Source: Mesorhizobium sp. J18 (lineage in GTDB: Bacteria > Pseudomonadota > Alphaproteobacteria > Rhizobiales > Rhizobiaceae). Taken from it: 64,000 bases of DNA. Location of the stretch: positions 64,514 through 128,513 of the forward strand of contig NZ_VLJP01000067.1 in assembly GCF_007829525.1 (NCBI RefSeq). The letters run 5' to 3'. Both the position numbers and the translations under genes were made by a program. Below are positions 1-64,000 of this stretch, in pieces. Position 1 is the first letter of the stretch. Each line of letters begins with the position of its first letter. The notes under the pieces were generated by a model. The model was not told the DNA's origin, ran no database searches, and saw only the letters and a list, made by a program, of their open reading frames with translations.

Positions 1-350
1 CGGCCGGTGGCGGCCTGCTCGATCCGCATGAGGATTTCCTTCGTCACCTTCATATCGGCAGCCAGGCCGTTCAGGGTCGAGTTAACTTCTCGCATCGCGG
101 CCGCCGAATCCGTGATCTGCTTTTCGACGTTGGCGATCCGCAGCTCGTGATTGTCGATCTGGCGGATGGTTGTCTCGACCGTGGCCAAGCGGGTGTCCAG
201 CCGCTCGATCTTCTGCTCGTTGTTCTTCCGGCCGGTCTGCAGCTCGCTAAGGGTGTAGCCCCAGGCGACCAGCCCGCCGGCGAAACCGATGAGCACGACG
301 ACGGTGTTGAGGTTCCATTCGAAGCGAAAGCGAGGCGTGGCAACCTGCAT
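1..350 (-). CDS. Phage membrane protein with coiled coil, partial
   Basis: This frame starts at an ATG at 348-350 and stays open to base 1, so its C-terminus lies beyond the window (116 codons visible). A hydrophobic segment at about residues 15-35 is followed by a charged helical region with regular leucine and isoleucine spacing, which suggests one membrane anchor and a coiled coil. It is transcribed after the endolysin and spanin genes. Its product resembles small phage lysis-region proteins (holin-like or XhlA-like), but I cannot assign a family. The ORF reported in another frame here is Ser/Arg/Pro-rich and looks like a shadow. Confidence 0.6.
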   Translation of the reverse strand, partial: MQVATPRFRFEWNLNTVVVLIGFAGGLVAWGYTLSELQTGRKNNEQKIERLDTRLATVETTIRQIDNHELRIANVEKQITDSAAAMREVNSTLNGLAADMKVTKEILMRIEQAATG

Positions 351-418
351 GGTGGGATCATCCTTGTGTGGCAATTCCCCAGCCCCTATGAAATGCGCTG
401 CTGTTATGGTGGTTGCGG

Positions 419-631
419 TCAGCGCCAGCACTTTTGGCCGGCGCCGAAGGCGTTGTGGCCGGCCACCTGTTCGGCAAACGGCCTGTCGTTCTGGATGATG
501 AATGCCCGCGTCTCGGCCGAAGGCGTCAGCTTGCGCCAGCCGTCGCAGCTATTGGCAGGTGCCGTCGTCTGACACCCGGCCGCCAAGAGCCCGGCAAAGA
601 TCAGCGTCGTCCATGTTGCGGATCGTCTCAT
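419..631 (-). CDS. Small lipoprotein, probable outer-membrane spanin (Rz1-like)
   Basis: The 70-residue product starts with a short positive segment, a hydrophobic stretch and LLAAGC, a lipobox-like site that would give lipidation at Cys17 or so. Two further cysteines lie in the mature part. The ATG at 631 is chosen over one nine bases upstream because AAAGGA is nine bases before it; for the upstream ATG it would be too close. The start lies inside the preceding gene (549-797) in another frame, the usual Rz/Rz1 arrangement. Together the two would join inner and outer membranes and disrupt the outer membrane at lysis. The role is inferred from position and signal, not from sequence similarity. 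Confidence 0.6.
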   Translation of the reverse strand: MRRSATWTTLIFAGLLAAGCQTTAPANSCDGWRKLTPSAETRAFIIQNDRPFAEQVAGHNAFGAGQKCWR

Positions 632-797
632 CGGTTGCATTCCTTTCGCGGAGGAGATCTACGGAGCGTTCAAGGGCGGCCCGGCGTTCGGAGTTGACGC
701 CGGCGCGATAGATGACCGTGTGCGACCATGCCAGCAGCCCGAGAACGGCAAGGACAGCGCCGACCTTGAGCCAAGTTCCGATGGCGAGGCCGAACAT
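549..797 (-). CDS. Probable inner-membrane spanin (Rz-like)
   Basis: The 82-residue product has one N-terminal membrane segment (about residues 7-27) followed by a charged helical region with coiled-coil character, the plan of an i-spanin. The ATG is at 797 and overlaps the endolysin stop codon as TGATG, so translation is coupled. A longer upstream reading of this frame is only a shadow of the endolysin gene. The next gene begins inside it. It would act at the last step of lysis with the lipoprotein. The function is inferred from topology and gene order. Confidence 0.6.
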   Translation of the reverse strand: MFGLAIGTWLKVGAVLAVLGLLAWSHTVIYRAGVNSERRAALERSVDLLRERNATDETIRNMDDADLCRALGGRVSDDGTCQ

Positions 798-1612
798 CAC
801 GCCTCCCTCCTCTGGCGCTGAATGAAGGCATAGACGCCGATCCCGACACCGACGATGATCCCCGCAGCCAGCGCCCATTGAACCGGGCCAGTGCCCGCGA
901 ACAGGCTGCCCATGGCCGACAGAAGCCCGCCAAGCGGTCCCCATGCCTCCGGATTCTTGATGATGTCCGTGATGCTCTTATCGGCAGGAGGAGCCTTGCC
1001 CCCTTCCGTCACGAACTTCGGCTCGCTAGCCGGGTTGAGAGGTGCGGCACTGGCGGCCATCCTGAGAGCATTGCCAACCACGCCCGGTCTGGAGGCGTAT
1101 TCGCCTTTCGGATCCTTGCCGGTCACGCGGATCGTCCAGCCACGGCCGAATTTGCTCCAAGTGCGCAGGCCTCGCAGATAGGCCATCCGCTCGTCGCAAT
1201 AGGCGGGGATCAGCTTCTCGATACCGCCGGGATAGCGTTCCACAGCCGCCACAGTCTGGACGCCGACAATGCCGTCCTGTGTGACGCCGATGACCTCCTG
1301 CAGCTTCTTGACAGCCGTCGCCGGCCCAGAGTTCACGCCGAAGTCAAAGGCGGCGTAGTCCAGCCCGCGCGGCAGGAGATCGCCACCTGACTGGGACCAG
1401 TAGGATTTACGGTAGATCGTCTCGGCTTCCTCGACCGTCAGCGCCTTCACTTCGGCAGCGGTTGCAGCCCGACCGAGCTTGCGGGACGAGCCGAGTGTTC
1501 GCGCCGTGATGCCGTATTTCGTAGGACCGCCTGGGTCATCGGGATGATTGGAATACCCGCCCTCGTCTCCGAACATGAGACGGAGGGCTTCGGGAAGCGT
1601 TTCCCGTGCCAT
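797..1612 (-). CDS. Endolysin, glycoside hydrolase family 108 (N-acetylmuramidase)
   Basis: The 271-residue product begins with a GH108 catalytic domain. The motif GDEGGYSNHPDDPGG at residues 15-29 holds the probable catalytic Glu17. A C-terminal half of the PG_binding_3 type follows (GVNSGPATAVKKLQ around residue 95). It would cut the glycan backbone of peptidoglycan. The last 30 residues form one hydrophobic segment (about 242-262) with a basic tail, so the enzyme may be membrane-anchored instead of freely soluble. It is the first gene of the lysis cassette and is coupled to the spanin gene by TGATG. Confidence 0.9.
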   Translation of the reverse strand: MARETLPEALRLMFGDEGGYSNHPDDPGGPTKYGITARTLGSSRKLGRAATAAEVKALTVEEAETIYRKSYWSQSGGDLLPRGLDYAAFDFGVNSGPATAVKKLQEVIGVTQDGIVGVQTVAAVERYPGGIEKLIPAYCDERMAYLRGLRTWSKFGRGWTIRVTGKDPKGEYASRPGVVGNALRMAASAAPLNPASEPKFVTEGGKAPPADKSITDIIKNPEAWGPLGGLLSAMGSLFAGTGPVQWALAAGIIVGVGIGVYAFIQRQRREA

Positions 1613-1708
1613 GAACTTACCTCTTTTGATGATGGGCCCGGATTAGCAAATGTTATTCGCGGCAGGGCGAGCCGGTGCTACCGTGGCCCCGCAATGTCAT
1701 ACGTCTTG

Positions 1709-1748
1709 CCGCCCGAACGATGCTCCGTCTCGGGCGGTCTTTTCTTTT
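1709..1748 (+). terminator. Rho-independent terminator of an unassigned plus-strand transcript
   Basis: CCGCCCGA (1709-1716) and TCGGGCGG (1730-1737) form a perfect 8-bp stem, followed by TCTTTTCTTTT. On the plus strand no convincing gene ends here; the nearest one upstream reads the other way. A short untranslated RNA from about 1620-1700 could end at this site. Confidence 0.6.
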
Positions 1749-1798
1749 GCCGGTCATGCTGTACAAATGGCGCTGGGTTTGTTGGGCAGGGCTTTCCC

Positions 1799-1945
1799 AT
1801 GACCGGGCATTCGGATATCGACTACGAGCTATATCTTCTCGGCTTGCCGGAACATGAGCGGGAAAAGATGAAGCTGTTGGCCGAAGAGAAAAAGGCGATC
1901 GAGGAAAAGGCCGATCGCAAAGAGCAACCGCCAAAGCAGGACTGA
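1799..1945 (+). CDS. Small charged protein, function unknown
   Basis: A 48-residue product that is Lys/Glu-rich in its second half (a likely helix) with a short hydrophobic N-terminal part. The start at 1799 has GGGCAGGG about eight bases upstream. It lies beside another very small plus-strand gene between the endolysin and the sulfotransferase cargo. A longer upstream reading of the frame is Cys-rich and lacks coding character. The function is unknown. Confidence 0.4.
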   Translation: MTGHSDIDYELYLLGLPEHEREKMKLLAEEKKAIEEKADRKEQPPKQD

Positions 1946-1966
1946 CTTGGGGAGACCGGGAGGAGC

Positions 1967-2074
1967 ATGTCCGATCTGACTTTCTTTGACGCGGTTTTCG
2001 GCGACCCGATGATCTACGTCTGGGCGACGGTGACAGTCGCCTTCTATTTCTACAGGGCGCTTAGCGACGGCTGA
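1967..2074 (+). CDS. 35-residue single-pass membrane microprotein
   Basis: The frame starts at ATG 1967 behind a good ribosome-binding site (GGGAGGAG, four bases of spacing) and ends at TGA 2072. The product has a central hydrophobic, aromatic stretch (about residues 15-29) ending in Arg, so it would be a small inner-membrane protein. It follows the 48-residue gene by 21 bases and may share its transcript. The good ribosome-binding site is the main argument that it is translated. Confidence 0.45.
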   Translation: MSDLTFFDAVFGDPMIYVWATVTVAFYFYRALSDG

Positions 2075-2273
2075 CGTACCGCAATCTTACATTGGCACCA
2101 TATTGTCGATTTCCATTGAGGAGGCGGTCTACCCCACCACTAACCTGCCTGGAGGGCGCTCCTATCGTTTCCCGCAGTTGACCTTGTAGACGTCGTCGTG
2201 CAACAGAACGCCTCTGACGCAGAAGCGTGCTCACACTCAGATGAGCAGTTTACAGAGAGGCCGAGGAGCATCT

Positions 2274-3020
2274 ATGGCGGCAAAGCAGCTTGTGTTTGTA
2301 TGTGGAGTTGCTCGATCCGGCACAACCGCCATTGCGGAACTGCTAAATAAGCACCCAGGAATATGCATGGGAGTGGAGCGTTACAAATTCCGTTTTCTCA
2401 AACAGAACGATTACTCAAGATCACTTTTCGAGAAGGATCGATTTTTCTCATTCTCGCCTGAAGATACCAACATCCTGCCGCAGGCCGGCAAGAAGTGGGC
2501 GGATATCTACGAGAAGATGCAGGCAAAGTGGGAGGACGCTACCACTTTAGGTGATAAAATTCCCGATTTGGTGTACGTTTTGGACACTCTCTTTGATAAC
2601 TTTCCTGACGCAAAGGTAATTTGCATGCTGCGCGACATCGACGGCGTAGCGTCATCTTGGAACGCTAGGGCCGCCAATCCGAAGGACCGATGGAGCGACA
2701 CGGCCGATTATCGGAAAGCAGTCAAGCATTGGAACCGCGCAAATTCAGTCATTGCACGTTCAATTCAGAACTCGCCCGATGCACATTGCGTCATCGCCTA
2801 CGATAAATTCTATTCTGGCCGGTTAGGACAAATCGAACGACTTTGCGACTTCTTAGGAGTGCCGCTGACACCCGACTTTCGAGATGAGTACAATGCGGCC
2901 GTGCACCATTACCAAAAGGTTGTTAAAAGACGTCCACCACACGTCGAGCATGGCCAAGATAATTTTATCGCGGAAAATGCAAATATCAAATTATATCAGA
3001 GACTGATCGGTTATTCCTGA
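2274..3020 (+). CDS. Sulfotransferase family protein
   Basis: The 248-residue product shows the PAPS-binding elements of the sulfotransferase fold. The 5'-phosphosulfate loop is GVARSGTT at residues 11-18, and a 3'-phosphate element is MLRDIDGVASSW at 118-129 (Arg120, Ser127/128). It would move a sulfate from PAPS to a hydroxyl of a carbohydrate or small molecule. The ATG at 2274 has GAGGAG six bases upstream; an ATG at 2241 has none. The gene is AT-richer than its surroundings and lies beside a methyltransferase and a glycosyltransferase, which suggests a surface-glycan modifying cassette. The acceptor is unknown. Confidence 0.8.
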   Translation: MAAKQLVFVCGVARSGTTAIAELLNKHPGICMGVERYKFRFLKQNDYSRSLFEKDRFFSFSPEDTNILPQAGKKWADIYEKMQAKWEDATTLGDKIPDLVYVLDTLFDNFPDAKVICMLRDIDGVASSWNARAANPKDRWSDTADYRKAVKHWNRANSVIARSIQNSPDAHCVIAYDKFYSGRLGQIERLCDFLGVPLTPDFRDEYNAAVHHYQKVVKRRPPHVEHGQDNFIAENANIKLYQRLIGYS

Positions 3021-3067
3021 TTTCATCAAACAGCATCTTCTAAACCATCCCTTGCAAGGGAGTATTC

Positions 3068-3859
3068 ATGCCAGTTATATCGCCCGGTAACGGCCTCGAT
3101 GTTTCAAGACGGGCAAAATCGCGCAGGCGCTTCTTGGCACGATCGCTTGGAGGAAGGCCATACATCGTCCTTGAAATAGGCGCTCTGGATAATCCAACCT
3201 TCATGAAGTCAGAGGGGGACGTTTATTTTGCTGACTTCTTCTCTCAACAAGAATCAGTAAAGCGGCATATTAAAAGCACCGCGCATAATGCTTTCAAGAT
3301 CGTTGATGTAGACTATGTCCTTCGCGATTCCAGCTTGCGCGAGGCAGTTCGAATCCCTCCAGACTTGATCATTGCCAATCATGTTATCGAGCACATACCG
3401 AACCCGATTGGCTGGTTGCAGGAACTGAGAGAGATTGTTGCCCCAGGCGGCCTTCTGTTCCTGTCCGTGCCCGACAAACGATACACTTTCGATTATTTCA
3501 AGCCGGTATCAGATGCGGTCGACTGGATACGAGCCCATGACGAAGCCTTAGAGATGCCGTCCTACTACCAGATCCTTCGCCATCTCTACTATCACGCTGA
3601 CATCACAGAGGGAAAAGCGTGGTCTGGCGACATTCCGGATGACCATATGCACCGTTTAACGATGCCGCAAGCGCTGGAAAAGGCAAAGCAACTTTCGCGC
3701 TCTTATACGGATGTCCACTGCTCTGTGTTTACATACCATAGCTTCCGCACCATCATTCAAGATTTACGGGAGGCCGATCTTATCAACTGGAAGGTCGCAC
3801 ATCACGAAGATGTGCATCAGGGAGAGAACGAGTTCCGTATCGTTCTCGAATCTCTATGA
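3068..3859 (+). CDS. Class I SAM-dependent methyltransferase
   Basis: The 263-residue product has the SAM-binding motif VLEIGALDNP at residues 34-43. Motif-IV-like LIIANHVIEHIPNP and post-motif GGLLFLSVPDKR follow, all typical of the Methyltransf_11 type found in glycan gene clusters. A ribosome-binding site (AAGGGAG) precedes the ATG. It lies 47 bases after the sulfotransferase gene and probably shares its transcript. It probably methylates a sugar or lipid-linked glycan. The gene is AT-richer than the phage genes nearby. The substrate is not deducible. Confidence 0.75.
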   Translation: MPVISPGNGLDVSRRAKSRRRFLARSLGGRPYIVLEIGALDNPTFMKSEGDVYFADFFSQQESVKRHIKSTAHNAFKIVDVDYVLRDSSLREAVRIPPDLIIANHVIEHIPNPIGWLQELREIVAPGGLLFLSVPDKRYTFDYFKPVSDAVDWIRAHDEALEMPSYYQILRHLYYHADITEGKAWSGDIPDDHMHRLTMPQALEKAKQLSRSYTDVHCSVFTYHSFRTIIQDLREADLINWKVAHHEDVHQGENEFRIVLESL

Positions 3860-3955
3860 CTATGAACTGCGCTATTGTTTAACTGTCGTTATGTTCGAAT
3901 CAGTGCACCTATATGCACGTTGCGTCAGCCTGAAAGTCACTCCTAATCTGACGGT

Positions 3956-6900
3956 TCAGGAAAACAGATACTGACGCTGCAGCTCGTACATTCGATCCAC
4001 GGAGCGCTGTGAATAACAGTAAGCCTGCGAGTGCTCTGCCATCCTTAGCAAGCGCGCACGATCTTCAAAGACAGCAGACAGATGAGAGATCCAATCCTCG
4101 GTGGAATTCTCAACCGCGAAACCGCATCGTGCCTTGGCTATTGTATCCCGGTAAGCAGGGACGTCGGAGACAACAGGTAAGATGCCCAAAGCGCCATAGT
4201 CTAGAAGCTTTAGGTCAGACTTTGCGGTGTTGAACGGAGTATCAGCCAGCGGGGCGATACCTATGTCAAAAGGCCCTTGTCGCCGGAACCAGTGCACAAA
4301 GCCAGGGTATGACTGGGCAGATTGAGGCGGGGTAAGCACTTGCAGCCACGGTTTCTGAGGCGGCTTTCGCACCGCGCCAATTATTGTCAAAACGAACTTG
4401 TGCCGACGCGCCAGATGGTCCAGTGCCTCCTCTACCAGGCGAAAATCCTGATCATGAGTTGCGGTGCCGGCATAAACAATCTGGAATGGTCCGCTACTTG
4501 CCTTCAGGGTGCGCCTGTAGTCTCGCCACAAGCGAGGGTCTATGTGGTTTGGAATGATCTGCGGGTTGTACTGAGCGTACGCCTCACTCATAGGCTTTGT
4601 AGAGACCCAGTTTGATTCCGCGTGGGACAATAAATAGTCCAGCGCTGCAATTCTCGGCTTGTAAAGTTCATACTCTGGATGGCGTTCATCCATGAGGGCA
4701 AAGGCATCATCATTGTCTGTGAAAATGCGGACGCCATTCTTACGGCAGAACGTTACAAATTCCTCCGCTCGCTCCAATGAATCGAAGGCCGTCCGTTGAA
4801 CGATAGCGACGTCAGACCGGACGAAGCTCTCGCGCGCAGGGGCCAATGAGAAGTCGACCTCCCCATAGGCCCGATCGGTCGTTAAGGGGCAAACAAGGCG
4901 AATGAAAGCACTTGCCTGAGGGAACTCACGGTCCTTTCTGACAATCGCTCGAACGGACAAACGCCGCTTCTTACCCACAATACCTGGGGCACCTAGGGCA
5001 TCCGAATTCTGGCCCAGCCGGCCGAACACGTCATTGACGATTGTTTGCGCCCGCTGATCAAAGCTGTGCAACGCACGCACCTGCTTACTGATATTCGACT
5101 GGATTGTCTTGACCTGCTCTCCCTTCGGAAGGTCCTGCATTGCCTTCTTTAATTCATCGGCGCTCGAAACTTGAGGCACGATGTCTCCAAAGACCTGCGA
5201 TATTGCATGAACCTGGTCCGAAATGACGCGGCCACCCGATGCCAGAACATCGAAGATCCGGTTCGAGATTAGTCCGAAATCCTTCATAGATCTCCAGTGG
5301 TCGTTCAGAACCACGTTGGACGACTTATAGTAGCCCCCCAGCTCCTTATTGGAGATATTCTCCCCCCGGATCAGCTCCTTTGGGACAAACTTTTCCCACC
5401 GCGTTCCGAAAACAGCGATGTCCACACCGGCATCGATAGCCCATCTCACCATATCGCGGTATTCGTTGCGAGAGTTTCCGACGAACAACGCATCGAAAGT
5501 TTCAGCAGGGGCTTTTCGCTCAGGATTAAAACGATTTATATCCGTCGCCTGCAGGAGTGGCTTTACCTTAGCATCTGTTACATTTGTCAGGAAGTTTGCG
5601 TAACTTAAGGATGCCACATAGACCAGATCGTAAGCTTTGATTTCCTCAAGCGATACTTGGTCCGGATGGCTTATCATCCAAAGTATACTGATTTGCCCGG
5701 GCTTCGGATCATAACTGGTCAAGCCACGTATGACGATAACAACATCATCATCGAAAGAAGAGGCGTTGTCCCAGTCACCGTGAAAATCGATCCTTACTTG
5801 ATGACCGAGCCGGTTCAGGCTTCCGGCGAGCGAATCAGCATAGTGAAAATCGCCCCATTCCTGTCGTTTATCAAAGGGCGCTGGGATCTTGATCGCGAAC
5901 TTGAGCTGGACGTCCTGCACAATCGAATAGCCTGGGAGAATAGGATCGTTCTTCGCCTTGGCTACGACGATATGCCTAAATGCACGGGATTCCTTGACGG
6001 AAATCCTGTTTCTATCGGCGCTACCATTAGTGTACGAGCATCCGACAAAAGGCAAAAAGCCGATTGATTTGGCATGGCGCGTTTGCCGCAGGATTAGGTC
6101 CCAGTCGACCATCCTCCGCAAGCTCTCATCGAAACCACCCCAACGGTCGAGCAGACTGCGGGCGTGACAATACACATTCAGATCGATGAAATTTCCCTTG
6201 AGGCAGTCGTTCCAGTCAAACGGTCTACCTCGAACGTGAATTCCGTTATCGCCTTTAACTTCATCCGCACAGTAGGCAACGTCATGACCATACTTGGTCA
6301 TGAAGCCGACCATCATTGCAAGATAGTCATTTACCCACACATTGTCGGTGTCGAGATACGCGACAATGTCCCCTGCGCACGCAGCCAAGCCAGTATTTCG
6401 CGCCGCGCAAACACCTTTGTGTTGTGACAGATGTAAATGAACTCGAGGATCAGAAAGATATTCTTTTATGACTGAAACCGTTGAATCGGAACTTCCATCA
6501 TCAATAATATGTAACTCAAAGTTCTTGTATGACTGAGATAGAACGGATCTGATCGCCTTTCCTATCGTGCGCTCACGATTATAGGCAGGCATAATTATAC
6601 TCACGAGTGTAGTATCCGCGACTTCTTCAGCCTTCGATTTCAGGCTGGCTATCTCAGCTTCAGGAACCCCTTGTTGCATATTGCCAATTGGCATGCTACC
6701 AACTGGCATGTTGCCCATTCTACCAGCTAGACTGAATACCGGCGCTGCCCCGCCACTCGGCTCTACAAGTTTTCCTTCTACGCGCCCCTGCCTCAAATAA
6801 TGGACCAGAGGATTCTGGCCAGCGACTCTCACATCTGGATATCTTGTAAGATACCGGTTTCCACTGAAATGGGCGCTAGGTTCACGACCCAAGCGCCAGC

Positions 6901-7093
6901 CGAGCCAAAGATAGTGCTCTGCTGGCTCCATGCCGAGTTTGTCGACATCGGGGTTGCTCTTCCGATACCATTCCCCGTCGAAGAAGCGCGAGCTCCGCAC
7001 AAGATCGAGATCAGAGACAGATTTCCCGTCAAGGATGACCTCAGAAACCGTGGCTTTGCCTTGGCGGGGCGTCTTTCCATCTATTGTATTCAT
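3956..7093 (-). CDS. Large three-domain glycosyltransferase
   Basis: The 1045-residue product has four parts. Residues 35-110 contain two aromatic repeats (EWYRKSNPDV and NRYLTRYPDV) of a type seen before bacterial glycosyltransferases. Residues 162-330 are a GT2 domain (VSIIMPAYNRERTIGKA, a DDG at 198-200, DTD at 248-250). About 360-690 resemble a CgeB-like GT4 domain, and about 710-1045 a second GT4-like domain (FQIVYAGTATHDQD). It would transfer up to three sugars in building a surface polysaccharide. A short repetitive linker (residues 126-142) precedes the GT2 domain. It converges on the methyltransferase gene. Such size is unusual for phage cargo. Confidence 0.85.
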   Translation of the reverse strand: MNTIDGKTPRQGKATVSEVILDGKSVSDLDLVRSSRFFDGEWYRKSNPDVDKLGMEPAEHYLWLGWRLGREPSAHFSGNRYLTRYPDVRVAGQNPLVHYLRQGRVEGKLVEPSGGAAPVFSLAGRMGNMPVGSMPIGNMQQGVPEAEIASLKSKAEEVADTTLVSIIMPAYNRERTIGKAIRSVLSQSYKNFELHIIDDGSSDSTVSVIKEYLSDPRVHLHLSQHKGVCAARNTGLAACAGDIVAYLDTDNVWVNDYLAMMVGFMTKYGHDVAYCADEVKGDNGIHVRGRPFDWNDCLKGNFIDLNVYCHARSLLDRWGGFDESLRRMVDWDLILRQTRHAKSIGFLPFVGCSYTNGSADRNRISVKESRAFRHIVVAKAKNDPILPGYSIVQDVQLKFAIKIPAPFDKRQEWGDFHYADSLAGSLNRLGHQVRIDFHGDWDNASSFDDDVVIVIRGLTSYDPKPGQISILWMISHPDQVSLEEIKAYDLVYVASLSYANFLTNVTDAKVKPLLQATDINRFNPERKAPAETFDALFVGNSRNEYRDMVRWAIDAGVDIAVFGTRWEKFVPKELIRGENISNKELGGYYKSSNVVLNDHWRSMKDFGLISNRIFDVLASGGRVISDQVHAISQVFGDIVPQVSSADELKKAMQDLPKGEQVKTIQSNISKQVRALHSFDQRAQTIVNDVFGRLGQNSDALGAPGIVGKKRRLSVRAIVRKDREFPQASAFIRLVCPLTTDRAYGEVDFSLAPARESFVRSDVAIVQRTAFDSLERAEEFVTFCRKNGVRIFTDNDDAFALMDERHPEYELYKPRIAALDYLLSHAESNWVSTKPMSEAYAQYNPQIIPNHIDPRLWRDYRRTLKASSGPFQIVYAGTATHDQDFRLVEEALDHLARRHKFVLTIIGAVRKPPQKPWLQVLTPPQSAQSYPGFVHWFRRQGPFDIGIAPLADTPFNTAKSDLKLLDYGALGILPVVSDVPAYRDTIAKARCGFAVENSTEDWISHLSAVFEDRARLLRMAEHSQAYCYSQRSVDRMYELQRQYLFS
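6676..6719 (-). repeat. Short 15-bp tandem repeat inside the glycosyltransferase gene
   Basis: On the coding strand two full 15-base units (ATGCCAGTTGGTAGC, ATGCCAATTGGCAAT) are flanked by partial copies. They encode a Met-Pro-Val/Ile-Gly-Ser/Asn repeat in the linker before the GT2 domain. Gain or loss of a unit would keep the frame and only change linker length. Confidence 0.6.
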
Positions 7094-7365
7094 GGATGCA
7101 AGCTTACTCGCGGTTGCACTCCACGCCTGATCCGTAATAGACAGCAGTCAACCTCAGGCAAGTAGCTACGTTCAGCAGCTATGTGAGCGGAAAATTGCAT
7201 TGCAACCCCCAAGCGAATCCCATCGAGGGCTCTACCAAAAACCTGAGCTGAATGCTACGCTATAAACGATGAAACCGAGCCAGTGTGTTCCAAACGCCTC
7301 ACCAGAATTAACCCTTGGACTGTCATTCTAAGTGCTGGCTCGCCAGATACTCACCATGCTGTACC

Positions 7366-7584
7366 ATGAAAGATAGAGAGATTGCTGAATTGTTCGCCGC
7401 CCAAACCGCGGTGATGTATTCGCTGGTCGAAGAGCTTATCGCTGCAAACGTCATCGACCGGGACAAATATATTAAAAAATTATACGATCTTCTCAACAAG
7501 CAGGCAGCTCTCTACGATGACAAGCCGTCATCTCGATCCGCGCCTATACGTCATCTTATTCGACTCATCGAAGGGATTGACTAG
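7366..7584 (+). CDS. Small helical protein, function unknown
   Basis: The 72-residue product is mostly charged and helical (KDREIAELFAAQTAVMYSL at the N-terminus). The ATG at 7366 is preferred because the upstream part of the frame is Cys-rich and lacks coding character; no strong ribosome-binding site is visible. It lies alone on the plus strand between the large glycosyltransferase gene (divergent, 272 bases away) and the tail-fibre gene (convergent, 75 bases away). No family was recognised. Confidence 0.5.
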   Translation: MKDREIAELFAAQTAVMYSLVEELIAANVIDRDKYIKKLYDLLNKQAALYDDKPSSRSAPIRHLIRLIEGID

Positions 7585-7659
7585 CCCTCCTACCCGATTC
7601 CATGAGTTTAGATCGCTGCAAATGCAACTTTCTCCCATGCACCGCCGCACTGGCGAACC

Positions 7660-10600
7660 CTAGCTGATATCCATCACGTCGATCACCGTGTCGTAATCGG
7701 TGAATGAGGTATACCGGCCGCGCTGGTAGAATAGCTTGCGCATCCCTTCCGGGATATAGGGCCGGATGCAGGTCTCGCTGCCGGAGGTCAGCCGCTGGCC
7801 CGTCCAGGTCTGGCCGCCGTCGCTGGTGGTGTAGCGATAGAGGTGGTGGATGCCGTTCGTGTCGATATTGCCCGACCCGTCCACCTGCCTGCTGCAATAG
7901 ACCACATCCATATTGTCGGGATCGGTGATCACCCCGCCCGAATAGGTCTTGGTGTTGCTGTCGATGGCGCCCGGCCACCGGCCCGCATCGCAGATTTCGT
8001 GATGCACCCAGGCCGAGCCGTTCCACCGCGCCTGATGATAGCGGATGTCCATGAAATCGTCGGTCATGACCTGGAAGCAGGCGACCGGCCCCGAGCCGCC
8101 GATGACGATATCCCAGACCCACGACCGCGCCCCGGCCACCGCGTCATAGACGTGGGTCGCGTCGTTCGGCAGGTCGAGAGGCAGCGCGGACGAATTGCCG
8201 ATCAGGGTGCCGTCGGTCTTATAGAAATTCCCGCCCTGCATGTAGAAATGATAGGTGTTGTTTAGCGGCTTTGCGCCGGGATGGCCGTCATTGATCAGGA
8301 AGTCGAGCCTGTTATTGCCGTTCTGGCGCACCTTGAGATAAGGCCGGTCCGGGCCTGCGATGCGCGTGGCGGGCGTCCAGGTCGCTCCATTGTCGTCCGA
8401 TGTCGAATAGCACCAGTATTCGTCACCCAGGACGCCGGGCTCCACCACGACGCCCTCGCGGAAGACGAGATAGAGCCGGTTGCTTTCCCCCGCCAGGCGG
8501 AAGATGTTGGCATAGTTGAACGAATAGTCCGGGCCGTCATTGCGGTCGAACTGATCGGCAATGTTGACTTCCGCATCCCAGACGAGCGGATCGCCGGGAT
8601 TTGTCGAGCGGCGGATATAGAAGGTGTCGGGGACGGCGCTACCGTGATCCGTATAGGCCGCGATGATACGGCCATCGGCAAGCGTGGCAAAGGCGGGGTT
8701 GTCGTGGTCGTCCCGCTGATACTCCTTCTTGAGCACCACATGCTGCCAGTTGCCGTTGTCGAAATCGGCAGCCATGACGGAGCCGCCGCCGGTCACGCCG
8801 CCCACCACGGCCCGCGTCTGGCTCAGCGCCAGCACACGCGGATCGTTGAACCATATCCACGCGCCCGGAAACTCGCCGGTCGGCGAATAGCGCCTGAACG
8901 TCTTCAGGCTCACATCCCACTTCGCGGAAAGGTAATTGTGCAGGCGCTGGAGCGTCTGGTCGTCCACGCTTCCGATGAAGGCGATCGCCTCGCAGAACTC
9001 GCCGGTGAACCAGTTGTTGGTCGCGTTCGGGTTGCCGCCAAGATAGACGGCCGCCTCGAGCGCGTCCTGCGAAAGCTCGAGGTCCGGCAGGTCCTGGACG
9101 CCCTCGACATAATTCTGTCCATTGAAGAAATAGCGCAGATCGCCGTTGAGAAAGTCCGCCTCCACCATGGCGACGAAAAGCTGTCCCGGATTGACCGAGG
9201 GGCTGGAAACAATGGTCGAGGTGTCGCCGTCAGTCTGCCGCACAACAGCGCCCGGCGCGCTCCCAGTACCCGCTGCGCGCGGCATGTTGCCGATCGCCAT
9301 GCGCGCCGCATTGGCGTTTGCGTTGGTGCTGTGGTGGATGAGCGGTATCTGGCCCGAGGTCACATTGTTGCGCGAAACGACGATGATGGTCGCCTTGTCG
9401 CGCGCCCGCGTGAAATCGCGCCGCTGGCCGGTGAAGTAGCGTTCAGTGCTCTGGAAGGTAATGACGGACTGGCCGTTCGGGACGGTCGGGCCTTGGTCCT
9501 TCCAGATCGGGCGCTGGCCCGGCTGCGCGATGAAGTCGAACCCGTAGCCCGCCTTGTCCTTGATCAGCGCCACGCCGTCATTGTGGTTCAGGACAGGCGT
9601 CGTTCCTGCCGTGTCCTGAAAGATCGAGGTCTTGTCGGCCGCGTCCAGCCAGTAGCCCTCATGGTCGAGGAATACCAGAGCCGGCGAATAGGAGCCCATC
9701 TGGCCGAGAATGTCGCCGAGAGCGAGCAGCGCGAGACGGGTGTTGGCCTCTGCGCGGCTGACCCTCGCCTCCGTCACCGTGGCCTTTTCGACCACGAAAC
9801 GCAGCTCGGGGCGGAGAGCCTCCTGCACCGCTGCGTCGGTGAAGGACGAGACATTGCCGCTGCCTGTCGCCGAGTTGTAGAACGGCACGTCTATGGTGGT
9901 GGAGACGGCGCTGCGCCCCACCATGGGAAAACCGTAGAAGCCGAGATATTCGCCCTCATTGACCGGGATGGCGATCATGCCGCTGAGGTCGATCGAAAAC
10001 AGCCCGGCAGGGACGCTGACGACATAATCGTTGCCGACCTGCGTGAAGACATCGCCCGCCCTGGTGAAGCGCTTGATGGCAAGGCTGCCGCTCGCGAGAG
10101 CATATCCGGCAACGCGCGTCACAAAGCCGTCCATGGTGGCCGGATTGGCGAAGGCGACAGTAATGTTGCCCAGCGCCGTGGCGCTTACCGGCGTCTCCGT
10201 GGTGCCGACGACCTGCGAGACGGAAATCGCGCTATAGGCCGAGCCGAGCACCGAGCCTTGAGATTCAGACCGATCCTGAAGTTCGCCCAGATCGTCCTTG
10301 CGCAGCCACTGCCACGCGCTCTGGGAGGCAACCCAGGTGTAGATCCCCTGGTTCGGGACCGTGGCGCTGGTGACCGGATCGGTGTGCGTCCCGGCGTCAT
10401 TCTCGACATAGCCGCGCTGCCCGGCGCGCGAGCCCGAATGGGCGGACAGTTCGGCCCAAGTCGCTTTCGTGACCGTATCGCCGGAGACTTCGAGATCCTC
10501 TATCTGCGCCTGCAAGGCAGCATCGGCGTTCTGCCGGGCCGTCGCCTCGCTGTCGATCTTGCTGTCTATGCCGGCGATGCTATCTCCCAACGCATCAACC

Positions 10601-10728
10601 GCCTCGTCGATCTTGTCGACAAAGGGGAAGATATCGTCAGTCGACGGCTGATTTGGTCCGGAAGACGCAACTCCATCCACGTAATATTTGCGCCAAGCCT
10701 TGCGGCCAAGCGGTTTTATTTCGCCCAT
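7660..10728 (-). CDS. Tail fibre with LamG-like and sialidase-type propeller domains
   Basis: The 1022-residue product has a short N-terminal attachment region and a helical stalk (about 36-75). A middle part resembling a LamG/concanavalin-like lectin fold covers about 350-620. The C-terminal half, about 640-1022, has two Asp-box motifs, STSDDNGATW near 776 and TSDGGQTW near 969, typical of BNR/sialidase beta-propellers. It would recognise, and perhaps cleave, a host surface glycan. No standard sialidase catalytic set was confirmed. The gene follows the tail-tip gene. A long plus-strand open frame opposite it is a shadow. Confidence 0.85.
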   Translation of the reverse strand: MGEIKPLGRKAWRKYYVDGVASSGPNQPSTDDIFPFVDKIDEAVDALGDSIAGIDSKIDSEATARQNADAALQAQIEDLEVSGDTVTKATWAELSAHSGSRAGQRGYVENDAGTHTDPVTSATVPNQGIYTWVASQSAWQWLRKDDLGELQDRSESQGSVLGSAYSAISVSQVVGTTETPVSATALGNITVAFANPATMDGFVTRVAGYALASGSLAIKRFTRAGDVFTQVGNDYVVSVPAGLFSIDLSGMIAIPVNEGEYLGFYGFPMVGRSAVSTTIDVPFYNSATGSGNVSSFTDAAVQEALRPELRFVVEKATVTEARVSRAEANTRLALLALGDILGQMGSYSPALVFLDHEGYWLDAADKTSIFQDTAGTTPVLNHNDGVALIKDKAGYGFDFIAQPGQRPIWKDQGPTVPNGQSVITFQSTERYFTGQRRDFTRARDKATIIVVSRNNVTSGQIPLIHHSTNANANAARMAIGNMPRAAGTGSAPGAVVRQTDGDTSTIVSSPSVNPGQLFVAMVEADFLNGDLRYFFNGQNYVEGVQDLPDLELSQDALEAAVYLGGNPNATNNWFTGEFCEAIAFIGSVDDQTLQRLHNYLSAKWDVSLKTFRRYSPTGEFPGAWIWFNDPRVLALSQTRAVVGGVTGGGSVMAADFDNGNWQHVVLKKEYQRDDHDNPAFATLADGRIIAAYTDHGSAVPDTFYIRRSTNPGDPLVWDAEVNIADQFDRNDGPDYSFNYANIFRLAGESNRLYLVFREGVVVEPGVLGDEYWCYSTSDDNGATWTPATRIAGPDRPYLKVRQNGNNRLDFLINDGHPGAKPLNNTYHFYMQGGNFYKTDGTLIGNSSALPLDLPNDATHVYDAVAGARSWVWDIVIGGSGPVACFQVMTDDFMDIRYHQARWNGSAWVHHEICDAGRWPGAIDSNTKTYSGGVITDPDNMDVVYCSRQVDGSGNIDTNGIHHLYRYTTSDGGQTWTGQRLTSGSETCIRPYIPEGMRKLFYQRGRYTSFTDYDTVIDVMDIS

Positions 10729-10758
10729 GCTCTGTCCTCGATGATGGATAGATGTGTG

Positions 10759-12930
10759 CTAGGAGACGGTCGCCTGATCGGGTCCAGCTAGCGGACCGGC
10801 AATGTCTGACCGGTTGAACGGTTCTGCGTAGATGTCGAATGCGCCGGAACCAGACGCAATCGGAAGTGCATAAGAAATGCCGGGCGCCACAGCGTAGCGC
10901 CCTATAAGATTTGTTGCTCGGTTCAGTGTGGCGCCGGGTGCGGTTTTGTAGATCGCCACCGTGGCGAGATGGGCATCATTAGTGGTGCCGAAGTTTGCAG
11001 TGAATTGACCTGTCCCGTCACCTGCCGAGAACGAAAGCAGGGCGGCTGGCGGTGTGTCATCAACCACGACCGTGACCGGGGCTGTAGAGTTCTGCCAGTC
11101 AAAGGTCTTACCGCTGGCAACATTTCGGATGCGCCAGTCATAAGACCCACCATCAGCCACGGCGGCGAAGATAGCTGTATTCTGATCCTGGTTGACGGTT
11201 GCCGGATTCCATTCATCCGCATCTGCTGCAGATACTTCGACCTGCTGCGCATAGCTGTCCGGCAGGGTGGCCCCGCCAGCCGCGGTCCAGGAGAATTTCA
11301 GTACCGGTGCCGAATTCTCCTGAATCTCCACCGTGACCAAGACAACAAGCGTGACATCGTCAACATTGGCCGGAAGATCGGGTGGGACGATCACCTGATC
11401 CTGTTCATCCTCCGCCGGATTCCAGTCTGTTGCGTTAGCACCGAAGATCATGAACGGGGACGACACGCTCATCTGCTCCGCGTCGTATTCAATCACATCC
11501 GTCGCTGCCGCTACCCTCTCGAAGGTTTCTTCAGGGCTCAGGTCGAGCGTGAAAACGTAATCCTCCATCAGATCGAGAGCTTGCGGTCCCGACGTCAGAG
11601 AGCCGACGTAGTCCGGATTGTTCTCGTAGACGGCAAGTTTCGCGAGGCGCTGCGCTTGCGTTGCAGAGGGGCAGAGATTCACCGTGAACGACGAAAGCAG
11701 TTCCGAGCCATCTTCAACATAGAAGTCAGGATGCCGCCATCGAACCTCATTGGCCTTCCAATTGAGAGCCGGATCGACATATCCGACTTTCACCGTATTG
11801 AACCGCTTCTGAAGCGGACGTCCGCCCTCCAGCTGGATGCTCAGATGATCGCCGTTCATTGCTCGCAGCGCTATACCAGGCGTTGCACGAAGCTTTTGCC
11901 TCACAGCGATCCTGCCTTGCCGGTCCATAAAGACATCACCGTTGCAAACAGACGCGATTGCCTTGATCCGATCCTCGTTTTCGGCATCCAGAAAGATTGG
12001 ACCGGCGCAACGATAGCGCTTTTCCACGCCACCGGATCTCAGCGCGACGTTTTCATCGCAATGCTCTGCAAAGGCAGCGAAACTGTTGAAATCGATATCT
12101 TCCGTGCTTGCCGACGTTAGGCCGTAGACGTCCATGATTTCAGTGAGCAGGCAGCATCCGGCGTTGTCGGAAAAGCCCCAGGAATCCGTCCTCGGGTCAT
12201 AGACATCTTCCAATGCGTCGATGACGAACTGAAGCGACGGCATGTTGTTAGGATAGACATCCTGCAGCTTGTCCTGAGACACCTGCTCAACGATTTGAAG
12301 CGCCATAGCGCAGCCGCGATGGCGGAACGGTGTAAGTGGCGTGTCGAGTTCAGGGAAAGCTGCAAGCAATTCGGCGAATGGCTCATCGTTCATGGTGCCG
12401 AGGGTGGTTAGGATTTGCACCCGCGACCGCCCTCCAACTTGATATTGCTCTTGGGTGACAAAGCCATCCCCGTCCAGTGTCACCGGTTTCTTGTCGAGCC
12501 GAAACGACACGTAGCCACTGATCGGACCTTCGCAGACGTAGTGTAAAAGGTAGGATTTCTCTCCTCTCCTGAAGCCGAAGACGATCACGGAGCCAGTCAG
12601 ATATCGGCCATAGATGCGGCGGCGTGGCGAAATCTCCTGACGGATATTGGTCTGCACATCCGAGGGCTGGGGTGCTGCGGGCTTTTTCTGGAGCGCCAAC
12701 TGCAGTCCGATTGCGGCAGCGGTCACTGCAGCGTAGCCAACGCCAAGTGCTAGTGTTCCGAGCCCCGTGAAACCGAGAACATTGACCGCCCCGACCAACA
12801 ACCCGGTGCTTTGGAGCAAGCCGATGAAAAGCGCACCGACTGCCTGCGGATGGAATACGGCCTGCGAATACAGCGACGTACTGCAACCTAGCCCCCAGGC
12901 TGCGTTCCGACTCCGGATGTAAGTGCTCAT
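10759..12930 (-). CDS. Tail tip attachment protein (J-like)
   Basis: The 723-residue product begins with a hydrophobic region (about 28-80), then resembles the hub domains of tail-tip attachment proteins, with a series of beta-rich regions. The C-terminal third has fibronectin-like modules (SAPVLKFSWTAAGG near 520 and a second unit near 600). It lies between tail-assembly genes and the fibre gene, as lambda J does. Its ATG overlaps the stop of the preceding gene as ATGA. It would form the distal tail hub and hold the fibre. The assignment rests on gene order, size and domain character. Confidence 0.75.
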   Translation of the reverse strand: MSTYIRSRNAAWGLGCSTSLYSQAVFHPQAVGALFIGLLQSTGLLVGAVNVLGFTGLGTLALGVGYAAVTAAAIGLQLALQKKPAAPQPSDVQTNIRQEISPRRRIYGRYLTGSVIVFGFRRGEKSYLLHYVCEGPISGYVSFRLDKKPVTLDGDGFVTQEQYQVGGRSRVQILTTLGTMNDEPFAELLAAFPELDTPLTPFRHRGCAMALQIVEQVSQDKLQDVYPNNMPSLQFVIDALEDVYDPRTDSWGFSDNAGCCLLTEIMDVYGLTSASTEDIDFNSFAAFAEHCDENVALRSGGVEKRYRCAGPIFLDAENEDRIKAIASVCNGDVFMDRQGRIAVRQKLRATPGIALRAMNGDHLSIQLEGGRPLQKRFNTVKVGYVDPALNWKANEVRWRHPDFYVEDGSELLSSFTVNLCPSATQAQRLAKLAVYENNPDYVGSLTSGPQALDLMEDYVFTLDLSPEETFERVAAATDVIEYDAEQMSVSSPFMIFGANATDWNPAEDEQDQVIVPPDLPANVDDVTLVVLVTVEIQENSAPVLKFSWTAAGGATLPDSYAQQVEVSAADADEWNPATVNQDQNTAIFAAVADGGSYDWRIRNVASGKTFDWQNSTAPVTVVVDDTPPAALLSFSAGDGTGQFTANFGTTNDAHLATVAIYKTAPGATLNRATNLIGRYAVAPGISYALPIASGSGAFDIYAEPFNRSDIAGPLAGPDQATVS

Positions 12931-13331
12931 CTAAAACCCACAGGCCAAATCATGTCAGGCTGCCGCATTGTGAAACGAACGCCCTTTTCGCCAGCCCTCA
13001 ACACCCACATACGTCCGGTGCAGATCATTCCGAGAAACCAATCCTGGACTTCCAGCAGCCCGACATCGCCGCGCTTGGCCTCGCTCCCCATGCGAGGCGC
13101 CCCGAGCACGTCAGTGACGGCTGCGACGGCCCCGCCAAACTCTTCAAGAGCCACATGGGCGCCATGCTCGGTTCGGTACATATCGCGCCAGACCACAGTC
13201 GCAGTCCTGTTGGTGGCTATTTCGGCCCATCCCAGCAGGAACAGAAGGCAATCACCGTTCCCCTTTCCCCATTCGAACGGCTTCCGCTTCTCTCCTGCGA
13301 GGTAGCAGTCGAGGAGGTCAGTTTCGCGCAT
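12927..13331 (-). CDS. Phage tail assembly protein, DUF6950-like
   Basis: The 134-residue product starts at ATG 13331 (RETDLLDCYLAGEKR). Its motif WGKGNGDCLLFLLGW (residues 22-36) resembles the Cys-containing start of NlpC/P60-like tail proteins that phages carry just before the tip protein. It overlaps the preceding gene by 14 bases and the next by ATGA. A possible role is peptidoglycan cleavage during DNA entry or tip assembly. The active-site His was not identified, so an enzymatic role is open. Confidence 0.6.
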   Translation of the reverse strand: MRETDLLDCYLAGEKRKPFEWGKGNGDCLLFLLGWAEIATNRTATVVWRDMYRTEHGAHVALEEFGGAVAAVTDVLGAPRMGSEAKRGDVGLLEVQDWFLGMICTGRMWVLRAGEKGVRFTMRQPDMIWPVGFR

Positions 13332-13908
13332 CGAATAGATTGAGGGTCTGGTCGACCATCTTTTGCACGTAGATGAAGCCGGTCGAGCCAGGGTCGCGCT
13401 GCTGCTGGTCGCTATTTGTAACCATCGAATTCGCCGAGCGCCGCCTGCGCACAAACCAATCTTCGAGAAGAAGGACGATCTGCCGCTGTGAGGGCCCGGT
13501 TTTCGTCATACGCAGCCGATCCCCAAGCCCTGTATAGATGTGAAAGCGACGATCGAGCGGTTGAAGATCTTTGTCGTAGAATTGGCCCCAGAACCGGAAC
13601 CTACGGCCTCGCACTTCGCGCTGCTCCTGCTCAAAGAAATACTCTTTGATCAAGGCGTCTTCCATATTGAGCGTGCATGTCATCTGACGGGATGCGCCAA
13701 TCTTGGACGCTCCGAAATTCGAAACAGCCGCCAAGCCTTGGAGACCCTTCCACTCGATTGCTTCGATCTCGCCATCAAAGCCTCGTGACCTCAGCAAGCC
13801 GCCCTCATTATGCACGAACATCGTTCCGGACAGGAACTGCAATTCAGCAAGCACAACGCAATGGACGCGATTGCCTCGCGCCGCCTCCCTGATCGTCTGC
13901 GAAAACAT
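13318..13908 (-). CDS. Tail protein, function unknown
   Basis: A 196-residue product with no recognised motif, lying in the string of minus-strand tail genes between the tape measure and the tip protein. The start overlaps the preceding stop as TGATG. By position it corresponds to the tail-tip assembly proteins (lambda M/L class or the DUF2163 class of gene-transfer-agent-like tails). That is an inference from order only. Confidence 0.6.
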   Translation of the reverse strand: MFSQTIREAARGNRVHCVVLAELQFLSGTMFVHNEGGLLRSRGFDGEIEAIEWKGLQGLAAVSNFGASKIGASRQMTCTLNMEDALIKEYFFEQEQREVRGRRFRFWGQFYDKDLQPLDRRFHIYTGLGDRLRMTKTGPSQRQIVLLLEDWFVRRRRSANSMVTNSDQQQRDPGSTGFIYVQKMVDQTLNLFDARN

Positions 13909-14615
13909 CAGTCGACGCTTTCCACCAGCCGGGTCAGGTCCTCGACAAACTCCAGCGTATGGTCGCCATACATGCCGGCGTGGAGCGCCTCATAGCCAGG
14001 ATTGTCGGTAATGCAGAAGCCAACGAAGATTGGAGCCAGCGAGACTGTTGCGCCCGAAGCAATAGGCTTTCGGAGCGTAGGAGATAACCTGAGACGGTTC
14101 GTGTCACCCTCTACCCATGATCCTGCGATACCGTAGCAGAATTCGTCGATCGAGATTGCGCAACCGCCTATGGTCTCATCCAAGAGAGCTACTTTGATCT
14201 CCCGCGCATTCAAGTCGGCAGGTTCTGTCACCGTCGTTTCCAAGGTCGGATAGGCATGGCCAATACCGGTCGCGTAGAGCGCATCGGTGGCAAACGGAAT
14301 GCCTTGAGGATACTGGTCTCGGTGTGCCTTGGTCGCCAGAGCAAACGGCCCGTCTATGCCGTAGAGATCCGGTATTCTGATCCGCACCAAGGCGCTGTCG
14401 GCCTCCATGTTCCATACGAAACCGCGGACAGCTCTCACCGCATGGTTGCTGTGGACGTGAACGGTAAACCGAAGCCTGAACTGAGCGCCGGACACACCGA
14501 TTGACCGGCGCATTCCGTTGGTCGCCTCATGTCCCGGCCGAGTGTTGTAGCCGATCGCCAATGAGACATCTGTGATCGGGACCGCCTTGACGGGAAAGTC
14601 GACCATAGAGGTCAT
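13908..14615 (-). CDS. Tail protein, function unknown
   Basis: The 235-residue product is beta-rich in appearance and has no motif I recognise. It follows the tape-measure gene with an ATGA overlap and is coupled to the next gene by TGATG, so it belongs to the tail-tip assembly block. It probably forms part of the tip complex under the tail tube. No closer assignment is supported. Confidence 0.6.
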   Translation of the reverse strand: MTSMVDFPVKAVPITDVSLAIGYNTRPGHEATNGMRRSIGVSGAQFRLRFTVHVHSNHAVRAVRGFVWNMEADSALVRIRIPDLYGIDGPFALATKAHRDQYPQGIPFATDALYATGIGHAYPTLETTVTEPADLNAREIKVALLDETIGGCAISIDEFCYGIAGSWVEGDTNRLRLSPTLRKPIASGATVSLAPIFVGFCITDNPGYEALHAGMYGDHTLEFVEDLTRLVESVD

Positions 14616-16624
14616 CCATGCCGCTCCATCACGTCGCTGATACGTCCCGGTAGGCTCTTGTCGTATTGAGAAATGCCGACTTGGGCGGCACGTCCGCCTT
14701 CCTGTTGCGCTACATCCTTGACGTAGGCTTGCAGGTTGCCGTTCCTGTCTACCGAGACACCAACCGTGACGTGAACATTCTGATTTGCCGCAGGCGTGAT
14801 CCTTGGCGACGTGGTCACATACCCGCCACTGGCATAGCCCTTCGCGCGGCGGTGAAGCTGGTCGAGAGCCCCCACCCCGATGCGATCCGTGGCTCGCTTC
14901 GAGAAAACGTATTCGCCGCCGTGGACAACGCCAGCTACACGATTGGCAGCACCATTCCCAGTGTACCCACCGGAGGCGAAGCCGAGCAACTTACCAATTC
15001 CGCCGAAGATCGCGCCGAGGATGCCGCCCCCTCCTCCGCCGGAGGCAGCCGAATTGGCAGAGAACAACGCGTCCACAAACTGCGTCTCGATCTTGTCGAC
15101 GATCTTGTCCAGAACGTTCAGCGCCGCATTGCCGAAGGACTTCCAGAAGCCTTCGCCATTGGCGAGCCCCTGCCGAAGATCAGACAAAAAGCCTTTCGTT
15201 ACATCCTTGGCGAACGAGAGCGATTCCTTGGTCTTATCAACCTCACCGCGTAGCCCCTTCCACGGGTCTTTTGCTCCTTCCGCAGCCCCTTTAGCTGCTC
15301 TACCAGCTCCAGCAGCAGCATCCTCGACACCGGTGAATGATCCAGCCAGATCCCGAAGCTTGTCAGCGGCTCCCGCGGCAGCGCGCTCTATCGCGCCACC
15401 AACGGCCCCGACATAATCCATACCCTGAGCGTTATCGAAGGCCTCGCGCGCCGCGTCTACCGCGGCAGTTGCGGCTCCCTCGTAGGGGTTTGATGGACGG
15501 CCGAGCTTGACTTCGCCAATCCTCCCGAGCCGTACTCCGTCCTGTCCTATCCACCCGGAAACGGTCGAGATGACACCCTCAATTTTACCAATGAAGGCGT
15601 CGATCTTTTCGATGACGAAGTTGAGCATCTTCTCAACCCCGCCGATTGTGGCATTGGCGGCTTGGTAAACCAAATCGCCGATCGCTGCCGGCAGAAGGCT
15701 CCATGAGGTTTTGATTGCGTTGAAGCCTCCGACAAACGCCCCGATGATGAAGTTCACCGCATTCTTGGCATCCGCAACAATGTCGCGGCCAAATATCTGG
15801 GCCAGCTCATCACGAAAGATGTTCGCGGCGGCTACAGCGGCCGTGATGCCAAGGACGAATGCGGCGGCCGGATTGGCGGCAGCCATGGCTGCAGAAACAG
15901 CCAAGCGGCCCATAAGAGCAATCACTTGCACGATGCCGCCAATGATTGCCGGCGCGTAAAGGAGAGCCAACCCAGCAGCAGCCATTGCCGCATAGGGCGC
16001 AATGGTCTGGAGAACAGACGCAAGGGTATTCAGGGCGGAAGCCCCGAGTTGAGCCCAGTCAACCATTTGAAGGCCAGCCGCCAGAACGGCGGTCAGGCCG
16101 ATCGCGATGAGGGAGACGGGAGAGATCAGCGATCGGAGCGCAGCGCCGAAGACACCTGCGGCTGTGCCACCATTCTGCAAGGCGACTTCCATCTGGCCGG
16201 CGATCTGCGTTCCCTGCTGCAGCGCGATGATCATCGGGTTCATGCCCATGGCCGCGGTGACGCCGATGTCCTGCACCTGGGCGGCCAAGCCGGAAAAGCT
16301 TCCGCCCATACGGCGAGCATTGTCGTTCGCCGCATTTCCCACTTGGGTAAGGGATTGGGCAGCGCTCTGCGAGCCGGAGCGAAGCCGAGTGAGCGCGGAC
16401 CAGAGACGGGTGAAGAACCCCTCCGCCCTCGCCGCCGCCTGCCCCGCTGAGTTCGTTTGAGACGCCACCTCGGCGGCAGCAGACGCTGCGCTTCGTGCGC
16501 CCGCCGCCGTCCCCTTTGTCGCTGCCTCCGCCTGCTTAGCAGCAGCGGAAAGCTTCGTGAGCGAAACGGCGCCCTTGTCGGCCTGAGAGCTATCGACGGC
16601 AATGCCAAGCGAGGCGATGTCCAT
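14612..16624 (-). CDS. Tail length tape measure protein
   Basis: The 670-residue product shows the usual tape-measure plan. An Ala-rich helical N-terminus carries a TMP_2-like segment (LAAQVQDIGVTAAMGMNP near residue 110). Hydrophobic stretches lie at about 150-290, and a Gly-rich C-terminal part ends in a region resembling lambda-type tape measures (GGYTGNGAANRVAGVVHGGE). It sets tail length and is ejected with the DNA. It lies three bases after the frameshifted chaperone gene, as expected. It is short for a siphovirus, suggesting a tail of about 100 nm by the usual ratio. Confidence 0.9.
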   Translation of the reverse strand: MDIASLGIAVDSSQADKGAVSLTKLSAAAKQAEAATKGTAAGARSAASAAAEVASQTNSAGQAAARAEGFFTRLWSALTRLRSGSQSAAQSLTQVGNAANDNARRMGGSFSGLAAQVQDIGVTAAMGMNPMIIALQQGTQIAGQMEVALQNGGTAAGVFGAALRSLISPVSLIAIGLTAVLAAGLQMVDWAQLGASALNTLASVLQTIAPYAAMAAAGLALLYAPAIIGGIVQVIALMGRLAVSAAMAAANPAAAFVLGITAAVAAANIFRDELAQIFGRDIVADAKNAVNFIIGAFVGGFNAIKTSWSLLPAAIGDLVYQAANATIGGVEKMLNFVIEKIDAFIGKIEGVISTVSGWIGQDGVRLGRIGEVKLGRPSNPYEGAATAAVDAAREAFDNAQGMDYVGAVGGAIERAAAGAADKLRDLAGSFTGVEDAAAGAGRAAKGAAEGAKDPWKGLRGEVDKTKESLSFAKDVTKGFLSDLRQGLANGEGFWKSFGNAALNVLDKIVDKIETQFVDALFSANSAASGGGGGGILGAIFGGIGKLLGFASGGYTGNGAANRVAGVVHGGEYVFSKRATDRIGVGALDQLHRRAKGYASGGYVTTSPRITPAANQNVHVTVGVSVDRNGNLQAYVKDVAQQEGGRAAQVGISQYDKSLPGRISDVMERHG

Positions 16625-16627
16625 AAC

Positions 16628-17011
16628 TCAGTCCTTCTTGTGCTTGGCCCGCTCGGCCGCTTCGGCCTGTTCAGCCGCATTGGTAGCGAGGAAAGCAGCA
16701 TCCATCTTGCGGATGATCGCGATCTCGTCCCGGCGGATCAGATTGCCGGTGAGTTCAGCCCAATCAGCGATTTCGGAGTAGGAGATCGGGTTTGGCCCAG
16801 AGAAACCCTGGCTACGAGCCGCGCTCAGTTCCCAAAACCATTCCCACAGGTGCGCCCAATGCTCGGCGATGGTGATCTCGGGATTGAGGTCCGCCCGACC
16901 GAAACGGGCATTCCTGTCCCGCCTCGTCTCGCCGTTCTCGTCCGGAGTATCGTACCTGACTGCCAGCCTTACGGCTTCGCAGCAGTCTTCGGAGATTCCT
17001 TCGTAAAATTT
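16628..17011 (-). CDS. Tail assembly chaperone GT, -1 frameshift extension
   Basis: This frame has no start codon of its own. It is open in the -1 frame relative to the preceding chaperone gene and is joined to it at the heptamer A_AAT_TTT (17005-17011). After the slip it adds 125 residues, giving a fusion of about 249. The extension begins YEGISEDCCEAVRLAV and contains NPISYSEIADWAELTG, a pattern typical of the T part of G/GT chaperones. It ends three bases before the tape-measure ATG. The fusion would coat the tape measure during tail-tube growth. Frameshifting is inferred from the open frame, the slippery site and gene order. Confidence 0.75.
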   Translation of the reverse strand, partial: KFYEGISEDCCEAVRLAVRYDTPDENGETRRDRNARFGRADLNPEITIAEHWAHLWEWFWELSAARSQGFSGPNPISYSEIADWAELTGNLIRRDEIAIIRKMDAAFLATNAAEQAEAAERAKHKKD

Positions 17012-17376
17012 GCCAGCGAGTTGGCAGCCTCCGCTACCTGCTGGTAAATCCAGTCTTCCCGATCAAGGATTTCGACTGCCTTCTTGAAGGAAAACTCAGG
17101 CTTCTCGCCCCCGTAGGTGTGCTCTCCCCAATCCCAGGACGCGATCCACGATGCGGCTTTCTCCAGCTCTTGGCGCAGGCGCATCTCGCCCTTGACCAGC
17201 TTGCCGCGCTGTTGCCTTTCGGTCACCTCGTCGACATGCTTGCGGAGAACCTTCTTGGCTTCCGCGGAGGAGGCCGATCGGATCTGAAAGGTGATGCCGA
17301 TCTTCTCTTCGGTATCGGGGCGAACGAGCTCGAGCGGAAACAGCGTCTCGTAATTGTAGATGCCGGCGATATCCAT
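16969..17376 (-). CDS. Tail assembly chaperone G
   Basis: The 135-residue zero-frame product is an alpha/beta protein (MDIAGIYNYETLFPLELV at the start) in the place of lambda gpG, between the major tail protein and the tape measure. It contains a tail-chaperone-like core with the charged segment KKVLRKHVDEVTERQQRGK. Most ribosomes would stop at 16969; a minority would shift at 17005-17011 to make the GT fusion. It helps hold the tape measure open for tail-tube assembly and is absent from the virion. Confidence 0.8.
   Translation of the reverse strand: MDIAGIYNYETLFPLELVRPDTEEKIGITFQIRSASSAEAKKVLRKHVDEVTERQQRGKLVKGEMRLRQELEKAASWIASWDWGEHTYGGEKPEFSFKKAVEILDREDWIYQQVAEAANSLANFTKESPKTAAKP
17005..17011 (-). 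promoter_or_regulatory. Programmed -1 ribosomal frameshift site A_AAT_TTT
   Basis: On the coding strand the zero-frame codons are GCA AAT TTT, so the heptamer fits X_XXY_YYZ and re-pairs as AAA TTT after a -1 slip. It lies 12 codons before the zero-frame stop (16969-16971), and the -1 frame then runs on for 125 codons. No stimulatory hairpin or upstream Shine-Dalgarno element was worked out. Confidence 0.7.
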
Positions 17377-17384
17377 GCATCACC

Positions 17385-17885
17385 TCAAGGAGCGATGGGC
17401 TCAGGGTCAACGACGATCTCGCGCTGGATCAGACCGAGCGTGAAGACCTCGAGGTTGAAATCCTCGTTCCGGCCGTTCGGACGCGTCGGGCCGGTGACCA
17501 GGCCGCGATTATAGTAGACCGAGTTGGTCGTACTCTCGTCGGGCGCGTCAGCGTCCTCAGTCTTGAACGCATACAGGTACTTCGTCGCGGCTGCCGCGCG
17601 CATCGCCTTCTGGCCAGGATCAGAAGTATTGCGCGCGACCTCGACCGGAGGATCGCCGGCATTTGAGATGCCCTTCTGCTTCTGGGTCACATCCGTCGAG
17701 AGCTCGTCATAGCTGACGATATTGGTCTGTGTACCGCTCTCACCGATCGAGCCGACATTCTTGACCTCCAGCCAGGTCAGCGCCTCATAGTCGGTCTGGG
17801 TAAGGTCGGTTGGCTGCGGCAGCGGAGTGGTGTTATCCGTGTCAACCGCAATGTAGAATTTCCTGCCCTTGTTGGTGTTCGCCAT
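17385..17885 (-). CDS. Major tail (tube) protein
   Basis: The 166-residue product starts MANTNKGRKFYIAVDTD and has the size and beta-rich character of siphovirus tail-tube proteins of this region. It lies just upstream of the G/GT chaperone genes, the standard place for the tube protein. It would polymerise into the tail tube on the tape measure. The call rests on gene order and the sequence pattern around EALTWLEVKNVGSIGE. Confidence 0.8.
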   Translation of the reverse strand: MANTNKGRKFYIAVDTDNTTPLPQPTDLTQTDYEALTWLEVKNVGSIGESGTQTNIVSYDELSTDVTQKQKGISNAGDPPVEVARNTSDPGQKAMRAAAATKYLYAFKTEDADAPDESTTNSVYYNRGLVTGPTRPNGRNEDFNLEVFTLGLIQREIVVDPEPIAP

Positions 17886-17888
17886 GGG

Positions 17889-18104
17889 TCAGCCCTCCTG
17901 CTTGGCCTTCGGCAGCAGATCGGAGACGGGATGCACCTTCACCCCGACTTCTTCATATGCCGCCTTAATGTTGGGATAGTCGCCGTTCAGGTAGACCGCC
18001 TTGGCCTCCTTCTTCACGCCGGCGAAATGGACCGGGTTGACGACCTTGATGCCGTCAGCCTTCGGCAAGCCGGGTAATCGCGTGCCGGAATAGACAAGCT
18101 TCAT
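17889..18104 (-). CDS. Small conserved-looking phage protein
   Basis: The 71-residue product is basic with a compact alpha/beta pattern and no recognised family. It lies three bases upstream of the tail-tube gene on the same strand and is part of the same translation unit. Small proteins of this kind at this position may assist tail-tube or terminator assembly, but nothing in the sequence shows it. Confidence 0.6.
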   Translation of the reverse strand: MKLVYSGTRLPGLPKADGIKVVNPVHFAGVKKEAKAVYLNGDYPNIKAAYEEVGVKVHPVSDLLPKAKQEG

Positions 18105-18116
18105 CTTTGCTCTCTC

Positions 18117-18530
18117 CTAGACGATGGCTTCAATTGAGATGGTCACAGGGACTTGGACGTGAGTGTCGTCGGCAATGGGCTGCGCGATCTCAGGAGCGCG
18201 GACCACGCGAGCCGTGACACCTTCTGCTGTCATGCGCAGATCAGCCGGGAAATGCGCCGCCACCTTCCCGGCTATCTCTAAGGCTACGGAGACGTTCTGA
18301 TTCTTCTTGCCGAACACATCCACCTGCAGCAACGAAAGACGCTGGTGAGGATCGGAGCCGCGCAGGAACAGGCGGCGGTTGATGTTCGGTATCCAGGTTA
18401 CGCGGAGATAACCCGACAGCGGCGCGTCGAAACTCTCGTTCGGCCATGCGACCGGCAGTGCCGGCGACAAGACGAGCGACTGCACCCTCGCCTTGAGAGC
18501 GAGCCAGATCGACGTTTCAATGGTCGGCAT
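18117..18530 (-). CDS. Probable tail terminator, DUF4128-like
   Basis: The 137-residue product resembles the phage DUF4128 / lambda gpU type: a mixed alpha/beta protein with WPNESFDAPLSGYLRV at about 29-44. It lies between the minor head or HK97-gp10-like genes and the tube protein, where tail terminators are encoded. It would stop tube growth and join tail to head. Identification is by position and overall pattern. Confidence 0.65.
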   Translation of the reverse strand: MPTIETSIWLALKARVQSLVLSPALPVAWPNESFDAPLSGYLRVTWIPNINRRLFLRGSDPHQRLSLLQVDVFGKKNQNVSVALEIAGKVAAHFPADLRMTAEGVTARVVRAPEIAQPIADDTHVQVPVTISIEAIV

Positions 18531-18550
18531 TCTGCGCTATTCCTTGGCCG

Positions 18551-18757
18551 ATGAAGCCGCTCAGCGACAACGAGATCCACGAAAGACTGACCGCCGCCCG
18601 CCAGCTTATCGGCGACGACACGGCGGAGACTGTGCGTGGCGACACGGCCCTTGAGGCTGCCAGGCGGGTGCTTTCCGGCCTCTCCCTCGCCCTACTCCTG
18701 GCCGGTGAGCAGGAGAGCGATCGTCTGGCCGGCGTTAAAGACCAAAACGCGCCTTAA
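18551..18757 (+). CDS. Small plus-strand protein between late genes
   Basis: A 68-residue helical product in the 204-base gap between two minus-strand tail genes, with its last 23 bases overlapping the end of the neighbouring gene. Third codon positions are G or C rich as in true genes, and the sequence is amphipathic (TAARQLIGDDTAETVRG). No good ribosome-binding site precedes the ATG. It fits the pattern of plus-strand morons seen elsewhere in the late region. It could be a chance frame. Confidence 0.4.
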   Translation: MKPLSDNEIHERLTAARQLIGDDTAETVRGDTALEAARRVLSGLSLALLLAGEQESDRLAGVKDQNAP

Positions 18758-19148
18758 GCTCTGCCGCCTTCTCTGCGACGATCGCCTGCCAACGCTGCGC
18801 CACCATATCCACCCACGGTCGCGGCGGCCTTCCCCCTGCCCCGTAATGGACATAGGCGCCGTACCTGGCCATGTAGCCGAGATAGATCGTCTCTCCGACA
18901 TCGGCGGCCATGATGACCAATTCGATCTGGCCATAGTCGGGCGTGAACGTGCCGCCTGGATTGTCGAGCGACAGGACTGGCATTGCCGTGGTCGAGGCCC
19001 GGAGCGATGCTCGCAAGAACCCGGTATCGACCGGCACCAGCGCCTGCATCTGGCTCACCAGTTCCTGCACGCTCTCGTGAAAGACGGCCTCGATCGCACC
19101 CTCGACCTTGTGAACCCATGCGTCGATCTGAGCCGAGAATGACGCCAT
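18735..19148 (-). CDS. HK97-gp10-type head-tail completion protein
   Basis: The 137-residue product starts at the ATG at 19148 (MASFSAQIDAWVHKVEG) and contains the pattern VDTGFLRASLRAS at about residues 37-50, the hallmark of the HK97 gp10 family. It would join the tail to the head completion complex. The longer upstream reading of the frame is a shadow of the preceding gene, whose stop overlaps this ATG as TGATG. Confidence 0.85.
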   Translation of the reverse strand: MASFSAQIDAWVHKVEGAIEAVFHESVQELVSQMQALVPVDTGFLRASLRASTTAMPVLSLDNPGGTFTPDYGQIELVIMAADVGETIYLGYMARYGAYVHYGAGGRPPRPWVDMVAQRWQAIVAEKAAELKARFGL

Positions 19149-20200
19149 CACGCCGCCCTCTGCCGGCGCACGACGCTGGCGAAGTAGTCGATCTTGTATT
19201 CCATCCAGCAGCGGCAGCCGACTGTCTCGGAGGCAGGTGCCTGCGGGTCCCCAGGATAGCGCAGCATCGCACCGCTCGGGCTTTGGAAGAAGCCGTCCAT
19301 CGGAGCTGATTTTCCCGAAAGAGCCCGGTGCGTATGCCTCACGCGGCTGTCGCCGGCAGACCGCCACACCTTCGTGACATCCTCCACTTTGATCTTGCCG
19401 GCCGCGATCTGCTGACGGATCGCATCGTCACGGCTCTTGCCGAGCGCGGTCATGGTCTCGGTCCGGGCCAGCATTTCACCGCGGAGTTCAAGGAGCCGAT
19501 CTGAGTACCTGCCGACGATCCTGTTAACGATTTCGGCAGGGATTGGTTTACCCTCTTGGAGGGCTCTTGTGACCGTCTTGTCGAAACGCCTATCGCGCCG
19601 GCCTCTTTCCAGATACCGCCTGAGTTGATCGGGCTCACCAGAAAGCAGTTCCTGGCGCACGCGGGCAACATAACGCGCCTGAGCTGTGGTGAGTCCGATC
19701 ACCCCGCCTTCTCGCCTGTTCGTTGCTCTGTTGACCCTCCCGACCACATCCAGGGCTGTCTGACGCGGGTTCTGGCCGATCGAAAGACCCTCCGTCAGTA
19801 CAGTCCTGATCGCCTCACGCTGATCATCTACAATCCTCGTCACCAGAGTGGACGAATGCCCGCGCAGCCAAGCCTCAGCCTCGGGATTCCGGACGCCGAA
19901 CCGGAACACGACCCTGTTGCCCTCGGGATCGGTCACCCTGGGCAAGTTCTCAACCGTGGCAGCACCGCCGGCGTTGTATGCCTCGGCGATCGCCAATTCG
20001 AGCTTGGCAAAGGCGTCAGCGTCCAGATGCATTGCCTCGATCGCGCCGGTAACGTCACCGCGCTCCAGGCGCTCAACGATAACCCTGAGGACAATTGCGT
20101 TGCGGATATCGTCGACGGCCGAGAGAAAGGCCAAGCGCAGCCGCTCGTCATATGTGGCGAGCAGTTCCTTGATGATGTCGCGGGTTGGGCGATTAACCAC
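19148..20200 (-). CDS. Phage head morphogenesis (Mu F / SPP1 gp7-type) minor protein
   Basis: The 350-residue product has a helical N-terminal part and a C-terminal segment with WRSAGDSRVRHTHRALSG (about 276-293) and ETVGCRCWMEY (about 325-335). That pairing marks the Phage_Mu_F-like family. It is a minor head protein that may be injected with the DNA. The start is a GTG with AGGAGGAG upstream. It faces a small plus-strand gene across a 33-base gap. Its position among connector genes is unusual, since the family is often next to the portal. Confidence 0.85.
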   Translation of the reverse strand: MVNRPTRDIIKELLATYDERLRLAFLSAVDDIRNAIVLRVIVERLERGDVTGAIEAMHLDADAFAKLELAIAEAYNAGGAATVENLPRVTDPEGNRVVFRFGVRNPEAEAWLRGHSSTLVTRIVDDQREAIRTVLTEGLSIGQNPRQTALDVVGRVNRATNRREGGVIGLTTAQARYVARVRQELLSGEPDQLRRYLERGRRDRRFDKTVTRALQEGKPIPAEIVNRIVGRYSDRLLELRGEMLARTETMTALGKSRDDAIRQQIAAGKIKVEDVTKVWRSAGDSRVRHTHRALSGKSAPMDGFFQSPSGAMLRYPGDPQAPASETVGCRCWMEYKIDYFASVVRRQRAA

Positions 20201-20233
20201 TATACTCTCCTCCTGACCATCATGGAGGCCCCG

Positions 20234-20536
20234 ATGATCACCGGTTCCCTTTGTCGAGCTGCTCGAGCCTTGGTGGAGATCAGCCGCGCCAAACTGGCGG
20301 CAAACGTGAATGTTGATGAGGCGGTCATCGAGAATTTCGAGCGGGATGTCCGCATTCCTAACGATGCCACCATCTTAGCAATTCAGCGGGAGCTCGAAGC
20401 CATCGGTGCCGTCTTCCTCCCCGAAGAGGGCTCTCAGGGGGTAGGCGTCAGGTTGAAATTCAATCGGTCGCTTACAAAGCGCATTGGCATCCTCGAGAAC
20501 GAGGGCGGAGCGACGGGACGGGACGACGTCCCTTAA
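20234..20536 (+). CDS. Small XRE-like DNA-binding protein (moron)
   Basis: The 100-residue product begins MITGSLCRAARALVEISRAKLAANVNVDEAVIENFE in pattern, matching small rhizobial helix-turn-helix proteins in which Cys-Arg-Ala-Ala-Arg leads the first helix. The ATG at 20234 has GGAGG six bases upstream; one at 20222 does not. It lies on the plus strand amid minus-strand head genes and its 3' end overlaps the next gene by four bases. It probably regulates transcription, perhaps of the moron itself. The target is unknown. Confidence 0.7.
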   Translation: MITGSLCRAARALVEISRAKLAANVNVDEAVIENFERDVRIPNDATILAIQRELEAIGAVFLPEEGSQGVGVRLKFNRSLTKRIGILENEGGATGRDDVP

Positions 20537-20922
20537 GCCGCGCACCACGCCTTCCACGCGACCACAGTCCCTGAACCAGGTATCGGGGTCAGATTGCTTA
20601 TCGCGCGCTCCACACCGTCGATAATGAGCGTGTCGGTCAGGGCGGGTGTGTTCGCCGGGATCTCCGGTTCCACCGATGCAGGGATTGTCGGCACCGCAAA
20701 CGTCACCATGTCGCCGGTCTCGACGATCAGGACGCCGTTCTCGTAGCGCTGGTGGAGCCGTTTGACCGTCGCGCTGAGTGGATAGGTCGTGACCGTCTCA
20801 CCGGGCGGGTCCCATTCGTTCTCGCCCGGCGTTGTGGTCACGCGCTTAAGGAGGACGGTGCCTTGCTGGAACTCTGACAGCAGCTCGTCGGCAACGCCGC
20901 GCATTTCGTCGTAGAAGGTCAT
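20533..20922 (-). CDS. Head-tail connector protein
   Basis: The 129-residue product starts MTFYDEMRGVADELLSEFQ and shows a beta-rich middle (ENEWDPPGETVTTYPLSATV), the pattern of small phage head-closure proteins. It is coupled by TGATG to the preceding adaptor-like gene. It would close the connector after packaging. The longer upstream part of the frame is a shadow. Confidence 0.65.
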   Translation of the reverse strand: MTFYDEMRGVADELLSEFQQGTVLLKRVTTTPGENEWDPPGETVTTYPLSATVKRLHQRYENGVLIVETGDMVTFAVPTIPASVEPEIPANTPALTDTLIIDGVERAISNLTPIPGSGTVVAWKAWCAA

Positions 20923-21404
20923 CACACCACCAGGATGGAAGGGAAGCCGCCCACGGGCATCAGGAGCGGCGCCAGCAGCCCTTCGATATCCGACGACAGC
21001 GAAGCGGTCACCGCGCCTCCCGTGGCCTCGCCTCCGTCGAAGAATTCCCGCTCTATCGTATCCACCTTCTGCCTCTTCACACGGCGAGCCGGATCGATGA
21101 CGACCGACAGAGCGGCTGGATTGGTCGCAGCGATGTAGGCGGCGCGATAGCTCGCCTTCACCACGCGGTCGGGAACCATGTCGGAAGCAAGAGCAGATCC
21201 GAAGATGTACGCGCCAGTCCGCGGCCACTCCCGCTCCTGCTCAGGATCAGTGGGAGTGCCTACAAAGCGCGGCCCGTAGGTCGCATCAATATAGGCGCTC
21301 CCACGTTGACGTAGCACGGCCGGCGATGGCGCGTCGTCCGGCAGCGTGTAGCCGTTCTCCGTCAGCCATGTCTCAAACCCGGCATCATCGCCATAACCGG
21401 CCAT
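20922..21404 (-). CDS. Head-tail adaptor (DnaT-like fold, phage head completion)
   Basis: The 160-residue product starts MAGYGDDAGFETWLTENGY and resembles phage proteins of the DnaT-like / gp6-like head-tail adaptor class. Its N-terminal pattern DDAPSPAVLRQRGSAYIDATYG is typical of that group. A ribosome-binding site GGAG precedes the ATG. It lies in the connector block between major capsid and tail genes. It would bind the portal ring. Confidence 0.7.
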   Translation of the reverse strand: MAGYGDDAGFETWLTENGYTLPDDAPSPAVLRQRGSAYIDATYGPRFVGTPTDPEQEREWPRTGAYIFGSALASDMVPDRVVKASYRAAYIAATNPAALSVVIDPARRVKRQKVDTIEREFFDGGEATGGAVTASLSSDIEGLLAPLLMPVGGFPSILVV

Positions 21405-21474
21405 CGGTCACTCCGTTGGATTGGAACATTCTCTCCAAGCGCCTGTTGGGTTTTCTCCTTGAAGGGAGAGAACC

Positions 21475-21630
21475 ATGCAGAACGAGAAGATGAAGGGTTC
21501 CGAAGATAAGTCACGCGGTCAGACGAAGACCGACAAAGAGAATGTCGAGCCGATCCAAGAGTTGGATAAAGACACTCAGAAAGGCCTTGGCAAGACCGAA
21601 GACAAGATCCGTGACAAGCTGAAGGGCTGA
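21475..21630 (+). CDS. Small hydrophilic protein (CsbD-like character)
   Basis: The 51-residue product is rich in Lys, Asp and Glu with no hydrophobic segment and is probably disordered or helical. The frame has a strong ribosome-binding site (GAAGGGAGAG, about five bases before ATG) on the plus strand, opposite the late operon. A G/C-rich hairpin follows its stop codon. It resembles small stress-linked proteins in composition only; the function is unknown. Confidence 0.6.
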   Translation: MQNEKMKGSEDKSRGQTKTDKENVEPIQELDKDTQKGLGKTEDKIRDKLKG

Positions 21631-21641
21631 CGGATCGGAAA

Positions 21642-21665
21642 GGGCCGCGAACAAAGCCGCGGCCC
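21642..21665. terminator. Strong hairpin after the 51-residue gene
   Basis: GGGCCGCG (21642-21649) and CGCGGCCC (21658-21665) form an 8-bp stem with an 8-base loop, 11 bases past the stop codon. No T-run follows on the plus strand; on the minus strand it is followed by TTTCC. It may mark a transcript end but is not a classic terminator. Confidence 0.4.
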
Positions 21666-21705
21666 ATGTCCCTTACTCCAGCTTGGCTCAACAGGATCGA
21701 TGCTA

Positions 21706-22215
21706 ATGACCGACGTGACCGCCGTGAGGCGCCTCGATCTAAATCGATACCTTGGGCGCTGGTATGAAATCTGCCGCTTGCCCTTGAGATGGGAAGACGA
21801 GACGGCGACCGACATTACCGCGAACTACTCGCTAAACGAGGACGGGAACGTCAGGGTCGACAATAGATGCTTCGATGAAGACGGTAAGCCATCTCAAGCA
21901 GTTGGCGAGGCCGTGCCCGTTGACGATGCAAAATCTCGCCTGAAACTCACCTTCCTGCCCGAATACATCCGCTGGATACCGTTCACCAAAGCAGACTATT
22001 GGGTCCTCAAAATCGACCCCGACTACCACACGGCTTTGGTCGGCACGCCGGATCGAAAGTACCTTTGGATTCTGTCTCGCCAGCCTGAGATATCCGAAGA
22101 GACGAAAGCCGAATTTCTTGCTGAAGCCCGCCGGCAAGGTTTCGACCTTACCCATCTTATAACCCCGCGGCACACAGGCCGCGAGGTAACAGATGAAATG
22201 CTCGAGAGGGATTAG
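21706..22215 (+). CDS. Lipocalin family protein (Blc-like), cargo gene
   Basis: The 169-residue product has the lipocalin signature near its N-terminus (YLGRWYEICRLP, with the invariant Gly-x-Trp). A second conserved stretch is TDITANYSLNEDGNVRVDN, and DPDYHTALVGTPDRKYLWILSR follows, all as in bacterial lipocalins. There is no signal peptide or lipobox, so it would be cytoplasmic, unlike Blc of E. coli. The ATG at 21706 has AGGA nine bases upstream; ATG 21700 is also possible. It lies on the plus strand inside the head genes, ending four bases into the next gene. Confidence 0.8.
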   Translation: MTDVTAVRRLDLNRYLGRWYEICRLPLRWEDETATDITANYSLNEDGNVRVDNRCFDEDGKPSQAVGEAVPVDDAKSRLKLTFLPEYIRWIPFTKADYWVLKIDPDYHTALVGTPDRKYLWILSRQPEISEETKAEFLAEARRQGFDLTHLITPRHTGREVTDEMLERD

Positions 22216-22571
22216 GGCTCCGGCTTCGTAGCCAGTTCCTCGAGCGCGGCGACGATCTCATCCTTCTTGGATGGGGTCGCCTCGCCGAGGAGCTTCGAGG
22301 CTGCCGATTTGAAGGCCATGAAGTTGCCGTCGGCCATCGCGAGGACTTCGGCGGCCGACTTTGTATCGTCAGCCTCCTCCCCCTTCTTCTCCTTGCCACC
22401 CTTGGCCTTCACCTTGACGCCTTCCCGCTCGAAGGCCTCGATCTGGGCCTCAGTGAGTTCCTTGGCATCGACCAGGTCAGCCTGCTTGCCGGCAGGGACG
22501 ACCGTGTGGCCGCCCCTCACCTTGAAGGCCTTGGCAACATGGCTGCCGTTCTTGACGTGATACTGTGCCAT
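22212..22571 (-). CDS. Small phage protein after the capsid gene
   Basis: The 119-residue product starts MAQYHVKNGSHVAKAF and has a beta-rich N-terminal third (HTVVPAGKQADL) followed by a charged helical tail. It follows the capsid gene by two bases and precedes the adaptor gene, where small head-completion or decoration proteins are encoded. The longer upstream reading belongs to a shadow. No family was recognised. Confidence 0.6.
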   Translation of the reverse strand: MAQYHVKNGSHVAKAFKVRGGHTVVPAGKQADLVDAKELTEAQIEAFEREGVKVKAKGGKEKKGEEADDTKSAAEVLAMADGNFMAFKSAASKLLGEATPSKKDEIVAALEELATKPEP

Positions 22572-22573
22572 GA

Positions 22574-23599
22574 TCAGGTCCTCACACCCTTCCTCAGGAC
22601 ATCGGGACGCTGCACGAAATACAGCGGATAGCTGTAGAGCTCGCCGCGCGTCCATGCCTGCCGGTCACGATCCGGGATGTTGATGGCATAGGTCTGCTGA
22701 CCCAGCGTGTTGATGTACGGGCCGAACTCTGCCGGCGCATACGCCACCTTGAACACGTCACGCGCACCAACGGGGAAGAACTTCGCCTCGTCCGTGTCGA
22801 TTGCCACGGTCGAATTGTCGTCGGTGCCCCGATAGTTGTGCCAGGTGATGCTGCCATAAACAAAGGACTGGAACGACCGATCCTGTCGCAGATCGGCGGC
22901 GGCCTGCCAGTTGATGTAGGTCTTCTCCACCTCCGGATGCGTGATCAGCGCATCGAAGAAGGCGTCGCCGACCAAGGCGTGCACCGTTGTCGCCGGGGTG
23001 AACGCGCCGCCGGCCGACCGCTGCATGGACCGGATCACCTCGGCGCACTTCAGACGCACGGCACCAGGCGCCGGCGCGGCATTGTCGAGATCGAAGTTGA
23101 TCGCGGCAGGCTCGGCCACACCGAACTCGGTGAAGTAGTTGTAGATCACCGTCGTGCCGTCGGCATCGAGCAGGAGGCCCTGCAGGGCGCCGAGGCGATG
23201 GAACTCATGGGTGAGCTCCATGTCGTCGCGGATCATCGCCATGCGGCGCAGGTATTCGGCCTGCACCTGAGCGAACTCGGTTTCCGATCCGAATGCGCGG
23301 ATGCCCTGGATCTCCTCGGCATAGAGCGTGAAGCCCTTGGCGAGGCGAACCGTCTTGAGCGGAACCGCATTGCGGGGATCGACCTCAAGCTCCTTCGGCG
23401 GTGCACCGATGGCGCTCGCGGGGATCAGGACCAGCTTGTTCTCGCGACGATCGACGAAGATCGAGCGGGTACGAACCGGCATCGGCTCGAAGATGCCGAG
23501 CGATCCAAGAAGCTGGGGCTTGTACCCGACCTTGGAGACCGCGCCGGTGAGCGAGGTCATCGAGAAGGCCGAGTTGTTGAAGATATCCATAGATGCCAT
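22574..23599 (-). CDS. Major capsid protein, lambda gpE type
   Basis: The 341-residue product matches the Phage_cap_E type (MDIFNNSAFSMTSLTGAV at the start; KTVRLAKGFTLYAEEIQG near residue 80; VHALVGDAFFDALITHPEV near 206) and has the same length as lambda gpE. A GGAGG ribosome-binding site lies eight bases before the ATG. It forms the HK97-fold icosahedral shell and follows the decoration protein and protease-scaffold genes in standard order. Confidence 0.93.
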   Translation of the reverse strand: MASMDIFNNSAFSMTSLTGAVSKVGYKPQLLGSLGIFEPMPVRTRSIFVDRRENKLVLIPASAIGAPPKELEVDPRNAVPLKTVRLAKGFTLYAEEIQGIRAFGSETEFAQVQAEYLRRMAMIRDDMELTHEFHRLGALQGLLLDADGTTVIYNYFTEFGVAEPAAINFDLDNAAPAPGAVRLKCAEVIRSMQRSAGGAFTPATTVHALVGDAFFDALITHPEVEKTYINWQAAADLRQDRSFQSFVYGSITWHNYRGTDDNSTVAIDTDEAKFFPVGARDVFKVAYAPAEFGPYINTLGQQTYAINIPDRDRQAWTRGELYSYPLYFVQRPDVLRKGVRT

Positions 23600-23613
23600 G
23601 GTTTCGGCCTCCG

Positions 23614-23979
23614 TTAGCGGACGATGATGCCGAGCGCCGCCAGAGCCGCGTTGGCCGTAGCCTTCGCAGCGTCATCGGCGCCAGCCTGGTAGATGAGATG
23701 CGCCCCGTTCACCTCGCAGTCGCGAACGACAATGGTGCGCTTGACCGTACCGACGGCAGCCTCAAACAGGATGCCGGCGATTGTCTGTGAGCCATCGGCA
23801 CCAGCCGGGTTGTACTGGACGTAGTTCCCGCCGGCGGTGAGCTTGCCGAGGATGGTGCCGGCGAGAAGACCAGGAGCAGTCCCAGCGGCCACCGTGCCCT
23901 CTTCCCGGCTGCGGTACATGCCGTTCGCCTCGGAGACGAGGAAATTGGCCGTGCCGCGATTTTCATTGAGCTGTGCCAT
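23614..23979 (-). CDS. Head decoration protein, lambda gpD type
   Basis: The 121-residue product resembles the HDPD/gpD family. The Gly/Ala-rich N-terminus includes FLVSEANGMYRSREEGTV, and a beta-rich core follows (GTILGKLTAGGNYVQYNP). It would bind the three-fold axes of the expanded capsid and stabilise it. It lies 14 bases before the capsid gene and 4 after the protease-scaffold gene, the lambda order. Confidence 0.88.
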   Translation of the reverse strand: MAQLNENRGTANFLVSEANGMYRSREEGTVAAGTAPGLLAGTILGKLTAGGNYVQYNPAGADGSQTIAGILFEAAVGTVKRTIVVRDCEVNGAHLIYQAGADDAAKATANAALAALGIIVR

Positions 23980-23983
23980 TGGA

Positions 23984-25114
23984 TCAGGCTCCCTTCTTCA
24001 CGCTGACGCCGGCAGCAGCGAAGACACCCTCGCCCCACGCGTCATTGGCTGCGATGGAATGGTCCTGAGTGCGGAGCGCATCGCGAACGCTGTCGTTCGG
24101 CTTGGCATCCTTGGTCAGGGCCTTGAACATGCCGGCGATCATGTCGTCCGACATATCCTTGAGCTCTTCGTCACTGAACCTGGTGGCGACGACAGCCCTG
24201 CGGATCTCGGCATCGGTCTTGCCGTCCGTGACGATCTTCTCGTCGACGGCTTTTGCCGCGGTGACGAGAGCCGCACGATCGGCCACCATGCGGTCGATGT
24301 CGGCCGGCTTCGGTGCGGCGTCCTCGAGCTTCTTCTTGTCCGCCTTGAGAGTGCCGATCTCCTCGTCTTTCGCCTTGATGGCGTCGGCGTGAGCCTTTTC
24401 GGCATCAGCAAGCTTCGTCTGGGCGTCGGCGACGGCCTTCTGAAGCTTTTCGATGGCCTGGGCGCCCTGATCGGTCGTCTGGACCGAGAGACCGTCCACA
24501 ACCACCGTACGCAGATTTTCTCCGGGCATATCCGGGTTCCTTTCGTCTGCTATGGGTTGGGTGATCGGGGCAGCGCCCCAGGTTTTCGCGCTGTCGCCAA
24601 CGCGAGCTTGTGACCCGGCCCGGGCCTTATCGACCAGGGCGAGGTGATTGATGCGGATGGACCGCTGAACGGCGTCATAGGGCTCGCCGGAGGGCGTTAC
24701 GCCTGAGGTGAAGTCGAAGTCAGCGACATAGCCGGCCGACAGTTCCCGCTTGCCGCTCTCGATCAGGCCGATAGCGGCGGCATCCTTGAAGATCAGGGGA
24801 AGCTCAACCCAATCGTCGACCTTCTTCGCCGCCGTGCTGACCTCACCGACAGACAGTGCCTTCCAGTTGTCGGCCGTGACCTGCTCGGTCGGATGGTCGA
24901 TCGTAATCGGGGCGTGGCTGAAGCTTTGCAGGCTATCCTTGGCAAAGACTTCCTCGGCCGGGCGATAAACCCGGACGATCTTCATCTCGGGCCTGCCGAG
25001 CTCATCGCCGGTATAGAGCTGGATGCCGGCGCGCACGCATTTGGCGGTGGCGACAAGATAGCCGTCACCGGTCCGCCGCGTTCCCGCGACGGTTACAGCG
25101 TCTGTGAATTGCAT
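23984..25114 (-). CDS. Prohead protease-scaffold fusion, DUF2213-like
   Basis: The 376-residue product has an N-terminal DUF2213-like protease region (SFSHAPITIDHP at about 64-75 and ELSAGYVADFDF at about 123-134). A helical, charged C-terminal half follows (about 215-300), typical of an internal scaffold. It would cut scaffold and capsid proteins during maturation. It faces the RES-domain gene across a 65-base gap. The His of the first motif and the Ser of the second are the likely active residues, by family knowledge. Confidence 0.8.
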   Translation of the reverse strand: MQFTDAVTVAGTRRTGDGYLVATAKCVRAGIQLYTGDELGRPEMKIVRVYRPAEEVFAKDSLQSFSHAPITIDHPTEQVTADNWKALSVGEVSTAAKKVDDWVELPLIFKDAAAIGLIESGKRELSAGYVADFDFTSGVTPSGEPYDAVQRSIRINHLALVDKARAGSQARVGDSAKTWGAAPITQPIADERNPDMPGENLRTVVVDGLSVQTTDQGAQAIEKLQKAVADAQTKLADAEKAHADAIKAKDEEIGTLKADKKKLEDAAPKPADIDRMVADRAALVTAAKAVDEKIVTDGKTDAEIRRAVVATRFSDEELKDMSDDMIAGMFKALTKDAKPNDSVRDALRTQDHSIAANDAWGEGVFAAAGVSVKKGA

Positions 25115-25179
25115 ATTGTTGCTAGCTCTGTTGAAAACCGCTATCGCGACCTGAGTTCACGTTCCGGGGGGAGCAACAC

Positions 25180-26073
25180 TTGAACGTCTCAATGGATTTG
25201 AACGCACAACAGATGCTCGCCAAGCAAAAAGCTATGCTGGCGGAAGTTACCCCGTCAGAATTGATGCAAAGAGTGCGCGACTTTCGCCGGAGTGAACATA
25301 GAACCCTGAACGACGAGCAACTTACACAGGAAATCCTTAAGGTCATGTCCGTGAATTCATCGGACGGCAGCCAAAGGGCATTTCTTAAAATTCACGTCAC
25401 AGAATTTCCAACTGGAACACTATTCTTTCGAGCTCGCCGCGCGGAGGATAGTTCGATACCGCCGCAAACAGGCACAACCATAAGAGATTCAGAAGCTCCT
25501 GACGGCTCATTGGTCAGAAGACCAGGCAGACTGCATAAAATCGGGGAGTCCGTATTATACACGGCAATACATGACCCCCACATCACGTTGTCCGAATGCA
25601 GGATACCTGTCGGCAGCCACGCCGTAATTTTTGCATACAAAGCAAGACGGTCTATCAAGGCTCCTATAATAGGAGCCACAGAGCATGGATCGGAATTTAC
25701 CGATGAAGAAAAGCTGAAGCTTAATATTATCAACGATTTTCTGCACGATGAATTCGCTCGTGAAGTCGAAGTGGGACTTGAGCACCTATACCGTTCGTCG
25801 GAAATCATTGCGAAATGGTGGTTTGACGGGCCACCCGAGCTGCAGGATTGCTGGGTTTATTCTTCCACCAAAAATCGGCAATCACTGAACGCCGCCTTCC
25901 GGCCAATGAAAGCTCACGAGTGTTTAGATCTCGTTGGATCCATCTTGGTGCGGCGCATTGGGGAGAACCAGATGCAATGTTTGTCTGTCGGCAAGCCAAA
26001 CAAGAAGAAGTTTCAGTACTTCCCAATTGGTTCACCCGAACAGAAAGTTCTATTCCCTCAGATCGGTGCTTAG
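25180..26073 (+). CDS. RES-domain-containing protein, cargo gene
   Basis: The 297-residue product contains a stretch resembling the RES domain of NAD+-degrading toxins. It has FFRAR at 82-86, GRLHKIGESVLYTAIHDPHITLSE at about 116-139 (Glu139), and DCWVYSST at 223-230. These supply candidate Arg, Glu and Ser residues in the family order. The TTG at 25180 is preferred because GGGGGGAG lies six bases upstream. It lies on the plus strand between protease and portal genes, is AT-richer, and its 3' end overlaps the portal gene by 24 bases. No antitoxin lies beside it. A defence or exclusion role is only a possibility. Confidence 0.65.
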   Translation: MNVSMDLNAQQMLAKQKAMLAEVTPSELMQRVRDFRRSEHRTLNDEQLTQEILKVMSVNSSDGSQRAFLKIHVTEFPTGTLFFRARRAEDSSIPPQTGTTIRDSEAPDGSLVRRPGRLHKIGESVLYTAIHDPHITLSECRIPVGSHAVIFAYKARRSIKAPIIGATEHGSEFTDEEKLKLNIINDFLHDEFAREVEVGLEHLYRSSEIIAKWWFDGPPELQDCWVYSSTKNRQSLNAAFRPMKAHECLDLVGSILVRRIGENQMQCLSVGKPNKKKFQYFPIGSPEQKVLFPQIGA

Positions 26074-27414
26074 GTCTGCCGCCTCGATATCCTCCTCATC
26101 CTCCTCCTGCTCGGCCAGCGTGCCATATTTCTTGATCGCAGCCTCGAGGCCGGCCAGCGTCCCATCCTCGACCAATTCCGAGACAAAGGCGTCGGATAGA
26201 GCTTCGACCGGCATCAGCGGGCTTTCCATGCCACCCTTGCCGGCGATCGTCCTGGCCGCGTCAGACTTGGCCTTGAAGATCTCCGCCCTTTCCTTCTCGC
26301 TCATTTGCCAGAGCGGGTTCCATACGTAGTGGATGTCCGGATCGCGGGTGCCGAGAGCCGAGCGGATCAGGCATTCGTCCAGGTTCGCCAGTGCCGGCTG
26401 CATCTCCAGTGTCTGCCCCGAGGCAATCCGGTCATAGTAGTTGCGAAGATCAGCCTCGCCCGTAGCATTCAGTCCGCCCGGCGACATGCCGAACAGGCGT
26501 GTCATCGGGATATCGGCCGCGCCGCTGACGTTCTGAAAGAACCGATCCATCAGCTCATGCAGGTTGGTGAAACTGGCCGCCTTGCGCTCGTACTTCTCCT
26601 TGCCGTCGAGGATGAGCATGCGGTTGATGCTCTTGCCCGTCGCTGCGATCCTGTAGCGGTCCGTGACCTTCCTCTCGCCGTCGGGCGTGCCGACATAGGC
26701 CATCAGGCCTTCCATCGTGACGACATCGACATTCGCCTCGAAGATCAGGCTGGCGATGTTGGCCGACGTGCTGTCGGCCTGCTTCACCGCCTCCAAGACC
26801 GAGGTAAGAACACTATCGCCCCATGCATAGGAAGCGCCAGAAGTGATATCCCGATCCGGCAGCTCGTTGCCGATAAAGATGGCGAGCCGAGACGGATGGA
26901 TCTTGGCCTGGGCCGCTGTGCCGCTGACGACGGTATACTCCTTCGGCCGGCCATAGAGCGGTGACAGAGGATCGGTCTCGATCTCGCCCGGCTGCAACTG
27001 CCGAGGCGTGAGAACGGTCAAGAACCTAACGCCCCCTGCCCTTACCTTCTCGACATTCAACGGCTGCGAGGCATCATCGCCGAGATCGAAATAGATCGCT
27101 GCACCGCCGAACAACCTTGCCTTCTTCCGCGCCTCGAGAACCTTGCCTTGGACGCCTAACCTCGTCTCCTCCTCTTCCAGCTTCTCGATCTGCGGGTTCT
27201 TGGCCTGCCAGGACCGCCAGGCGCGGCAGCTATCCAGCGCCGGGATGTCGATGATCTTCCGAGGCAGCCAGGAGGTGCGATAGGCTGCAACGAGCTGCTG
27301 CAGGTCAATCGTCGGATCGGTGTAATAGACCGTCGCTGCCTTGTCCCGCTCGGTTCCGAGCCCTGCTATGGCGCTTGCGAGGCCGTCGCGGACGAAGGTC
27401 AGAATATTGCCCAT
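26050..27414 (-). CDS. Portal protein, DUF1073 type
   Basis: The 454-residue product fits the DUF1073 portal group. It starts MGNILTFVRDGLASAIAG, has RTSWLPRKIIDIPALDSCRAWR near residues 45-65, and PMTRLFGMSPGGLNATGEAD near 300-320. It forms the 12-mer DNA channel at one capsid vertex and docks the terminase. It follows the terminase gene by seven bases. Its C-terminus is acidic, and its last 24 bases overlap the convergent RES-domain gene. Confidence 0.9.
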   Translation of the reverse strand: MGNILTFVRDGLASAIAGLGTERDKAATVYYTDPTIDLQQLVAAYRTSWLPRKIIDIPALDSCRAWRSWQAKNPQIEKLEEEETRLGVQGKVLEARKKARLFGGAAIYFDLGDDASQPLNVEKVRAGGVRFLTVLTPRQLQPGEIETDPLSPLYGRPKEYTVVSGTAAQAKIHPSRLAIFIGNELPDRDITSGASYAWGDSVLTSVLEAVKQADSTSANIASLIFEANVDVVTMEGLMAYVGTPDGERKVTDRYRIAATGKSINRMLILDGKEKYERKAASFTNLHELMDRFFQNVSGAADIPMTRLFGMSPGGLNATGEADLRNYYDRIASGQTLEMQPALANLDECLIRSALGTRDPDIHYVWNPLWQMSEKERAEIFKAKSDAARTIAGKGGMESPLMPVEALSDAFVSELVEDGTLAGLEAAIKKYGTLAEQEEDEEDIEAADLSTDLRE

Positions 27415-27421
27415 CCGTGCC

Positions 27422-28933
27422 TCACAGGTTGTCCAGGTTCATGCCGAGGAAGCCGCAGATATCCAGTGCGGCATCAATGAAGGGGTCGACCTGATCGTCG
27501 AATCCGCCATCGGGAAACGCCGCCAGTTCATTCTCGAAGTCTTTCAGCCACAGGGCCGATTTGGGCAGCACAATGAGTCCAGCCGCGGCCGCCGGCACCA
27601 CGTCCAGTGCGCGGGTGTATTTGTCCCTCTCGCGCTGCATCGCGATCACCGGGATCGCCTTGCGGGTGAGCGACTGGATCAGCCCCGTTCCAGAAACTTT
27701 GTCCTCGATCACCATCTTGCGAAGATGACCGTACCGATCGGCAGGCCAATCATCACCGCGAAGGCGCGTCCACAACGCGAAGGCGGTCTTCTCTAGCTCG
27801 GGCGCCTCGAACCGGTCGCGCACCACCTCGAGCAAGTAGGCTCGCCCGTCTACCCCGGCGCCCCAATGCTCGAAGACCGTATAGTCGTTCCGTTCCTTCG
27901 TCTTCTGCGCCGTGTCGACGTAGATCGCCCGCCAGGAGAGCTTCGGCACTTCGTCATACCGAGGCAGCAGACCCGGCTTGAACAGGTTGCCGCCCTCGAC
28001 TGTCGGCTCCTGCGCATACTGGCCCGCATAGACGTGCGGTGCACCCTGTAGGACCTTGATCTGATCGAGGGTGTGCTTCTCCTCCCACAGCGGGCCGTCG
28101 GGAAGGCCGTGCGGGATCAGCGTCACTTTCCCCGCCGGCGCCTTGCCCTCGCCCTCAACGAGCACAGGCAGCTTCAGCAGATGCCAGTGCTCGCCCGAGT
28201 TCTCCAGCAGGTGGGCCACGAAGTCATCGATATGCAGCCGCTGCATGATCACGATGACCGGCACGTCCTCATGCGCCAGACGCGACCTGAAGGTGTTCTC
28301 CCACCGCTCGTTGATGAACTTCCGCGTTGTATCCGATGACGCATCGTCAGGCTTCAGCGGATCGTCTATGACCAGCGCGCCTGTGAAGCCCGGTTCGGCA
28401 AGAATGCCGGCACGAAAGCCCGTGATCGGCTCACCCGCCGCGGCCGCTCTCAGATGCCCGCCGTCAGTCGTGCGCCATAATCCCTTGGCGTTTGTATCGA
28501 CACGCATCCTCACCGGCCAGTGCGCCTGATAGCCCGGCAGGTTGATGACGTCCTTGACCTTGGTCGAGTTGTCCAGCGCCAGCGGCTGCGCATAGCTGGC
28601 GTGAATGAACCTCGAGCGAGGATTGATCGCAAACCCACGGGCGATGAAGTTCACCACCGCCAGTTCGGTTTTCCCGTAGCCAGGCGGGATGTTGATGATC
28701 AGCCGGTTGATATCACCGGTGAATACCTGATCGAGCGTGTCGCAAACGACGGGATGAAACGGGGCAACCGAGAACGGCTGGCCTTCCTTCTCCCGGAAGA
28801 ACTTCTTGGTGAAGGCCAGATGCGAGCCGAGCAATTCCTTCCGCTCAGCCTTGCGATCGGCCTCAGTCCTCCTCGCCTCCCTCTCGGCCCTGATCGCCGT
28901 CAACAATTCCGATCTGGACAAGTGCACGTTCAA
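27422..28933 (-). CDS. Terminase large subunit
   Basis: The 503-residue product has a Walker A element PPGYGKTE at 83-90, a Walker B element ALVIDD at 186-191, and nuclease-domain acidic residues in YVDTAQ (Asp340), VIEDKVSG (Glu410, Asp411) and DDQVD (479-483). It packages DNA and cuts concatemers. The start is uncertain: the listed TTG at 28933 overlaps the small subunit gene by 71 bases. GTG 28927 or TTG codons near 28921 and 28909 are alternatives. Confidence 0.93.
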   Translation of the reverse strand: MNVHLSRSELLTAIRAEREARRTEADRKAERKELLGSHLAFTKKFFREKEGQPFSVAPFHPVVCDTLDQVFTGDINRLIINIPPGYGKTELAVVNFIARGFAINPRSRFIHASYAQPLALDNSTKVKDVINLPGYQAHWPVRMRVDTNAKGLWRTTDGGHLRAAAAGEPITGFRAGILAEPGFTGALVIDDPLKPDDASSDTTRKFINERWENTFRSRLAHEDVPVIVIMQRLHIDDFVAHLLENSGEHWHLLKLPVLVEGEGKAPAGKVTLIPHGLPDGPLWEEKHTLDQIKVLQGAPHVYAGQYAQEPTVEGGNLFKPGLLPRYDEVPKLSWRAIYVDTAQKTKERNDYTVFEHWGAGVDGRAYLLEVVRDRFEAPELEKTAFALWTRLRGDDWPADRYGHLRKMVIEDKVSGTGLIQSLTRKAIPVIAMQRERDKYTRALDVVPAAAAGLIVLPKSALWLKDFENELAAFPDGGFDDQVDPFIDAALDICGFLGMNLDNL

Positions 28934-29231
28934 GAAGTTCGAGCTCCTGATCCGTCATGCCCTTGAGTTTGGTGACGTCCATCGTCTGGATTGGCCCACC
29001 ACCGCGGCCGGTGTGCTGCATGGAGGCCAGCTTTGGATGGACATAAGGGGCTGCGGCCTTGGCCATGTCATCGCGCCTACCAGCATCTGCTTTCGGATCA
29101 CGCATCACCTTCAGCATGTAGTCGAGCGGAGTGATCCCCGTTGCCGCTACCTTCTTCTGGCGCTCGATCGAAGCCTTATTCGGTGTGCCGGGCTTCCGCC
29201 CTGCACCATCTCTCTTGCCACCACGTGCCAT
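28863..29231 (-). CDS. Terminase small subunit
   Basis: The 122-residue product begins MARGGKRDGAGRKPGTPNK, the basic N-terminus typical of a group of small terminases, followed by a helical region. It would recognise the packaging site. It precedes and overlaps the large subunit gene. Only 52 bases separate it from a divergent cargo gene, so either that gap holds the late promoter or late genes are read through from the early operon. Confidence 0.8.
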   Translation of the reverse strand: MARGGKRDGAGRKPGTPNKASIERQKKVAATGITPLDYMLKVMRDPKADAGRRDDMAKAAAPYVHPKLASMQHTGRGGGPIQTMDVTKLKGMTDQELELLERALVQIGIVDGDQGREGGEED

Positions 29232-29283
29232 CTTTGATTTTCTGTCGCGGGGTTTGATAGTTTTTCAAAGGGAGGGCGGAAAG

Positions 29284-29565
29284 ATGAGCTATCTCATCGG
29301 GTATGATCTAAATCGCGAGGGCGAAAACTACTACGCAAGGAACAAAGCCCTTCGCGATCATCTTAAAGAGAAATACCCCACCTATTGGGCTCACTTGGAT
29401 TCCACGTTCATTGTCGTCACCGACCTGACCGCCAAGCAGATTCGAGACGATCTGCTCAACTATGTTGACGACAACGATGAGCTTCTTGTCGTCGCCCTCA
29501 CAGGCGTGGGTGCGTGGCACGGAATTGCCGACAACGGGAGCAAATGGTTGAAGGACCACCTTTAG
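29284..29565 (+). CDS. Cas2/VapD-like (SinR family) protein, cargo gene
   Basis: The 93-residue product begins MSYLIGYDLNREGENY and contains WAHLDSTFIVVTDLTAKQIR and NDELLVVALTG. That is the pattern of small SinR-family proteins with a Cas2/VapD-like ferredoxin fold. The ATG at 29284 has GGGAGGG about seven bases upstream. No CRISPR array or Cas1 lies nearby. It faces the terminase genes and precedes an HNH-like gene by 40 bases, possibly in one transcript. A nucleic-acid-directed role is suggested by the fold only. Confidence 0.7.
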   Translation: MSYLIGYDLNREGENYYARNKALRDHLKEKYPTYWAHLDSTFIVVTDLTAKQIRDDLLNYVDDNDELLVVALTGVGAWHGIADNGSKWLKDHL

Positions 29566-29605
29566 ATCCGTCCCGCTGAACCGCTCGCTTGAGTTGACTG
29601 CGGCG

Positions 29606-30349
29606 ATGGCGAAGCGCTCATGTATCTTCTGCGGCGCACCCGGGCCTCTCACGCGTGAGCATGTGATCCCGCTATGGCTCCAGCACTATGTTGGCGGTAG
29701 CGAAAAGGGTAGCCTCCGCGGCACTCATATGAGTTGGATCGGAGTGCCGCTGTCGGAACGGGTCGCTAGCGGCAACTCTCACACACTCGGCTCTGTCTGC
29801 TCTTCCTGCAACAATGGGTGGATGTCTCGTTTAGAGAGTGGTTTTCGGGCACTGCTTCCCCGACTGCAGGCTGACATATCGCCGCGCTGCTTTTCGAAGG
29901 CGGAAAGGTATACGATTGCAGCCTGGATCACGAAGACCGGTGTGGTTGCTCATCGAAGCGCTAACTACCGCTCCATTCTTCCTGCCTCGCTACCTCGCGC
30001 TCTGTCACAAGGCTCCAGCATTCCCGCCGGGATTAAAGTGATCGCTGGCAAGGTAGAGGCTGGGAAGACCATACAGTGGGCTCAATCGAATCTCGGTTTC
30101 GGGCTTGTACGCAAAAGCCACCTACCATTTTACGACGCCAAACAAACATTCGTGTTTGTGCTCTCGATCGCGGACGTGTTCCTTGGCTTTGGCTGGCATG
30201 GGTTGAGCAACAGGATGTTCGAGATCTTTCACTCGGGGGACTCGACACATCAAATCTACCCCCACCCAAAGCTGGCAAGGCATATCCGCAAGTTCGATCA
30301 CCTGGCAATTGCCCCGACCGAGATCGGGTTGCGCTCCAAGGATATCTGA
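29606..30349 (+). CDS. HNH-like zinc-finger protein, cargo gene
   Basis: The 247-residue product has an N-terminal zinc-site pattern, CIFCGAPGPLTREHVIP (Cys6, Cys9, Glu18-His19) with CSSCNNGW (Cys65, Cys68, Asn69) following, as in HNH-type endonuclease folds. The rest (about 90-247) has no recognised motif. The ATG at 29606 is used; a TTG at 29594 is possible and neither has a clear ribosome-binding site. It lies next to the Cas2-like gene on the same strand. It may be a nuclease or a nucleic-acid-binding protein. Confidence 0.6.
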   Translation: MAKRSCIFCGAPGPLTREHVIPLWLQHYVGGSEKGSLRGTHMSWIGVPLSERVASGNSHTLGSVCSSCNNGWMSRLESGFRALLPRLQADISPRCFSKAERYTIAAWITKTGVVAHRSANYRSILPASLPRALSQGSSIPAGIKVIAGKVEAGKTIQWAQSNLGFGLVRKSHLPFYDAKQTFVFVLSIADVFLGFGWHGLSNRMFEIFHSGDSTHQIYPHPKLARHIRKFDHLAIAPTEIGLRSKDI

Positions 30350-30487
30350 TCAGTCACAGCAAACCCGCGGTCTCTACGTCATGAGCGTGGCGAGACATAC
30401 CACTTCTCCACACACCGCAGAATAGACGGACGATGGCGGCAACCATCTGCTGATAATTGGGGAGTCGGCCTCACATCGGAGATCGAC

Positions 30488-30574
30488 ATGTCCAAGATCG
30501 AATTGTCCGCCGCAATAATCACAATTGCCTTTGCTTTATGGCAGGTCGGCCTGCACTACGGCTGGTGGACCTAA
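30488..30574 (+). CDS. 28-residue membrane microprotein
   Basis: The frame ATG 30488 to TAA 30574 has GGAG seven bases upstream. Its product is a hydrophobic helix ending in aromatic residues (LHYGWWT), so it could sit in the inner membrane. The stretch 30350-30487 before it holds nothing I can support. It may be a remnant or a true microprotein. Confidence 0.35.
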   Translation: MSKIELSAAIITIAFALWQVGLHYGWWT

Positions 30575-30670
30575 GCCGCCTTCCGCTTCCGCGTCCATAC
30601 CCACCTCTCGCTAGTTGAGACCTTGCGCCAGATGTGATTTCCTTTGGCTAAGGAGGGGAGGAACGGCGGA

Positions 30671-30931
30671 ATGATCACGTCGCGAATGTTGTGCATGCTC
30701 TTGGCGATTGGAATGCTTGCCAGTTGCAACAGCAGCACATCCAGTGAGTGGAAGCCCATTTCAAATGACAGCTATGAGGCTCGCTTCGAAAAAGCGATGG
30801 CGATTTGCAATGGCCGCGCCGCGGAAACGCAAGTTTCAGCAGGTAGGCTATGGATTGCAGGCGCCATCGCTTCAAATAGTACATTCCGAGCTTGCATGGC
30901 CGAGCATGGCTTTGCACCAGCCCATGAATGA
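30671..30931 (+). CDS. Small lipoprotein, cargo gene
   Basis: The 86-residue product begins MITSRMLCMLLAIGMLASC, a signal sequence with lipobox LASC (lipidation at Cys19). Two further cysteines lie in the mature part (AICNG and FRACMAEHG). A GGAGGGGAGG ribosome-binding site precedes the ATG. It lies on the plus strand and converges on the leftward early operon. Prophage lipoproteins expressed in the lysogen may block superinfection at the envelope; here that is a guess. Confidence 0.6.
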   Translation: MITSRMLCMLLAIGMLASCNSSTSSEWKPISNDSYEARFEKAMAICNGRAAETQVSAGRLWIAGAIASNSTFRACMAEHGFAPAHE

Positions 30932-30946
30932 TTGATGCCCCATCCG

Positions 30947-31510
30947 CTATGCGGATTTCCTTTGAAGCGGTTCGAGCCGTTCAGGGAGGTGTCGGGGCTT
31001 GGCGCCGGGAGCCATCCAGTGATTGGCGTAGTTCACCGACGATACGGTTTCTGGATCGGGTTCTGCCTGATTTTCGGACACCAGGTCAACGGTACTGTTC
31101 AACCGAACAGCATGCATTCGGTTAAGGTCGTTCGCAATTAGTTGACAAATACGGGTAATTGACCGCCGCAGAGTTCTGACATTCATGCCTTCTCGGCTGG
31201 CGAAGTCGGCAATCTTCTTGCCCGAGCGGACCTTCACCCATGCCCATGAGTAGAGAAGCACACGATCCGCCTGGTTGGGAAGCCCGTTAATCCACGTCCA
31301 AACCTCGGGCATGCGGTCCAATGCGCTGCGGCTGGGCCGGCGCTTGTACGTGGACGGTTCTAGCCCATAGGACTGCCAGTCCCTGACCGGGGTTGGCATT
31401 GCGCTTCCATAGGCCTGCGGGCCTTTGACGCCCGGCAGAAGCATAAGCGTCTCCGCAGCTTCCAGAACGCGATCCTCGACCGCCTTTGCCGTCCATGCCT
31501 GATAGTTCAA
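30947..31510 (-). CDS. DUF6362-like helix-turn-helix phage protein
   Basis: The 187-residue product begins at a TTG overlapping the preceding stop (TTGA). It has a WPRS-type central region (RRPSRSALDRMPEVWTW) and a helix-turn-helix-like segment (KKIADFASREGMNVRTLRR), as in DUF6362 proteins of rhizobial phages. It is the last gene of the leftward early operon and lies before the late cargo. By position it could regulate late transcription, as lambda Q does; the sequence does not prove it. Confidence 0.65.
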   Translation of the reverse strand: MNYQAWTAKAVEDRVLEAAETLMLLPGVKGPQAYGSAMPTPVRDWQSYGLEPSTYKRRPSRSALDRMPEVWTWINGLPNQADRVLLYSWAWVKVRSGKKIADFASREGMNVRTLRRSITRICQLIANDLNRMHAVRLNSTVDLVSENQAEPDPETVSSVNYANHWMAPGAKPRHLPERLEPLQRKSA

Positions 31511-31950
31511 GCCGCCTCTCCTTGGAGCATTTCGAGCATGTCGCCCTGTATGGGTTGATAGAAGCGCGTGGCGAGTAGGATGCGCAGAACGTGGGTAGTC
31601 GGGACACCGCAGTTCATTGCCCTCGCCTTCCGCCGCAATGAGCCCAGATCGATCGCGTTGAAGTCCGACACCAGCGTCGGCCGGCGGAGTAGATCCGGCA
31701 TCCATAGAAGCACGGCAGACACAGCCTTGATCATGTCGGCATAAAGCTCGGCCGAGTTGGCCTTTGTCCCGGTCATGAGCATGAGGACGAGGCGCAGATG
31801 ATCCTCGCCATGCTCACGCCCGATTTCCCGCAGCGTGGGCTTACAGAAGCATTCCCGAGGGCGCCGACTGGTCGGGCTATGCTCATGACTATCGCGGAGG
31901 ATCACACCGCATTGACGGGCCACGCGGTATACGTCGCAGGGGTGGCTCAT
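31507..31950 (-). CDS. Conserved-looking phage protein
   Basis: The 147-residue product starts at the ATG at 31950, coupled to the preceding stop (ATGA). It includes KPTLREIGREHGEDHLRLVL, a pattern I associate with rhizobial phage early genes of unknown role. The longer upstream reading is a shadow. It lies between the helicase and the DUF6362-like gene, so a replication or regulation role is possible. Confidence 0.6.
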   Translation of the reverse strand: MSHPCDVYRVARQCGVILRDSHEHSPTSRRPRECFCKPTLREIGREHGEDHLRLVLMLMTGTKANSAELYADMIKAVSAVLLWMPDLLRRPTLVSDFNAIDLGSLRRKARAMNCGVPTTHVLRILLATRFYQPIQGDMLEMLQGEAA

Positions 31951-32255
31951 GCCTGCCTCCGCGTCTCGACCTTGGTATACCGGCTGCTGCCCTTCTGCCT
32001 GACCAGCGTAGGGAACAGCGCATCGGCCGCAGAGATGGCCGTGGAGAGCGTTTCGCCATCGCGGCGCATGTGGCGGTCCTCGATCTTGTGTTTGACGCGC
32101 CATGCCGCCAATTCGGCCTCCTCGGCCGTGGCGAAGTAGAGAACCCTTCCCTCCCGATGCTCGCGCACCTTGAAGGCTTCCGAGCGCCAGGCAAGGCGAA
32201 AGCGGCCGATATAGCCGCCTATGGTTTCCTCAGCGAATGCCGTGGCGCGGTTCAT
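31947..32255 (-). CDS. Small phage early protein, function unknown
   Basis: The 102-residue product is basic and helical (RVKHKIEDRHMRRDGE) with no recognised motif. It is coupled to the helicase gene by TGATG and to the next by ATGA. Its neighbours suggest a minor replication role. Confidence 0.55.
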   Translation of the reverse strand: MNRATAFAEETIGGYIGRFRLAWRSEAFKVREHREGRVLYFATAEEAELAAWRVKHKIEDRHMRRDGETLSTAISAADALFPTLVRQKGSSRYTKVETRRQA

Positions 32256-33670
32256 CAGAACAGCCCCTCCACCTGATCACCCTGCTGCTCGCTGCGGTAT
32301 CTCGTGAACCGCCCTTCCCAGATCAGTTCCCGTCGCTGGTTGTCCGATCCATAGCGGACCTTGATCGCGCCGATCTCGGCCTTGCCCTCGCAGTCCCCGA
32401 AGCGCTGCATGATCTGCTCTTTCTCCTTTGCGTCCCGGGCAATCTTCAATTGCTCGTCCCGCCACTTTTCTTTGCGGTACAGGTAGAAGATGGCGTCGAA
32501 GTCCTCCTTGGCCTGCTCGCCGCCAAACAGGTCTCTGGCGATCGGTCTGGGGTTGGGTCTCGACATCCCGCCGCTGTTGCGCTGGTTGATGTTCAGCCAC
32601 GCAGCGCCGGTTTCTTCGGCAACGGCCTTGCATTCTCCGTTGATGGCACCCGCAATTCGACCCTCATGGTCATTCGGCCTGTCAGGCTGGACCTTGCGGG
32701 AATGATCGAGGATGATCAGCGGGGTTCCTTCCGTGACCGTCTGCCACCGCTTGACGAAGGCCCGGGCATAGGCCGCGATCCGACCGATCTTCTCCCGCTT
32801 GCACCGGATGATCTCAATCGGCAGAGCCTTGATCCGGTTGGTCTCGGAAATCATCCGCTCGGCCTCCTTTTCGGAGAAGTCGCCGCGACGAATCCGTGTC
32901 ACCTCAGTCCCGACACACTGCGAAACGATCTGTCGGAATACCTGCTCCCCGTTCTGGTCGTAGCTCATGATGAGGACCGGAGAGCCCTTGCGGGCGGCAT
33001 GTTCAGCGATCTGCAGCATGAGGCTCGTCTTGCCCTCACCCGACGAGGAAAGAAGACCGTAGAGGTTCCCGCCTTCCAACGGCTCCTGAATAACCTGCTC
33101 CAGCTCGGGGAAGACCAGAGGCACACCGCGACCGCTGGAATGAGACGGCGACAGTGAGGAGAGGAACGCATCGGCATACGAACCGATTGCCGTTCTGGTG
33201 TCCTGCCTCGGCGCCAATAAGCGAACCTCGGCAAGCCTGTCCTCTATCTCGCCCTGTATTTCGGTCGGGATGACCTCGGGAGGCGACAGGCGGGCAGCCT
33301 TGGCAAGATCCTCGCCAATGGAGACCAGTGACCGACGGCTGCGGGCATAGCGCAGTGTCTTCGCAAACCCGACCGGGTCGGTAGTGGCGATCTCGCCCTG
33401 CAGACGCGCCAGATAAGCGATCGGCGGCTGGTCATGGATCATCACCCCCGGTTCGAAGGCATCCTTCATCGTCAGGGCATTTGCCGCCATGCCCTTCTCC
33501 ACCATCGCGGTGATGGATTCGAACAGGCGCTTCAGAACGGGGTTGAAGAAGTCATCCGGCTCCAGCCACGGCACCTTTGTCAACGCCGCGTTGGAGTTCA
33601 GGAGGATGCCAATGATCTGCTCCTCTGCCTCAAGGTTCTGCGGGACGGCCTCGATCTGCTCCTGGATCAT
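32255..33670 (-). CDS. Replicative DNA helicase, DnaB-like
   Basis: The 471-residue product has an N-terminal DnaB-like helical domain (about 10-140: PQNLEAEEQIIGILL). A RecA-fold motor with Walker A SSSGEGKTS at 208-216 follows. Later motifs include LIILDHSRKVQPD and WLNINQRNSGG. It would unwind DNA at the phage replication fork, with host primase. The ATG at 33670 overlaps the methyltransferase stop (ATGA). The longer upstream part of the frame is a shadow. No separate loader gene was recognised. Confidence 0.88.
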   Translation of the reverse strand: MIQEQIEAVPQNLEAEEQIIGILLNSNAALTKVPWLEPDDFFNPVLKRLFESITAMVEKGMAANALTMKDAFEPGVMIHDQPPIAYLARLQGEIATTDPVGFAKTLRYARSRRSLVSIGEDLAKAARLSPPEVIPTEIQGEIEDRLAEVRLLAPRQDTRTAIGSYADAFLSSLSPSHSSGRGVPLVFPELEQVIQEPLEGGNLYGLLSSSGEGKTSLMLQIAEHAARKGSPVLIMSYDQNGEQVFRQIVSQCVGTEVTRIRRGDFSEKEAERMISETNRIKALPIEIIRCKREKIGRIAAYARAFVKRWQTVTEGTPLIILDHSRKVQPDRPNDHEGRIAGAINGECKAVAEETGAAWLNINQRNSGGMSRPNPRPIARDLFGGEQAKEDFDAIFYLYRKEKWRDEQLKIARDAKEKEQIMQRFGDCEGKAEIGAIKVRYGSDNQRRELIWEGRFTRYRSEQQGDQVEGLF

Positions 33671-35430
33671 GCGGCCGCCCTTCCTCGCTCGGTGATAGCG
33701 TCTACTGTCTGGATTCTCTCTCCGAGCCAGCGCATGACATTGGTGGACATGCTGTTGCCGTAGGCCTTGTATTGCGGACCGTCTGGGCATTCCTCGGCGG
33801 GCTTGCCGCGCCACGGAATGCGACAATGGTTGTCCGGAAAGCCTTGGAGGCGGGCGCACTCTGTCGGAGTTAGGCGGCGCACCGCCCATTGCGTAGCGAC
33901 TCCCGGGACGAACTCGCTCGTCAGCGTATGGGCCGGATCGCCATCATCGCCAACACCAAGGCCTTGCCGGTTCTGCGCATCTCGCTTGTCTGGATCGCGT
34001 CCGGCATTTCGAAGATCAAGGGGATAGGCGACATAGCTCGTCTGCTTCATGCCCGCTTCAGCAGCCAGAGCTCCTGATATTGATCCATCGCCATTCTGGA
34101 GACGAACTTCATCCCGGCTGTTTTGAGCGAAGGCGATAGCCTGCGCCTGCGGGCTGGACGACCCAAGCGGGCCGGACCGGTTGTATTCCTTGCCGCTGTT
34201 CTGCGGCATGATGGAATACGCGACAGGTGCCAGCACATGCGGCTTGTCTCCGCCGCCCTGACTGGCTCGCAGCGCATGGGCAACGTCATCGCCCATTTCG
34301 ATTGCCCCGCCTTCGTCGCGGCCGCGTATGGCGACAGAGACTGGTATCAGCGGCGTTCCCCTGCCTGTTCGATCCTCGCTGGCATCGAAGCCTTCGGGCC
34401 GAAGGCTGTGCGCGACTAGGCTATCGCAGGTATCCACGTCCGTTCCATATGGACGATCGCCGCCAGTTTGATTGCCGCCCGCTCGCATTGTAGGCGCGAC
34501 GTGAGCGACGAAGTTCTCCGTCTCCCAATCGAGCCGCTGCGCATAGCCCGCTGTGACACAGCGGGCTGCATCATCGATGATGACGCCGCCGTCTAGATCG
34601 AAGTCAGTCCCAAGTCCGCCACCGCCTGTAGGGCGCGCGCTAATTGTGGGGGCAATTCCTTTCCCCGTTTCTCTGCGCGGCGCAGGATTCCCCGACAGGC
34701 CGTCGCGCTCAAATAGAACCGCTGCGGCACGTCTCCAGTCGCCTCCAGAATGTCCGACAACGAACACACGCCTTCGTCTCTGCGGAAGTGCGCGGGGAGC
34801 GCCGTCCACTCGGACATATTGAGTGTCAAGCACCCTCCATGCGAGGCCGTATGCGCCGCCGTAGCCTTCGACAATTCCCGCAGATTTCCATCCGTCTGCC
34901 GGGACTTCGACCCTTCGTCCGGAGAGCAATCCCAGAAGGCTTGCAAAGTCTCGTCCTCCCTTGCTTGAAAGGACGCCGAAGACGTTCTCCCAGACCAGCC
35001 ATCGGGGCCGATATCGGCGAGCAATCGCAGCATAGGTGAGCATGAGGTCGCCACGCGGGTCATCCAATCCTTTTCGGAGACCCGCGATGGAATACGATTG
35101 GCAGGGGGTTCCTCCGACAAGAAGGTCAATTGCATGGTCGGGCCACTCCTCGAATTGTGTCATGTCGCCGTGATTAGGGACGCCGTTGGCGCGCTCCGGC
35201 AGACGTGAGACGGCTTTGATCGCCGCGGCACGGGCCTTGCGGTCTTTCGGTTTCAACCCCGGTTCATCGGGGTCGGGCATGAATTGCGGCCGACCGCTGG
35301 AATAGTGCTCGTGCAGGACGTGGCTGGGAAACGCCTCGATCTCGGAATAGAACTCGGCTTGCCAGCCCAGAGGCTCCCAAGCGACGGTCGCGGCCTCGAT
35401 ACCGCTGCATACGCTGCCGTATCGCATCAT
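33667..35430 (-). CDS. DNA (cytosine-5-)-methyltransferase
   Basis: The 587-residue product has C5-methyltransferase motif IV GGTPCQSYS (residues 107-115, nucleophile Cys110), ENV at 148-150, and C-terminal motifs IX-X (RRLTPTECARLQGFP and YKAYGNSMSTNVM). Between lies an unusually long variable region of about 300 residues with Gly/Asp-rich stretches and repeated Ala-His-Ser/Ala-Leu-Arg. It would methylate phage DNA and could protect against host restriction. The ATG at 35430 has GGGAGG upstream and overlaps the resolvase stop. No restriction endonuclease lies beside it. Confidence 0.9.
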   Translation of the reverse strand: MMRYGSVCSGIEAATVAWEPLGWQAEFYSEIEAFPSHVLHEHYSSGRPQFMPDPDEPGLKPKDRKARAAAIKAVSRLPERANGVPNHGDMTQFEEWPDHAIDLLVGGTPCQSYSIAGLRKGLDDPRGDLMLTYAAIARRYRPRWLVWENVFGVLSSKGGRDFASLLGLLSGRRVEVPADGWKSAGIVEGYGGAYGLAWRVLDTQYVRVDGAPRALPQRRRRVFVVGHSGGDWRRAAAVLFERDGLSGNPAPRRETGKGIAPTISARPTGGGGLGTDFDLDGGVIIDDAARCVTAGYAQRLDWETENFVAHVAPTMRAGGNQTGGDRPYGTDVDTCDSLVAHSLRPEGFDASEDRTGRGTPLIPVSVAIRGRDEGGAIEMGDDVAHALRASQGGGDKPHVLAPVAYSIMPQNSGKEYNRSGPLGSSSPQAQAIAFAQNSRDEVRLQNGDGSISGALAAEAGMKQTSYVAYPLDLRNAGRDPDKRDAQNRQGLGVGDDGDPAHTLTSEFVPGVATQWAVRRLTPTECARLQGFPDNHCRIPWRGKPAEECPDGPQYKAYGNSMSTNVMRWLGERIQTVDAITERGRAAA

Positions 35431-35978
35431 GCCGCCTCCCGTGCGCGCTGAAGAAGGCGAAGTTCCTGGCAATGCCCCGCAGCCCAATAGGCGATGATTG
35501 CCGCATCCCTCGCATCCATGTTGGGCGAGACGATCTTGAGCATGTCGCAGAACTGCTGCGCCCGCTGCTTTGGCTTACCGGTGATCGTCTTCGGGATGAT
35601 CGTCTGCCAGGTCTGCGGCCGTACCTCGATGCAGCGGACGTTCTGCCCCTGCACCGCCATCTGTGCCGCCCCGGCCAAGCGGTTCAGCATCGCGATGGTC
35701 TTGGAGTTGATGGTGCTGGTGGTCTCCTCCTCACCCAAGAGCGTCCGCTGCATTTTCTTGAACTGAGGGGCGAATTCCAGCGGGGCTTCCATGGCCGCGA
35801 AGTCAGGCTGATGCTCGCGGATCAACTTCGGAAGCTTCCGGCGCATGTCCTGAGCCTTCTCGAAAGCATTGTCGCCCTCCAGCTTGATCGACCCGGATAT
35901 GATCGATGAGGGCGTCTTGCTCGTATCGTAGACCGCCCAGCCGAGCTTGGTTGCCACGTCGAGGCCGAGGATGATCAT
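35427..35978 (-). CDS. RuvC-like Holliday junction resolvase
   Basis: The 183-residue product begins MIILGLDVATKLGWAVYD, with the first RNase-H-fold Asp at residue 7. An acidic MEAPLEF lies near 72, and the C-terminal DARDAAIIAYWAAG supplies further acidic residues, the RuvC pattern. It would resolve branched DNA before packaging. It starts at 35978 in an ATGA overlap and precedes the methyltransferase. The longer upstream part of the frame is a shadow. Confidence 0.85.
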   Translation of the reverse strand: MIILGLDVATKLGWAVYDTSKTPSSIISGSIKLEGDNAFEKAQDMRRKLPKLIREHQPDFAAMEAPLEFAPQFKKMQRTLLGEEETTSTINSKTIAMLNRLAGAAQMAVQGQNVRCIEVRPQTWQTIIPKTITGKPKQRAQQFCDMLKIVSPNMDARDAAIIAYWAAGHCQELRLLQRAREAA

Positions 35979-36214
35979 GCCGCCTCCCTCAGATTTGCCT
36001 TGTTCAGAAAATCGGCCCATGCACGATCCAATGCGGTTTTCGCGCCAAGCTCGGATGGTGCGAAACCGCCCGTGCTGCATACCGAGCCGGTGATCCAGAG
36101 CCGCCATGCCCAGCCCTTCTTGTCGAGCGGCGGGAATACCGCGCCGATCTCGACACGTCCTGCTAGAGCAACACGGCGGTCGCCTGAGTAGGATGGAGCG
36201 CGCCAGCGGATCAT
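35975..36214 (-). CDS. Small phage early protein
   Basis: The 79-residue product is Trp-rich (WAWRLWITGS) and compact, with no recognised motif. It is coupled to the resolvase gene by ATGA and follows the preceding stop by three bases. Rhizobial phages often carry such short early proteins. The function is unknown. Confidence 0.55.
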   Translation of the reverse strand: MIRWRAPSYSGDRRVALAGRVEIGAVFPPLDKKGWAWRLWITGSVCSTGGFAPSELGAKTALDRAWADFLNKANLREAA

Positions 36215-36217
36215 GGT

Positions 36218-36481
36218 TTATTCAGCCGCTTCCAGCTTCACCACTTTCGGAGCCGCTGCTTCTTCCCGCGCTATGGCCGCTTCGACTTCCGCAAGTGCTG
36301 CCGTTTCGTACTCGATATTCAGCTTCAGCCTGTCACGCATGGCCTGCAATTCGCTCAGGACATTCGCCCGCATGGCGTCATGGAAGCCGACAAGGCTCAC
36401 TGCTTCATCGGCAAGGGATGGTGCAGGCAGTTCCGGTGCAGGCTCGGATTGGAAGAAGTTCATGGGGATCAGGTTCATCAC
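36218..36481 (-). CDS. Small acidic helical phage protein
   Basis: The 87-residue product has an Pro-rich start and a long helix rich in Ala and Glu (EYETAALAEVEAAIAREEA). It overlaps the preceding stop as ATGA. The second Met (residue 2) is also a possible start. No family was recognised. Confidence 0.5.
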   Translation of the reverse strand: MMNLIPMNFFQSEPAPELPAPSLADEAVSLVGFHDAMRANVLSELQAMRDRLKLNIEYETAALAEVEAAIAREEAAAPKVVKLEAAE

Positions 36482-37026
36482 GCCTCCTCTTCGTCCTCAT
36501 CCGCATCGGGGAAGGCGTCGTCTTTCTCGTCAGGCGCCGCAGCCATCTTCTCAAGAGCCGAAGCAAGCGCCTCGGTGCGGTTCTTGTTGCCGAGGTGCCA
36601 GGCCTTCATCCATGCCTGCCCGGCAGCGCTGCTGGCATCGTAGGGAGGAACTGCATCCTTGCCCTGATAACCGGCGGCCTCGCCTTCACGCGCGGCACGA
36701 TCCTCAAGCGGCTCGGCATCGAGGTCGGTGAACATGTCGGGCTGGAATGAGACTGGCAGGGCAAACCACGCCATGATCTCGGCTTCACGCTTGGCACGAT
36801 CGGTCAGGATGGTCTCATCCTCTATATCCGCGCACTTCATCATGAAGTCGATGTCGGACAGGACGATATGGTCAGCCTTCGCCAGCTTACGAAGACGTTT
36901 GTATTCGGCTTGCTCGGCTTCGACCTTCGCCTTCTGAGCCGAGATCGCATGGAAGTGGTGGAACTTCAGCGCCTTGATCTCGGCCGGCGTGAGTTCCGAA
37001 TTGTGTCCCGCTTTCGTGTCAGTCAC
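36478..37026 (-). CDS. Phage early protein with an Rmf-like segment
   Basis: The 182-residue product has a helical N-terminal half and a segment at about 112-150 (AAGYQGKDAVPPYD, then WMKAWHLGNKNR) that recalls ribosome modulation factor. In that family a Gly-Tyr and Asn-Pro-Tyr start is followed by a Trp-containing helix. An acidic tail follows. It is coupled to both neighbours by ATGA. The resemblance is by eye and covers only some 40 residues, so a ribosome-directed role is a hypothesis. Confidence 0.5.
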   Translation of the reverse strand: MTDTKAGHNSELTPAEIKALKFHHFHAISAQKAKVEAEQAEYKRLRKLAKADHIVLSDIDFMMKCADIEDETILTDRAKREAEIMAWFALPVSFQPDMFTDLDAEPLEDRAAREGEAAGYQGKDAVPPYDASSAAGQAWMKAWHLGNKNRTEALASALEKMAAAPDEKDDAFPDADEDEEEA

Positions 37027-37385
37027 TGCGCTTTCCTTTCCTTTCGCGCCGCTCGTGCCGCCAGAAGACGCGCAGCAAGAGCTTCAGCCTCGTTTTCAAT
37101 GTCGATAAGAGAATCATCCGCAGCTGCCGCTTTCTCGATTTCCAGTTCGTGTTGAAGCCGCCTGATCTGCCGCTCGCAGAGGTCCAGGTAGGCCTCACGG
37201 ATGCGGTCGCGCAAACCAGCCTCGATAGTCTTGGCGCGACCAATTCGAAGATTGTTCAGGGTCCAGAATGGCAATTTGTAATTGCGGGCCAGACGCTTCA
37301 GAGCTTCTGTCTGATCGCCCCACCCGCTGCTTTCTCTGGATACCATGCGGCGGACATATCCGGCCGCGATCTCGGCGCTACTCAT
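37023..37385 (-). CDS. Phage early protein, probable DNA-binding
   Basis: The 120-residue product starts MSSAEIAAGYVRRMVSRESSGW and contains QTEALKRLARNYKLPFWTLNNLRIGRAK in pattern, a helix-turn-helix-like arrangement seen in rhizobial phage early genes. A charged helix rich in Arg and Glu ends it. It is coupled to both neighbours by ATGA. It could regulate or bind DNA in early replication. Confidence 0.6.
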   Translation of the reverse strand: MSSAEIAAGYVRRMVSRESSGWGDQTEALKRLARNYKLPFWTLNNLRIGRAKTIEAGLRDRIREAYLDLCERQIRRLQHELEIEKAAAADDSLIDIENEAEALAARLLAARAARKERKAQ

Positions 37386-37570
37386 ACTTTGCACCTCTTG
37401 CTCAAATTCTTTGCACATACTGCATACGCTCCACGGTTACTTTCCGAACCGTGGTTGGGGTCGAGCCGGAACGGCTCAATCTCGAAAGGCAAGAAAGGGA
37501 TCACAAATGCATCGCTATCGGACGCGCCAACATCAGAGAGCTTTGCAGTTGGAACTGTTCCCGGAAGCAT
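37382..37570 (-). CDS. Small phage early protein
   Basis: The 62-residue product starts at ATG 37570, two bases after the previous stop, with GAGGG eight bases upstream. Its stop overlaps the next ATG as ATGA, like the rest of this operon, and this is the main argument for it. No motif is visible. A plus-strand frame across this region is a shadow. Confidence 0.5.
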   Translation of the reverse strand: MLPGTVPTAKLSDVGASDSDAFVIPFLPFEIEPFRLDPNHGSESNRGAYAVCAKNLSKRCKV

Positions 37571-37572
37571 CG

Positions 37573-37758
37573 TCAGGCCCTCGCAGCACATGCGGGGCCG
37601 ACCGGCGCCTCAAACTGTACGCGAACCAGAACACAGCGCCGGGGACCGGGATTATCCGCCCCTTCTCCACCGAACACCTTCCGCTGAGCCCGCCAACGCT
37701 CAAAGCGCATCCCGGCGTAGAAAACAGGTAGGGCAAGGAGGGCGAGCAGAAGCGTCAT
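37573..37758 (-). CDS. Small membrane protein
   Basis: The 61-residue product begins MTLLLALLALPVFYAGMRFERW, one membrane segment followed by a basic cytoplasmic or exposed tail. The ATG at 37758 is coupled to the preceding stop (ATGA). The longer upstream part of the frame is a shadow. The function is unknown. Confidence 0.55.
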   Translation of the reverse strand: MTLLLALLALPVFYAGMRFERWRAQRKVFGGEGADNPGPRRCVLVRVQFEAPVGPACAARA

Positions 37759-37946
37759 GCGGTCCGCCTCACCTTCACGCCCATGTCGTCGCAAATGCGC
37801 AGGATTTCGTCGGTGGTCGCAGGCTTGCCGAGGCGGGTGAAATGAAGGGCTATCGCGTAAGCATCGCAGCCGTCCTCGGCCATGCTGCGGATGATGTCGG
37901 TATTGGCGACAGTCCATTTGAAGTTCCAGCGAGGGAGCCTGACCAT
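37755..37946 (-). CDS. Small helix-turn-helix-like protein
   Basis: The 63-residue product contains IIRSMAEDGCDAYAIALHF and TTDEILRICDDMGVKVRR, which fit a short helical DNA-binding fold of the kind common in rhizobial phages. It follows the larger helix-turn-helix gene directly and is coupled to the next by ATGA. It may assist early regulation. Confidence 0.55.
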   Translation of the reverse strand: MVRLPRWNFKWTVANTDIIRSMAEDGCDAYAIALHFTRLGKPATTDEILRICDDMGVKVRRTA

Positions 37947-38435
37947 TTACGCGGCCTCCCGATCATCCAGAACAGCGTCGATGATCCCGTCCGCCACAAC
38001 AGCGTCGATCATCGAGGCGATCAGGCTATGGATACTGCAATGACGGTCTCGTGCGGCCTTTTCCAATGCGGGAACAACAGCCTCGGGCAGCGGGATATGG
38101 GCTATCTTCTGTCCCTTGCGGCGGCCACTCTTAAACACCTTGATGTCGAGATTGTACCGCCGGATGGCGTTGTGAACCGAGGCAAGGCAAACGCCAGTCG
38201 ATTCCGCGACTTCCTTTACCGTCAGGCCGGGGTTTCGCTCGGCAAAATCCTTGACGAGATGAACCTTTCTCGGCCGGCGTTCGCTGTGAGGACGATCCGT
38301 CCCGCCCATGCGCTGATACAGGGTGCGGATATAGGCTGGATGGACGCCGTAGAGGTTCCCCAGAAGGATGCTGGATTTTCCGGCTGCATAGGCGTCGAAA
38401 ATGGCCTGCCGCTCTTCCTGGGTGAGCCGTGTCAT
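37947..38435 (-). CDS. Helix-turn-helix protein of the early operon
   Basis: The 162-residue product seems to hold two helix-turn-helix units, one at about 5-40 (RQAIFDAYAAGKSSILLGNL) and one at about 68-95 (LTVKEVAESTGVCLASVHNA). A C-terminal segment has PLPEAVVPALEKAARDR, a ribbon-helix-helix-like pattern. It is coupled to the upstream microprotein gene by ATGA. By position it resembles early regulators such as CII or replication initiators. Confidence 0.65.
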   Translation of the reverse strand: MTRLTQEERQAIFDAYAAGKSSILLGNLYGVHPAYIRTLYQRMGGTDRPHSERRPRKVHLVKDFAERNPGLTVKEVAESTGVCLASVHNAIRRYNLDIKVFKSGRRKGQKIAHIPLPEAVVPALEKAARDRHCSIHSLIASMIDAVVADGIIDAVLDDREAA

Positions 38436-38512
38436 TCATGCGCCCCCGTCAGCAGCGACGTGAACACAATGGCAAGAGCTAGCCATATGGCGAGAATGAC
38501 GAGAGTGGTCAT
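38432..38512 (-). CDS. 26-residue membrane microprotein
   Basis: The frame starts at ATG 38512, which overlaps the Cro-like stop (ATGA), and its own stop overlaps the next ATG (ATGA), so it is fixed at both ends by coupling. The product is almost wholly hydrophobic, with one membrane-spanning helix and a short His-Glu tail. It would be made at once after induction. Such a protein in the early operon could act on the host membrane. The function is unknown. Confidence 0.6.
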   Translation of the reverse strand: MTTLVILAIWLALAIVFTSLLTGAHE

Positions 38513-38814
38513 GCCGCTTCCCCTTGCTCTGGGGCGGGGGTGGGGGTGGGGGTGGGGAATGCCGCGTCGAACCTTTCTGCGGTTAACGGGCGCTTGACGG
38601 CTTCTGGCCATATCGCGCCCTCAGGCCAGTTCTCATCGAACCAGCGAACGATCTCGTCGTACTTTTTCGCCGTAAACGTCTTGCCTTCCCGCAGGCGCGA
38701 GAAGAACCGGCCGTCTGCGGCGCAAAGGCGTCCAACGGTGCTTTCGTTTAGCCCGCGAGCTTCGCCATACGCAGAAGCCAGGGCGGTTAGGTGAGAGGCG
38801 AGTTCTGTTTCCAT
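38509..38814 (-). CDS. Cro-like repressor
   Basis: The 101-residue product has a short helix-turn-helix region (about 24-60: ESTVGRLCAADGRFFSRLREG) and an unusual Pro-Thr-rich tail. It is the first gene leftward from the operator region and faces the cI-type gene, the position of cro. Its ATG coincides with the predicted start of transcription, so its message may be leaderless. It would turn down the repressor and early genes. The tail is encoded over a G-quadruplex-prone run. Confidence 0.75.
   Translation of the reverse strand: METELASHLTALASAYGEARGLNESTVGRLCAADGRFFSRLREGKTFTAKKYDEIVRWFDENWPEGAIWPEAVKRPLTAERFDAAFPTPTPTPAPEQGEAA
38531..38557 (+). other. G-quadruplex-prone run in the Cro-like gene
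   Basis: Five runs of four or five G separated by single bases lie on the plus strand here, the template for the end of the Cro-like gene, which reads them as an alternating Pro-Thr tail. The pattern meets the usual rule for an intramolecular G-quadruplex with one-base loops. Whether it folds in the cell is unknown. Confidence 0.5.
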
Positions 38815-38820
38815 ACTCGC

Positions 38821-38849
38821 CGTATAGTGGGAAACTTCCCATTTATCAA
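38821..38849 (-). promoter_or_regulatory. Early leftward promoter (P-cro)
   Basis: On the minus strand TTGATA (38849-38844), a 17-base spacer and TATACG (38826-38821) fit a sigma-70-type promoter with 5/6 and 4/6 matches. The spacer contains operator O1. The expected start point is about base 38814, the A of the Cro-like ATG. Confidence 0.7.
38828..38841. promoter_or_regulatory. Repressor operator O1
   Basis: TGGGAAACTTCCCA is a perfect 6+6 dyad with a two-base centre. It lies within the spacer of the early leftward promoter, so a bound repressor would block it. Confidence 0.75.
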
Positions 38850-38863
38850 TAGGAAAGTTCCCA
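38850..38863. promoter_or_regulatory. Repressor operator O2
   Basis: TAGGAAAGTTCCCA matches the O1 pattern (GGAA, two bases, TTCC) and its centre is 22 bases from that of O1, about two helix turns, so two repressor dimers could bind on one face. Confidence 0.7.
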
Positions 38864-38876
38864 TTTCCATTCAGGG

Positions 38877-38890
38877 TTGGAATTTTCCTA
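38877..38890. promoter_or_regulatory. Repressor operator O3
   Basis: TTGGAATTTTCCTA is the third dyad, 27 bases from O2 centre to centre and 11 bases before the first cI ATG. It overlaps the probable cI promoter (TATTGT at 38889-38894 as a -10 candidate), which would let a high repressor level shut its own gene. Confidence 0.65.
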
Positions 38891-38900
38891 TTGTCTGTTG

Positions 38901-39698
38901 ATGATGAGCCTTAAAGAAATCGTGGTGGAGAGACTAAAGCAGCTTGGTGTTGGCCCGATCGAGGCCGCCAACGCGGCTGAGATGGAGCGTACGTTCATCC
39001 GCGATATCGTTGAGGATCGGAAAAAGTCCGTTCGGGCTGACAAGATTTCGCAGCTGGCCTATGCCTTGGCGCTAGATGAATCTGCACTGGCGCGAGGCGA
39101 GCTTGTGCCCGCTGGTCCTGAGAAGTCGTCGCCCCTCGTTGCTGGAAAGACCTCTCGAATAATCTCGTCATTCGACCCCGACGAGTCCCCTTCCCCCGAG
39201 GCTGGCGAAGTCGCTTATTCGCGCGGCCATTGGAAGCCGTCCATCAAGGGCGCGTTGCCAGAGGTGGATGTGAGGCTCGGTGCAGGAAACGGCAATGTTG
39301 GCGAGGTGATCACCCTGCCTGTCGGCAACGATAATATTTCCGGCCACCGCGTGACTGCGGAGTGGTTGCTGTCGGAACAATTCATCCGGCACGAAGCCAA
39401 GGCTTCGGTCGCCCATACCGTCGTCATGGAGGTGATCGGGGACTCGATGCAGCCAAACTACCTTCCCGGCGATCGGGTTCTGGTCGATCTTTCTCAGAAC
39501 ACCATGACGACCGATACGGTCTACGCGATCAGCGACGGCATAAGCGAGCCGCAGATCAAGCGGTTACAGCGCGTGATGTTCAGCGACCCGGTTCAGGTAC
39601 GGATTATCTCCGACAATCCCGCTCTGGAGACCGATACCGTAGAGCTTGAGAAGCTGACGATCATTGGAAGGGTTTGCGGACACATAGCTCGGAAATAG
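38901..39698 (+). CDS. CI-type phage repressor with S24 peptidase domain
   Basis: The 265-residue product has an N-terminal helix-turn-helix region (about 2-65) and a C-terminal LexA/S24 domain. GDSMQPNYLPGDRV supplies catalytic Ser182 and the KRL near 220 the catalytic Lys. An Ala-Gly at 101-102 is a candidate autocleavage site. RecA-stimulated self-cleavage would induce the prophage after DNA damage. No ribosome-binding site precedes the paired ATG codons at 38901/38904, as in leaderless lambda cI mRNA. Downstream genes may be in the same lysogenic transcript. Confidence 0.9.
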   Translation: MMSLKEIVVERLKQLGVGPIEAANAAEMERTFIRDIVEDRKKSVRADKISQLAYALALDESALARGELVPAGPEKSSPLVAGKTSRIISSFDPDESPSPEAGEVAYSRGHWKPSIKGALPEVDVRLGAGNGNVGEVITLPVGNDNISGHRVTAEWLLSEQFIRHEAKASVAHTVVMEVIGDSMQPNYLPGDRVLVDLSQNTMTTDTVYAISDGISEPQIKRLQRVMFSDPVQVRIISDNPALETDTVELEKLTIIGRVCGHIARK

Positions 39699-39717
39699 GG
39701 CTTGGAAGGGGGGGAGG

Positions 39718-39996
39718 ATGAGGACAGTATTCGCCGCGCTTGCCATCGTAGTGGCTTCTTCATCGGCTATGGCCTGCGAAGTGACCATGGCGCAATACAG
39801 CGAACTTCAGACAGGCATGTCATATGCGGAAGCCGTTCAGATACTCGGATGCGACGGCGAGGAGATGAGCAGTTCGGAGATTGCCGGCATCAAAACCGTG
39901 ATGCTCATGTGGGAGGGTGAAAGCCTTGGCGCGAACATGAACGCGATGTTCCAGAACGACAAACTGGTGTCGAAGGCTCAATTCGGCTTGAAGTGA
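39718..39996 (+). CDS. Secreted SmpA/BLIP-like small protein
   Basis: The 92-residue product has a signal peptide (about 1-19, cleavage after AMA). Its mature part fits the SmpA/OmlA or beta-lactamase-inhibitor-like fold: YSELQTGMSYAEAVQILG, then a beta region (TVMLMWEGE, MNAMFQNDKLVSKAQFGL). It lies 19 bases after cI with a very strong ribosome-binding site (GGGGGGGAGG). Made in the lysogen, it would act in the periplasm. Its target is unknown. Confidence 0.65.
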   Translation: MRTVFAALAIVVASSSAMACEVTMAQYSELQTGMSYAEAVQILGCDGEEMSSSEIAGIKTVMLMWEGESLGANMNAMFQNDKLVSKAQFGLK

Positions 39997-40295
39997 TGCC
40001 CGATCGTTTCGCTAAGCAGCTCTATGAGGCTTCCGACAAGCTGGACGATCTATCCCGCTCGGATATCCAGATATTGCTTCGCCGGGCCGCCTTGCGCGTG
40101 ACGAACAAGACACAGGCGGCCGGGACCACAGTCCTGATCCCAGAGGTCGCGGCGATGATCGATGAGTTTGCCGCCGCGCGTGGCGTTTCCAGAGACGAAG
40201 CCGTAAACCTCGCCTTGACCGATTGGGCGATCGGCATGGGCTTCATGTCCAAGGACGATCTGGAGGAGGATTCAGAGACGGACGGGGAGGCTTAG
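39996..40295 (+). CDS. Small ribbon-helix-helix-like protein
   Basis: The 99-residue product has a stretch (about 45-80) resembling a ribbon-helix-helix DNA-binding fold (TTVLIPEVAAMIDEFAAARG), with an acidic tail. The ATG at 39996 overlaps the preceding stop as TGATG. It lies directly before the Panacea-type gene and may autoregulate this operon. A GTG three bases upstream is an alternative start. Confidence 0.5.
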   Translation: MPDRFAKQLYEASDKLDDLSRSDIQILLRRAALRVTNKTQAAGTTVLIPEVAAMIDEFAAARGVSRDEAVNLALTDWAIGMGFMSKDDLEEDSETDGEA

Positions 40296-40296
40296 G

Positions 40297-40896
40297 ATGG
40301 GGCAAAACGGGAAATTTCTGGAAAATAGCGACCGGCTACGGTATATGCAGCCCATGACCTACATTCCGCGCTATATCCCGAATGCTTCGAAGGCGCTGGA
40401 AGTCATCCTCTGGATAGTCCATCGCAAGCCTGGCTTCGACATCTATCGCATCGTCAAGACCGCTTTCTTTGCGGACAAGATGCATGTAGCGTCATTCGGA
40501 CGGCCTATCTGCGGAGATACTTACGCCGCCGCCCCATGGGGGCCGTTGCCCCAGGTGATCTATAACCTGCTTCGCCATGATCCAATCGAAATGATCGCCT
40601 TGCAAAGCAACGGCGAGTTGCCATTTCGCGTTGACGAGAGGCACCGGGTTTTCGGTGAACGCGAACCAAACCTTCGACGCCTATCCGAATCCGATGTAGA
40701 GGCGCTGGAGTTTGGTGTCAGGCACGTCGAAAAGATGTCTTTCGAGGAAATCTACCAAGAGACACATGCCGATCCGGCGTATATCAACGCTGGCGGCTCT
40801 CAGATGGATTACCGGGACTTCATTCCCGATGACGATCAGGCCAAGGCCGAGAAGGTCGAGGCCATCGAAGAAACCGCCCCTTACGCGGTATTCTAA
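40297..40896 (+). CDS. Panacea-domain (SocA-type) antitoxin-like protein
   Basis: The 199-residue product contains a Panacea/DUF4065 domain at about residues 22-100. It starts YIPRYIPNASKALEVILWIV and continues with IVKTAFFADKMHV and PWGPLPQVIYNLLR, the typical helical core. Known members neutralise adjacent toxins of many types or act as proteolytic adaptors (SocA). A ribosome-binding site GGGGAGG precedes the ATG. The neighbour three bases downstream is the best toxin candidate. It appears to be transcribed with cI, so it would be active in the lysogen. Confidence 0.8.
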   Translation: MGQNGKFLENSDRLRYMQPMTYIPRYIPNASKALEVILWIVHRKPGFDIYRIVKTAFFADKMHVASFGRPICGDTYAAAPWGPLPQVIYNLLRHDPIEMIALQSNGELPFRVDERHRVFGEREPNLRRLSESDVEALEFGVRHVEKMSFEEIYQETHADPAYINAGGSQMDYRDFIPDDDQAKAEKVEAIEETAPYAVF

Positions 40897-40898
40897 TA

Positions 40899-41255
40899 AT
40901 GGCGATACGGGTGGGGGACGTGATCCGTGTATGGGATCGCCATACTCGGCCGCCTAAGTTCAAGCGCCATATCTGCATCTGCCCTCAGAAGCAGCTTTTC
41001 CTCCGCATCAACTCGCGCGCTCTTTTCCCGCCGCACATGATCATCAGGTCAGATGGTGCCGATTTTCTGGACGCCGACAGCTATGTCGAATTGCAGCAGC
41101 TTGTCCGTCACTATGCCCTTGAGATTACCGAAGCCGATGTGCTCGGGCGTCTGACACGAACTCATGTGACTGCCCTTATCGTATCTGTGAAGGCGTGTTC
41201 GGCTCTCTCGCAGGAGATGAAGGACCTGATCCTTGAACGGTTGTCTCAGTACTAA
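40899..41255 (+). CDS. Candidate toxin partner of the Panacea protein
   Basis: The 118-residue product begins MAIRVGDVIRVWDRHTRPPKFKRH, a beta-rich start loosely like SH3-barrel (MazF/PemK-type) toxins. A helical C-terminal half follows (LGRLTRTHVTALIVSVKA). It follows the antitoxin-like gene by two bases, the order antitoxin-toxin usual for such pairs. No catalytic motif is clear. Its assignment as a toxin rests on the neighbour. Confidence 0.5.
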   Translation: MAIRVGDVIRVWDRHTRPPKFKRHICICPQKQLFLRINSRALFPPHMIIRSDGADFLDADSYVELQQLVRHYALEITEADVLGRLTRTHVTALIVSVKACSALSQEMKDLILERLSQY

Positions 41256-41358
41256 ATCCCTCCCCTATCCCCTGTAGATATAAACTTCCCTCTCAGAGCT
41301 ATGGACTCACCGTCGCCGGAATGGCGGAATGTGGCAGGGGAATGCTGGAGGGCTTGGG

Positions 41359-42249
41359 ATGGTGAAAGCCGATCATGAGTTCGGCGGCCAGCACACAGAC
41401 ATCAAACTGGCAATTGTAGAGAGATATCTGAAACGCTACTCAGCCGCTCTGCACACTTGGTGCGATTCCGTTTGGTATATAGACGCATTCGCAGGAACGG
41501 GAAAACGGACCGTCCGCGTAGAAGCTCGCGCCGGCGATCTATTTGAAAGACCTGCGCCAGAGCGTGTTGAACAGCGAAGGGGCTCGGCACAGATCGCCAT
41601 CGACATCGACCCGCCTTTCGATCGGCTGGTTTTCATGGATGCTAAGAGGAAACACTTCGAAGCTCTCTGCCATCTGCGGGACCAGCATCCCGATCGCGAC
41701 ATTACGGTATTGCGAGGAGACGCCAATACTCTGATCCAAGGCGCTATTCGCTGGGACGGATGGAAAAAAACCCGAGCTGTCATGTTTCTTGACCCTTATG
41801 GAATGGAGGTCGAGTGGAAGACGCTTCAGATGATCGCGGAAACCAAGGCGATTGACGTGTGGTATCTGTTTCCGCTCGCTGGCTTATACAGGCAGGCAGC
41901 CCGAAGCTTCGCGAAAATTGACAATTCAAAAGAGGCATCCATCACGCGAATGCTTGGCACCGACAGCTGGAAACAAGAGTTGTATTCCTCTCTCGGCCCA
42001 CCTCCCTTGGAAGATTTGCTCGGTGCATTGGAAAGCGATGAAGAACGACAGCGGAATGCAGATGTCGCAACGATCGAGAAATACGTACAGAAACGCCTGA
42101 AAACGATATTCCCGGAAGTCCTTGATCCTTATCCACTTCCACCCGCGGAAAAGCCTCAACGCTTTTCGCTCTTCTGTGCCATTTCCAATCCGTCCCCAAA
42201 GGCCATAGCTCTCGCACAACAATTCGGGCGAGATATCCTCAAAGGGTAG
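41359..42249 (+). CDS. Three-Cys-motif partner protein TcmP
   Basis: The 296-residue product fits the TcmP family. GGQHTDIKLAIVERYLKRY at about 9-27 is followed by YIDAFAGTGKR, a methyltransferase-type SAM loop, and VMFLDPYGMEVEWKTL near 145-160. The ATG at 41359 has GGAGGGC about seven bases upstream. Its 3' end overlaps the convergent DUF5131 gene by 11 bases. The family takes its name from co-occurrence with such three-Cys proteins. The substrate is not known. Confidence 0.85.
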   Translation: MVKADHEFGGQHTDIKLAIVERYLKRYSAALHTWCDSVWYIDAFAGTGKRTVRVEARAGDLFERPAPERVEQRRGSAQIAIDIDPPFDRLVFMDAKRKHFEALCHLRDQHPDRDITVLRGDANTLIQGAIRWDGWKKTRAVMFLDPYGMEVEWKTLQMIAETKAIDVWYLFPLAGLYRQAARSFAKIDNSKEASITRMLGTDSWKQELYSSLGPPPLEDLLGALESDEERQRNADVATIEKYVQKRLKTIFPEVLDPYPLPPAEKPQRFSLFCAISNPSPKAIALAQQFGRDILKG

Positions 42250-42985
42250 CTGCTGGCATCTCGTCGTAGGTCCTGCCGTTGAGCATGCGACCAGTCGCTT
42301 TCTTGTTCCGGCCACCCCACTGCTTGAAGAAGAAGGCCGTTCCGGCAATGCGGCACATGCGTTCAATTTCATCTACCCAGGCCGGGTCCATGAGACGCGC
42401 CTTCGGCCCACTCTCGCCACCGACGATCGCCCAATGAATGTCCTTGAGATTGGCGCCGGCAACTGAGCCGATCAGCGGCTCAAAGGAAATGAACCGGATC
42501 GCCGCAGGAACTTGCCGCATCTCGTCTACGCGATGAAGAACACGGCTGTCCTCGACGCTCGTTCCGAGCCAGACATTCGGTAGTTTAGGAAGATCAGGAA
42601 CAATCGCTGCCATCCTATCCGGCCGCTTCGTGAGGATTTGGTAGGTGTGACGAGGCGTTTCTTCCATGACCCGCCAAACATCCGAGATGAACTCTGCCGG
42701 TACATCGCTGTGGAACAGATCAGACATCGAGTTCACGAAAACCCGGCGTGGCTTCGACCATGTTGCCGGGATCGATAGGGATTTCCGATCAAGGTGGATC
42801 TTCCCTGTCCATTTTGCCCGACCGCCAGTTTTGCGCGTAAGACCTTGGTACTTCTCTACGCCCATCGCCTCCAGTCGAGCTGCCATGCGCATGGCGTAAC
42901 AGTTGGTGCAGCCAGCCGTCAGGATCGTGCAGCCCGCAACCGGATTCCACGTTGCATCTGTCCATTCGATCGATGTTTCAGCCAT
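42239..42985 (-). CDS. Gp37/Gp68-type (DUF5131) three-Cys protein
   Basis: The 248-residue product has the cysteine cluster Cys19-x6-Cys26-x2-Cys29 (GCTILTAGCTNCYA) that defines the family, with HTYQILTKRPDRM and GGESGPKARLM further on. It may bind an iron-sulfur cluster in a radical-SAM-like fold. Its partner TcmP lies convergently. A ribosome-binding site AGGAGAA precedes the ATG, and a small gene 29 bases upstream probably shares its transcript. Confidence 0.88.
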   Translation of the reverse strand: MAETSIEWTDATWNPVAGCTILTAGCTNCYAMRMAARLEAMGVEKYQGLTRKTGGRAKWTGKIHLDRKSLSIPATWSKPRRVFVNSMSDLFHSDVPAEFISDVWRVMEETPRHTYQILTKRPDRMAAIVPDLPKLPNVWLGTSVEDSRVLHRVDEMRQVPAAIRFISFEPLIGSVAGANLKDIHWAIVGGESGPKARLMDPAWVDEIERMCRIAGTAFFFKQWGGRNKKATGRMLNGRTYDEMPAATL

Positions 42986-43014
42986 AGGATGATTCTCCTA
43001 GTTTCCGATCATGG

Positions 43015-43290
43015 TTAATCTGAGATGATGAAAGGTCCGTTATCGAGGTTCTGAAGGCTGGTGAGGGAGGGTTCCGGAACCGATTTTACATTCGCCGTTG
43101 CAACATGTCGGATATAGGCCACCGCATCCGCCCTTGACGCGAACGGTACCTGGACTTGTGCCGGCGCGGTTATCTCCCGTAGCCGAGTAGCGAATTGCTC
43201 ATATGAAAGATCGCTCGGTAGCGGGGCTCGTCCGGTTCTCGCGAGCCAGTCGTTAACGATCAACCTGGCGCTGAAATTGTTCAGCCGCAT
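43015..43290 (-). CDS. Small phage protein upstream of DUF5131
   Basis: The 91-residue product starts MRLNNFSARLIVNDWLARTG with a GAAGGGAAGGG ribosome-binding site. No motif was recognised. It is leftward and 29 bases before the DUF5131 gene, so the two form a short operon. It may take part in the same unknown process. Confidence 0.55.
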   Translation of the reverse strand: MRLNNFSARLIVNDWLARTGRAPLPSDLSYEQFATRLREITAPAQVQVPFASRADAVAYIRHVATANVKSVPEPSLTSLQNLDNGPFIISD

Positions 43291-43777
43291 ATCACCCTTC
43301 CCTTCTACCTCTCAGATCATCTCTACCTTTGAAGGTTTTCTTTCCCGGGTCTGACCCGGAGAGGAGGGAGCGGAGCAGGCAAAGACCCCCCCTACCCCCA
43401 TGGACATATTCCATGAAGGCAGGGAGACCTTTGCCGCGAAGTCTGACCCATCGTCTCGGTCGCTTTCGCTTGGCAGGACGCCTCTCAGCAAATCCGTCCT
43501 CTGTTTCAGGCGGCACCGTAGGACTTTCGACCCCCGCGCCTGCCGCTTCACCTGCACCGGAATTGCACCGGGTCGCGGCCGCTGTCGGGCAACTGGCAAC
43601 AGGCCCGACGCACATAGGGATAGCGGATATTTCCCACTCTGCAACAAAAAAGTTGGATTAATCCCATTTTCTCGCTTGCATAGTAGGAAACTTCCCACTA
43701 TGGTCTCTCCCATACAGCCACCCCGGCCCTGCCGGTGGCAACCAGCCCCGAGGGGCGAATGGATGGGAGATGACGAA
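43291..43777. other. Control region without a supported gene
   Basis: This 487-base stretch separates a leftward and a rightward operon. Open frames on both strands are Arg/Pro-rich and have no ribosome-binding site, so I do not call them. It holds the operator-bearing promoter at 43676-43704 and, towards the left, a small CCGGGT/ACCCGG hairpin without a T-run. Confidence 0.6.
43676..43704 (+). promoter_or_regulatory. Early rightward promoter with repressor operator O4
   Basis: TTGCAT (43676-43681), a 17-base spacer and TATGGT (43699-43704) form a promoter of the same plan as P-cro. The spacer contains TAGGAAACTTCCCA (43684-43697), the same dyad as O1-O3. The shared stretch TTCCCACTAT links both sites. 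A bound repressor would block the recombination operon that starts at 43778. Confidence 0.7.
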
Positions 43778-44023
43778 ATGAAACGCAGCCTGCTCGCCAT
43801 AGCCGCCGCCGTGTTGATCACCGGCGCAATCGAGAACCCGGCCCATGCCTGCACGAAGTCACAGGTCTCGGCCTACAACCTTGCCGTCCGTCTCATGCAT
43901 ACGGCTGTGGATATTTCCAAGACCGTTGGCGGTGAGAAGGCAGACGCGGCTGTCAACGCGGTGCTCGATCTTGTCGAGAGCATTGACGAGAGCCTGCCGG
44001 AAAGCTGCGGGGCGGATCAATGA
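43778..44023 (+). CDS. Small secreted protein, first gene of the rightward operon
   Basis: The 81-residue product has a signal peptide (about 1-24, cleavage after AHA) and a helical mature part with two cysteines at its ends. A ribosome-binding site GGGAGA precedes the ATG. It starts about 67 bases after the predicted start point of the operator-controlled promoter. It is coupled to the next gene by ATGA. A periplasmic early phage protein is unusual; the function is unknown. Confidence 0.65.
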   Translation: MKRSLLAIAAAVLITGAIENPAHACTKSQVSAYNLAVRLMHTAVDISKTVGGEKADAAVNAVLDLVESIDESLPESCGADQ

Positions 44024-44268
44024 CCGCCATAGCTCAATCCTACGCCCATACGGCCTTTGCCCTGACCGACATGGTGTCGCCCCGACGCGAACGGTTCTTC
44101 GTCGTGGCACGGACGCAAGGGGCGGTTCCGACGGCCGACGTCTTCGATCGCGTCAAGCGCTGCACGTGGCGCTGCCACCAGCACCAACTGCCGGAGCTTC
44201 TGTCCGGTGAGGTTGAGCCGTCGATCGAATGGCTTGTTCTGGTGGATGACGAGGAAGCACTGTCATGA
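44020..44268 (+). CDS. Small early protein
   Basis: The 82-residue product shows no recognised motif, with a Cys/His-containing middle (RCTWRCHQHQLPE). It is coupled to both neighbours by ATGA overlaps within the rightward recombination operon. The function is unknown. Confidence 0.55.
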   Translation: MTAIAQSYAHTAFALTDMVSPRRERFFVVARTQGAVPTADVFDRVKRCTWRCHQHQLPELLSGEVEPSIEWLVLVDDEEALS

Positions 44269-44531
44269 CCCCCGCCGAATGCAGGGCCGAGGCCGAGAAG
44301 TGCGCCCGTCGATACGGGGTTCTGATGGCCGCAAGGGAATACGTCCTGGCGAAGGCTGTTCTTGCCGAGGCGAAGGAATGGACGCTCAAGGCCGTCCGAA
44401 TTGAGCAGGGCGACCTTGAGCATATCGGAGGCCCTGCCGCCCAGGTGGTTGAGAAATCCCGGCAGGCAATGCTTGCCCGCGAGGATCAGGACAATGCGCC
44501 GGAAGGCGAGCGGGTCCGGAGGCAGTCATGA
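44265..44531 (+). CDS. Small early helical protein
   Basis: The 88-residue product is helical and rich in Ala and Glu (ECRAEAEKCARRYGVLMAAR). It is coupled by ATGA to both neighbours. The function is unknown. Confidence 0.55.
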   Translation: MTPAECRAEAEKCARRYGVLMAAREYVLAKAVLAEAKEWTLKAVRIEQGDLEHIGGPAAQVVEKSRQAMLAREDQDNAPEGERVRRQS

Positions 44532-44719
44532 GGCAGGTGGAGAATTTCCTGTCACTGGCGAAGACGCAGCGTCGTTTTGCGCACCAGTACCGCAGATGGG
44601 CGCTCGAAGACGAAGCGGCAGGCAAGGCAGATCGCAGCCGAAAGTACCGGGCGGAAAGCCAGAGGCTTTGGGAGGCCGCGAAATTCTACCTGGCCCGCGC
44701 CCGCATGTTCCAACACTAG
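44528..44719 (+). CDS. Small basic early protein
   Basis: The 63-residue product is strongly basic and helical (LAKTQRRFAHQYRRWALED). It lies before the Sak4-like recombinase gene, so nucleic-acid binding is plausible. The function is unknown. Confidence 0.5.
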   Translation: MRQVENFLSLAKTQRRFAHQYRRWALEDEAAGKADRSRKYRAESQRLWEAAKFYLARARMFQH

Positions 44720-44728
44720 GAGAAACCG

Positions 44729-45634
44729 ATGGCCCTTAAGATCACCAAATCCACTGACCCTATCAAGGTCGATCGCCTGAATATGGTAATTTACTCTCCT
44801 CCGGGCTTGGGCAAAACCAGTCTGGCCTTCACGGCGGAAGCCCCGCTTCTTCTCGATTTCGACGCCGGCTCTCACCGTGCCGCGCGGCGCAAGGACGCGG
44901 TGCGCGTTTCGGACTGGTCGGATGTCGCCAGCATCAACGCGGAAGACCTGTCGCCCTACAAGACAGTCATCATGGATACTGCTGGCCGGGCGCTCGACGC
45001 CCTGACGGTAGATATCATCCGCGCCAATCCCAAGCATGGCCGTGGCGGTGCGCTTACCTTGCAGGGCTACGGCGAACTGAAAGCCCGCTTCATCGCCTTC
45101 CTCAAGCTCCTGAACAGCTTCGGCAAGGACGTGGTGCTGATTGCCCATATGGACGAGCAGCGCAACGGAGACGACGTTATCGAGCGCCTGGACGTGCAGG
45201 GCGGATCGAAGAACGAAATCTACAAGGCTGCTGACGCCATGGGGCGTCTATCCATGGTGAACGGCAAGCTTCTTCTGCGCTTCTCACCTTCGGACGCGGC
45301 ATTCGGCAAGAACCCCGGACAGCTGGAACCTCTGACGGTACCGCATTTCAGCAGCCCCGAGTTTGAAGGCTTCCTCGGCTCTGTCATCCAGCGGACGAAA
45401 GATCGGCTCAATGAACTTAGCGAGGAACAGCAGGCGGCTGTTGAGGAACAGAAATGGTTCAAGGACACTCTGCCGAATGTTTCTGACGCCGAGGGCATCA
45501 ACAGCCTGATCGGCAGGGCTTCGGGCGGCGGTGTCGCATGCAAGGCGCTTCTGGCGGCGCGAGCCAAGGAAATCGGCCTGATCTTCGACAAGGCCAAGGG
45601 TGAATACGTCGAGGGCCAGAAGGAAGCGGCCTGA
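44729..45634 (+). CDS. Sak4-like RecA-fold recombination ATPase
   Basis: The 301-residue product has a Walker A PPGLGKTS at 24-31, a Walker-B-like YKTVIMDTAG near 76-85, and DVVLIAHMDEQRNGDD near 134-149, fitting the phage Sak4 group. It would assist single-strand annealing or strand exchange in phage recombination. The PD-(D/E)XK nuclease and NinB genes follow it in one operon, starting with ATGA and adjacent ATG. Confidence 0.8.
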   Translation: MALKITKSTDPIKVDRLNMVIYSPPGLGKTSLAFTAEAPLLLDFDAGSHRAARRKDAVRVSDWSDVASINAEDLSPYKTVIMDTAGRALDALTVDIIRANPKHGRGGALTLQGYGELKARFIAFLKLLNSFGKDVVLIAHMDEQRNGDDVIERLDVQGGSKNEIYKAADAMGRLSMVNGKLLLRFSPSDAAFGKNPGQLEPLTVPHFSSPEFEGFLGSVIQRTKDRLNELSEEQQAAVEEQKWFKDTLPNVSDAEGINSLIGRASGGGVACKALLAARAKEIGLIFDKAKGEYVEGQKEAA

Positions 45635-46206
45635 TGCTGGCGAGGGTTTCGAACATAGAGGCCTTCCGCCGCTGGCGAGAGAACGAGGACCAGACCGTCG
45701 AGGAACTGGTCCGGTTCATCACCACGGACGAGCCGAGCGAAGCCATGAAGGCTGGAACCGCCTTCCACAAGGCTCTGGAGACGGCTGACGATGGCGAGTA
45801 TTCGCTTCTGGAGGCAAACGGATACATATTCCGCCTGCCGGACGCGGTTCTGTCGCTGCCAATCACGCGCGAGCTTCGCGGCTATCGCCAGTATGGCGGC
45901 CTGACCGTCACCGGACAGTGTGACGGGATCGTCGGGAAGACTGTCATCGACCACAAGACGACAGGCCGTTGCGATCCCGAGCGGTATCTCGGCGGCTGTC
46001 AGTGGAAGTTCTATCTCGAAATCTTCGAGGCTGACTTTTTCGTCTGGAACATCTTCGAGATCAAGGAAATCGGCGAGAAGGAATACACCGTCGCCCCGCC
46101 ACAGGTTCTGACCGCCTACCGCTATCCTGAAATGCGCGACGACTGCGAGCGCCTTGCTGCAGACTATCTCGAATTTGCGAACCAGTTCTTGCAGGAGGCC
46201 GCATAG
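45634..46206 (+). CDS. PD-(D/E)XK nuclease (Cas4/YqaJ-like)
   Basis: The 190-residue product has a compact PD-(D/E)XK pattern: GTAFHKALE with His45, GQCDGI with Asp97, and DHKTT with Asp106 and Lys108. That is the RecB/Cas4-type exonuclease arrangement. It would resect ends for the Sak4-like protein. It is coupled to that gene by a one-base overlap. No cysteine cluster of the Cas4 iron-sulfur type is seen. Confidence 0.8.
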   Translation: MLARVSNIEAFRRWRENEDQTVEELVRFITTDEPSEAMKAGTAFHKALETADDGEYSLLEANGYIFRLPDAVLSLPITRELRGYRQYGGLTVTGQCDGIVGKTVIDHKTTGRCDPERYLGGCQWKFYLEIFEADFFVWNIFEIKEIGEKEYTVAPPQVLTAYRYPEMRDDCERLAADYLEFANQFLQEAA

Positions 46207-46737
46207 ATGGGCAGCCGCAAGACATTCGTGCTGATCAATGACCGGGTGCGCAACAACGCTCTGGAGGCGGTTCGGTACGCTGCCGAGGGGTATGTCGTCA
46301 CCATCGCTCAGCCAACGCGATCCAGCGAACAGAACGCCAAGCTTCATGCTCTCCTGTCCGACCTAGCCCGATCAGATCTGAAATGGGCCGGCAAGCGCCG
46401 GTCGATGGAAGAATGGAAGGCTCTTATCATCAGCGGCCATGCCGTCGCGACCAAGCAAGGTGGCGAGGTTGTCCCCGGCCTTGAGGGCGAATTCGTAGCC
46501 ATACGCGAGAGCAGCGCCAGCATGTCGGTCTCACGTGCTGCGAGCCTGATCGAATATCTGACTGCATTCTGTGTCGCCAATGGAGTGGAGCTACGCGAGA
46601 CCAGATATGCAGGATTCAACGAACCGTCAGGCACTTCCTCCCCGCCTGACGCATCGGGGCCGGGGGCGGTTTCCCATTCTCCCAGGCCGACCTCCGGTCC
46701 CGTCAATTCATACGCGAAAATGGCAAAGGGGGTCTGA
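46207..46737 (+). CDS. ninB: NinB-like recombination protein
   Basis: The 176-residue product resembles NinB (lambda Orf). It has RSSEQNAKLHALLSDLA near residues 38-54, RRSMEEWKALIISGHAVA near 65-82, and SMSVSRAASLIEYLTAFC near 106-123. NinB binds single-stranded DNA-binding protein and helps recombination mediators. It follows the nuclease gene directly. A Pro-Ser-rich tail (about 140-165) is not part of the family core. Confidence 0.85.
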   Translation: MGSRKTFVLINDRVRNNALEAVRYAAEGYVVTIAQPTRSSEQNAKLHALLSDLARSDLKWAGKRRSMEEWKALIISGHAVATKQGGEVVPGLEGEFVAIRESSASMSVSRAASLIEYLTAFCVANGVELRETRYAGFNEPSGTSSPPDASGPGAVSHSPRPTSGPVNSYAKMAKGV

Positions 46738-46739
46738 TC

Positions 46740-46898
46740 GTGACCACCAAGACCACCACAGTCCGCCAGCACGTCCGATCCGTCCCGGTAAAGCCGAGCA
46801 TGTTCGACAACGAAACCCATCGCCGTCTGCGCAAGGAACTCGGGTTCAAGCCCCGCATTCGCGTGAAGGCCCTGAAAGGCGAGGTGCGCCATGGGTAG
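46740..46898 (+). CDS. Small basic phage protein
   Basis: The 52-residue product starts at a GTG (46740) two bases after the NinB stop and is rich in Arg, Lys and Thr (FKPRIRVKALKGEVRHG). It overlaps the HNH gene start by eight bases. Small basic ORFs are common between ninB and HNH genes. The function is unknown. Confidence 0.5.
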   Translation: MTTKTTTVRQHVRSVPVKPSMFDNETHRRLRKELGFKPRIRVKALKGEVRHG

Positions 46899-47262
46899 GC
46901 GCGAATTCAGCCGTAAGGTGCGCCAGCAGGCCATCGAGCGAGCAAACGGCCATTGTGAGAAATGCAAGGCCGCTCTCAAGCCCGGCGAGGCGGAAGTGGA
47001 TCATATCCTGCCCGACATCCTCGGAGGCGAGCCTATCCTTGCCAATGCACAGGTCCTCTGCCGAGTTTGCCACGCAGAAAAGACAGCGACCGATATCCGC
47101 CGCACCCGCAAGGCGGATCGCCAGCGCGACAAGGCTTCCGGGGCCGTGCGCCCAAAGCAGTCCATCAAGAGCCGTGGCTTTGCACCCACTGCCAAGACCA
47201 CACGCATTCAGAAAACCCCGCTTCCTCCGAGGAATCTGTTCGAGAAGGTAGCCGAGCAATGA
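46891..47262 (+). CDS. HNH endonuclease
   Basis: The 123-residue product has the full HNH plan: CEKC (Cys22, Cys25), EVDHILPDILGG (Asp37-His38), an Asn at 52, and CRVCHAEK (Cys57, Cys60, His61). A basic tail follows. It is likely a NinG-like or structure-specific nuclease of phage recombination, beside NinB. It overlaps both neighbours. Confidence 0.85.
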   Translation: MGRREFSRKVRQQAIERANGHCEKCKAALKPGEAEVDHILPDILGGEPILANAQVLCRVCHAEKTATDIRRTRKADRQRDKASGAVRPKQSIKSRGFAPTAKTTRIQKTPLPPRNLFEKVAEQ

Positions 47263-47777
47263 CCACCATCACCCGATTTAACCTAACCACGGGCGAAGTG
47301 TCAGAGGTTGATACGGAAAACGATCCGCTGAACCCGAAACCTGCACCATCCACAAACACCGATTATGACGGTCTGGTGGAGCGGTTGAAGGAGCGCGGTA
47401 GCAACAGCGGATATCCGAAAGCCGACCTCTATTACGAAGCCGCCCAGGCAATCATCGCCTTGCAGGGAGAGAGGGTCACGCTGAAACGTGAAGTTGAGAC
47501 GTTCTGGCGTCCTGAGTTCAAGGCTTCAATGAAGCGCGCAGAAGAAGCCGAGGCCGAAGTAGCGCGCCTCAAGGCGGAACTGGCAGAAGCTCATCGGGTG
47601 ATCGAGCCTTTTGCCGAAGTCGTTCGGCGCGCTGAAGCAGCCAATGCATACTTCGGTGGCATCCACACAAAGGATGTTCCCGACAGTCAAGAATACGGTG
47701 TTCTTGGCGTGACATGGGGCCACCTCCGCCGCGCCCGCTCTTTCCGCGACGGGCAAAAGACAGGGGAGGAAGGGTGA
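47259..47777 (+). CDS. Helical coiled-coil phage protein
   Basis: The 172-residue product begins MTTITRFNLTTGEVSEVDTEN and contains a coiled coil at about 95-125 (EEAEAEVARLKAELAEAHR). The ATG at 47259 overlaps the HNH stop as ATGA. The longer upstream part of the frame is a shadow. Its function is unknown, but such proteins are common before integrase in rhizobial prophages. Confidence 0.6.
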   Translation: MTTITRFNLTTGEVSEVDTENDPLNPKPAPSTNTDYDGLVERLKERGSNSGYPKADLYYEAAQAIIALQGERVTLKREVETFWRPEFKASMKRAEEAEAEVARLKAELAEAHRVIEPFAEVVRRAEAANAYFGGIHTKDVPDSQEYGVLGVTWGHLRRARSFRDGQKTGEEG

Positions 47778-48010
47778 TGCAGAAGAAACCTGACTTCTAT
47801 TCGCTTGTGCCCGTCTATCCACCTGATCCGGGTGAGTTTGTCATAGCCAATGCCTCCGTTGGTGTTTGTGGTCTTTGCGGAGGTATCGCAACCGGAATGG
47901 GCGGCTCCGACAATCAAATATGCGTTCGCTGTGCCGAGGTTGTCATCAAAGGACAGGCGCGGGGAGCAATCGTATGGGATGACCAGCAAAAGACAGGGGA
48001 GAAGGGGTGA
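47777..48010 (+). CDS. Small zinc-ribbon protein
   Basis: The 77-residue product has two CxxC knuckles (CGLCGG at 31-36 and CVRCAE at 49-54), so it likely binds one zinc ion. The ATG at 47777 overlaps the previous stop (TGATG). It may bind nucleic acid or protein. The longer upstream part is a shadow. Confidence 0.6.
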   Translation: MQKKPDFYSLVPVYPPDPGEFVIANASVGVCGLCGGIATGMGGSDNQICVRCAEVVIKGQARGAIVWDDQQKTGEKG

Positions 48011-48558
48011 TGAGTGAGATCAGCGAGAAGGAAATCGCGGCGGCTCGCAAAGCAGCGGGTCTGACATTCACGGGCACTTGGCTCGATAACATGGTGATTG
48101 CCGCCCTCGAAGCCGCCGCCCATGCCAGAGCGGAGGCGGTGGAAGTGAAAGTCAAGCCGCTGGATGCTGCGAGGCTGGCGGAAGCAGAGCGCGAAATTAC
48201 TGAATACCAGAGAGAGAGATTGCGATGGATTGACTACGCGACCGATCTACAAAGGATAATTGAGGCGCTTTGTAACCGGCGCGCCCTGCCTGAGCCAGTA
48301 TCTACTGCTCGCCATCACTACGAGATGGCACGCTCCGCCCTCGCCCATCCCGCAGTGCCGGAGGGGTGGCAGCCGATAGAGACGGCACCCGAGAACGATC
48401 ACGCACTTTTCTATGTGGAAGATGATGGCGTCTATCTGGATTGCCTCGATCGAGACGGTGCGTTGTTAGCCGCAAGTGGTGATGAGAGGATTTTCGCAAC
48501 CCACTGGATGCCGCTTCCCAAGCCGCCAGTCGCCGCAGCCGAGAAGGAGGGCGAGTGA
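48010..48558 (+). CDS. DUF551-like phage protein
   Basis: The 182-residue product ends with a DUF551-like domain (WQPIETAPENDHALFYVEDD near 118 and THWMPLPKPP near 163), a small beta-fold common in phage early genes. Its N-terminal half is helical. The ATG at 48010 gives a TGATG overlap; a GTG three bases upstream is possible. The function is unknown. Confidence 0.7.
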   Translation: MSEISEKEIAAARKAAGLTFTGTWLDNMVIAALEAAAHARAEAVEVKVKPLDAARLAEAEREITEYQRERLRWIDYATDLQRIIEALCNRRALPEPVSTARHHYEMARSALAHPAVPEGWQPIETAPENDHALFYVEDDGVYLDCLDRDGALLAASGDERIFATHWMPLPKPPVAAAEKEGE

Positions 48559-48797
48559 TGTTTGTTCGGTTTCAAATATGGGCACACGAATGCGACCCGG
48601 AAATCTCGCAGGATGCTAACGGCGAGTGGGTCCGCTTCTCCGACTATTCCACCCTCTCCGCCAGAGTAGCGCGACTGGAAGAAGCGTTGGTGGATATCGC
48701 CATGATCCGTATCGGATATGCCGAGGATGCGGACACTTTATTGCAGCGCGCCGTAGGCATCGCAAAATCCGCCCTCTCTGAGAAGGAGACGCGGTGA
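48558..48797 (+). CDS. Small phage protein
   Basis: The 79-residue product has a beta-type start and a helical end with a repeated acidic pattern (RVARLEEALVDIAMIRIG). It is coupled to both neighbours by TGATG. The function is unknown. Confidence 0.5.
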   Translation: MFVRFQIWAHECDPEISQDANGEWVRFSDYSTLSARVARLEEALVDIAMIRIGYAEDADTLLQRAVGIAKSALSEKETR

Positions 48798-48970
48798 TGA
48801 GGCTCGTGCTGCCGAAGACAATCGAGCAAGCCTATCATGACGGTCTTGGGGATGGTGCGGTCTACGCTGTCGCCGTCATGGGCGGGCGCGAAAAAGAGCG
48901 TCGGGACTGGCTTGACCACGTGACGAAGAAGAAGCGCGCCCTTGCCGCCCTACAGGAGCAGGAGAAGTAG
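48797..48970 (+). CDS. Small phage protein
   Basis: The 57-residue product starts in a TGATG overlap and ends in a basic, helical tail (KKKRALAALQEQEK). It lies two genes before integrase. It may be a DNA-binding accessory protein. No family was recognised. Confidence 0.5.
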   Translation: MRLVLPKTIEQAYHDGLGDGAVYAVAVMGGREKERRDWLDHVTKKKRALAALQEQEK

Positions 48971-49153
48971 ATGAGCCGGGCGCTTGCTCTCAACCAGCGC
49001 CAGATTCGCGCTCTATGCGAGGGCGCGAAAAAGGCCGGATATGCACCGATCGTCCAGATTGGCAACGTGCTGGTGCGGCTTGTCCCCGAAGATCGCGCTA
49101 TCCCTCCACAGGACAATGAGCGGATTGACGAGGAAAGGGTGATTGATCTTTGA
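48971..49153 (+). CDS. Small protein before integrase, possible excisionase
   Basis: The 60-residue product begins MSRALALNQRQIRALCEGAKKAGY, with a helix-turn-helix-like run, and continues into a short beta pattern (VQIGNVLVRLVPED). Its position directly before integrase and its size fit an excisionase, but no MerR-like motif is clear. Confidence 0.5.
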   Translation: MSRALALNQRQIRALCEGAKKAGYAPIVQIGNVLVRLVPEDRAIPPQDNERIDEERVIDL

Positions 49154-49161
49154 GGGAAGTC

Positions 49162-50247
49162 ATGCCCCGCAAGCTGCCCCTCTATGTCTCGATTGAGACC
49201 ACCCGCCACGGAAAGAAGGTGGCCTATTTCCGGCGCGGCAAGGGCCAGCGGATTCGGATGCCGAATGCTGATCCGAGCAGCAAGGCGTTTAAGGACGCCT
49301 ATGAAGCAGTGCTTGCGGGAGATGCCGCGCAACGGCCCACAGGCGACCGTGCAGCGGCTCCAAAATCTCTCCGGTGGTTGATACTCCGCTACAAGGAAAG
49401 CGCGTCGTGGAGGCAGCTATCGGACGCCACGCGCTATCAGAGAGACAAGATATTCGAGAAGGTTGTCCAGAAGTCAGGGAATGAGCCGTTCGCGGCCATA
49501 GACAAGCGCACAATGCAACGCGCAATGGATAAGCGGGCAGACACGCCAGCGCAAGCGAACAGCTTCCTGAAAGCCATGCGCGGCCTGTTTGACTGGGCTG
49601 TGCGCAACGATCAAGTCACATCCAATCCCTGCGATGGCGTCGAACGCCTTAGAGACAAGACTGACGGGATTCCGGCTTGGACCGTTGATGATGTGATCGC
49701 CTTCCGGGAGAAGCACCCGATCGGGACAAAGCCGCGCCTTGCTATGGAATTCATGCTTCTGACGGGCTTACGCCGTGGCGACATGGCAACCGTTGGCAGG
49801 CAGCATATCCGCGATGGCGTCCTGACCTTGCGGACGGGCAAGACGGGCACAGTGATAACCATCATCCTGCCGCAGTACCTTCTCGACATGATCGATGCCA
49901 CGCCGATCAGCGGAATGCACCTGATAGGGCAGGACAATGGAAAACCCTACACGGTAGAGAGCTTCGGGAACAATTTCCGGGATTGGTGCGACGAAGCGGG
50001 CGTGACGAAAAGCGCCCATGGCCTGCGTAAGCTATCGGCCACACTGGCGGCGGAAGGTGGCGCGGCCGCTCACGAGCTCATGGCCCAGTATGGCTGGACG
50101 AAGATGTCCATGGCTGAAATTTATACCAAAGGTGCCGACAGAGTGCGCCTCGGCATCAAGAATTCTGCCATCGTCGCGGAGCAGATCGGGAACATATCGC
50201 CCCGCACCCATAATTCCGGTGCGGGGAATGTCGCGAAAAAAGCTTGA
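49162..50247 (+). CDS. Tyrosine recombinase / phage integrase
   Basis: The 361-residue product has a core-binding domain (about 65-160) and a catalytic domain with Arg204 (TGLRRGD), Lys227 (RTGKTG), His286 and Arg289 (HGLRK), Trp312 and Tyr321 (EIYTK). It integrates and excises the prophage. The ATG at 49162 has GAGGGAAG four bases upstream; a TTG 12 bases earlier is less likely. It reads towards the tRNA-Leu gene 23 bases away. Confidence 0.93.
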   Translation: MPRKLPLYVSIETTRHGKKVAYFRRGKGQRIRMPNADPSSKAFKDAYEAVLAGDAAQRPTGDRAAAPKSLRWLILRYKESASWRQLSDATRYQRDKIFEKVVQKSGNEPFAAIDKRTMQRAMDKRADTPAQANSFLKAMRGLFDWAVRNDQVTSNPCDGVERLRDKTDGIPAWTVDDVIAFREKHPIGTKPRLAMEFMLLTGLRRGDMATVGRQHIRDGVLTLRTGKTGTVITIILPQYLLDMIDATPISGMHLIGQDNGKPYTVESFGNNFRDWCDEAGVTKSAHGLRKLSATLAAEGGAAAHELMAQYGWTKMSMAEIYTKGADRVRLGIKNSAIVAEQIGNISPRTHNSGAGNVAKKA

Positions 50248-50270
50248 GTTTCAATACCCTAGAAAACCGT

Positions 50271-50355
50271 TGGTGCCCCTGGCCGGGATCGAACCAGCAC
50301 TCCTTGCGGAACTCGATTTTGAGTCGAGCGCGTCTACCAATTCCGCCACAGGGGC
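50271..50355 (-). tRNA. tRNA-Leu (anticodon CAA)
   Basis: The minus strand gives an 85-base tRNA beginning GCCCCTG and ending CAGGGGC ACCA, with D-arm GCGGAATTGGTAGACGC, anticodon arm CTCGA-CTCAAAA-TCGAG (anticodon CAA), a short variable arm and T-arm GCTGGTTCGATCCCGGC. The gene is intact and its 3' end faces the prophage. Confidence 0.95.
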
Positions 50356-50527
50356 ATCGGCCATGAAAGTATGACCGGCAGGCTGCGGACTATACGGTGA
50401 ACCCCCTGCTCGTCAACCGGGGAGATAACACGGGCCGCGTCAGATAGTGCAGGCTTCGATCATTGCGCTATCCCGTCAATGCTTCTAGACAGACCGACAT
50501 GATGCTGCGCCTTGCCCAGAGGCAGAA

Positions 50528-51049
50528 ATGACATTGAACGCTCCGACTGGAAGAACACAGACCCTTACCGCCGCGATCACCGCCCTCGGCATGGCTGCCG
50601 CGGTTGGAACCGCCCTCGGCTTCCAACATTTTGGCGGCTATATACCCTGCAAGCTCTGCCTGGAGCAGCGCGTTCCCTATTATGTCGGCATCCCGGTGGC
50701 GGTCCTCGCGCTCACTGCATCCGTATTGAAGCTGCCGCCCATCGTTACCCGCCTTCTGCTCGCGGTCGGTGGCGCCATGATGCTGTGGACCATGGCGCTC
50801 GGCGTCTACCATTCCGGCGTCGAATGGGGCTGGTGGCTGGGACCGACCGATTGCGGCGCGGTTGCCGCACCGGCTGGCAGTGCCGGCGGCGTTCTGGATC
50901 AACTCAACACGGTGATCCCGCCCTCCTGCGACAAGGCGGCGGGCCGCTTTCTCGGCCTTTCCTTTGCGGGATGGAACGTCGTCGCCAGCCTGATCCTGGC
51001 GCTGATCGCCTTCCGCGGGGCGTTCTCCGGCGGCAAGAGCTTGAGCTAG
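50528..51049 (+). CDS. Disulfide bond formation protein B (DsbB) family
   Basis: The 173-residue product has four predicted membrane segments (about 12-34, 51-68, 72-92 and 145-163) and the DsbB cysteine pair CKLC (Cys41, Cys44) followed by Arg48. A second exported loop has Cys109 and Cys134. It would reoxidise DsbA or a related thiol oxidase using quinone. No dsbA lies beside it. It is the first chromosomal gene after the tRNA and reads away from it. Confidence 0.85.
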   Translation: MTLNAPTGRTQTLTAAITALGMAAAVGTALGFQHFGGYIPCKLCLEQRVPYYVGIPVAVLALTASVLKLPPIVTRLLLAVGGAMMLWTMALGVYHSGVEWGWWLGPTDCGAVAAPAGSAGGVLDQLNTVIPPSCDKAAGRFLGLSFAGWNVVASLILALIAFRGAFSGGKSLS

Positions 51050-51087
51050 GAAAAATCCGCACTTCTCATTCTCGACCGCCCCTAAAT

Positions 51088-51855
51088 TCAGAAGAGATCT
51101 TTCCTTTTCCGGATCTCGGCAAAGACCTCCTCGTCGGAGGCATTCTCCATGCCGAGATTGCGGCGGATGATGGGATCGTGCCAGCGCAGGAAGGGATTGG
51201 TCGCCATCTCCTCGGCAATGGTGGTCGGCAGTGTCGGCTTGCCCTCCTCGCGCAGGCCGTCGATCTTGGCGGCCCGTTCCTTCAGCGCCGAATTTGTCGG
51301 ATCGACGGTGAGCGCGAAGCGTGCGTTGGACTGCGTATATTCGTGCCCACAATAGATGATGGTCTCCAGCGGCAACGCGGTAAGCTTCTTGAGCGAATTC
51401 AGCATCACCGCCGGCTTGCATTCGAACAGGCGTCCGCAGCCGAGCGCAAAAAGCGTGTCGGCCGTGAAGGCGACGCCGGCATGGTCGAAATAGTAGGAGA
51501 CATGGCCTGCGGTATGGCCCGGCGTCTCGATGACGCGCATCTGCTGATTGCCGATGCGGACCGTGTCGCCCTCCTTCACGGTCTCGTCGATGCCGGGGAT
51601 CTTCGCCGCTTCCTTCTCGGGTCCGACGATCTTGAGTCCGAATTTTTTCTTGAGCGCCAGATTGGCTTCCACATGGTCCATATGATGATGGGTCGTCAGG
51701 ATGATCGTCGGCGTCCAGCCGGTCCGTTCCACCGCTTCCAGGATCGCCCTCTCCTCCGGCGCGTCGATCAGCGCCGTCTCCCCGGTGGCCGAATCGCGGG
51801 CGAGAATGCCGAAATTGTCGCTCCGGCAGATGAATTGCTCAATGTCCAATGCCAT
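51088..51855 (-). CDS. gloB: Hydroxyacylglutathione hydrolase (glyoxalase II)
   Basis: The 255-residue product has the metallo-beta-lactamase site TTHHHMDHV (His56, His58, Asp60, His61). Further ligands are in ETPGHTAGHVSYYF and YCGHEYT. The C-terminal pattern NPFLRWHDP fits the GloB substrate domain. It hydrolyses S-lactoylglutathione in methylglyoxal detoxification in the cytoplasm. The ATG at 51855 is used because the upstream residues lack similarity to the family. Confidence 0.9.
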   Translation of the reverse strand: MALDIEQFICRSDNFGILARDSATGETALIDAPEERAILEAVERTGWTPTIILTTHHHMDHVEANLALKKKFGLKIVGPEKEAAKIPGIDETVKEGDTVRIGNQQMRVIETPGHTAGHVSYYFDHAGVAFTADTLFALGCGRLFECKPAVMLNSLKKLTALPLETIIYCGHEYTQSNARFALTVDPTNSALKERAAKIDGLREEGKPTLPTTIAEEMATNPFLRWHDPIIRRNLGMENASDEEVFAEIRKRKDLF

Positions 51856-52044
51856 GAAAGCCTCCGTCTCCGGAACGATAGGGCGCAGCCCGCCCCTTGT
51901 CATCAGTCCAGTGTCCCGAAGCTCAAATACGTTACGATATCCGGCAAGCCCGTCCGAATTTCAGGTTCGAGAATGACACTGGCAACTCCGTAAGTCTGGC
52001 GGGATTTCTTGCGGTTCGGCGGCGGGATGGCTACCGTCCGCGCC

Positions 52045-52821
52045 ATGATATCCGACATTGTCGATCTCAAGACCTTCTATTCCACGACGCTGGGGCAGCT
52101 CGCCGAGCGGTCCATCACCATGGCCCTGTCGTCGATCTGGTCGCCGCTGCCTGACGAACGGCTTGTCGGTCTCGGCTATACGCTGCCATGGCTAGACCGC
52201 TTCGGAGCCGACGCCGAGCGCGTTTTCGCCTTCATGCCGGCAACGCAGGGAGCGGTGAACTGGCCGCCGGGAGGCCCGTCGGCCGCGGCGCTCGTCTTCG
52301 AGGAGGAACTGCCGCTGCCCGATTCGGCGGTCGACCGGGTGTTCATGGTTCATGCCCTCGAGCATTCGGAGAATGCGCGCCAGACCCTCATGGAGGCATG
52401 GCGTGTGTTGGCGCCCGGTGGACGGATCGTCATCGTGGTCCCGAACCGTCGAGGCGTATGGGCGCGCTTCGAGCACACGCCTTTCGGGACCGGCAGACCC
52501 TTTTCGCGCTCGCAGATGACGGAGGTGCTGCGCGAGGCTAATTTCACCCCGGTGCTGTGGTCCGACGCACTGCATTTTCCCCCTTCCAAGCGGCATTGGG
52601 TCATACGATCCAGCCATGTTCTGGAGCGGACGGGAAGGCGGTTCTGGCCAATATTCGCCGGTGTGCTGATCGTCGAGGCGGAAAAGCGGCTCTATCAGGG
52701 GCTGCCTTCTACAGCACGGGCGCGGCGCCGCGTCTTCGTACCGGCCCTGGCGCCGCAGGGGGCGACGACCGGCGCTGCACGGCAAGCCGGTAGGCTGTTG
52801 TGCCAAGGGCCGAAATCCTAG
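52045..52821 (+). CDS. Class I SAM-dependent methyltransferase
   Basis: The 258-residue product is a methyltransferase of the Methyltransf_11 type, with the acidic loop [15 protein letters not shown] and [17 protein letters not shown]. It lies between gloB and metA, a common Hyphomicrobiales arrangement. The listed ATG is chosen because related proteins start close to [12 protein letters not shown] 52027 is possible. The motif-I Gly-rich loop is degenerate. Its end overlaps metA by four bases. Confidence 0.75.
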
Positions 52822-53750
52822 CCGGTCACCATGTCCTTGCCGATCGCATCAAGGTCGAACGAGGTGGTCTGATACACCTGGTTGATCCAGTTGCCGAAGA
52901 GCAGATGGGCATGCGAACGCCAGCGATTGAGCGGCCTGCGGGAAGGATCGTTGTCGGGATAATATTCATGCGGCACATCGATCGGCACGCCGGCCGCGAC
53001 GTCGCGGTCGTATTCATCCTTGAGCGAGGTGGAGTCGTATTCGATGTGGTTGAACATATAGAGTCGGTTGCCGGTCTTTTCGGCAAGCAGGCAGGGGCCG
53101 GTCACATCCGATTCCATGAGCAGCTCCAGGCCCGAATCGGCTGGAATGTCTTCCGTGCGCACCTCCGTCCAGCGGGAGACGGGAATGGCGAAGTCGTCGG
53201 AAAAGCCGGCGAGATAGGGTGAGGCGGGGGCGTGGTTCTGGTGACGGAAGACCCCGAAGGCTTTCTTCTCGAGCGTATATTTCGGGATGCCGTGAAAATG
53301 CCAGGCGGCGGCCATCGCGCCCCAGCAGATGAAGAAGGAGGAGTGGACGTGAGACGTCGTCCAGTCGAATATGCGGGTCAGTTCGTCCCAATAGGTCACT
53401 TCCTCGAAGGGCAGCAGTTCTATGGGCGCGCCGGTGACGATGAAGCCGTCGAATTTGCGCTCGGCCACCTCTTCCCAGGTCTGGTAAAAGGTGATGAGAT
53501 GGTCCTCGGGCGTGTTCTTGGCCCGATGCCCGCCAATGCGCACCAGGCTCAATTCCACCTGCAGCGGCGTGGCACCTATCAGCCTGGCGAATTGCGTTTC
53601 CGTGCGGATCTTGTTCGGCATCAGGTTCAGAAGCCCGATCTGCAGGGGGCGGATATCCTGCCGCAACGCCGTCTTTTCATCCATGACGGATACGCCTTCG
53701 CGCACGAGCACCTCACGGGCAGGAAGCTGATCGGGAATCTTGATGGGCAT
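52818..53750 (-). CDS. metA: Homoserine O-acyltransferase (probably acetyl)
   Basis: The 310-residue product matches MetA: catalytic Cys142 (FICWGAM), His235 and Glu237 (NHIEYD), and [12 protein letters not shown] near residue 34. The residue at 111 is Glu ([11 protein letters not shown]), where enzymes using acetyl-CoA have Glu and those using succinyl-CoA have Gly. It would therefore make O-acetylhomoserine for methionine. The ATG at 53750 has GGAG eight bases upstream. It is controlled by the SAM-II riboswitch. Confidence 0.92.
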
Positions 53751-53762
53751 CGAACAAGCTCC

Positions 53763-53797
53763 AAAACAAAAGACCGGCGGCGAAATCGCGGCCGGCC
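53763..53797 (-). terminator. Terminator-like hairpin between SAM-II and metA
   Basis: On the minus strand GGCCGG and CCGGTC flank an imperfect G/C-rich stem (53772-53797), followed by TTTTGTTTT (53771-53763). It lies 20 bases after the riboswitch core and 12 before the metA ATG, so it could act as its expression platform. Confidence 0.55.
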
Positions 53798-53816
53798 CCG
53801 ACGGACTTGTCATCGG

Positions 53817-53870
53817 CCTTTTAGCGACTTCTTTAACGTGGCTGCAAGCCGACCGGCCAAATCACCACGG
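53817..53870 (-). ncRNA. SAM-II riboswitch (metA leader)
   Basis: On the minus strand, CCGTGGTGATTTGGCCGG, then TTGCAGCCACGTTAAAG, then GCTAAAAGG, match the SAM-II core. CGTGG pairs with CCACG, and the loop with TGATTT pairs with downstream bases in a pseudoknot. It binds S-adenosylmethionine and lowers metA expression when methionine supply is high. It lies 66 bases before metA. Confidence 0.92.
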
Positions 53871-53959
53871 AACTGGCCTGCTATTTAGGACGCCCTACCC
53901 TTTGCGTCAACGGCATTGATCGGGTAAAGCAGGCCGCTTTCTTTTTCAGGATTTCCTTC

Positions 53960-55060
53960 ATGAGCGCGCTTGACCGTCCGCAACCCAATCCCGGCGTCAT
54001 GGATATCGCCGCCTATGTGCCCGGTCGCGAGTCCGCGCCGGGCGTGGCGAAAATCTGGAAGCTTTCCTCCAACGAGACGCCGCTCGGGCCGTCTCCGGCG
54101 GCCATCGAGGCCGTGCATGCTGCCGCCAGCCATCTGGAGGTCTATCCCGACGGCTCCGCTACCAGACTGCGCGAGGCGATCGCCGAGGTGCATGGGCTGA
54201 ACCCGGCCAACATCCTCTGCTCCAACGGTTCGGACGAGCTCCTCGGCCTTTTGGCCCAGACCTATATGGGGCCGGGCGACGAGGGCATTTTCACCGAGCA
54301 CGGCTTCCTGGTTTACCGGATCCAGACTCTTGCCGCAGGAGCGACACCGGTCGTGGTGAAGGAAAAGGACGAGCGCGCCGATATCGACGCGATCCTGGCG
54401 GCCGTCACCGAGCGCACCAGGCTCGTCTTCCTCGCCAATCCCAACAATCCGACAGGCACATATCTGCCCTTCGAAGAAGTGCGGCGGCTTCAGGCCGGCC
54501 TGCCGAAGAAGGTGCTCCTGGTTCTCGACGCGGCCTATGCCGAATATGTCCGGCGCAACGATTACGAGTCCGGCATCGAGCTCGTATCCTCCTCGCAGAA
54601 TGTCGTCATGACGCGCACCTTCTCCAAGATCTACGGACTTGCGGCCTTGCGCATCGGCTGGATGTATGCGCCGGCCCACGTGATCGACGCCATCAACCGC
54701 GTGCGCGGTCCCTTCAATGTCAACGCCATGGCGATCGAGGCCGGCGTGCAGGCGATCCGCGACCGAGCGCATGTGGAAAAGGCCATCGCGCACAATGAAA
54801 AATGGCTTCCCTGGCTGACGGACGAATTCACGAAGCTGGGGCTGCGCGTGACGCCGAGCATAAGCAATTTCCTGCTCGTCCATTTCCCGGAAAATGGCGG
54901 GAAATCGGCCGAGGCTGCCGATGCTTTTCTAACCTCGCGCGGCTTCATCCTGCGCCGGGTGACCGGCTATGGTTTCCCGAACGCACTGCGCATGACCGTC
55001 GGGACGGAGGAAGCCAATCACGGCGTGGTCGCGGCTCTGACCGAGTTCCTGAAAGGCTGA
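53960..55060 (+). CDS. hisC: Histidinol-phosphate aminotransferase family
   Basis: The 366-residue product is a PLP-dependent aminotransferase: [11 protein letters not shown] at 36-46, PNNPTG at 161-166 and [15 protein letters not shown] with Lys223. It moves an amino group between glutamate and imidazole acetol phosphate or an aromatic keto acid. The tyrC gene follows five bases downstream, so a role in phenylalanine and tyrosine synthesis is also likely. The family often serves both. Confidence 0.9.
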
Positions 55061-55064
55061 CATC

Positions 55065-56003
55065 GTGCCAAAGCCCCTCTTCGACAAGGTCGCGCTGATC
55101 GGCATCGGCCTCATCGGCTCATCCTTGGCCCGGGTCATCCGCCGCGAAGGCCTGGCCGGCGAAATCGCCATCTCGACGCGCAGTCCAGGGACCCTGGATC
55201 GGGCCAGGAAGCTCGGCCTTGGCGACACCTATTTCGCCGATGCGGCCGATGCGGCCGCCAGAGCCGATCTCGTGGTCGTCTCTGTTCCCGTCGGGGCATC
55301 GGGAGCGGTGGCCGAAAGCATTTCACCGGCGTTGAAGCCGGGTGCCATCGTGACCGATGTCGGCTCCACCAAGGCGTCGGTCATCGCGCAGATGGCCCCT
55401 CACATGCCGCCGCATGTGCACTTCATTCCCGGCCACCCGATCGCCGGCACGGAGCATTCGGGCCCGGATGCGGGCTTTGCCGAACTCTTCGAAGGCCGCT
55501 GGTGCATCCTGACGCCGGTGCCCGGAACGGATGCGGAGGCGATCTCCCGCCTGACGACGTTCTGGGAGCGTTGCGGCTCGCGCGTCGACACCATGGACCC
55601 GGAGCATCACGACATGGTGCTCGCCATCGTTTCGCACCTGCCGCACATCATCGCCTATAATATCGTCGGCACGGCGGACGACCTGGAAACGGTGACCAAA
55701 TCCGAAGTCATCAAATATTCCGCCTCCGGTTTCCGCGATTTCACTCGTCTTGCCGCTTCCGACCCGACCATGTGGCGCGACGTCTGCCTGCACAACAAGG
55801 ATGCTATCCTGGAGATGCTGGCGCGATTTTCGGAAGACCTGTCGGCGCTTCAGCGGGCGATCCGCTGGGGTGACGGCGACAAGCTCTTCGAATTGTTCAC
55901 CCGCACCCGCGCCATACGCCGCTCGATCATCGAGGCGGGCCAGGAAGTCGACGCGCCGGATTTCGGCCGCATCGTGGCGGCCCATCCGCCTGCCAAGTCA
56001 TAA
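55065..56003 (+). CDS. tyrC: Prephenate/arogenate dehydrogenase family protein
   Basis: The 312-residue product begins with a NAD(P)-binding loop GIGLIGSS (about 13-20) and has PGHPIAGTEHSGP near 122-134 and LAIVSHLPHIIAYN near 186-199, the TyrA-type catalytic region. It converts prephenate or arogenate on the way to tyrosine. The GTG at 55065 is the start. It lies directly after hisC, and its end overlaps the DUF2125 gene by six bases. Confidence 0.9.
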   Translation: MPKPLFDKVALIGIGLIGSSLARVIRREGLAGEIAISTRSPGTLDRARKLGLGDTYFADAADAAARADLVVVSVPVGASGAVAESISPALKPGAIVTDVGSTKASVIAQMAPHMPPHVHFIPGHPIAGTEHSGPDAGFAELFEGRWCILTPVPGTDAEAISRLTTFWERCGSRVDTMDPEHHDMVLAIVSHLPHIIAYNIVGTADDLETVTKSEVIKYSASGFRDFTRLAASDPTMWRDVCLHNKDAILEMLARFSEDLSALQRAIRWGDGDKLFELFTRTRAIRRSIIEAGQEVDAPDFGRIVAAHPPAKS

Positions 56004-56990
56004 CGGCGGAATGCGGCCCAACGGGATGAAGCCGAGATAGGCTTTCCCGCGCTCTATCCGCAAGGGGAAGCTCGGTGCATCGCCGAGGGCGCCTATGGCC
56101 GAAAAGGCGGTCCTGATCTCGTCCCGCCGCTCCGGAAACGCTTCCTCGAGCAGCCGCGAGATTTCCTTGGGATTCCGCAGGGAGACATTGAGCCGGGCAT
56201 CGATCCGGCCTTTTCCGTCCACCGAAAGCGGGCCGGAGAGGGTCACCCCCGCGTCTGCGTCGGCGTTCGAAAGCGACAGCGTGCGGATGGTCACGGAACG
56301 GCCGCGAAGGTCGGTCGGCGGTTTGCGCACCAGCGCCACGCCGTCCTTGATCGTCATGTCGGCGCTGCCGTCGAGCCTGGGAAGGCGCAGGCCTCTCACC
56401 AGCGACGGATCGGCAGTCAGACCAGTGAAGAGGCCGGCCACATCGAGATCGCGCCCGGAGGGGCGGGCATGCAATTCGCCGGCCTCGGCGCTCGCAAGCA
56501 ACCCTTGCCCGCTTTCCCGCGCGGAGACGGTGACTGCCTTGCCTTCAACGGATATGCGCTCGGGCAACGGCCGGGCCAGCCGGGTGCTTGCATGGAGCAG
56601 GTCCCAGCCGATCGTCAGGGGCGGCAGGGAACGCATCTCGACCATGGCCGGTCCGTCCAGCTCGGCGACGACATGCCAAGGCGCATAGACCTGCGCGGCC
56701 GAACGGAAGGCGCCGGCCTCTGCGGAAACGCCCTCGCCGGGATTGTCGTAGAAGACGCGGTTGCAGAACATGCCTATGCGGAAGGGATAGCCGCGTGCGA
56801 TGCCTTCCTCGCAGCCGGCCCTGATGCCGCTGCCGGTCAGGCGGGTCAGCGCGCTTGCCGTGCGCAATTCGATCTCACGGGCGAAATAGAACCACGCGCC
56901 GGTATAGGCGAGGATCGCCGCCACGATGAACACCGCCAGCCAGAAGAACCGGCGGCTGTGACTGTGCCCTGCTCGGTTTCTTGACGGCAT
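55998..56990 (-). CDS. DUF2125 domain protein, membrane-anchored
   Basis: The 330-residue product has one N-terminal membrane segment (about 15-35) and a large beta-rich exported region fitting the DUF2125 type (GYPFRIGMFC, DVAGLFTGLTADPS). Cysteines at 59 and 70 or so could form a disulfide. The function is unknown; it probably sits in the periplasm attached to the inner membrane. It converges on tyrC and diverges from the cyclotransferase gene. Confidence 0.8.
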   Translation of the reverse strand: MPSRNRAGHSHSRRFFWLAVFIVAAILAYTGAWFYFAREIELRTASALTRLTGSGIRAGCEEGIARGYPFRIGMFCNRVFYDNPGEGVSAEAGAFRSAAQVYAPWHVVAELDGPAMVEMRSLPPLTIGWDLLHASTRLARPLPERISVEGKAVTVSARESGQGLLASAEAGELHARPSGRDLDVAGLFTGLTADPSLVRGLRLPRLDGSADMTIKDGVALVRKPPTDLRGRSVTIRTLSLSNADADAGVTLSGPLSVDGKGRIDARLNVSLRNPKEISRLLEEAFPERRDEIRTAFSAIGALGDAPSFPLRIERGKAYLGFIPLGRIPPL

Positions 56991-57054
56991 GCCGGACCTC
57001 CCGCTACCCCAGTTGGCAACTGTTCATCGACCGAATCCGATCAGGCGAGCCGAT

Positions 57055-57579
57055 ATGGACGATTTTTGGGTGTTTGGCTACGGATCGCTGATGTGGCGGC
57101 CAGGCTTCGCGCATACGGAAACGCGCAAGGCGCGCCTGCACGGCTATCGTCGGGCGCTCTGCGTCCGCTCGCATGTCCATCGCGGCACGCCGGAAAGGCC
57201 GGGCCTGGTTCTGGGACTGGACCGCGGCGGCTCCTGTCTCGGCATGGCCTTCCGCGTGCCCGGCGAATTGCGCGATGAAGTCGTTACCTATCTGCGCGCG
57301 CGGGAACTGGTGACGAATGTCTATCTGGAGCGGATTCTTTCCGTCCGGCTGGAAGAGGGCGGGATCGTGCAGGCACTGGGTTATGTGGTCGACCGCTCGC
57401 ACGTCCAGTATGCCGGCAGGCTCGATGTAGAGCATGCGGCCGAAAGCGTGCGCGGCGCAGTCGGCATTTCCGGCCGCAACGAGGAATATGTCGAGAATAC
57501 CGTCGCTCACCTGAAGGCGCTCGGCATCCGCGATCACTGGCTGGAGGCGGTGGCCCGTCGCCTGACCTTAGAAGGGTGA
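57055..57579 (+). CDS. Gamma-glutamylcyclotransferase, ChaC type
   Basis: The 174-residue product has the GYGSLMW substrate loop at 8-14 and a probable catalytic Glu85 (LRAREL), as in ChaC enzymes. It would cleave glutathione to 5-oxoproline and Cys-Gly. The ATG at 57055 is taken because the upstream part of the frame lacks similarity. Its end overlaps the convergent plsC gene by 12 bases. Confidence 0.88.
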   Translation: MDDFWVFGYGSLMWRPGFAHTETRKARLHGYRRALCVRSHVHRGTPERPGLVLGLDRGGSCLGMAFRVPGELRDEVVTYLRARELVTNVYLERILSVRLEEGGIVQALGYVVDRSHVQYAGRLDVEHAAESVRGAVGISGRNEEYVENTVAHLKALGIRDHWLEAVARRLTLEG

Positions 57580-58368
57580 CGTTTCGACATCCACGCCCAG
57601 CTCCCTGAGCCTGTTGACGGCGCTCGGCGGCATGGGGGGAGGATTGGGCGAGCGGGCCGCCTCCACGAGAAGCTGGTCGCAGGCGGCTTCGGTCTCCTGT
57701 ATCAGCCGCTTCTGGAAGACCTCCTTCGGCAGGCCAGGCTCGATCGGCGGCAGGAAACGGGCATGGATGGTGCCCGGATAACGCATGAACCTGCGCCGGG
57801 GCCAGTACAGGCCGGCGACATGGGCGACGGGCACGACCGGGATGTTTAGCTGATTGTAAAGCTCGACGATGCCGTATTTGTAGCTCGGCTCGGCGCCGGG
57901 AGGACGGCGCGTGCCTTCTGGATAGATGATGAGCTGACGGTTCTCCGCCATGCGTATGCGCGCTTCCCGGACCGCCTGGCGCAGTGCCTTGGAGCGGCTG
58001 CCGCGGTCGATCGGGATCATGCGCATCTTGGCCACGTACCAGCCGAAAACCGGGATCCACATCAGCTCGCGCTTGAGAATGTAGAGGGCGTCCGGGATAT
58101 CGGGCAGGAAGGCGATCGTATCCCAGAAGGACTGGTGTTTCGGCGCGATGATGCATGGGCCGTCCGGCAGATTCTCCAGCCCGGTTATCTCGGTTTTCGT
58201 GCCGGCCAGCACTTCCTGAAGCCAAAGGCTCGACCGGGCCCAGAATTTCGGCACGATCCACGCCTTTTTCCTCGGCGCCAGAAAATAATAGGGCGTCCAC
58301 AAGATCATCTGGATCACGAGATTCAGATAGAAGACGAAATTGAAGGCAAGGGAGCGAAGTGCGATCAT
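57568..58368 (-). CDS. plsC: 1-acyl-sn-glycerol-3-phosphate acyltransferase (PlsC family)
   Basis: The 266-residue product has an N-terminal membrane segment (about 8-30), the acyltransferase motif HQSFWD (His78, Asp83), and YPEGTRR (149-155). It would add the second acyl chain in phospholipid synthesis at the inner membrane. It is followed by a YdcF-type gene upstream on the same strand. Confidence 0.9.
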   Translation of the reverse strand: MIALRSLAFNFVFYLNLVIQMILWTPYYFLAPRKKAWIVPKFWARSSLWLQEVLAGTKTEITGLENLPDGPCIIAPKHQSFWDTIAFLPDIPDALYILKRELMWIPVFGWYVAKMRMIPIDRGSRSKALRQAVREARIRMAENRQLIIYPEGTRRPPGAEPSYKYGIVELYNQLNIPVVPVAHVAGLYWPRRRFMRYPGTIHARFLPPIEPGLPKEVFQKRLIQETEAACDQLLVEAARSPNPPPMPPSAVNRLRELGVDVETSPF

Positions 58369-58445
58369 GGAAGGCCTGCCGATGAAGCGGGCCCGTTGGT
58401 TACATCATGGCCGCCGAAAGGCAAGACCGCTCGCGCCGTTGACCG

Positions 58446-59126
58446 TCATTGCTCTTCCTGCACGACGGCGGCCGTCGTGACATGGATGTCGGATCCCTCG
58501 TCCGTGTGGGGCAGGACGCCCCGGACGAGGGCCGCGACATATTTCGAATACTCGATGAACAGAACCCGCAACGCATCCGGCTTCGCCAGCCATGCTCCGT
58601 CGTCCAGGCGGGTCGTCACCACCGGATAGGGCATCAGGTCCGCCTGCCCCAGAAGCCGGCGCATCTCCAGAAGGCTGCGCGGCATGTGGTAATTGTTGGT
58701 GACCAGGATGATACTGCCATAGGCGTTGGCATTGACCCATTTGGCGCTTTCCTCGGCATTGCCGATGGTGTCGAGCGCAGCATGGTCGATATCGACGCAG
58801 CAGTTGAAGAGCCCCTTGTCGGCCCCGGTCGCCGCGCGCAGGTCGTCAAGGCCGGCAATGGGATTGACGCCGCTGATAAGCAGGCGCTTGCCCTTGCCTG
58901 CCTTGAGAAGATCCACTGCGGCACCGATGCGGGACTGGCCGCCGGTCAGTACCACAATGCCGTCGGCGGCGGCCAGATCGCTTGGAGCTGCCAGACGGCT
59001 CACATGCGCCACAAAAAGCCCGAAGCCGCCGAGAAAAACGGCGACGCATAGAAACACGGCCCACGCCACGACGCGCAGCGCAACGAAGCGATTACTGGTC
59101 CGGTTGAGGGCGGTGCTAAAAGCCAT
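58446..59126 (-). CDS. YdcF family (DUF218) protein
   Basis: The 226-residue product has an N-terminal membrane segment (about 18-42) and the DUF218 pattern ADGIVVLTGGQSRIGAAVDLL near 53-73, GKRLLISGVNP near 77-87, and SIILVTNNYHMPR near 138-150. Such proteins are linked to envelope carbohydrate or lipid handling; the reaction is unknown. It lies between plsC and ftsX, all on the minus strand. Confidence 0.85.
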   Translation of the reverse strand: MAFSTALNRTSNRFVALRVVAWAVFLCVAVFLGGFGLFVAHVSRLAAPSDLAAADGIVVLTGGQSRIGAAVDLLKAGKGKRLLISGVNPIAGLDDLRAATGADKGLFNCCVDIDHAALDTIGNAEESAKWVNANAYGSIILVTNNYHMPRSLLEMRRLLGQADLMPYPVVTTRLDDGAWLAKPDALRVLFIEYSKYVAALVRGVLPHTDEGSDIHVTTAAVVQEEQ

Positions 59127-59257
59127 CGCGATCGAACATCTGACCCAACCTATTCATCCATTAATTCCGAATTGGGGCAAGGAATAGTCGGGGCCGCCGG
59201 AGTTTAGCCACAATTGATTTCCGGCTGTCTTGACAGAGTGAATGAGACGCCGATCCA

Positions 59258-60253
59258 TCACGAATGGTCCGGATGCCGCGTATCGATGTCGCTGAGGAAC
59301 GATACGACGGTTATATGCGAGGTGGTGGCCGTCAGCGCCGCAATCACCAGCACGATGATGCCGACGCCCACATAGCCGGCCGTGCCGATGGCGAAATTGC
59401 CGAACAGGGCCGTCGCCTGGTCCGCTTCCGGCGTTGCCAGGTTGACCGAGGACCACCATGCGAAGGCGATGAAAACTGCAATGGCGCTCAATCCTCCGGC
59501 TGCGGCCCCTTTCATTCCGGCCAGAAGGAAATGGCGGCGGAACTCCGCGGCGATGAAACGGGCCTCCGCGCCGATGAAATGCAACACCTCGATGACATGG
59601 CCGTTGCCCGACATCGCACCACGGGTTGCGAAAATGACCGTCAAGGCCGTGGCCGACAGCATCAGCGCAAGGGCGGCGATGCCGATCGTGACGGTCGTTC
59701 GTGCCATGGCCACCAGACGGTCCACCCAGGTGCGATGATCATCAAGGCTCGCATTGGGAATCTTTTCGCCCAGTTCGGCGCGCATGGCGGCGAAATCGGG
59801 CGGCGCGGAAGTGTCGAGCGTGACGATGACGAGACGCGGGACAGGAAGCTCTTCTATGTCGAAGCCGGTGCCGAGCCAGGGCTCCAGAAGGCGGGCCGTC
59901 GCCTCCGTGCCGATGATGCGAGCCTCGCGCACGCCCGCATAGCCCGATGCGATGCCCCGTGCCTCCGCCAGTGCCGCCTCCATGTCCAGCCCGTCGGCCG
60001 GTTTGATCTGGATCGTGGCCTCGCGGGCGATCTGGGTCTGCCACGTGGTGGCCGTGTCGCGCACGAGGGTAACGGCGCCGAGCGTCAGGCAGGACAGGAA
60101 GGTCATGATGGCGATGACGAGCACCATGGCCCTGCCGGCCACATTGTCGGGCGGCACGATGGGGGTCGTCTTGCGCCTCGTGCGGGAGGGCAGGCGCAGG
60201 CCGGAAACGCCGGCCTTGAGCCGCAGGGCTCCGTCGCGGGCGGCGTCAATCAT
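59258..60253 (-). CDS. ftsX: Cell division protein FtsX
   Basis: The 331-residue product has four membrane segments (near 43-65, 193-215, 240-262 and 295-318) and the FtsX domain with TALTVIFATRGAM. It is the membrane partner of FtsE, and in many bacteria the pair controls peptidoglycan hydrolases at division. Its start overlaps ftsE by eight bases. Confidence 0.9.
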   Translation of the reverse strand: MIDAARDGALRLKAGVSGLRLPSRTRRKTTPIVPPDNVAGRAMVLVIAIMTFLSCLTLGAVTLVRDTATTWQTQIAREATIQIKPADGLDMEAALAEARGIASGYAGVREARIIGTEATARLLEPWLGTGFDIEELPVPRLVIVTLDTSAPPDFAAMRAELGEKIPNASLDDHRTWVDRLVAMARTTVTIGIAALALMLSATALTVIFATRGAMSGNGHVIEVLHFIGAEARFIAAEFRRHFLLAGMKGAAAGGLSAIAVFIAFAWWSSVNLATPEADQATALFGNFAIGTAGYVGVGIIVLVIAALTATTSHITVVSFLSDIDTRHPDHS

Positions 60254-60905
60254 AGGTTTCGAGCCTTCCGCCCGAAAGGATCATGCGCCGCGCATCGACC
60301 TGGTCCATTAGACTGAGATCGTGGGTTGCGATCACCACGGCGGTGCCGAGCCGGTTCAACTCGATAAACAGGCGCAGGAGCCGGCGCGCCAGCGGCGGAT
60401 CGACATTGCCGGTCGGCTCGTCGGCCAGCAGGATCTGTGGCTGCTCGATGAGGGCACGCGCAATCGCGGCGCGCTGCTTCTCGCCGCCGGAAAGGACAGG
60501 GGGCAGCACATGCATCCTGTCGCCCAGGCCGACCCATTTCAGTAGCTCCACGACATCGTCACGATAGCTTGCCTCCTCGCGGCCGCGCACGCGCAGGGGC
60601 AAGGCGACATTCTCATAGGTGGTCATATGGTCGAGCAGGCGGAAATCCTGGAAGACCACGCCGATGCGCCGGCGCAGGAGCGGCAATTCGCGGCGCGTGA
60701 TGCGCGAGCGGTCCTTGCCGAAAATGGTGATGAGGCCTCGGGTCGGCTTCAGCGACATGAAAAGCAGTCGCAGCAATGTGGTCTTGCCGGCACCGGACGG
60801 CCCGCTCAGGAACTGGAACGAGCGTTCGGGCAAATGGAAGGATATGTCGCGGAGAATTTCCGGACCCATCCCATATCTGAGACCTACATTCTCGAAGCGA
60901 ATCAC
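60246..60905 (-). CDS. ftsE: Cell division ATP-binding protein FtsE
   Basis: The 219-residue product is an ABC ATPase: Walker A GPSGAGKTT (35-43), signature LSGGEKQ (138-144) and Walker B LLADEPTG (159-166). It drives FtsX at the septum. It starts 60 bases from a full CtrA box and diverges from a small hypothetical gene and hpt. Confidence 0.93.
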   Translation of the reverse strand: MIRFENVGLRYGMGPEILRDISFHLPERSFQFLSGPSGAGKTTLLRLLFMSLKPTRGLITIFGKDRSRITRRELPLLRRRIGVVFQDFRLLDHMTTYENVALPLRVRGREEASYRDDVVELLKWVGLGDRMHVLPPVLSGGEKQRAAIARALIEQPQILLADEPTGNVDPPLARRLLRLFIELNRLGTAVVIATHDLSLMDQVDARRMILSGGRLETYD

Positions 60906-60965
60906 TTGAGACGAACCTGCATGCTTGCGGCGGCCATGCGCATTCCGACCATCGAATGCGCATGG

Positions 60966-60980
60966 TTAATCAAGGGTTAA
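60966..60980. promoter_or_regulatory. CtrA binding box upstream of ftsE
   Basis: TTAATCAAGGGTTAA is a perfect TTAA-N7-TTAA full site for the cell-cycle regulator CtrA. It lies 61 bases upstream of the ftsE start codon, a usual promoter distance, suggesting cell-cycle control of ftsEX. Confidence 0.7.
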
Positions 60981-61068
60981 TTTCGGGGCATCGCCACCGT
61001 TGGACGGCGAAGCATCAACCGTTTCGGTTTACTCCGTATCGGCTGACGGCGAAAGGACGATCGCCCCG

Positions 61069-61278
61069 ATGAATGTCCGGGCCAAGGCACGCCCGGTTTC
61101 CGGCGAAATCATGGCCGACGCGGCAAATCCCGCCGGTGCCCGGCAAGTCGAATCCATCGATGTGCTCGCCATGAATGGCCGTCTCACCCGCTATTTTCTG
61201 GGGACAATGAAAGCCTGCCTCCGCCAGGCGAACGCATTCCCTTCTCCCGTTGTTTTCCTGCCCCTATGGGCGGCGTAA
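61069..61278 (+). CDS. Small hypothetical protein
   Basis: The 69-residue product starts MNVRAKARPVSGEIMADAAN. Third codon positions are mostly G or C, as in nearby genes, and GAAAGGA lies about 12 bases upstream. No motif was recognised. It lies between divergent ftsE and hpt and could be a chance frame. Confidence 0.4.
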   Translation: MNVRAKARPVSGEIMADAANPAGARQVESIDVLAMNGRLTRYFLGTMKACLRQANAFPSPVVFLPLWAA

Positions 61279-61314
61279 AATCCCTGCGGTTCGTTTTGTG
61301 GAGACCGGAAGCCG

Positions 61315-61857
61315 ATGCCGATCGTACGTGGCAAGGATATCGAGGTTCTCTTTTCGGCCTCCGCGATTGCGCGCCGCAATCTGGAACTGGCCAAGGAGAT
61401 CGCCGAACGCGACTATCGCGACCTTCTGGTCATCTCTGTCCTGAAGGGGTCGTTCATATTCGCCGCCGATCTCATCCGCGCCATGCACGATGTGGGTATA
61501 TCGCCCGAGGTCGAGTTCATCATGATATCCAGTTACGGCGCCGGTACGACGAGCGGCGAGATCAAGGTGCTGCGCGACATCGACAATGACGTGACGGGCC
61601 GCGACATCCTCCTGATCGACGACATATTGGAATCCGGCAAGACGCTGAAATTCACACGCGACCTGATGCTGTCGCGCGGCGCCAATTCGGTTTCCATCGC
61701 CGTGCTTCTCGACAAGCATACCCGCCGCCAGGCCGAGTTGAATGCGGATTTCGTCGGTTTCGAGTGCCCGGACTACTTCGTCGTGGGCTACGGCATGGAC
61801 GTTGCTCATGCCTTCCGCGAACTGCCTTTCGTGGGCATCGTCAAGGGCGATGCGTAG
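61315..61857 (+). CDS. hpt: Hypoxanthine phosphoribosyltransferase
   Basis: The 180-residue product has the PRPP-binding motif ILLIDDILESGKTL (98-111) and SVLKGSFIFAADL near 41-53. It salvages hypoxanthine and guanine to nucleotides in the cytoplasm. It stands alone 45 bases before the response regulator. Confidence 0.92.
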   Translation: MPIVRGKDIEVLFSASAIARRNLELAKEIAERDYRDLLVISVLKGSFIFAADLIRAMHDVGISPEVEFIMISSYGAGTTSGEIKVLRDIDNDVTGRDILLIDDILESGKTLKFTRDLMLSRGANSVSIAVLLDKHTRRQAELNADFVGFECPDYFVVGYGMDVAHAFRELPFVGIVKGDA

Positions 61858-61902
61858 CGCGGGATTCAGTTCCCCGTAACATTTGGCCTGCATAATTGGC
61901 GC

Positions 61903-62265
61903 ATGTCTCACTTGCTGATTGTAGAGGACGACGAGTCCGTCCGCACATTCACCGCCCGCGCCCTCGCCGCCGCCGGCCACAAGGTCGAGACCGCGGTCGA
62001 CGGGGCCGAAGGTCTCAACCGCATCGCGGCCTCCGGAGGCGCATATGACCTCGTCCTGTCCGACATACGCATGCCGGTGATGGACGGGCTCGAAATGGCC
62101 GGTACGGCGTCCCGTTCCTATCCGGGCCTGCGCATCCTGATGATGACGGGCTATGCGGAACAGCGCGAGCGGGCAGCCGAACTCGACGGCGCCGTCATCG
62201 GCGTCGTCAACAAGCCTTTCACGCTGAAGGAAATACGCGACCGGGTGGCGCAGGCTCTGGCCTGA
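61903..62265 (+). CDS. cpdR: CpdR-type single-domain response regulator
   Basis: The 120-residue product is a bare receiver domain with acidic pair Asp9/Asp10, phospho-acceptor Asp54 (LSDIRMPVMDG), Thr82 (MMTGYA) and Lys104 (VVNKPF). It fits CpdR, which in its unphosphorylated form directs ClpXP to CtrA and other proteins. It lies beside hpt and a TIGR02302-type gene, the usual arrangement in the order. Confidence 0.85.
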   Translation: MSHLLIVEDDESVRTFTARALAAAGHKVETAVDGAEGLNRIAASGGAYDLVLSDIRMPVMDGLEMAGTASRSYPGLRILMMTGYAEQRERAAELDGAVIGVVNKPFTLKEIRDRVAQALA

Positions 62266-62281
62266 CAAGTTTTCAGCACGC

Positions 62282-64000
62282 TTATCTCAGGTCGAGCAGC
62301 CGCTCCAGATATTCCTTCTCGAGCTCGGGGCTCAACGCATCGCCAAGGCGCCGCCGGATGGCTTCGAGAATCTGACGCGCGCGCTGGATATCGATCTCGT
62401 CGGGCACGTCGACCGAATCGCCGAAATCGGGACCGGTGGTAGCGCGCGGCCGGCCGAGCGGATCGCGATCGGAATTCTGCTGCCTGCGGCCCTGCTCGCC
62501 GGTGCCCTGGTCGCCCTGCATGGCCTGCTGCATCTGGTTCATCATGTCCTGCGCGCCGCGCCGCAGCGCTTCCAGCGCGCGGCCCTGCTCGCCGGTGGCG
62601 CGTTCGCCGTCATTGTCGCCCAGCGCGCCCTCGGCCTCGCCCATCGCCTCGCCGGCCTCGCCGAAACCCTCGCCCGGCTGGATGCCGAGGCCTTCGAGGC
62701 CCTGCATCAGTTCCTCGAGCTCGCTCTGCAGCTGACCCTGGCCTTCCTGGAGCCGGCGCATGGCTTCAGCGAATTCCTCAGGCGTCATGCCTTGCCCTTG
62801 TTGGCCTTGCCCTTGTTGGCCCTGACCCCGCTGGCCTTGTCCTTGCTGGCCCTGCTGTCCCTGTTGGCCTTGCTGTCCCTGCTGGCGCTGGCCGCGCTGC
62901 ATCTGGTCGAGGCGGAAAGTCTCGTTCATCGTCTGCTGCTGGCGGCGCATGATGTCGCCGAGCCTGTCCATCTGCTGGCGCATTTCGGATTGCTCTCCGC
63001 CGCCCTGCTGCTGTTGCTGCTGGCGGCCCGCCTGCAGATTGTTCATCATGTTTTCGAGTTGCGAGAGCAGTTCCTCGGCCTGATCGCGTGACCCGGATTT
63101 GGCCAGGTCCTCGATCTGATCGAGCATGCGCTCGATGTCGCGCTCGGTCATCATCTGACCGTCCTGCGGCATCTGCTGCGAGAATTCGCGGTTCTGCATC
63201 GCGCGCTCGGCGAATTCGCGGAGGAATTCCTGCATGGCGTCGCGCAATTCCGCCATCAGGCGGTCGATTTCTTCCTCGCTGGCGCCTCTCTCAAGAGCGT
63301 CGCGCAGCGCCTGCTGCGCCTGGCGGAGGCGCTTTTCGGCGGCGCTCAGGTCGCCATCCTCGATATTGAGCGCGATCTCCCACAGGTAATCCACGACATC
63401 GCGCAACTGGTCGTCGGTCCCGGCCATGTCGAGGCGCGAATGCGCCGACTGGATGCCGAGGAAATGCGCCATGTTTTCAAAAGTTTCCTCGGGCCAGAGC
63501 GTCAGGACCTCGAGAAGCTCCATGACGCGACCCTTCTGGTTCGCGTCGCGCGCCAGCTCGCTTCTCTGTTCCACGACAGCCTTGGCGAGCGGATTGGTAA
63601 AGGGCCGCTCCGGCAGGGTGAAGGTCTTTGTCTCGCTCTGTCCGGTCTGCCCGGCATCATCGGTGACTTCCAGCGTCAGCCTGACCTCGCGGCCGGCCCA
63701 GGGATGCTCCGTCAGGTCGCGCGAGGTCTTTGCCGCCTTGCTGTCACTGCCGCGGCGGGGCAAGGTCAGCGGCAGTTCGGGTGCTTCATAAAGCGGTCTT
63801 GCGTCCGGCGCCTCTTCGACCAGCTCGAACTTTGCGTCGGCGCTTGCCGCGCCGTAATCGTCCTCGATCTCGTATGCCAGTTCCAGCGCGCCATTGACGG
63901 CCCGCTGCGGCTCGCCTGCAAAACGGATCGAGGGCGGATTGTCGGGAATGACCGAGAAGGTCCAGCTCTGGAGAGCGCGACCGCCGGCCGAACGCAGGGC
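62282..64000 (-). CDS. TIGR02302-type membrane protein, C-terminal part
   Basis: The frame is open through base 64000, so at least 572 C-terminal residues are visible and the N-terminus lies outside. The part shown is a beta-rich region (about 20-160 of the fragment: PDNPPSIRFAGEPQRAVNG) and a helical, acidic region with a Gln-Gly-rich low-complexity stretch. It matches the long alphaproteobacterial TIGR02302 family of unknown function. The neighbour is cpdR. Confidence 0.85.
   Translation of the reverse strand, partial: ALRSAGGRALQSWTFSVIPDNPPSIRFAGEPQRAVNGALELAYEIEDDYGAASADAKFELVEEAPDARPLYEAPELPLTLPRRGSDSKAAKTSRDLTEHPWAGREVRLTLEVTDDAGQTGQSETKTFTLPERPFTNPLAKAVVEQRSELARDANQKGRVMELLEVLTLWPEETFENMAHFLGIQSAHSRLDMAGTDDQLRDVVDYLWEIALNIEDGDLSAAEKRLRQAQQALRDALERGASEEEIDRLMAELRDAMQEFLREFAERAMQNREFSQQMPQDGQMMTERDIERMLDQIEDLAKSGSRDQAEELLSQLENMMNNLQAGRQQQQQQGGGEQSEMRQQMDRLGDIMRRQQQTMNETFRLDQMQRGQRQQGQQGQQGQQGQQGQGQRGQGQQGQGQQGQGMTPEEFAEAMRRLQEGQGQLQSELEELMQGLEGLGIQPGEGFGEAGEAMGEAEGALGDNDGERATGEQGRALEALRRGAQDMMNQMQQAMQGDQGTGEQGRRQQNSDRDPLGRPRATTGPDFGDSVDVPDEIDIQRARQILEAIRRRLGDALSPELEKEYLERLLDLR
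62789..62894 (-). repeat. Gln-Gly-rich low-complexity repeat
   Basis: A run of short Gln-Gln-Gly and Gln-Gly units is coded here, with near-identical 9-base repeats at the DNA level. It is part of the TIGR02302-type protein and prone to length change. Confidence 0.75.

Follow-up and report, generated by a model that had tools for sequence, protein, structure and literature searches.

Between the tail fibre gene and the endolysin gene of a prophage lie three genes that encode a sulfotransferase, a methyltransferase and a large modular glycosyltransferase (Table 1). Positions are those of the window, i.e., the whole stretch of 64,000 nucleotides that was analysed, G000:C57:64514-128513, unless a locus with its own number is named. 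The sulfotransferase and methyltransferase genes are oriented against the late genes, while the glycosyltransferase gene is oriented with them; this mixed orientation rules out that the trio forms a single operon. The fibre carries a BNR domain and an N-terminal anchor that is common to related phages, and the hub next to it is akin to protein H of phage 16-3 (27%).

Table 1 Features of the cassette, its borders and the right end of the prophage (window positions).
Feature	Position	Strand	Match or remark
Endolysin, far border of the slot	797..1612	-	Glyco_hydro_108 (GH108), 1e-25
PAPS-dependent sulfotransferase, 248 aa, cassette gene 1	2274..3020	+	Sulfotransfer_3, 2e-26, 94 bits (cut-off 27)
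SAM-dependent methyltransferase, 263 aa, cassette gene 2	3068..3859	+	Methyltransf_23, 1e-12, 48 bits (cut-off 27); LEIGALDNP motif
Modular glycosyltransferase, 1045 aa, cassette gene 3	3956..7093	-	Pfam matches (see text)
Small ORF, 72 aa, between glycosyltransferase and fibre	7366..7584	+	no significant family match
Tail fibre with BNR domain, 1022 aa	7660..10728	-	BNR_4, 6e-21
Tail hub/host-specificity protein, TipJ/J-like	10759..12930	-	phrog_5616, 2e-85
Prophage integrase, beside the right att repeat	49150..50247	+	phrog_1, 2e-42
attR core	50269..50285	.	17-bp repeat at the 3' end of tRNA-Leu(CAA); attL copy at -5822, beyond the left edge of the window
tRNA-Leu	50271-50355

The cassette and its prophage

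All three reading frames of the cassette are open and have their key or catalytic motifs in place. The Sulfotransfer_3 match of the first protein spans residues 7-199, and ARSGTT and RDIDGVASS motifs are present; with the 5'-phosphosulfate loop, the 3'-phosphate motif and a match over the full domain, the product of 2274-3020 is a PAPS sulfotransferase. Its start is preceded by a GAGGAG ribosome site, and AAGGGAG stands ahead of the methyltransferase start. The glycosyltransferase begins with a repeat region, which is followed by a GT2 domain (Glycos_transf_2, 2e-32), a GT1-like domain (Glyco_trans_1_2, 5e-14) and a GT4-like domain (Glycos_transf_1, just over the cut-off). Its last third resembles the moron glycosyltransferase family phrog_7162 (1e-32). 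An AlphaFold model of this protein from a two-row alignment reached a mean pLDDT of 35 and was discarded. According to a hydropathy scan, none of the three proteins has a transmembrane segment, and they should thus act in the cytoplasm. A pattern scan for promoters and terminators of the cassette stayed near the level of shuffled sequence and yielded no convincing promoter.

The trio also stands out by its base composition. Compared with non-overlapping prophage windows of the same length, the GC content of the cassette is 0.506 versus 0.592 elsewhere (standard deviation 0.0137) and falls below the prophage minimum of 0.555. The initial annotation had described a trio of glycan-modifying enzymes near the fibre gene that is AT-richer than its surroundings. 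Both points held: the three genes are intact, correctly placed and supported by Pfam, and the low GC content is confirmed by the window comparison. As extra genes of foreign composition that are missing at the same place in relatives, they qualify in these respects as a moron.

The cassette is phage-borne and lies within a provirus of ~56 kb in a host genome of 4.26 Mb, 8 kb in from the left end of the provirus. A 17-bp exact repeat at window -5822 and 50269 marks the provirus bounds, and the same provirus is present in IMG/VR as UViG_2505679056_000004. We take the phage to be a temperate siphovirus. Its host probably belongs to the Rhizobiaceae, since a chromosomal MetA shares about 70% identity with the MetA proteins of Sinorhizobium, Rhizobium and Shinella. 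Two further genes of this prophage attracted our attention. An unusual moron at 21700-22215 (+) encodes a lipocalin (Lipocalin_2, 4e-48) and interrupts the head and head-tail genes in antisense orientation. In addition, an antisense ORF of 297 aa at 25180-26073 (+), between the portal and head protease genes, has a GC content of 0.485 and no Pfam match; it is another foreign-looking insertion.

A second copy of the trio, which at unrelated sites free of phage links would have spoken against the initial annotation, was not found. Only single-gene or part-length relatives came up in chromosomal and plasmid polysaccharide clusters, namely the chromosomal clusters L036-L038 and L096 and a Shinella plasmid cluster for capsule ABC export, which contains a relative of the glycosyltransferase (35% over 88%, in two pieces); L094 is a lone AT-richer gene. 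Relatives of the sulfotransferase were found neither among 50,697 phage records nor, at 1e-15, in 200 genomes of related organisms. Scanning genome contigs with the glycosyltransferase gave weak GT2 matches only. A separate AT-rich island of the host genome (L019; G000:C24:53000-63000, GC down to 0.41) encodes modular glycosyltransferases and a Sulfotransfer_2 protein, and one of these glycosyltransferases has the N-terminal repeat in common with that of the cassette.

Slot content in related phages

We selected related phages by a homologous tail hub or fibre N-terminal anchor, blind to what they carry behind the fibre, from viral contigs, genomes of the family and order, and named phages (8 inspected), which left 28 phages after merging duplicates. 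An enzyme was counted if it lay downstream of the fibre and scored above its Pfam cut-off. In nine of the 28 phages, this place is taken by another enzyme, i.e., a glycosyltransferase, an acyltransferase-3 or a SAM methyltransferase, mostly in antisense. These are an FkbM methyltransferase accompanied by a 1179-aa protein with a HAD domain (L056), Acyl_transf_3 proteins (L059 and L069), a Methyltransf_25 protein (L040), FkbM proteins (L076, Sinorhizobium phage AP-16-3 and, as p49 ahead of the chitinase, Sinorhizobium phage phi3LM21), a Methyltransf_23 protein (Sinorhizobium phage NV1.1.1) and a GT99 protein with a Methyltransf_24 protein immediately ahead of the lysozyme (Agrobacterium phage Rivra). 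Weaker or ambiguous cases are a Wzy_C match slightly below the cut-off (L073), a heparinase-like gene (L077), a sub-threshold GDPD match (L074) and a sulfatase (L072). No glycan-type enzyme was seen in the slot of L015, L016, L057, L058/L039, L080, L084 and L085/L086, and the fibre of L041 apparently lies at the prophage edge. Roughly two thirds of the related phages have no clear enzyme at this place.

A counterpart was found in the metagenomic phage L010, where a full-length glycosyltransferase 54% identical to that of the cassette stands beside the fibre, accompanied by TOD1/MUCI70 and GSCFA genes. As it was retrieved via the glycosyltransferase itself, this phage is outside the count of nine. 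Apart from these two glycosyltransferases, the slot enzymes are largely non-homologous to one another, with faint similarity in the acyltransferase pair and between two FkbM proteins. The slot has thus been filled repeatedly, and judging from these comparisons the region between the tail fibre and lysis genes is a variable slot. Most slot enzymes are encoded antisense to the late operon, as are the sulfotransferase and methyltransferase of the cassette but not its glycosyltransferase.

To compare the slot with the rest of the genomes, we ran Pfam scans on 48 other proteins of the prophage and its left arm and on 80 non-slot proteins of related phages. None of these 128 proteins is a glycosyltransferase, sulfotransferase, acyltransferase or non-DNA methyltransferase, versus 5 of the 16 slot proteins that were scanned from 20 viral and genome phages (Fisher p ~1e-5, or 6e-4 against the 48 proteins of the own prophage alone), which we read as an indication and not as a full enrichment test, the control consisting largely of conserved structural genes.

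Two of the related phages have further genes of note. In L056, a protein with an H-NS C-terminal domain (14981-15304, -; 2e-13) adjoins the AT-rich glycan genes and might silence them. In L072, the sulfatase is a protein of 727 aa with RTX repeats (3636-5819, -) that lies behind the fibre in the direction of the virion genes, and it may act on sulfated glycans as part of the virion.

Possible function of the cassette

Given an intact, phage-borne cassette of foreign composition in a slot that relatives fill with other glycan-type enzymes, we consider it probable, at about 60%, that the trio is a receptor-modifying moron for lysogenic conversion with superinfection exclusion, which acts through soluble enzymes on a surface polysaccharide built in the cytoplasm. 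In the lysogen, these enzymes would decorate a host surface polysaccharide, for example a Kps-type ABC-exported capsule, with sugar, methyl and sulfate groups during its assembly in the cytoplasm. The altered glycan would then be a poorer ligand for the fibre or hub of the own phage and its relatives, and the outcome would be lysogenic conversion and superinfection exclusion. In the Kps pathway, synthesis of the capsule ends in the cytoplasm, and export follows. A Kps-type capsule locus of the host genome encodes KpsC- and KpsS-type proteins, and neighbouring frames resemble KpsD, KpsE and an ABC ATPase as judged by eye. The host also has an APS kinase for the supply of PAPS. H-type phages may use a capsular K antigen, a point that did not turn up in the literature searched, where we also found nothing useful on the receptor of phage 16-3.

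Expression in the lysogen, the glycan substrate, the identity of the receptor and exclusion are the parts of this proposal that we infer. The antisense position of the sulfotransferase and methyltransferase genes relative to the late genes suggests that they have promoters of their own, orientation being suggestive only; the glycosyltransferase, which is oriented with the late genes, might be made only during lytic growth. Since methyltransferase families are broad, a glycan is the presumed substrate. The closest solved structures to the sulfotransferase are protein-tyrosine sulfotransferases, and by this resemblance its target may be a protein rather than a glycan. The serotype-conversion or exclusion system suggested by the initial annotation gains ground in part: the glycan-type enzymes in the slot of relatives, compared with 0 of 128 proteins outside it, speak for receptor modification and exclusion as a putative function.

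The same gene content would also suit a conversion that benefits the host, in which a changed capsule or LPS helps against grazing, on surfaces or in plant contact and leaves the phage's own receptor unaffected. Single-gene relatives in host polysaccharide clusters agree with this, but the recurrent position beside the fibre fits a linkage to receptor recognition, or a tolerance of insertions, better, and we regard such a host benefit as unlikely. Tolerance is the basis of a different explanation, namely that the end of the late operon accepts insertions and has picked up abundant mobile polysaccharide genes as chance cargo with little or no selected function. Slot contents that are AT-rich, patchy and unrelated would be expected in this case, and the tolerant-site argument has been raised for P22-like morons (PMC2629481). 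However, the three frames are all intact with catalytic motifs, and other morons of the prophage, such as the lipocalin, lie elsewhere, whereas among the proteins scanned, glycan-type families came up in the slot only. We therefore judge chance cargo to be improbable.

The position of the glycosyltransferase directly behind the fibre and in late-gene orientation could point to a role in the lytic phase, with the enzymes modifying virion fibres or intracellular glycans rather than the lysogen surface. The other two cassette genes and most slot genes elsewhere oppose the late operon, however, which makes this very improbable. Least convincing is a modification of Nod factors or another symbiotic signal by the sulfotransferase and its neighbours, which the initial annotation had offered as altered rhizobial symbiotic signalling. 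The sulfotransferase does match NoeE, but over a 29-residue co-factor loop only and with 22.7 bits where the cut-off is 500, so that it was rejected as a nodulation sulfotransferase of the NoeE/NodH type. A search of the host genome for NodA gave no match, a weak argument as control genomes likewise gave no match. We thus give this proposal hardly any credence.

Comparison with known phage systems

Phage seroconversion has been elucidated chiefly in enterics and Pseudomonas, and our results suggest a comparable and apparently unnamed slot in phages that infect rhizobia and their relatives, some of these phages being cultured. In the literature searched, with incomplete coverage, we found neither an account of this slot nor a report of a prophage sulfotransferase as receptor modifier. 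If receptor modification is indeed its function, lysogeny would reshape the chemistry of capsule or LPS in plant-associated bacteria, and knowing the slot contents would aid in predicting which phages exclude which. More tentatively, we raise the possibility of a widespread alphaproteobacterial siphovirus group with a dedicated and swappable receptor-remodelling slot beside the fibre, which here would employ soluble enzymes including sulfation on an ABC-exported capsule finished in the cytoplasm, unlike the membrane-bound gtr and oac systems.

The gtrABC genes of P22 and epsilon34 are alike in that a temperate phage alters the surface polysaccharide and changes the serotype of its host (PMC2629481). 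In epsilon34, they are genes 20-22 and adjoin the tailspike gene 19. However, the flippase GtrA and GtrC are membrane proteins that act at or beyond the inner membrane, whereas the cassette encodes three soluble proteins, among them enzymes for sulfation and methylation. Having no membrane counterparts of GtrA and GtrC, and only a GT2 domain that resembles GtrB, it does not belong to the gtrABC systems. The oac O-acetylases of Sf6, Sf101 and Pseudomonas D3 show that one phage enzyme can change the O-antigen to a form that phages fail to bind (PMC11436027), and the sister phages L059 and L069 hold acyltransferase-3 genes in their slots. The cassette itself was rejected as a member of this class, as none of its genes matches PF01757.

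Among the named phages, p49 of phi3LM21 and the GT99 and methyltransferase genes of Rivra occupy this slot as well, with the fibre gene ahead of them and a lysis enzyme gene after them, and represent the same enzyme classes, but they are not homologous to the cassette genes; p49 has been noted as an auxiliary metabolism gene only (PMC5537653). In Rhizobium phage 16-3, the corresponding position, which follows h and p023, belongs to immX, which has an immunity function (PMC10460002) and, unlike the cassette, is described as repressor-type immunity and not as glycan enzymes. Where phage 16-3 has immXl and immXu (immX locus, L100 12454-12888), AP-16-3 and NV1.1.1 carry their FkbM and Methyltransf_23 genes (L104 10553-11182; L102 13404-14303), both of which are annotated only as hypothetical.

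Follow-up and report, generated by a model that had tools for sequence, protein, structure and literature searches.

The RES-like gene analysed here lies between the head maturation protease and portal genes of a prophage, in a slot that related prophages fill with other cargo, and encodes a protein whose structure model most resembles RES toxins. With middling confidence, we read it as a prophage cargo gene for a stand-alone, ADP-ribosyltransferase-like RES-fold enzyme that would defend against superinfection by consuming NAD+ when triggered by infection. The modelled fold and the conserved residues make an NAD+-using enzyme likely, and we put forward a role in defence because of the slot in which the gene lies and the genes found beside its relatives, both of which favour it. 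In the proposed mechanism, the lysogen would produce the enzyme in an inactive form, with no need for an antitoxin, infection by another phage would switch it on, and it would then cleave NAD+, presumably as an NAD+ phosphorylase or NADase, such that the infection is aborted.

The window (the whole stretch of DNA analysed, 64,000 nucleotides) contains the following features relevant to the gene and its setting:

22574–23599, minus strand: major capsid protein (Phage_cap_E) gene
23614–23979, minus strand: head decoration protein (HDPD) gene
23984–25114, minus strand: head maturation protease (DUF2213) gene
25115–25179, no strand: gap of 65 bases between divergent start codons, left breakpoint at the protease ATG
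25166–25173, plus strand: ribosome-binding site GGGGGGAG, read directly, 6 bases 5′ of the TTG
25180–26073, plus strand: RES-like gene, 297 amino acids, TTG start, from ORF, alignment and AF2 model
26050–26073, no strand: tail-to-tail overlap of 24 bases between the portal and RES-like genes, marking the right breakpoint (~26077)
26050–27414, minus strand: portal (PF06381) gene, without the C-terminal Acb1 domain common in relatives
27422–28933, minus strand: terminase large subunit gene
49150–50247, plus strand: integrase ORF (PF00589 match at contig positions 114197–114649), adjoining a tRNA gene, at the right prophage end
50271–50355, minus strand: tRNA-Leu(CAA), the likely integration site

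The RES-like gene is read on the strand opposite to the terminase, portal, protease, decoration and capsid genes. A sequence-only reading of the window had proposed an ORF with a good ribosome-binding site between the protease and portal genes, and both are present; the ATG at 25192 was rejected as an alternative start, its distance to the ribosome-binding site being too great. A chance ORF was ruled out by full-length homologues of the protein, which occur at 30–37% identity in many genomes, by purifying selection in pairs of family members and by the confident structure model described below. A scan around the gene for sigma-70 promoters and intrinsic terminators, covering promoters of the sigma-70 type only, found none. 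Elsewhere in the prophage, a lipocalin gene (21700–22215, plus strand; PF08212, E 4e-48) likewise runs opposite to the head genes, and a copy 76% identical to it lies downstream of the capsid region in a related locus (L074); lipocalin genes have been reported in phiLM21-like Sinorhizobium prophages (PMC12429752). Two further plus-strand ORFs lie beside the terminase genes (29131–29565 and 29594–30349), one matching phrog_1090 (E 4e-18) and the other phrog_38451 (E 2e-11) and, weakly, HNH_5.

Comparison with related phages delimits the inserted DNA. The window portal is similar to its relatives through codon 446 and similarity returns at the protease ATG, from which the first 46 bases are identical in the window phage (L072) and L073. 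Portal codons 447–454 and the stop codon fall within inserted DNA, and the 24-base overlap is therefore an insertion scar, whereas it had been taken as a sign of long co-residence, a view that the end of the relatives' similarity at codon 446 does not support. The GC content is ~0.49 in the insert and ~0.62 in its flanks. Together with the opposite strand and a site that is empty or differently filled in relatives, this agrees with the moron-type insertion suggested by the same reading.

We surveyed this junction using 15 portal loci and at least 80 more from a profile scan, which gave 85 junctions with both portal and protease, 78 after deduplication (L088, L089 and L097, on the same contigs as L074–L076, were left out). 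Among the matches listed, portal ORFs were either 592–622 amino acids long and ended in an Acb1 domain, or 449–475 amino acids long and lacked it, with the outliers L079, cut by a contig end, and L142 (689 amino acids). Pfam recognised Acb1 in the four portal C-termini tested (E 5e-31 to 9e-44), and one of these four additionally resembled Acb1 7t26 and the Pam3 portal 8hds. Acb1 is anti-CBASS, and in its portal-fused form it may be delivered with the virion. The fusion is seen at 7300–7827 of L074, and also in L075, L078, L079 and other portal loci.

Among the matches listed, at least 200 bases separated the portal from the protease in 42 of 43 junctions with an Acb1-minus portal, compared to 22 of 35 with an Acb1-plus portal, the remaining 13 having fewer than 200 (Fisher p 6e-5, 78 deduplicated junctions). 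For the same set of matches listed, the longest ORF in gaps of at least 250 bases lay on the opposite strand in 43 of 60 cases, on the same strand in 6, with 11 undecided; junction ORFs of at least 130 amino acids were opposite-strand in 29 of 31 cases and same-strand in 2, and gaps of at least 400 bases had a GC content below that of their flanks in 42 of 42. The 68 cargo candidates among these listed matches formed 48 clusters, with the RES-like gene occurring in the window phage only.

Cargo proteins were scanned against Pfam and PADLOC for 24 of the 68 candidates, and five were scanned separately, one of which (L073) was among the 24 as well. In the resulting tallies, where two names may share one protein, Pfam gave SLATT_5 in three of the 24, putAbiC in two, DUF4145 in two, and DUF6161, Trypsin_2, ankyrin, Imm45 and solute-binding protein in one each, with a few weak rows besides; PADLOC gave RTasSLATT in three, and PDC-S45, PDC-M72A, AbiZ, AbiP, AbiC and others in one each. 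The separate scans identified DUF6161 in L076 and NYN in L075, and nothing useful in L073, L079 and L085. The cargo is only partly defence-like, the rest consisting of a solute-binding protein, ankyrin repeats, Imm45 or unmatched proteins. In L075, the NYN-type cargo gene (8081–8664) appears as two overlapping frames, perhaps a frameshift. At the same junction, the long portal of phage Yong-M2-251 is followed by an opposite-strand endonuclease II gene together with hypothetical genes of either orientation, no gene is annotated in phiPSA1, and RHph_TM3_3_3 carries a gene in the same orientation. A phage recorded from Synechococcus (L178, OM868082.1) has a portal ~90% identical to that of the window prophage, and its recorded host may deserve a check.

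The portal–protease junction of these related prophages is an exchangeable cargo slot, and in the window phage, which is without Acb1, the slot is filled by the RES-like gene. Because cargo orientation is so uniform, we propose an antisense off-switch, in which the prophage's own late-operon transcription would run through the RES-like gene and may turn it off at induction. A wider generalisation, which we regard as unlikely, is that RES-fold enzymes, known mainly as toxins of toxin-antitoxin pairs, also make up a widely distributed anti-phage family in which a single gene supplies its own sensor, and that, within this phage group, one slot is contested between such genes, along with other defence genes, and a portal-fused anti-CBASS domain. 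A phage would then tend to be armed either against host immunity, by way of the virion, or against rival phages, through expression in the lysogen, and the near-fixed opposite orientation would let late transcription silence the cargo at induction.

The structure of the RES-like protein was modelled with AF2 on 24 family members (mean pLDDT 92.3, pTM 0.87). Absence of a RES fold in structure prediction had been named in advance as grounds for abandoning the proposal, and the fold was recovered: the top VIA-align rows were all RES toxins, at Z 9.0–10.2, comprising ParT (Z 10.2, rmsd 3.4, 147 residues aligned), MbcT (Z 10.1, rmsd 3.0, 151 aligned), NatT (Z 9.7, rmsd 4.1, 170 aligned), VPA0770 (Z 9.5) and P. 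putida RES (Z 9.5 and 9.0), followed by SAIP (Z 8.3) and diphtheria toxin (Z 7.4), where rows no more than 1 Z apart count as tied. The first eight Foldseek rows were RES proteins and one SAIP chain (E 0.011–0.053), and the Foldseek search of the model against the PDB had no row with E below 0.001; the hits of a BFVD structure search were for the most part uncharacterised proteins of giant viruses and phages. We conclude that, as modelled, the protein has a RES/ART-type fold.

At the sequence level, Pfam, PHROGs, NCBIfam and PADLOC gave no significant match to the RES-like protein, and the PF08808 (RES) profile gave none to the window protein at E up to 1, placing it below the curated cut-off, with weak PF08808 matches in 2 of 24 members (best E 0.009). 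A PDB sequence search with the family alignment, A2, produced one chance match only (E 1.6), and one with the host's own canonical RES protein produced no match; not included in A2 were L010, whose protein is that of L014, the broken or partial copies L033, L035 and L036, and the plasmid records L007 and L008. The closest proteins by pairwise sequence are HEPN-RES proteins, which match window residues 82–160 at 35% identity and carry PF08808 at 5e-20 and 8e-19. Furthermore, in an hhalign comparison with 29 canonical RES proteins, the RES motif aligned with R117, Y127, E139, S229 and N237 (E 0.006, probability only 6%). Mapped onto the gene, the regions and candidate residues, with conservation among the aligned members, are:

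25183–25347, plus strand: N-terminal helical region, residues 2–56, from model secondary structure, outside the range aligned to RES toxins
25387–25974, plus strand: RES-fold core, residues ~70–265, from VIA-align rows for ParT, MbcT, NatT and P. putida RES
25429–25437, plus strand: R84 and R86, candidates for the first catalytic Arg, 23/24 each, Lys in one member
25528–25530, plus strand: R117, counterpart of the GGRWN Arg, 24/24
25558–25560, plus strand: Y127, counterpart of the RES Tyr, 24/24
25594–25596, plus strand: E139, E of RES, 24/24
25864–25866, plus strand: S229, S of RES, 24/24
25888–25890, plus strand: N237, counterpart of NatT N193 by motif, 24/24

The RES pattern of a candidate Arg, Glu139 and Ser, initially noticed in the single protein, therefore holds in the family, with E139 and S229 found throughout. 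The active site of NatT consists of R23, R82, Y93, S184 and N193 (PMC11535050), for which motifs and spacing point to R84 or R86, R117, Y127, S229 and N237 as candidate counterparts. By spacing, K231 would take the position of the phosphate-binding R186 of NatT, and it is variable among members; because this Arg has no conserved counterpart, phosphorolysis is possibly not the chemistry, and NAD+ phosphorolysis in particular appears doubtful. The lack of conservation of this Arg would also suit an enzyme that ADP-ribosylates a specific protein or nucleic acid, in defence or host control, instead of draining NAD+, as would the top rank of ParT (entry title: Prs ADP-ribosylating toxin; Z 10.2) and the presence of N-terminal helices, a helical insert (residues 175–214) and a C-terminal extension that could bind a target. 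However, MbcT and NatT fit equally well, their rows being tied with that of ParT, and no target is indicated; we consider ADP-ribosylation possible, if somewhat unlikely. In the RES rows of VIA-align, the aligned range begins at residue 68–80, and the residues before ~70, the helices at 175–214 and the C-terminus look like additions to the RES core in the model. For the NAD+-consuming defence enzyme that we prefer, these added regions are candidate sensors.

No partner gene was found that could restrain the protein. With only 65 bases between the divergent protease and RES-like start codons, and with the 3′ end of the RES-like gene overlapping the portal gene, the locus leaves no space for such a gene. 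Clustering of 533 ORFs of at least 50 amino acids from 29 loci (the window being L009) revealed no neighbour common to the loci, apart from those of one phage group and a scattering of small families, confirming that there is no obvious antitoxin, as the sequence-only reading had remarked. An adjacent Xre/MbcA/ParS-like antitoxin gene, which defines a RES-Xre type II module, was present neither at the window locus nor as a shared gene among the 29 loci. We therefore regard it as distinctly improbable that the protein is a toxin for addiction or for maintenance of lysogeny, restrained by an RNA that escaped notice or by an antitoxin from another locus, for instance the one in the host's own RES pair: no recurrent ORF of at least 50 amino acids lies beside the members, which persist across five phyla without a common partner. 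Consistent with such a toxin, RES domains occur mostly in toxin-antitoxin systems (PMC11535050), regulation of solo toxins in trans has been suggested (PMC2701414), and the host's own canonical RES gene has a likely partner, an ORF 5 bases upstream that, judged by reading its sequence, resembles an Xre-type antitoxin.

Members of the RES-like family are sparse. Relatives were found on Alteromonas and Listeria plasmids, in five viral contigs (the window's included) and at 23 genome loci, the latter by an alignment-based scan; a single-sequence scan of the genome contigs found no relative, and a scan of a phage collection with the RES-like protein found no match. Matches occurred in 5 of 297 genomes in a Rhizobiaceae survey, two of them full length (one in the window's own genome), and in 5 of 385 genomes in a class-level survey, full length only in the window's own, which was also the single genome among 61 to contain the DNA of the locus itself. 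In a tree of 26 members, which come from five phyla, the window protein pairs with an Ensifer member, both on long branches. In three member pairs dN was much lower than dS (dN 0.110 and dS 0.805, 0.061 and 0.755, and 0.169 and 2.58, respectively; dS was not computable for three further pairs). These long branches, the presence of E105 and H119 in the window protein where other members have Trp and Asn, respectively, and the existence of broken or partial copies (L033, L035 and L036) could indicate a passenger that now has little effect, or a member that diverged and became inactive. However, the window protein keeps all candidate catalytic residues and other member pairs are under purifying selection, which makes this reading quite improbable in our judgement.

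The genes beside other members include both phage and defence functions, the neighbours scanned having been picked by eye (15 proteins outside phage loci and L016). In L011–L013 the members are neighbours of lambda-like tail genes and run opposite to them, and in L016 a Prophage_tail gene is close by; the Ensifer member belongs to a prophage and has, as read by eye, terminase-, portal- and capsid-like genes nearby that run opposite to it. In L020 (7974–13035), hsdS and hsdR of a type I restriction operon enclose two adjacent genes, the member on the hsdS side and a second RES gene (PF08808, E 2e-14) on the hsdR side. In L023 (4402–11908), it lies between HmaA and HmaB, with overlaps of one and four bases by our ORF calls, placed as if it were a third gene of the Hma operon. 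Other members are found downstream of a type III restriction gene (L025), near an Mrr-type gene (PDC-M58A; L032) and ahead of an AbiQ gene (L008). Most other member loci have no obvious defence gene alongside.

There is prior work on RES toxins, solo toxins, morons and phage defence hotspots (PMC11535050, PMC2701414, PMC9122126), and phage-borne RES-HTH pairs have been described (PMC9503650). According to the NatT paper, a part in immunity has yet to be ascribed to any RES toxin-antitoxin system (PMC11535050); a solitary RES-fold family in prophages, a type I restriction operon and an Hma operon makes such a role directly testable. Our literature search, among the matches listed, returned no description of the RES-like family or of a portal–protease slot with Acb1 exchange. 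The slot, beside and inside the portal gene, offers a mapped place to seek further anti-phage or anti-defence genes in related prophages.

Among known systems, the phiLM21-like Sinorhizobium prophages (PMC12429752) share their size range, tRNA integration and a lipocalin gene with the window prophage, which suggests, by the description of that group, that the latter is phiLM21-like; a RES gene or a portal–protease slot is not mentioned in the accessible text of that paper. HEPN/RES-NTD1–RES proteins (PF18870 plus PF08808) are multi-domain RES proteins and the closest by sequence over residues 82–160, but their N-terminal PF18870 gave no match in the window protein. With the RES toxins of RES-Xre modules (ParT, MbcT, NatT and P. 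putida RES), the RES-like protein has in common the fold and the order of Arg, Tyr, Glu, Ser and Asn, whereas it differs from them in having no Xre antitoxin, in its length (297 amino acids compared to chains of 145–250), in its helical additions, in falling below the Pfam RES profile and in the phosphate-binding Arg, which is not conserved. The pairing of a member with a canonical RES protein inside the type I restriction operon of L020 recalls PrrC in PrrI. Finally, the P2/P4 phage defence hotspots, as described in PMC9122126, are likewise fixed phage loci with exchangeable anti-phage genes, whereas the slot in the window lies between portal and protease, belongs to another phage group and involves exchange with a domain of the portal itself.
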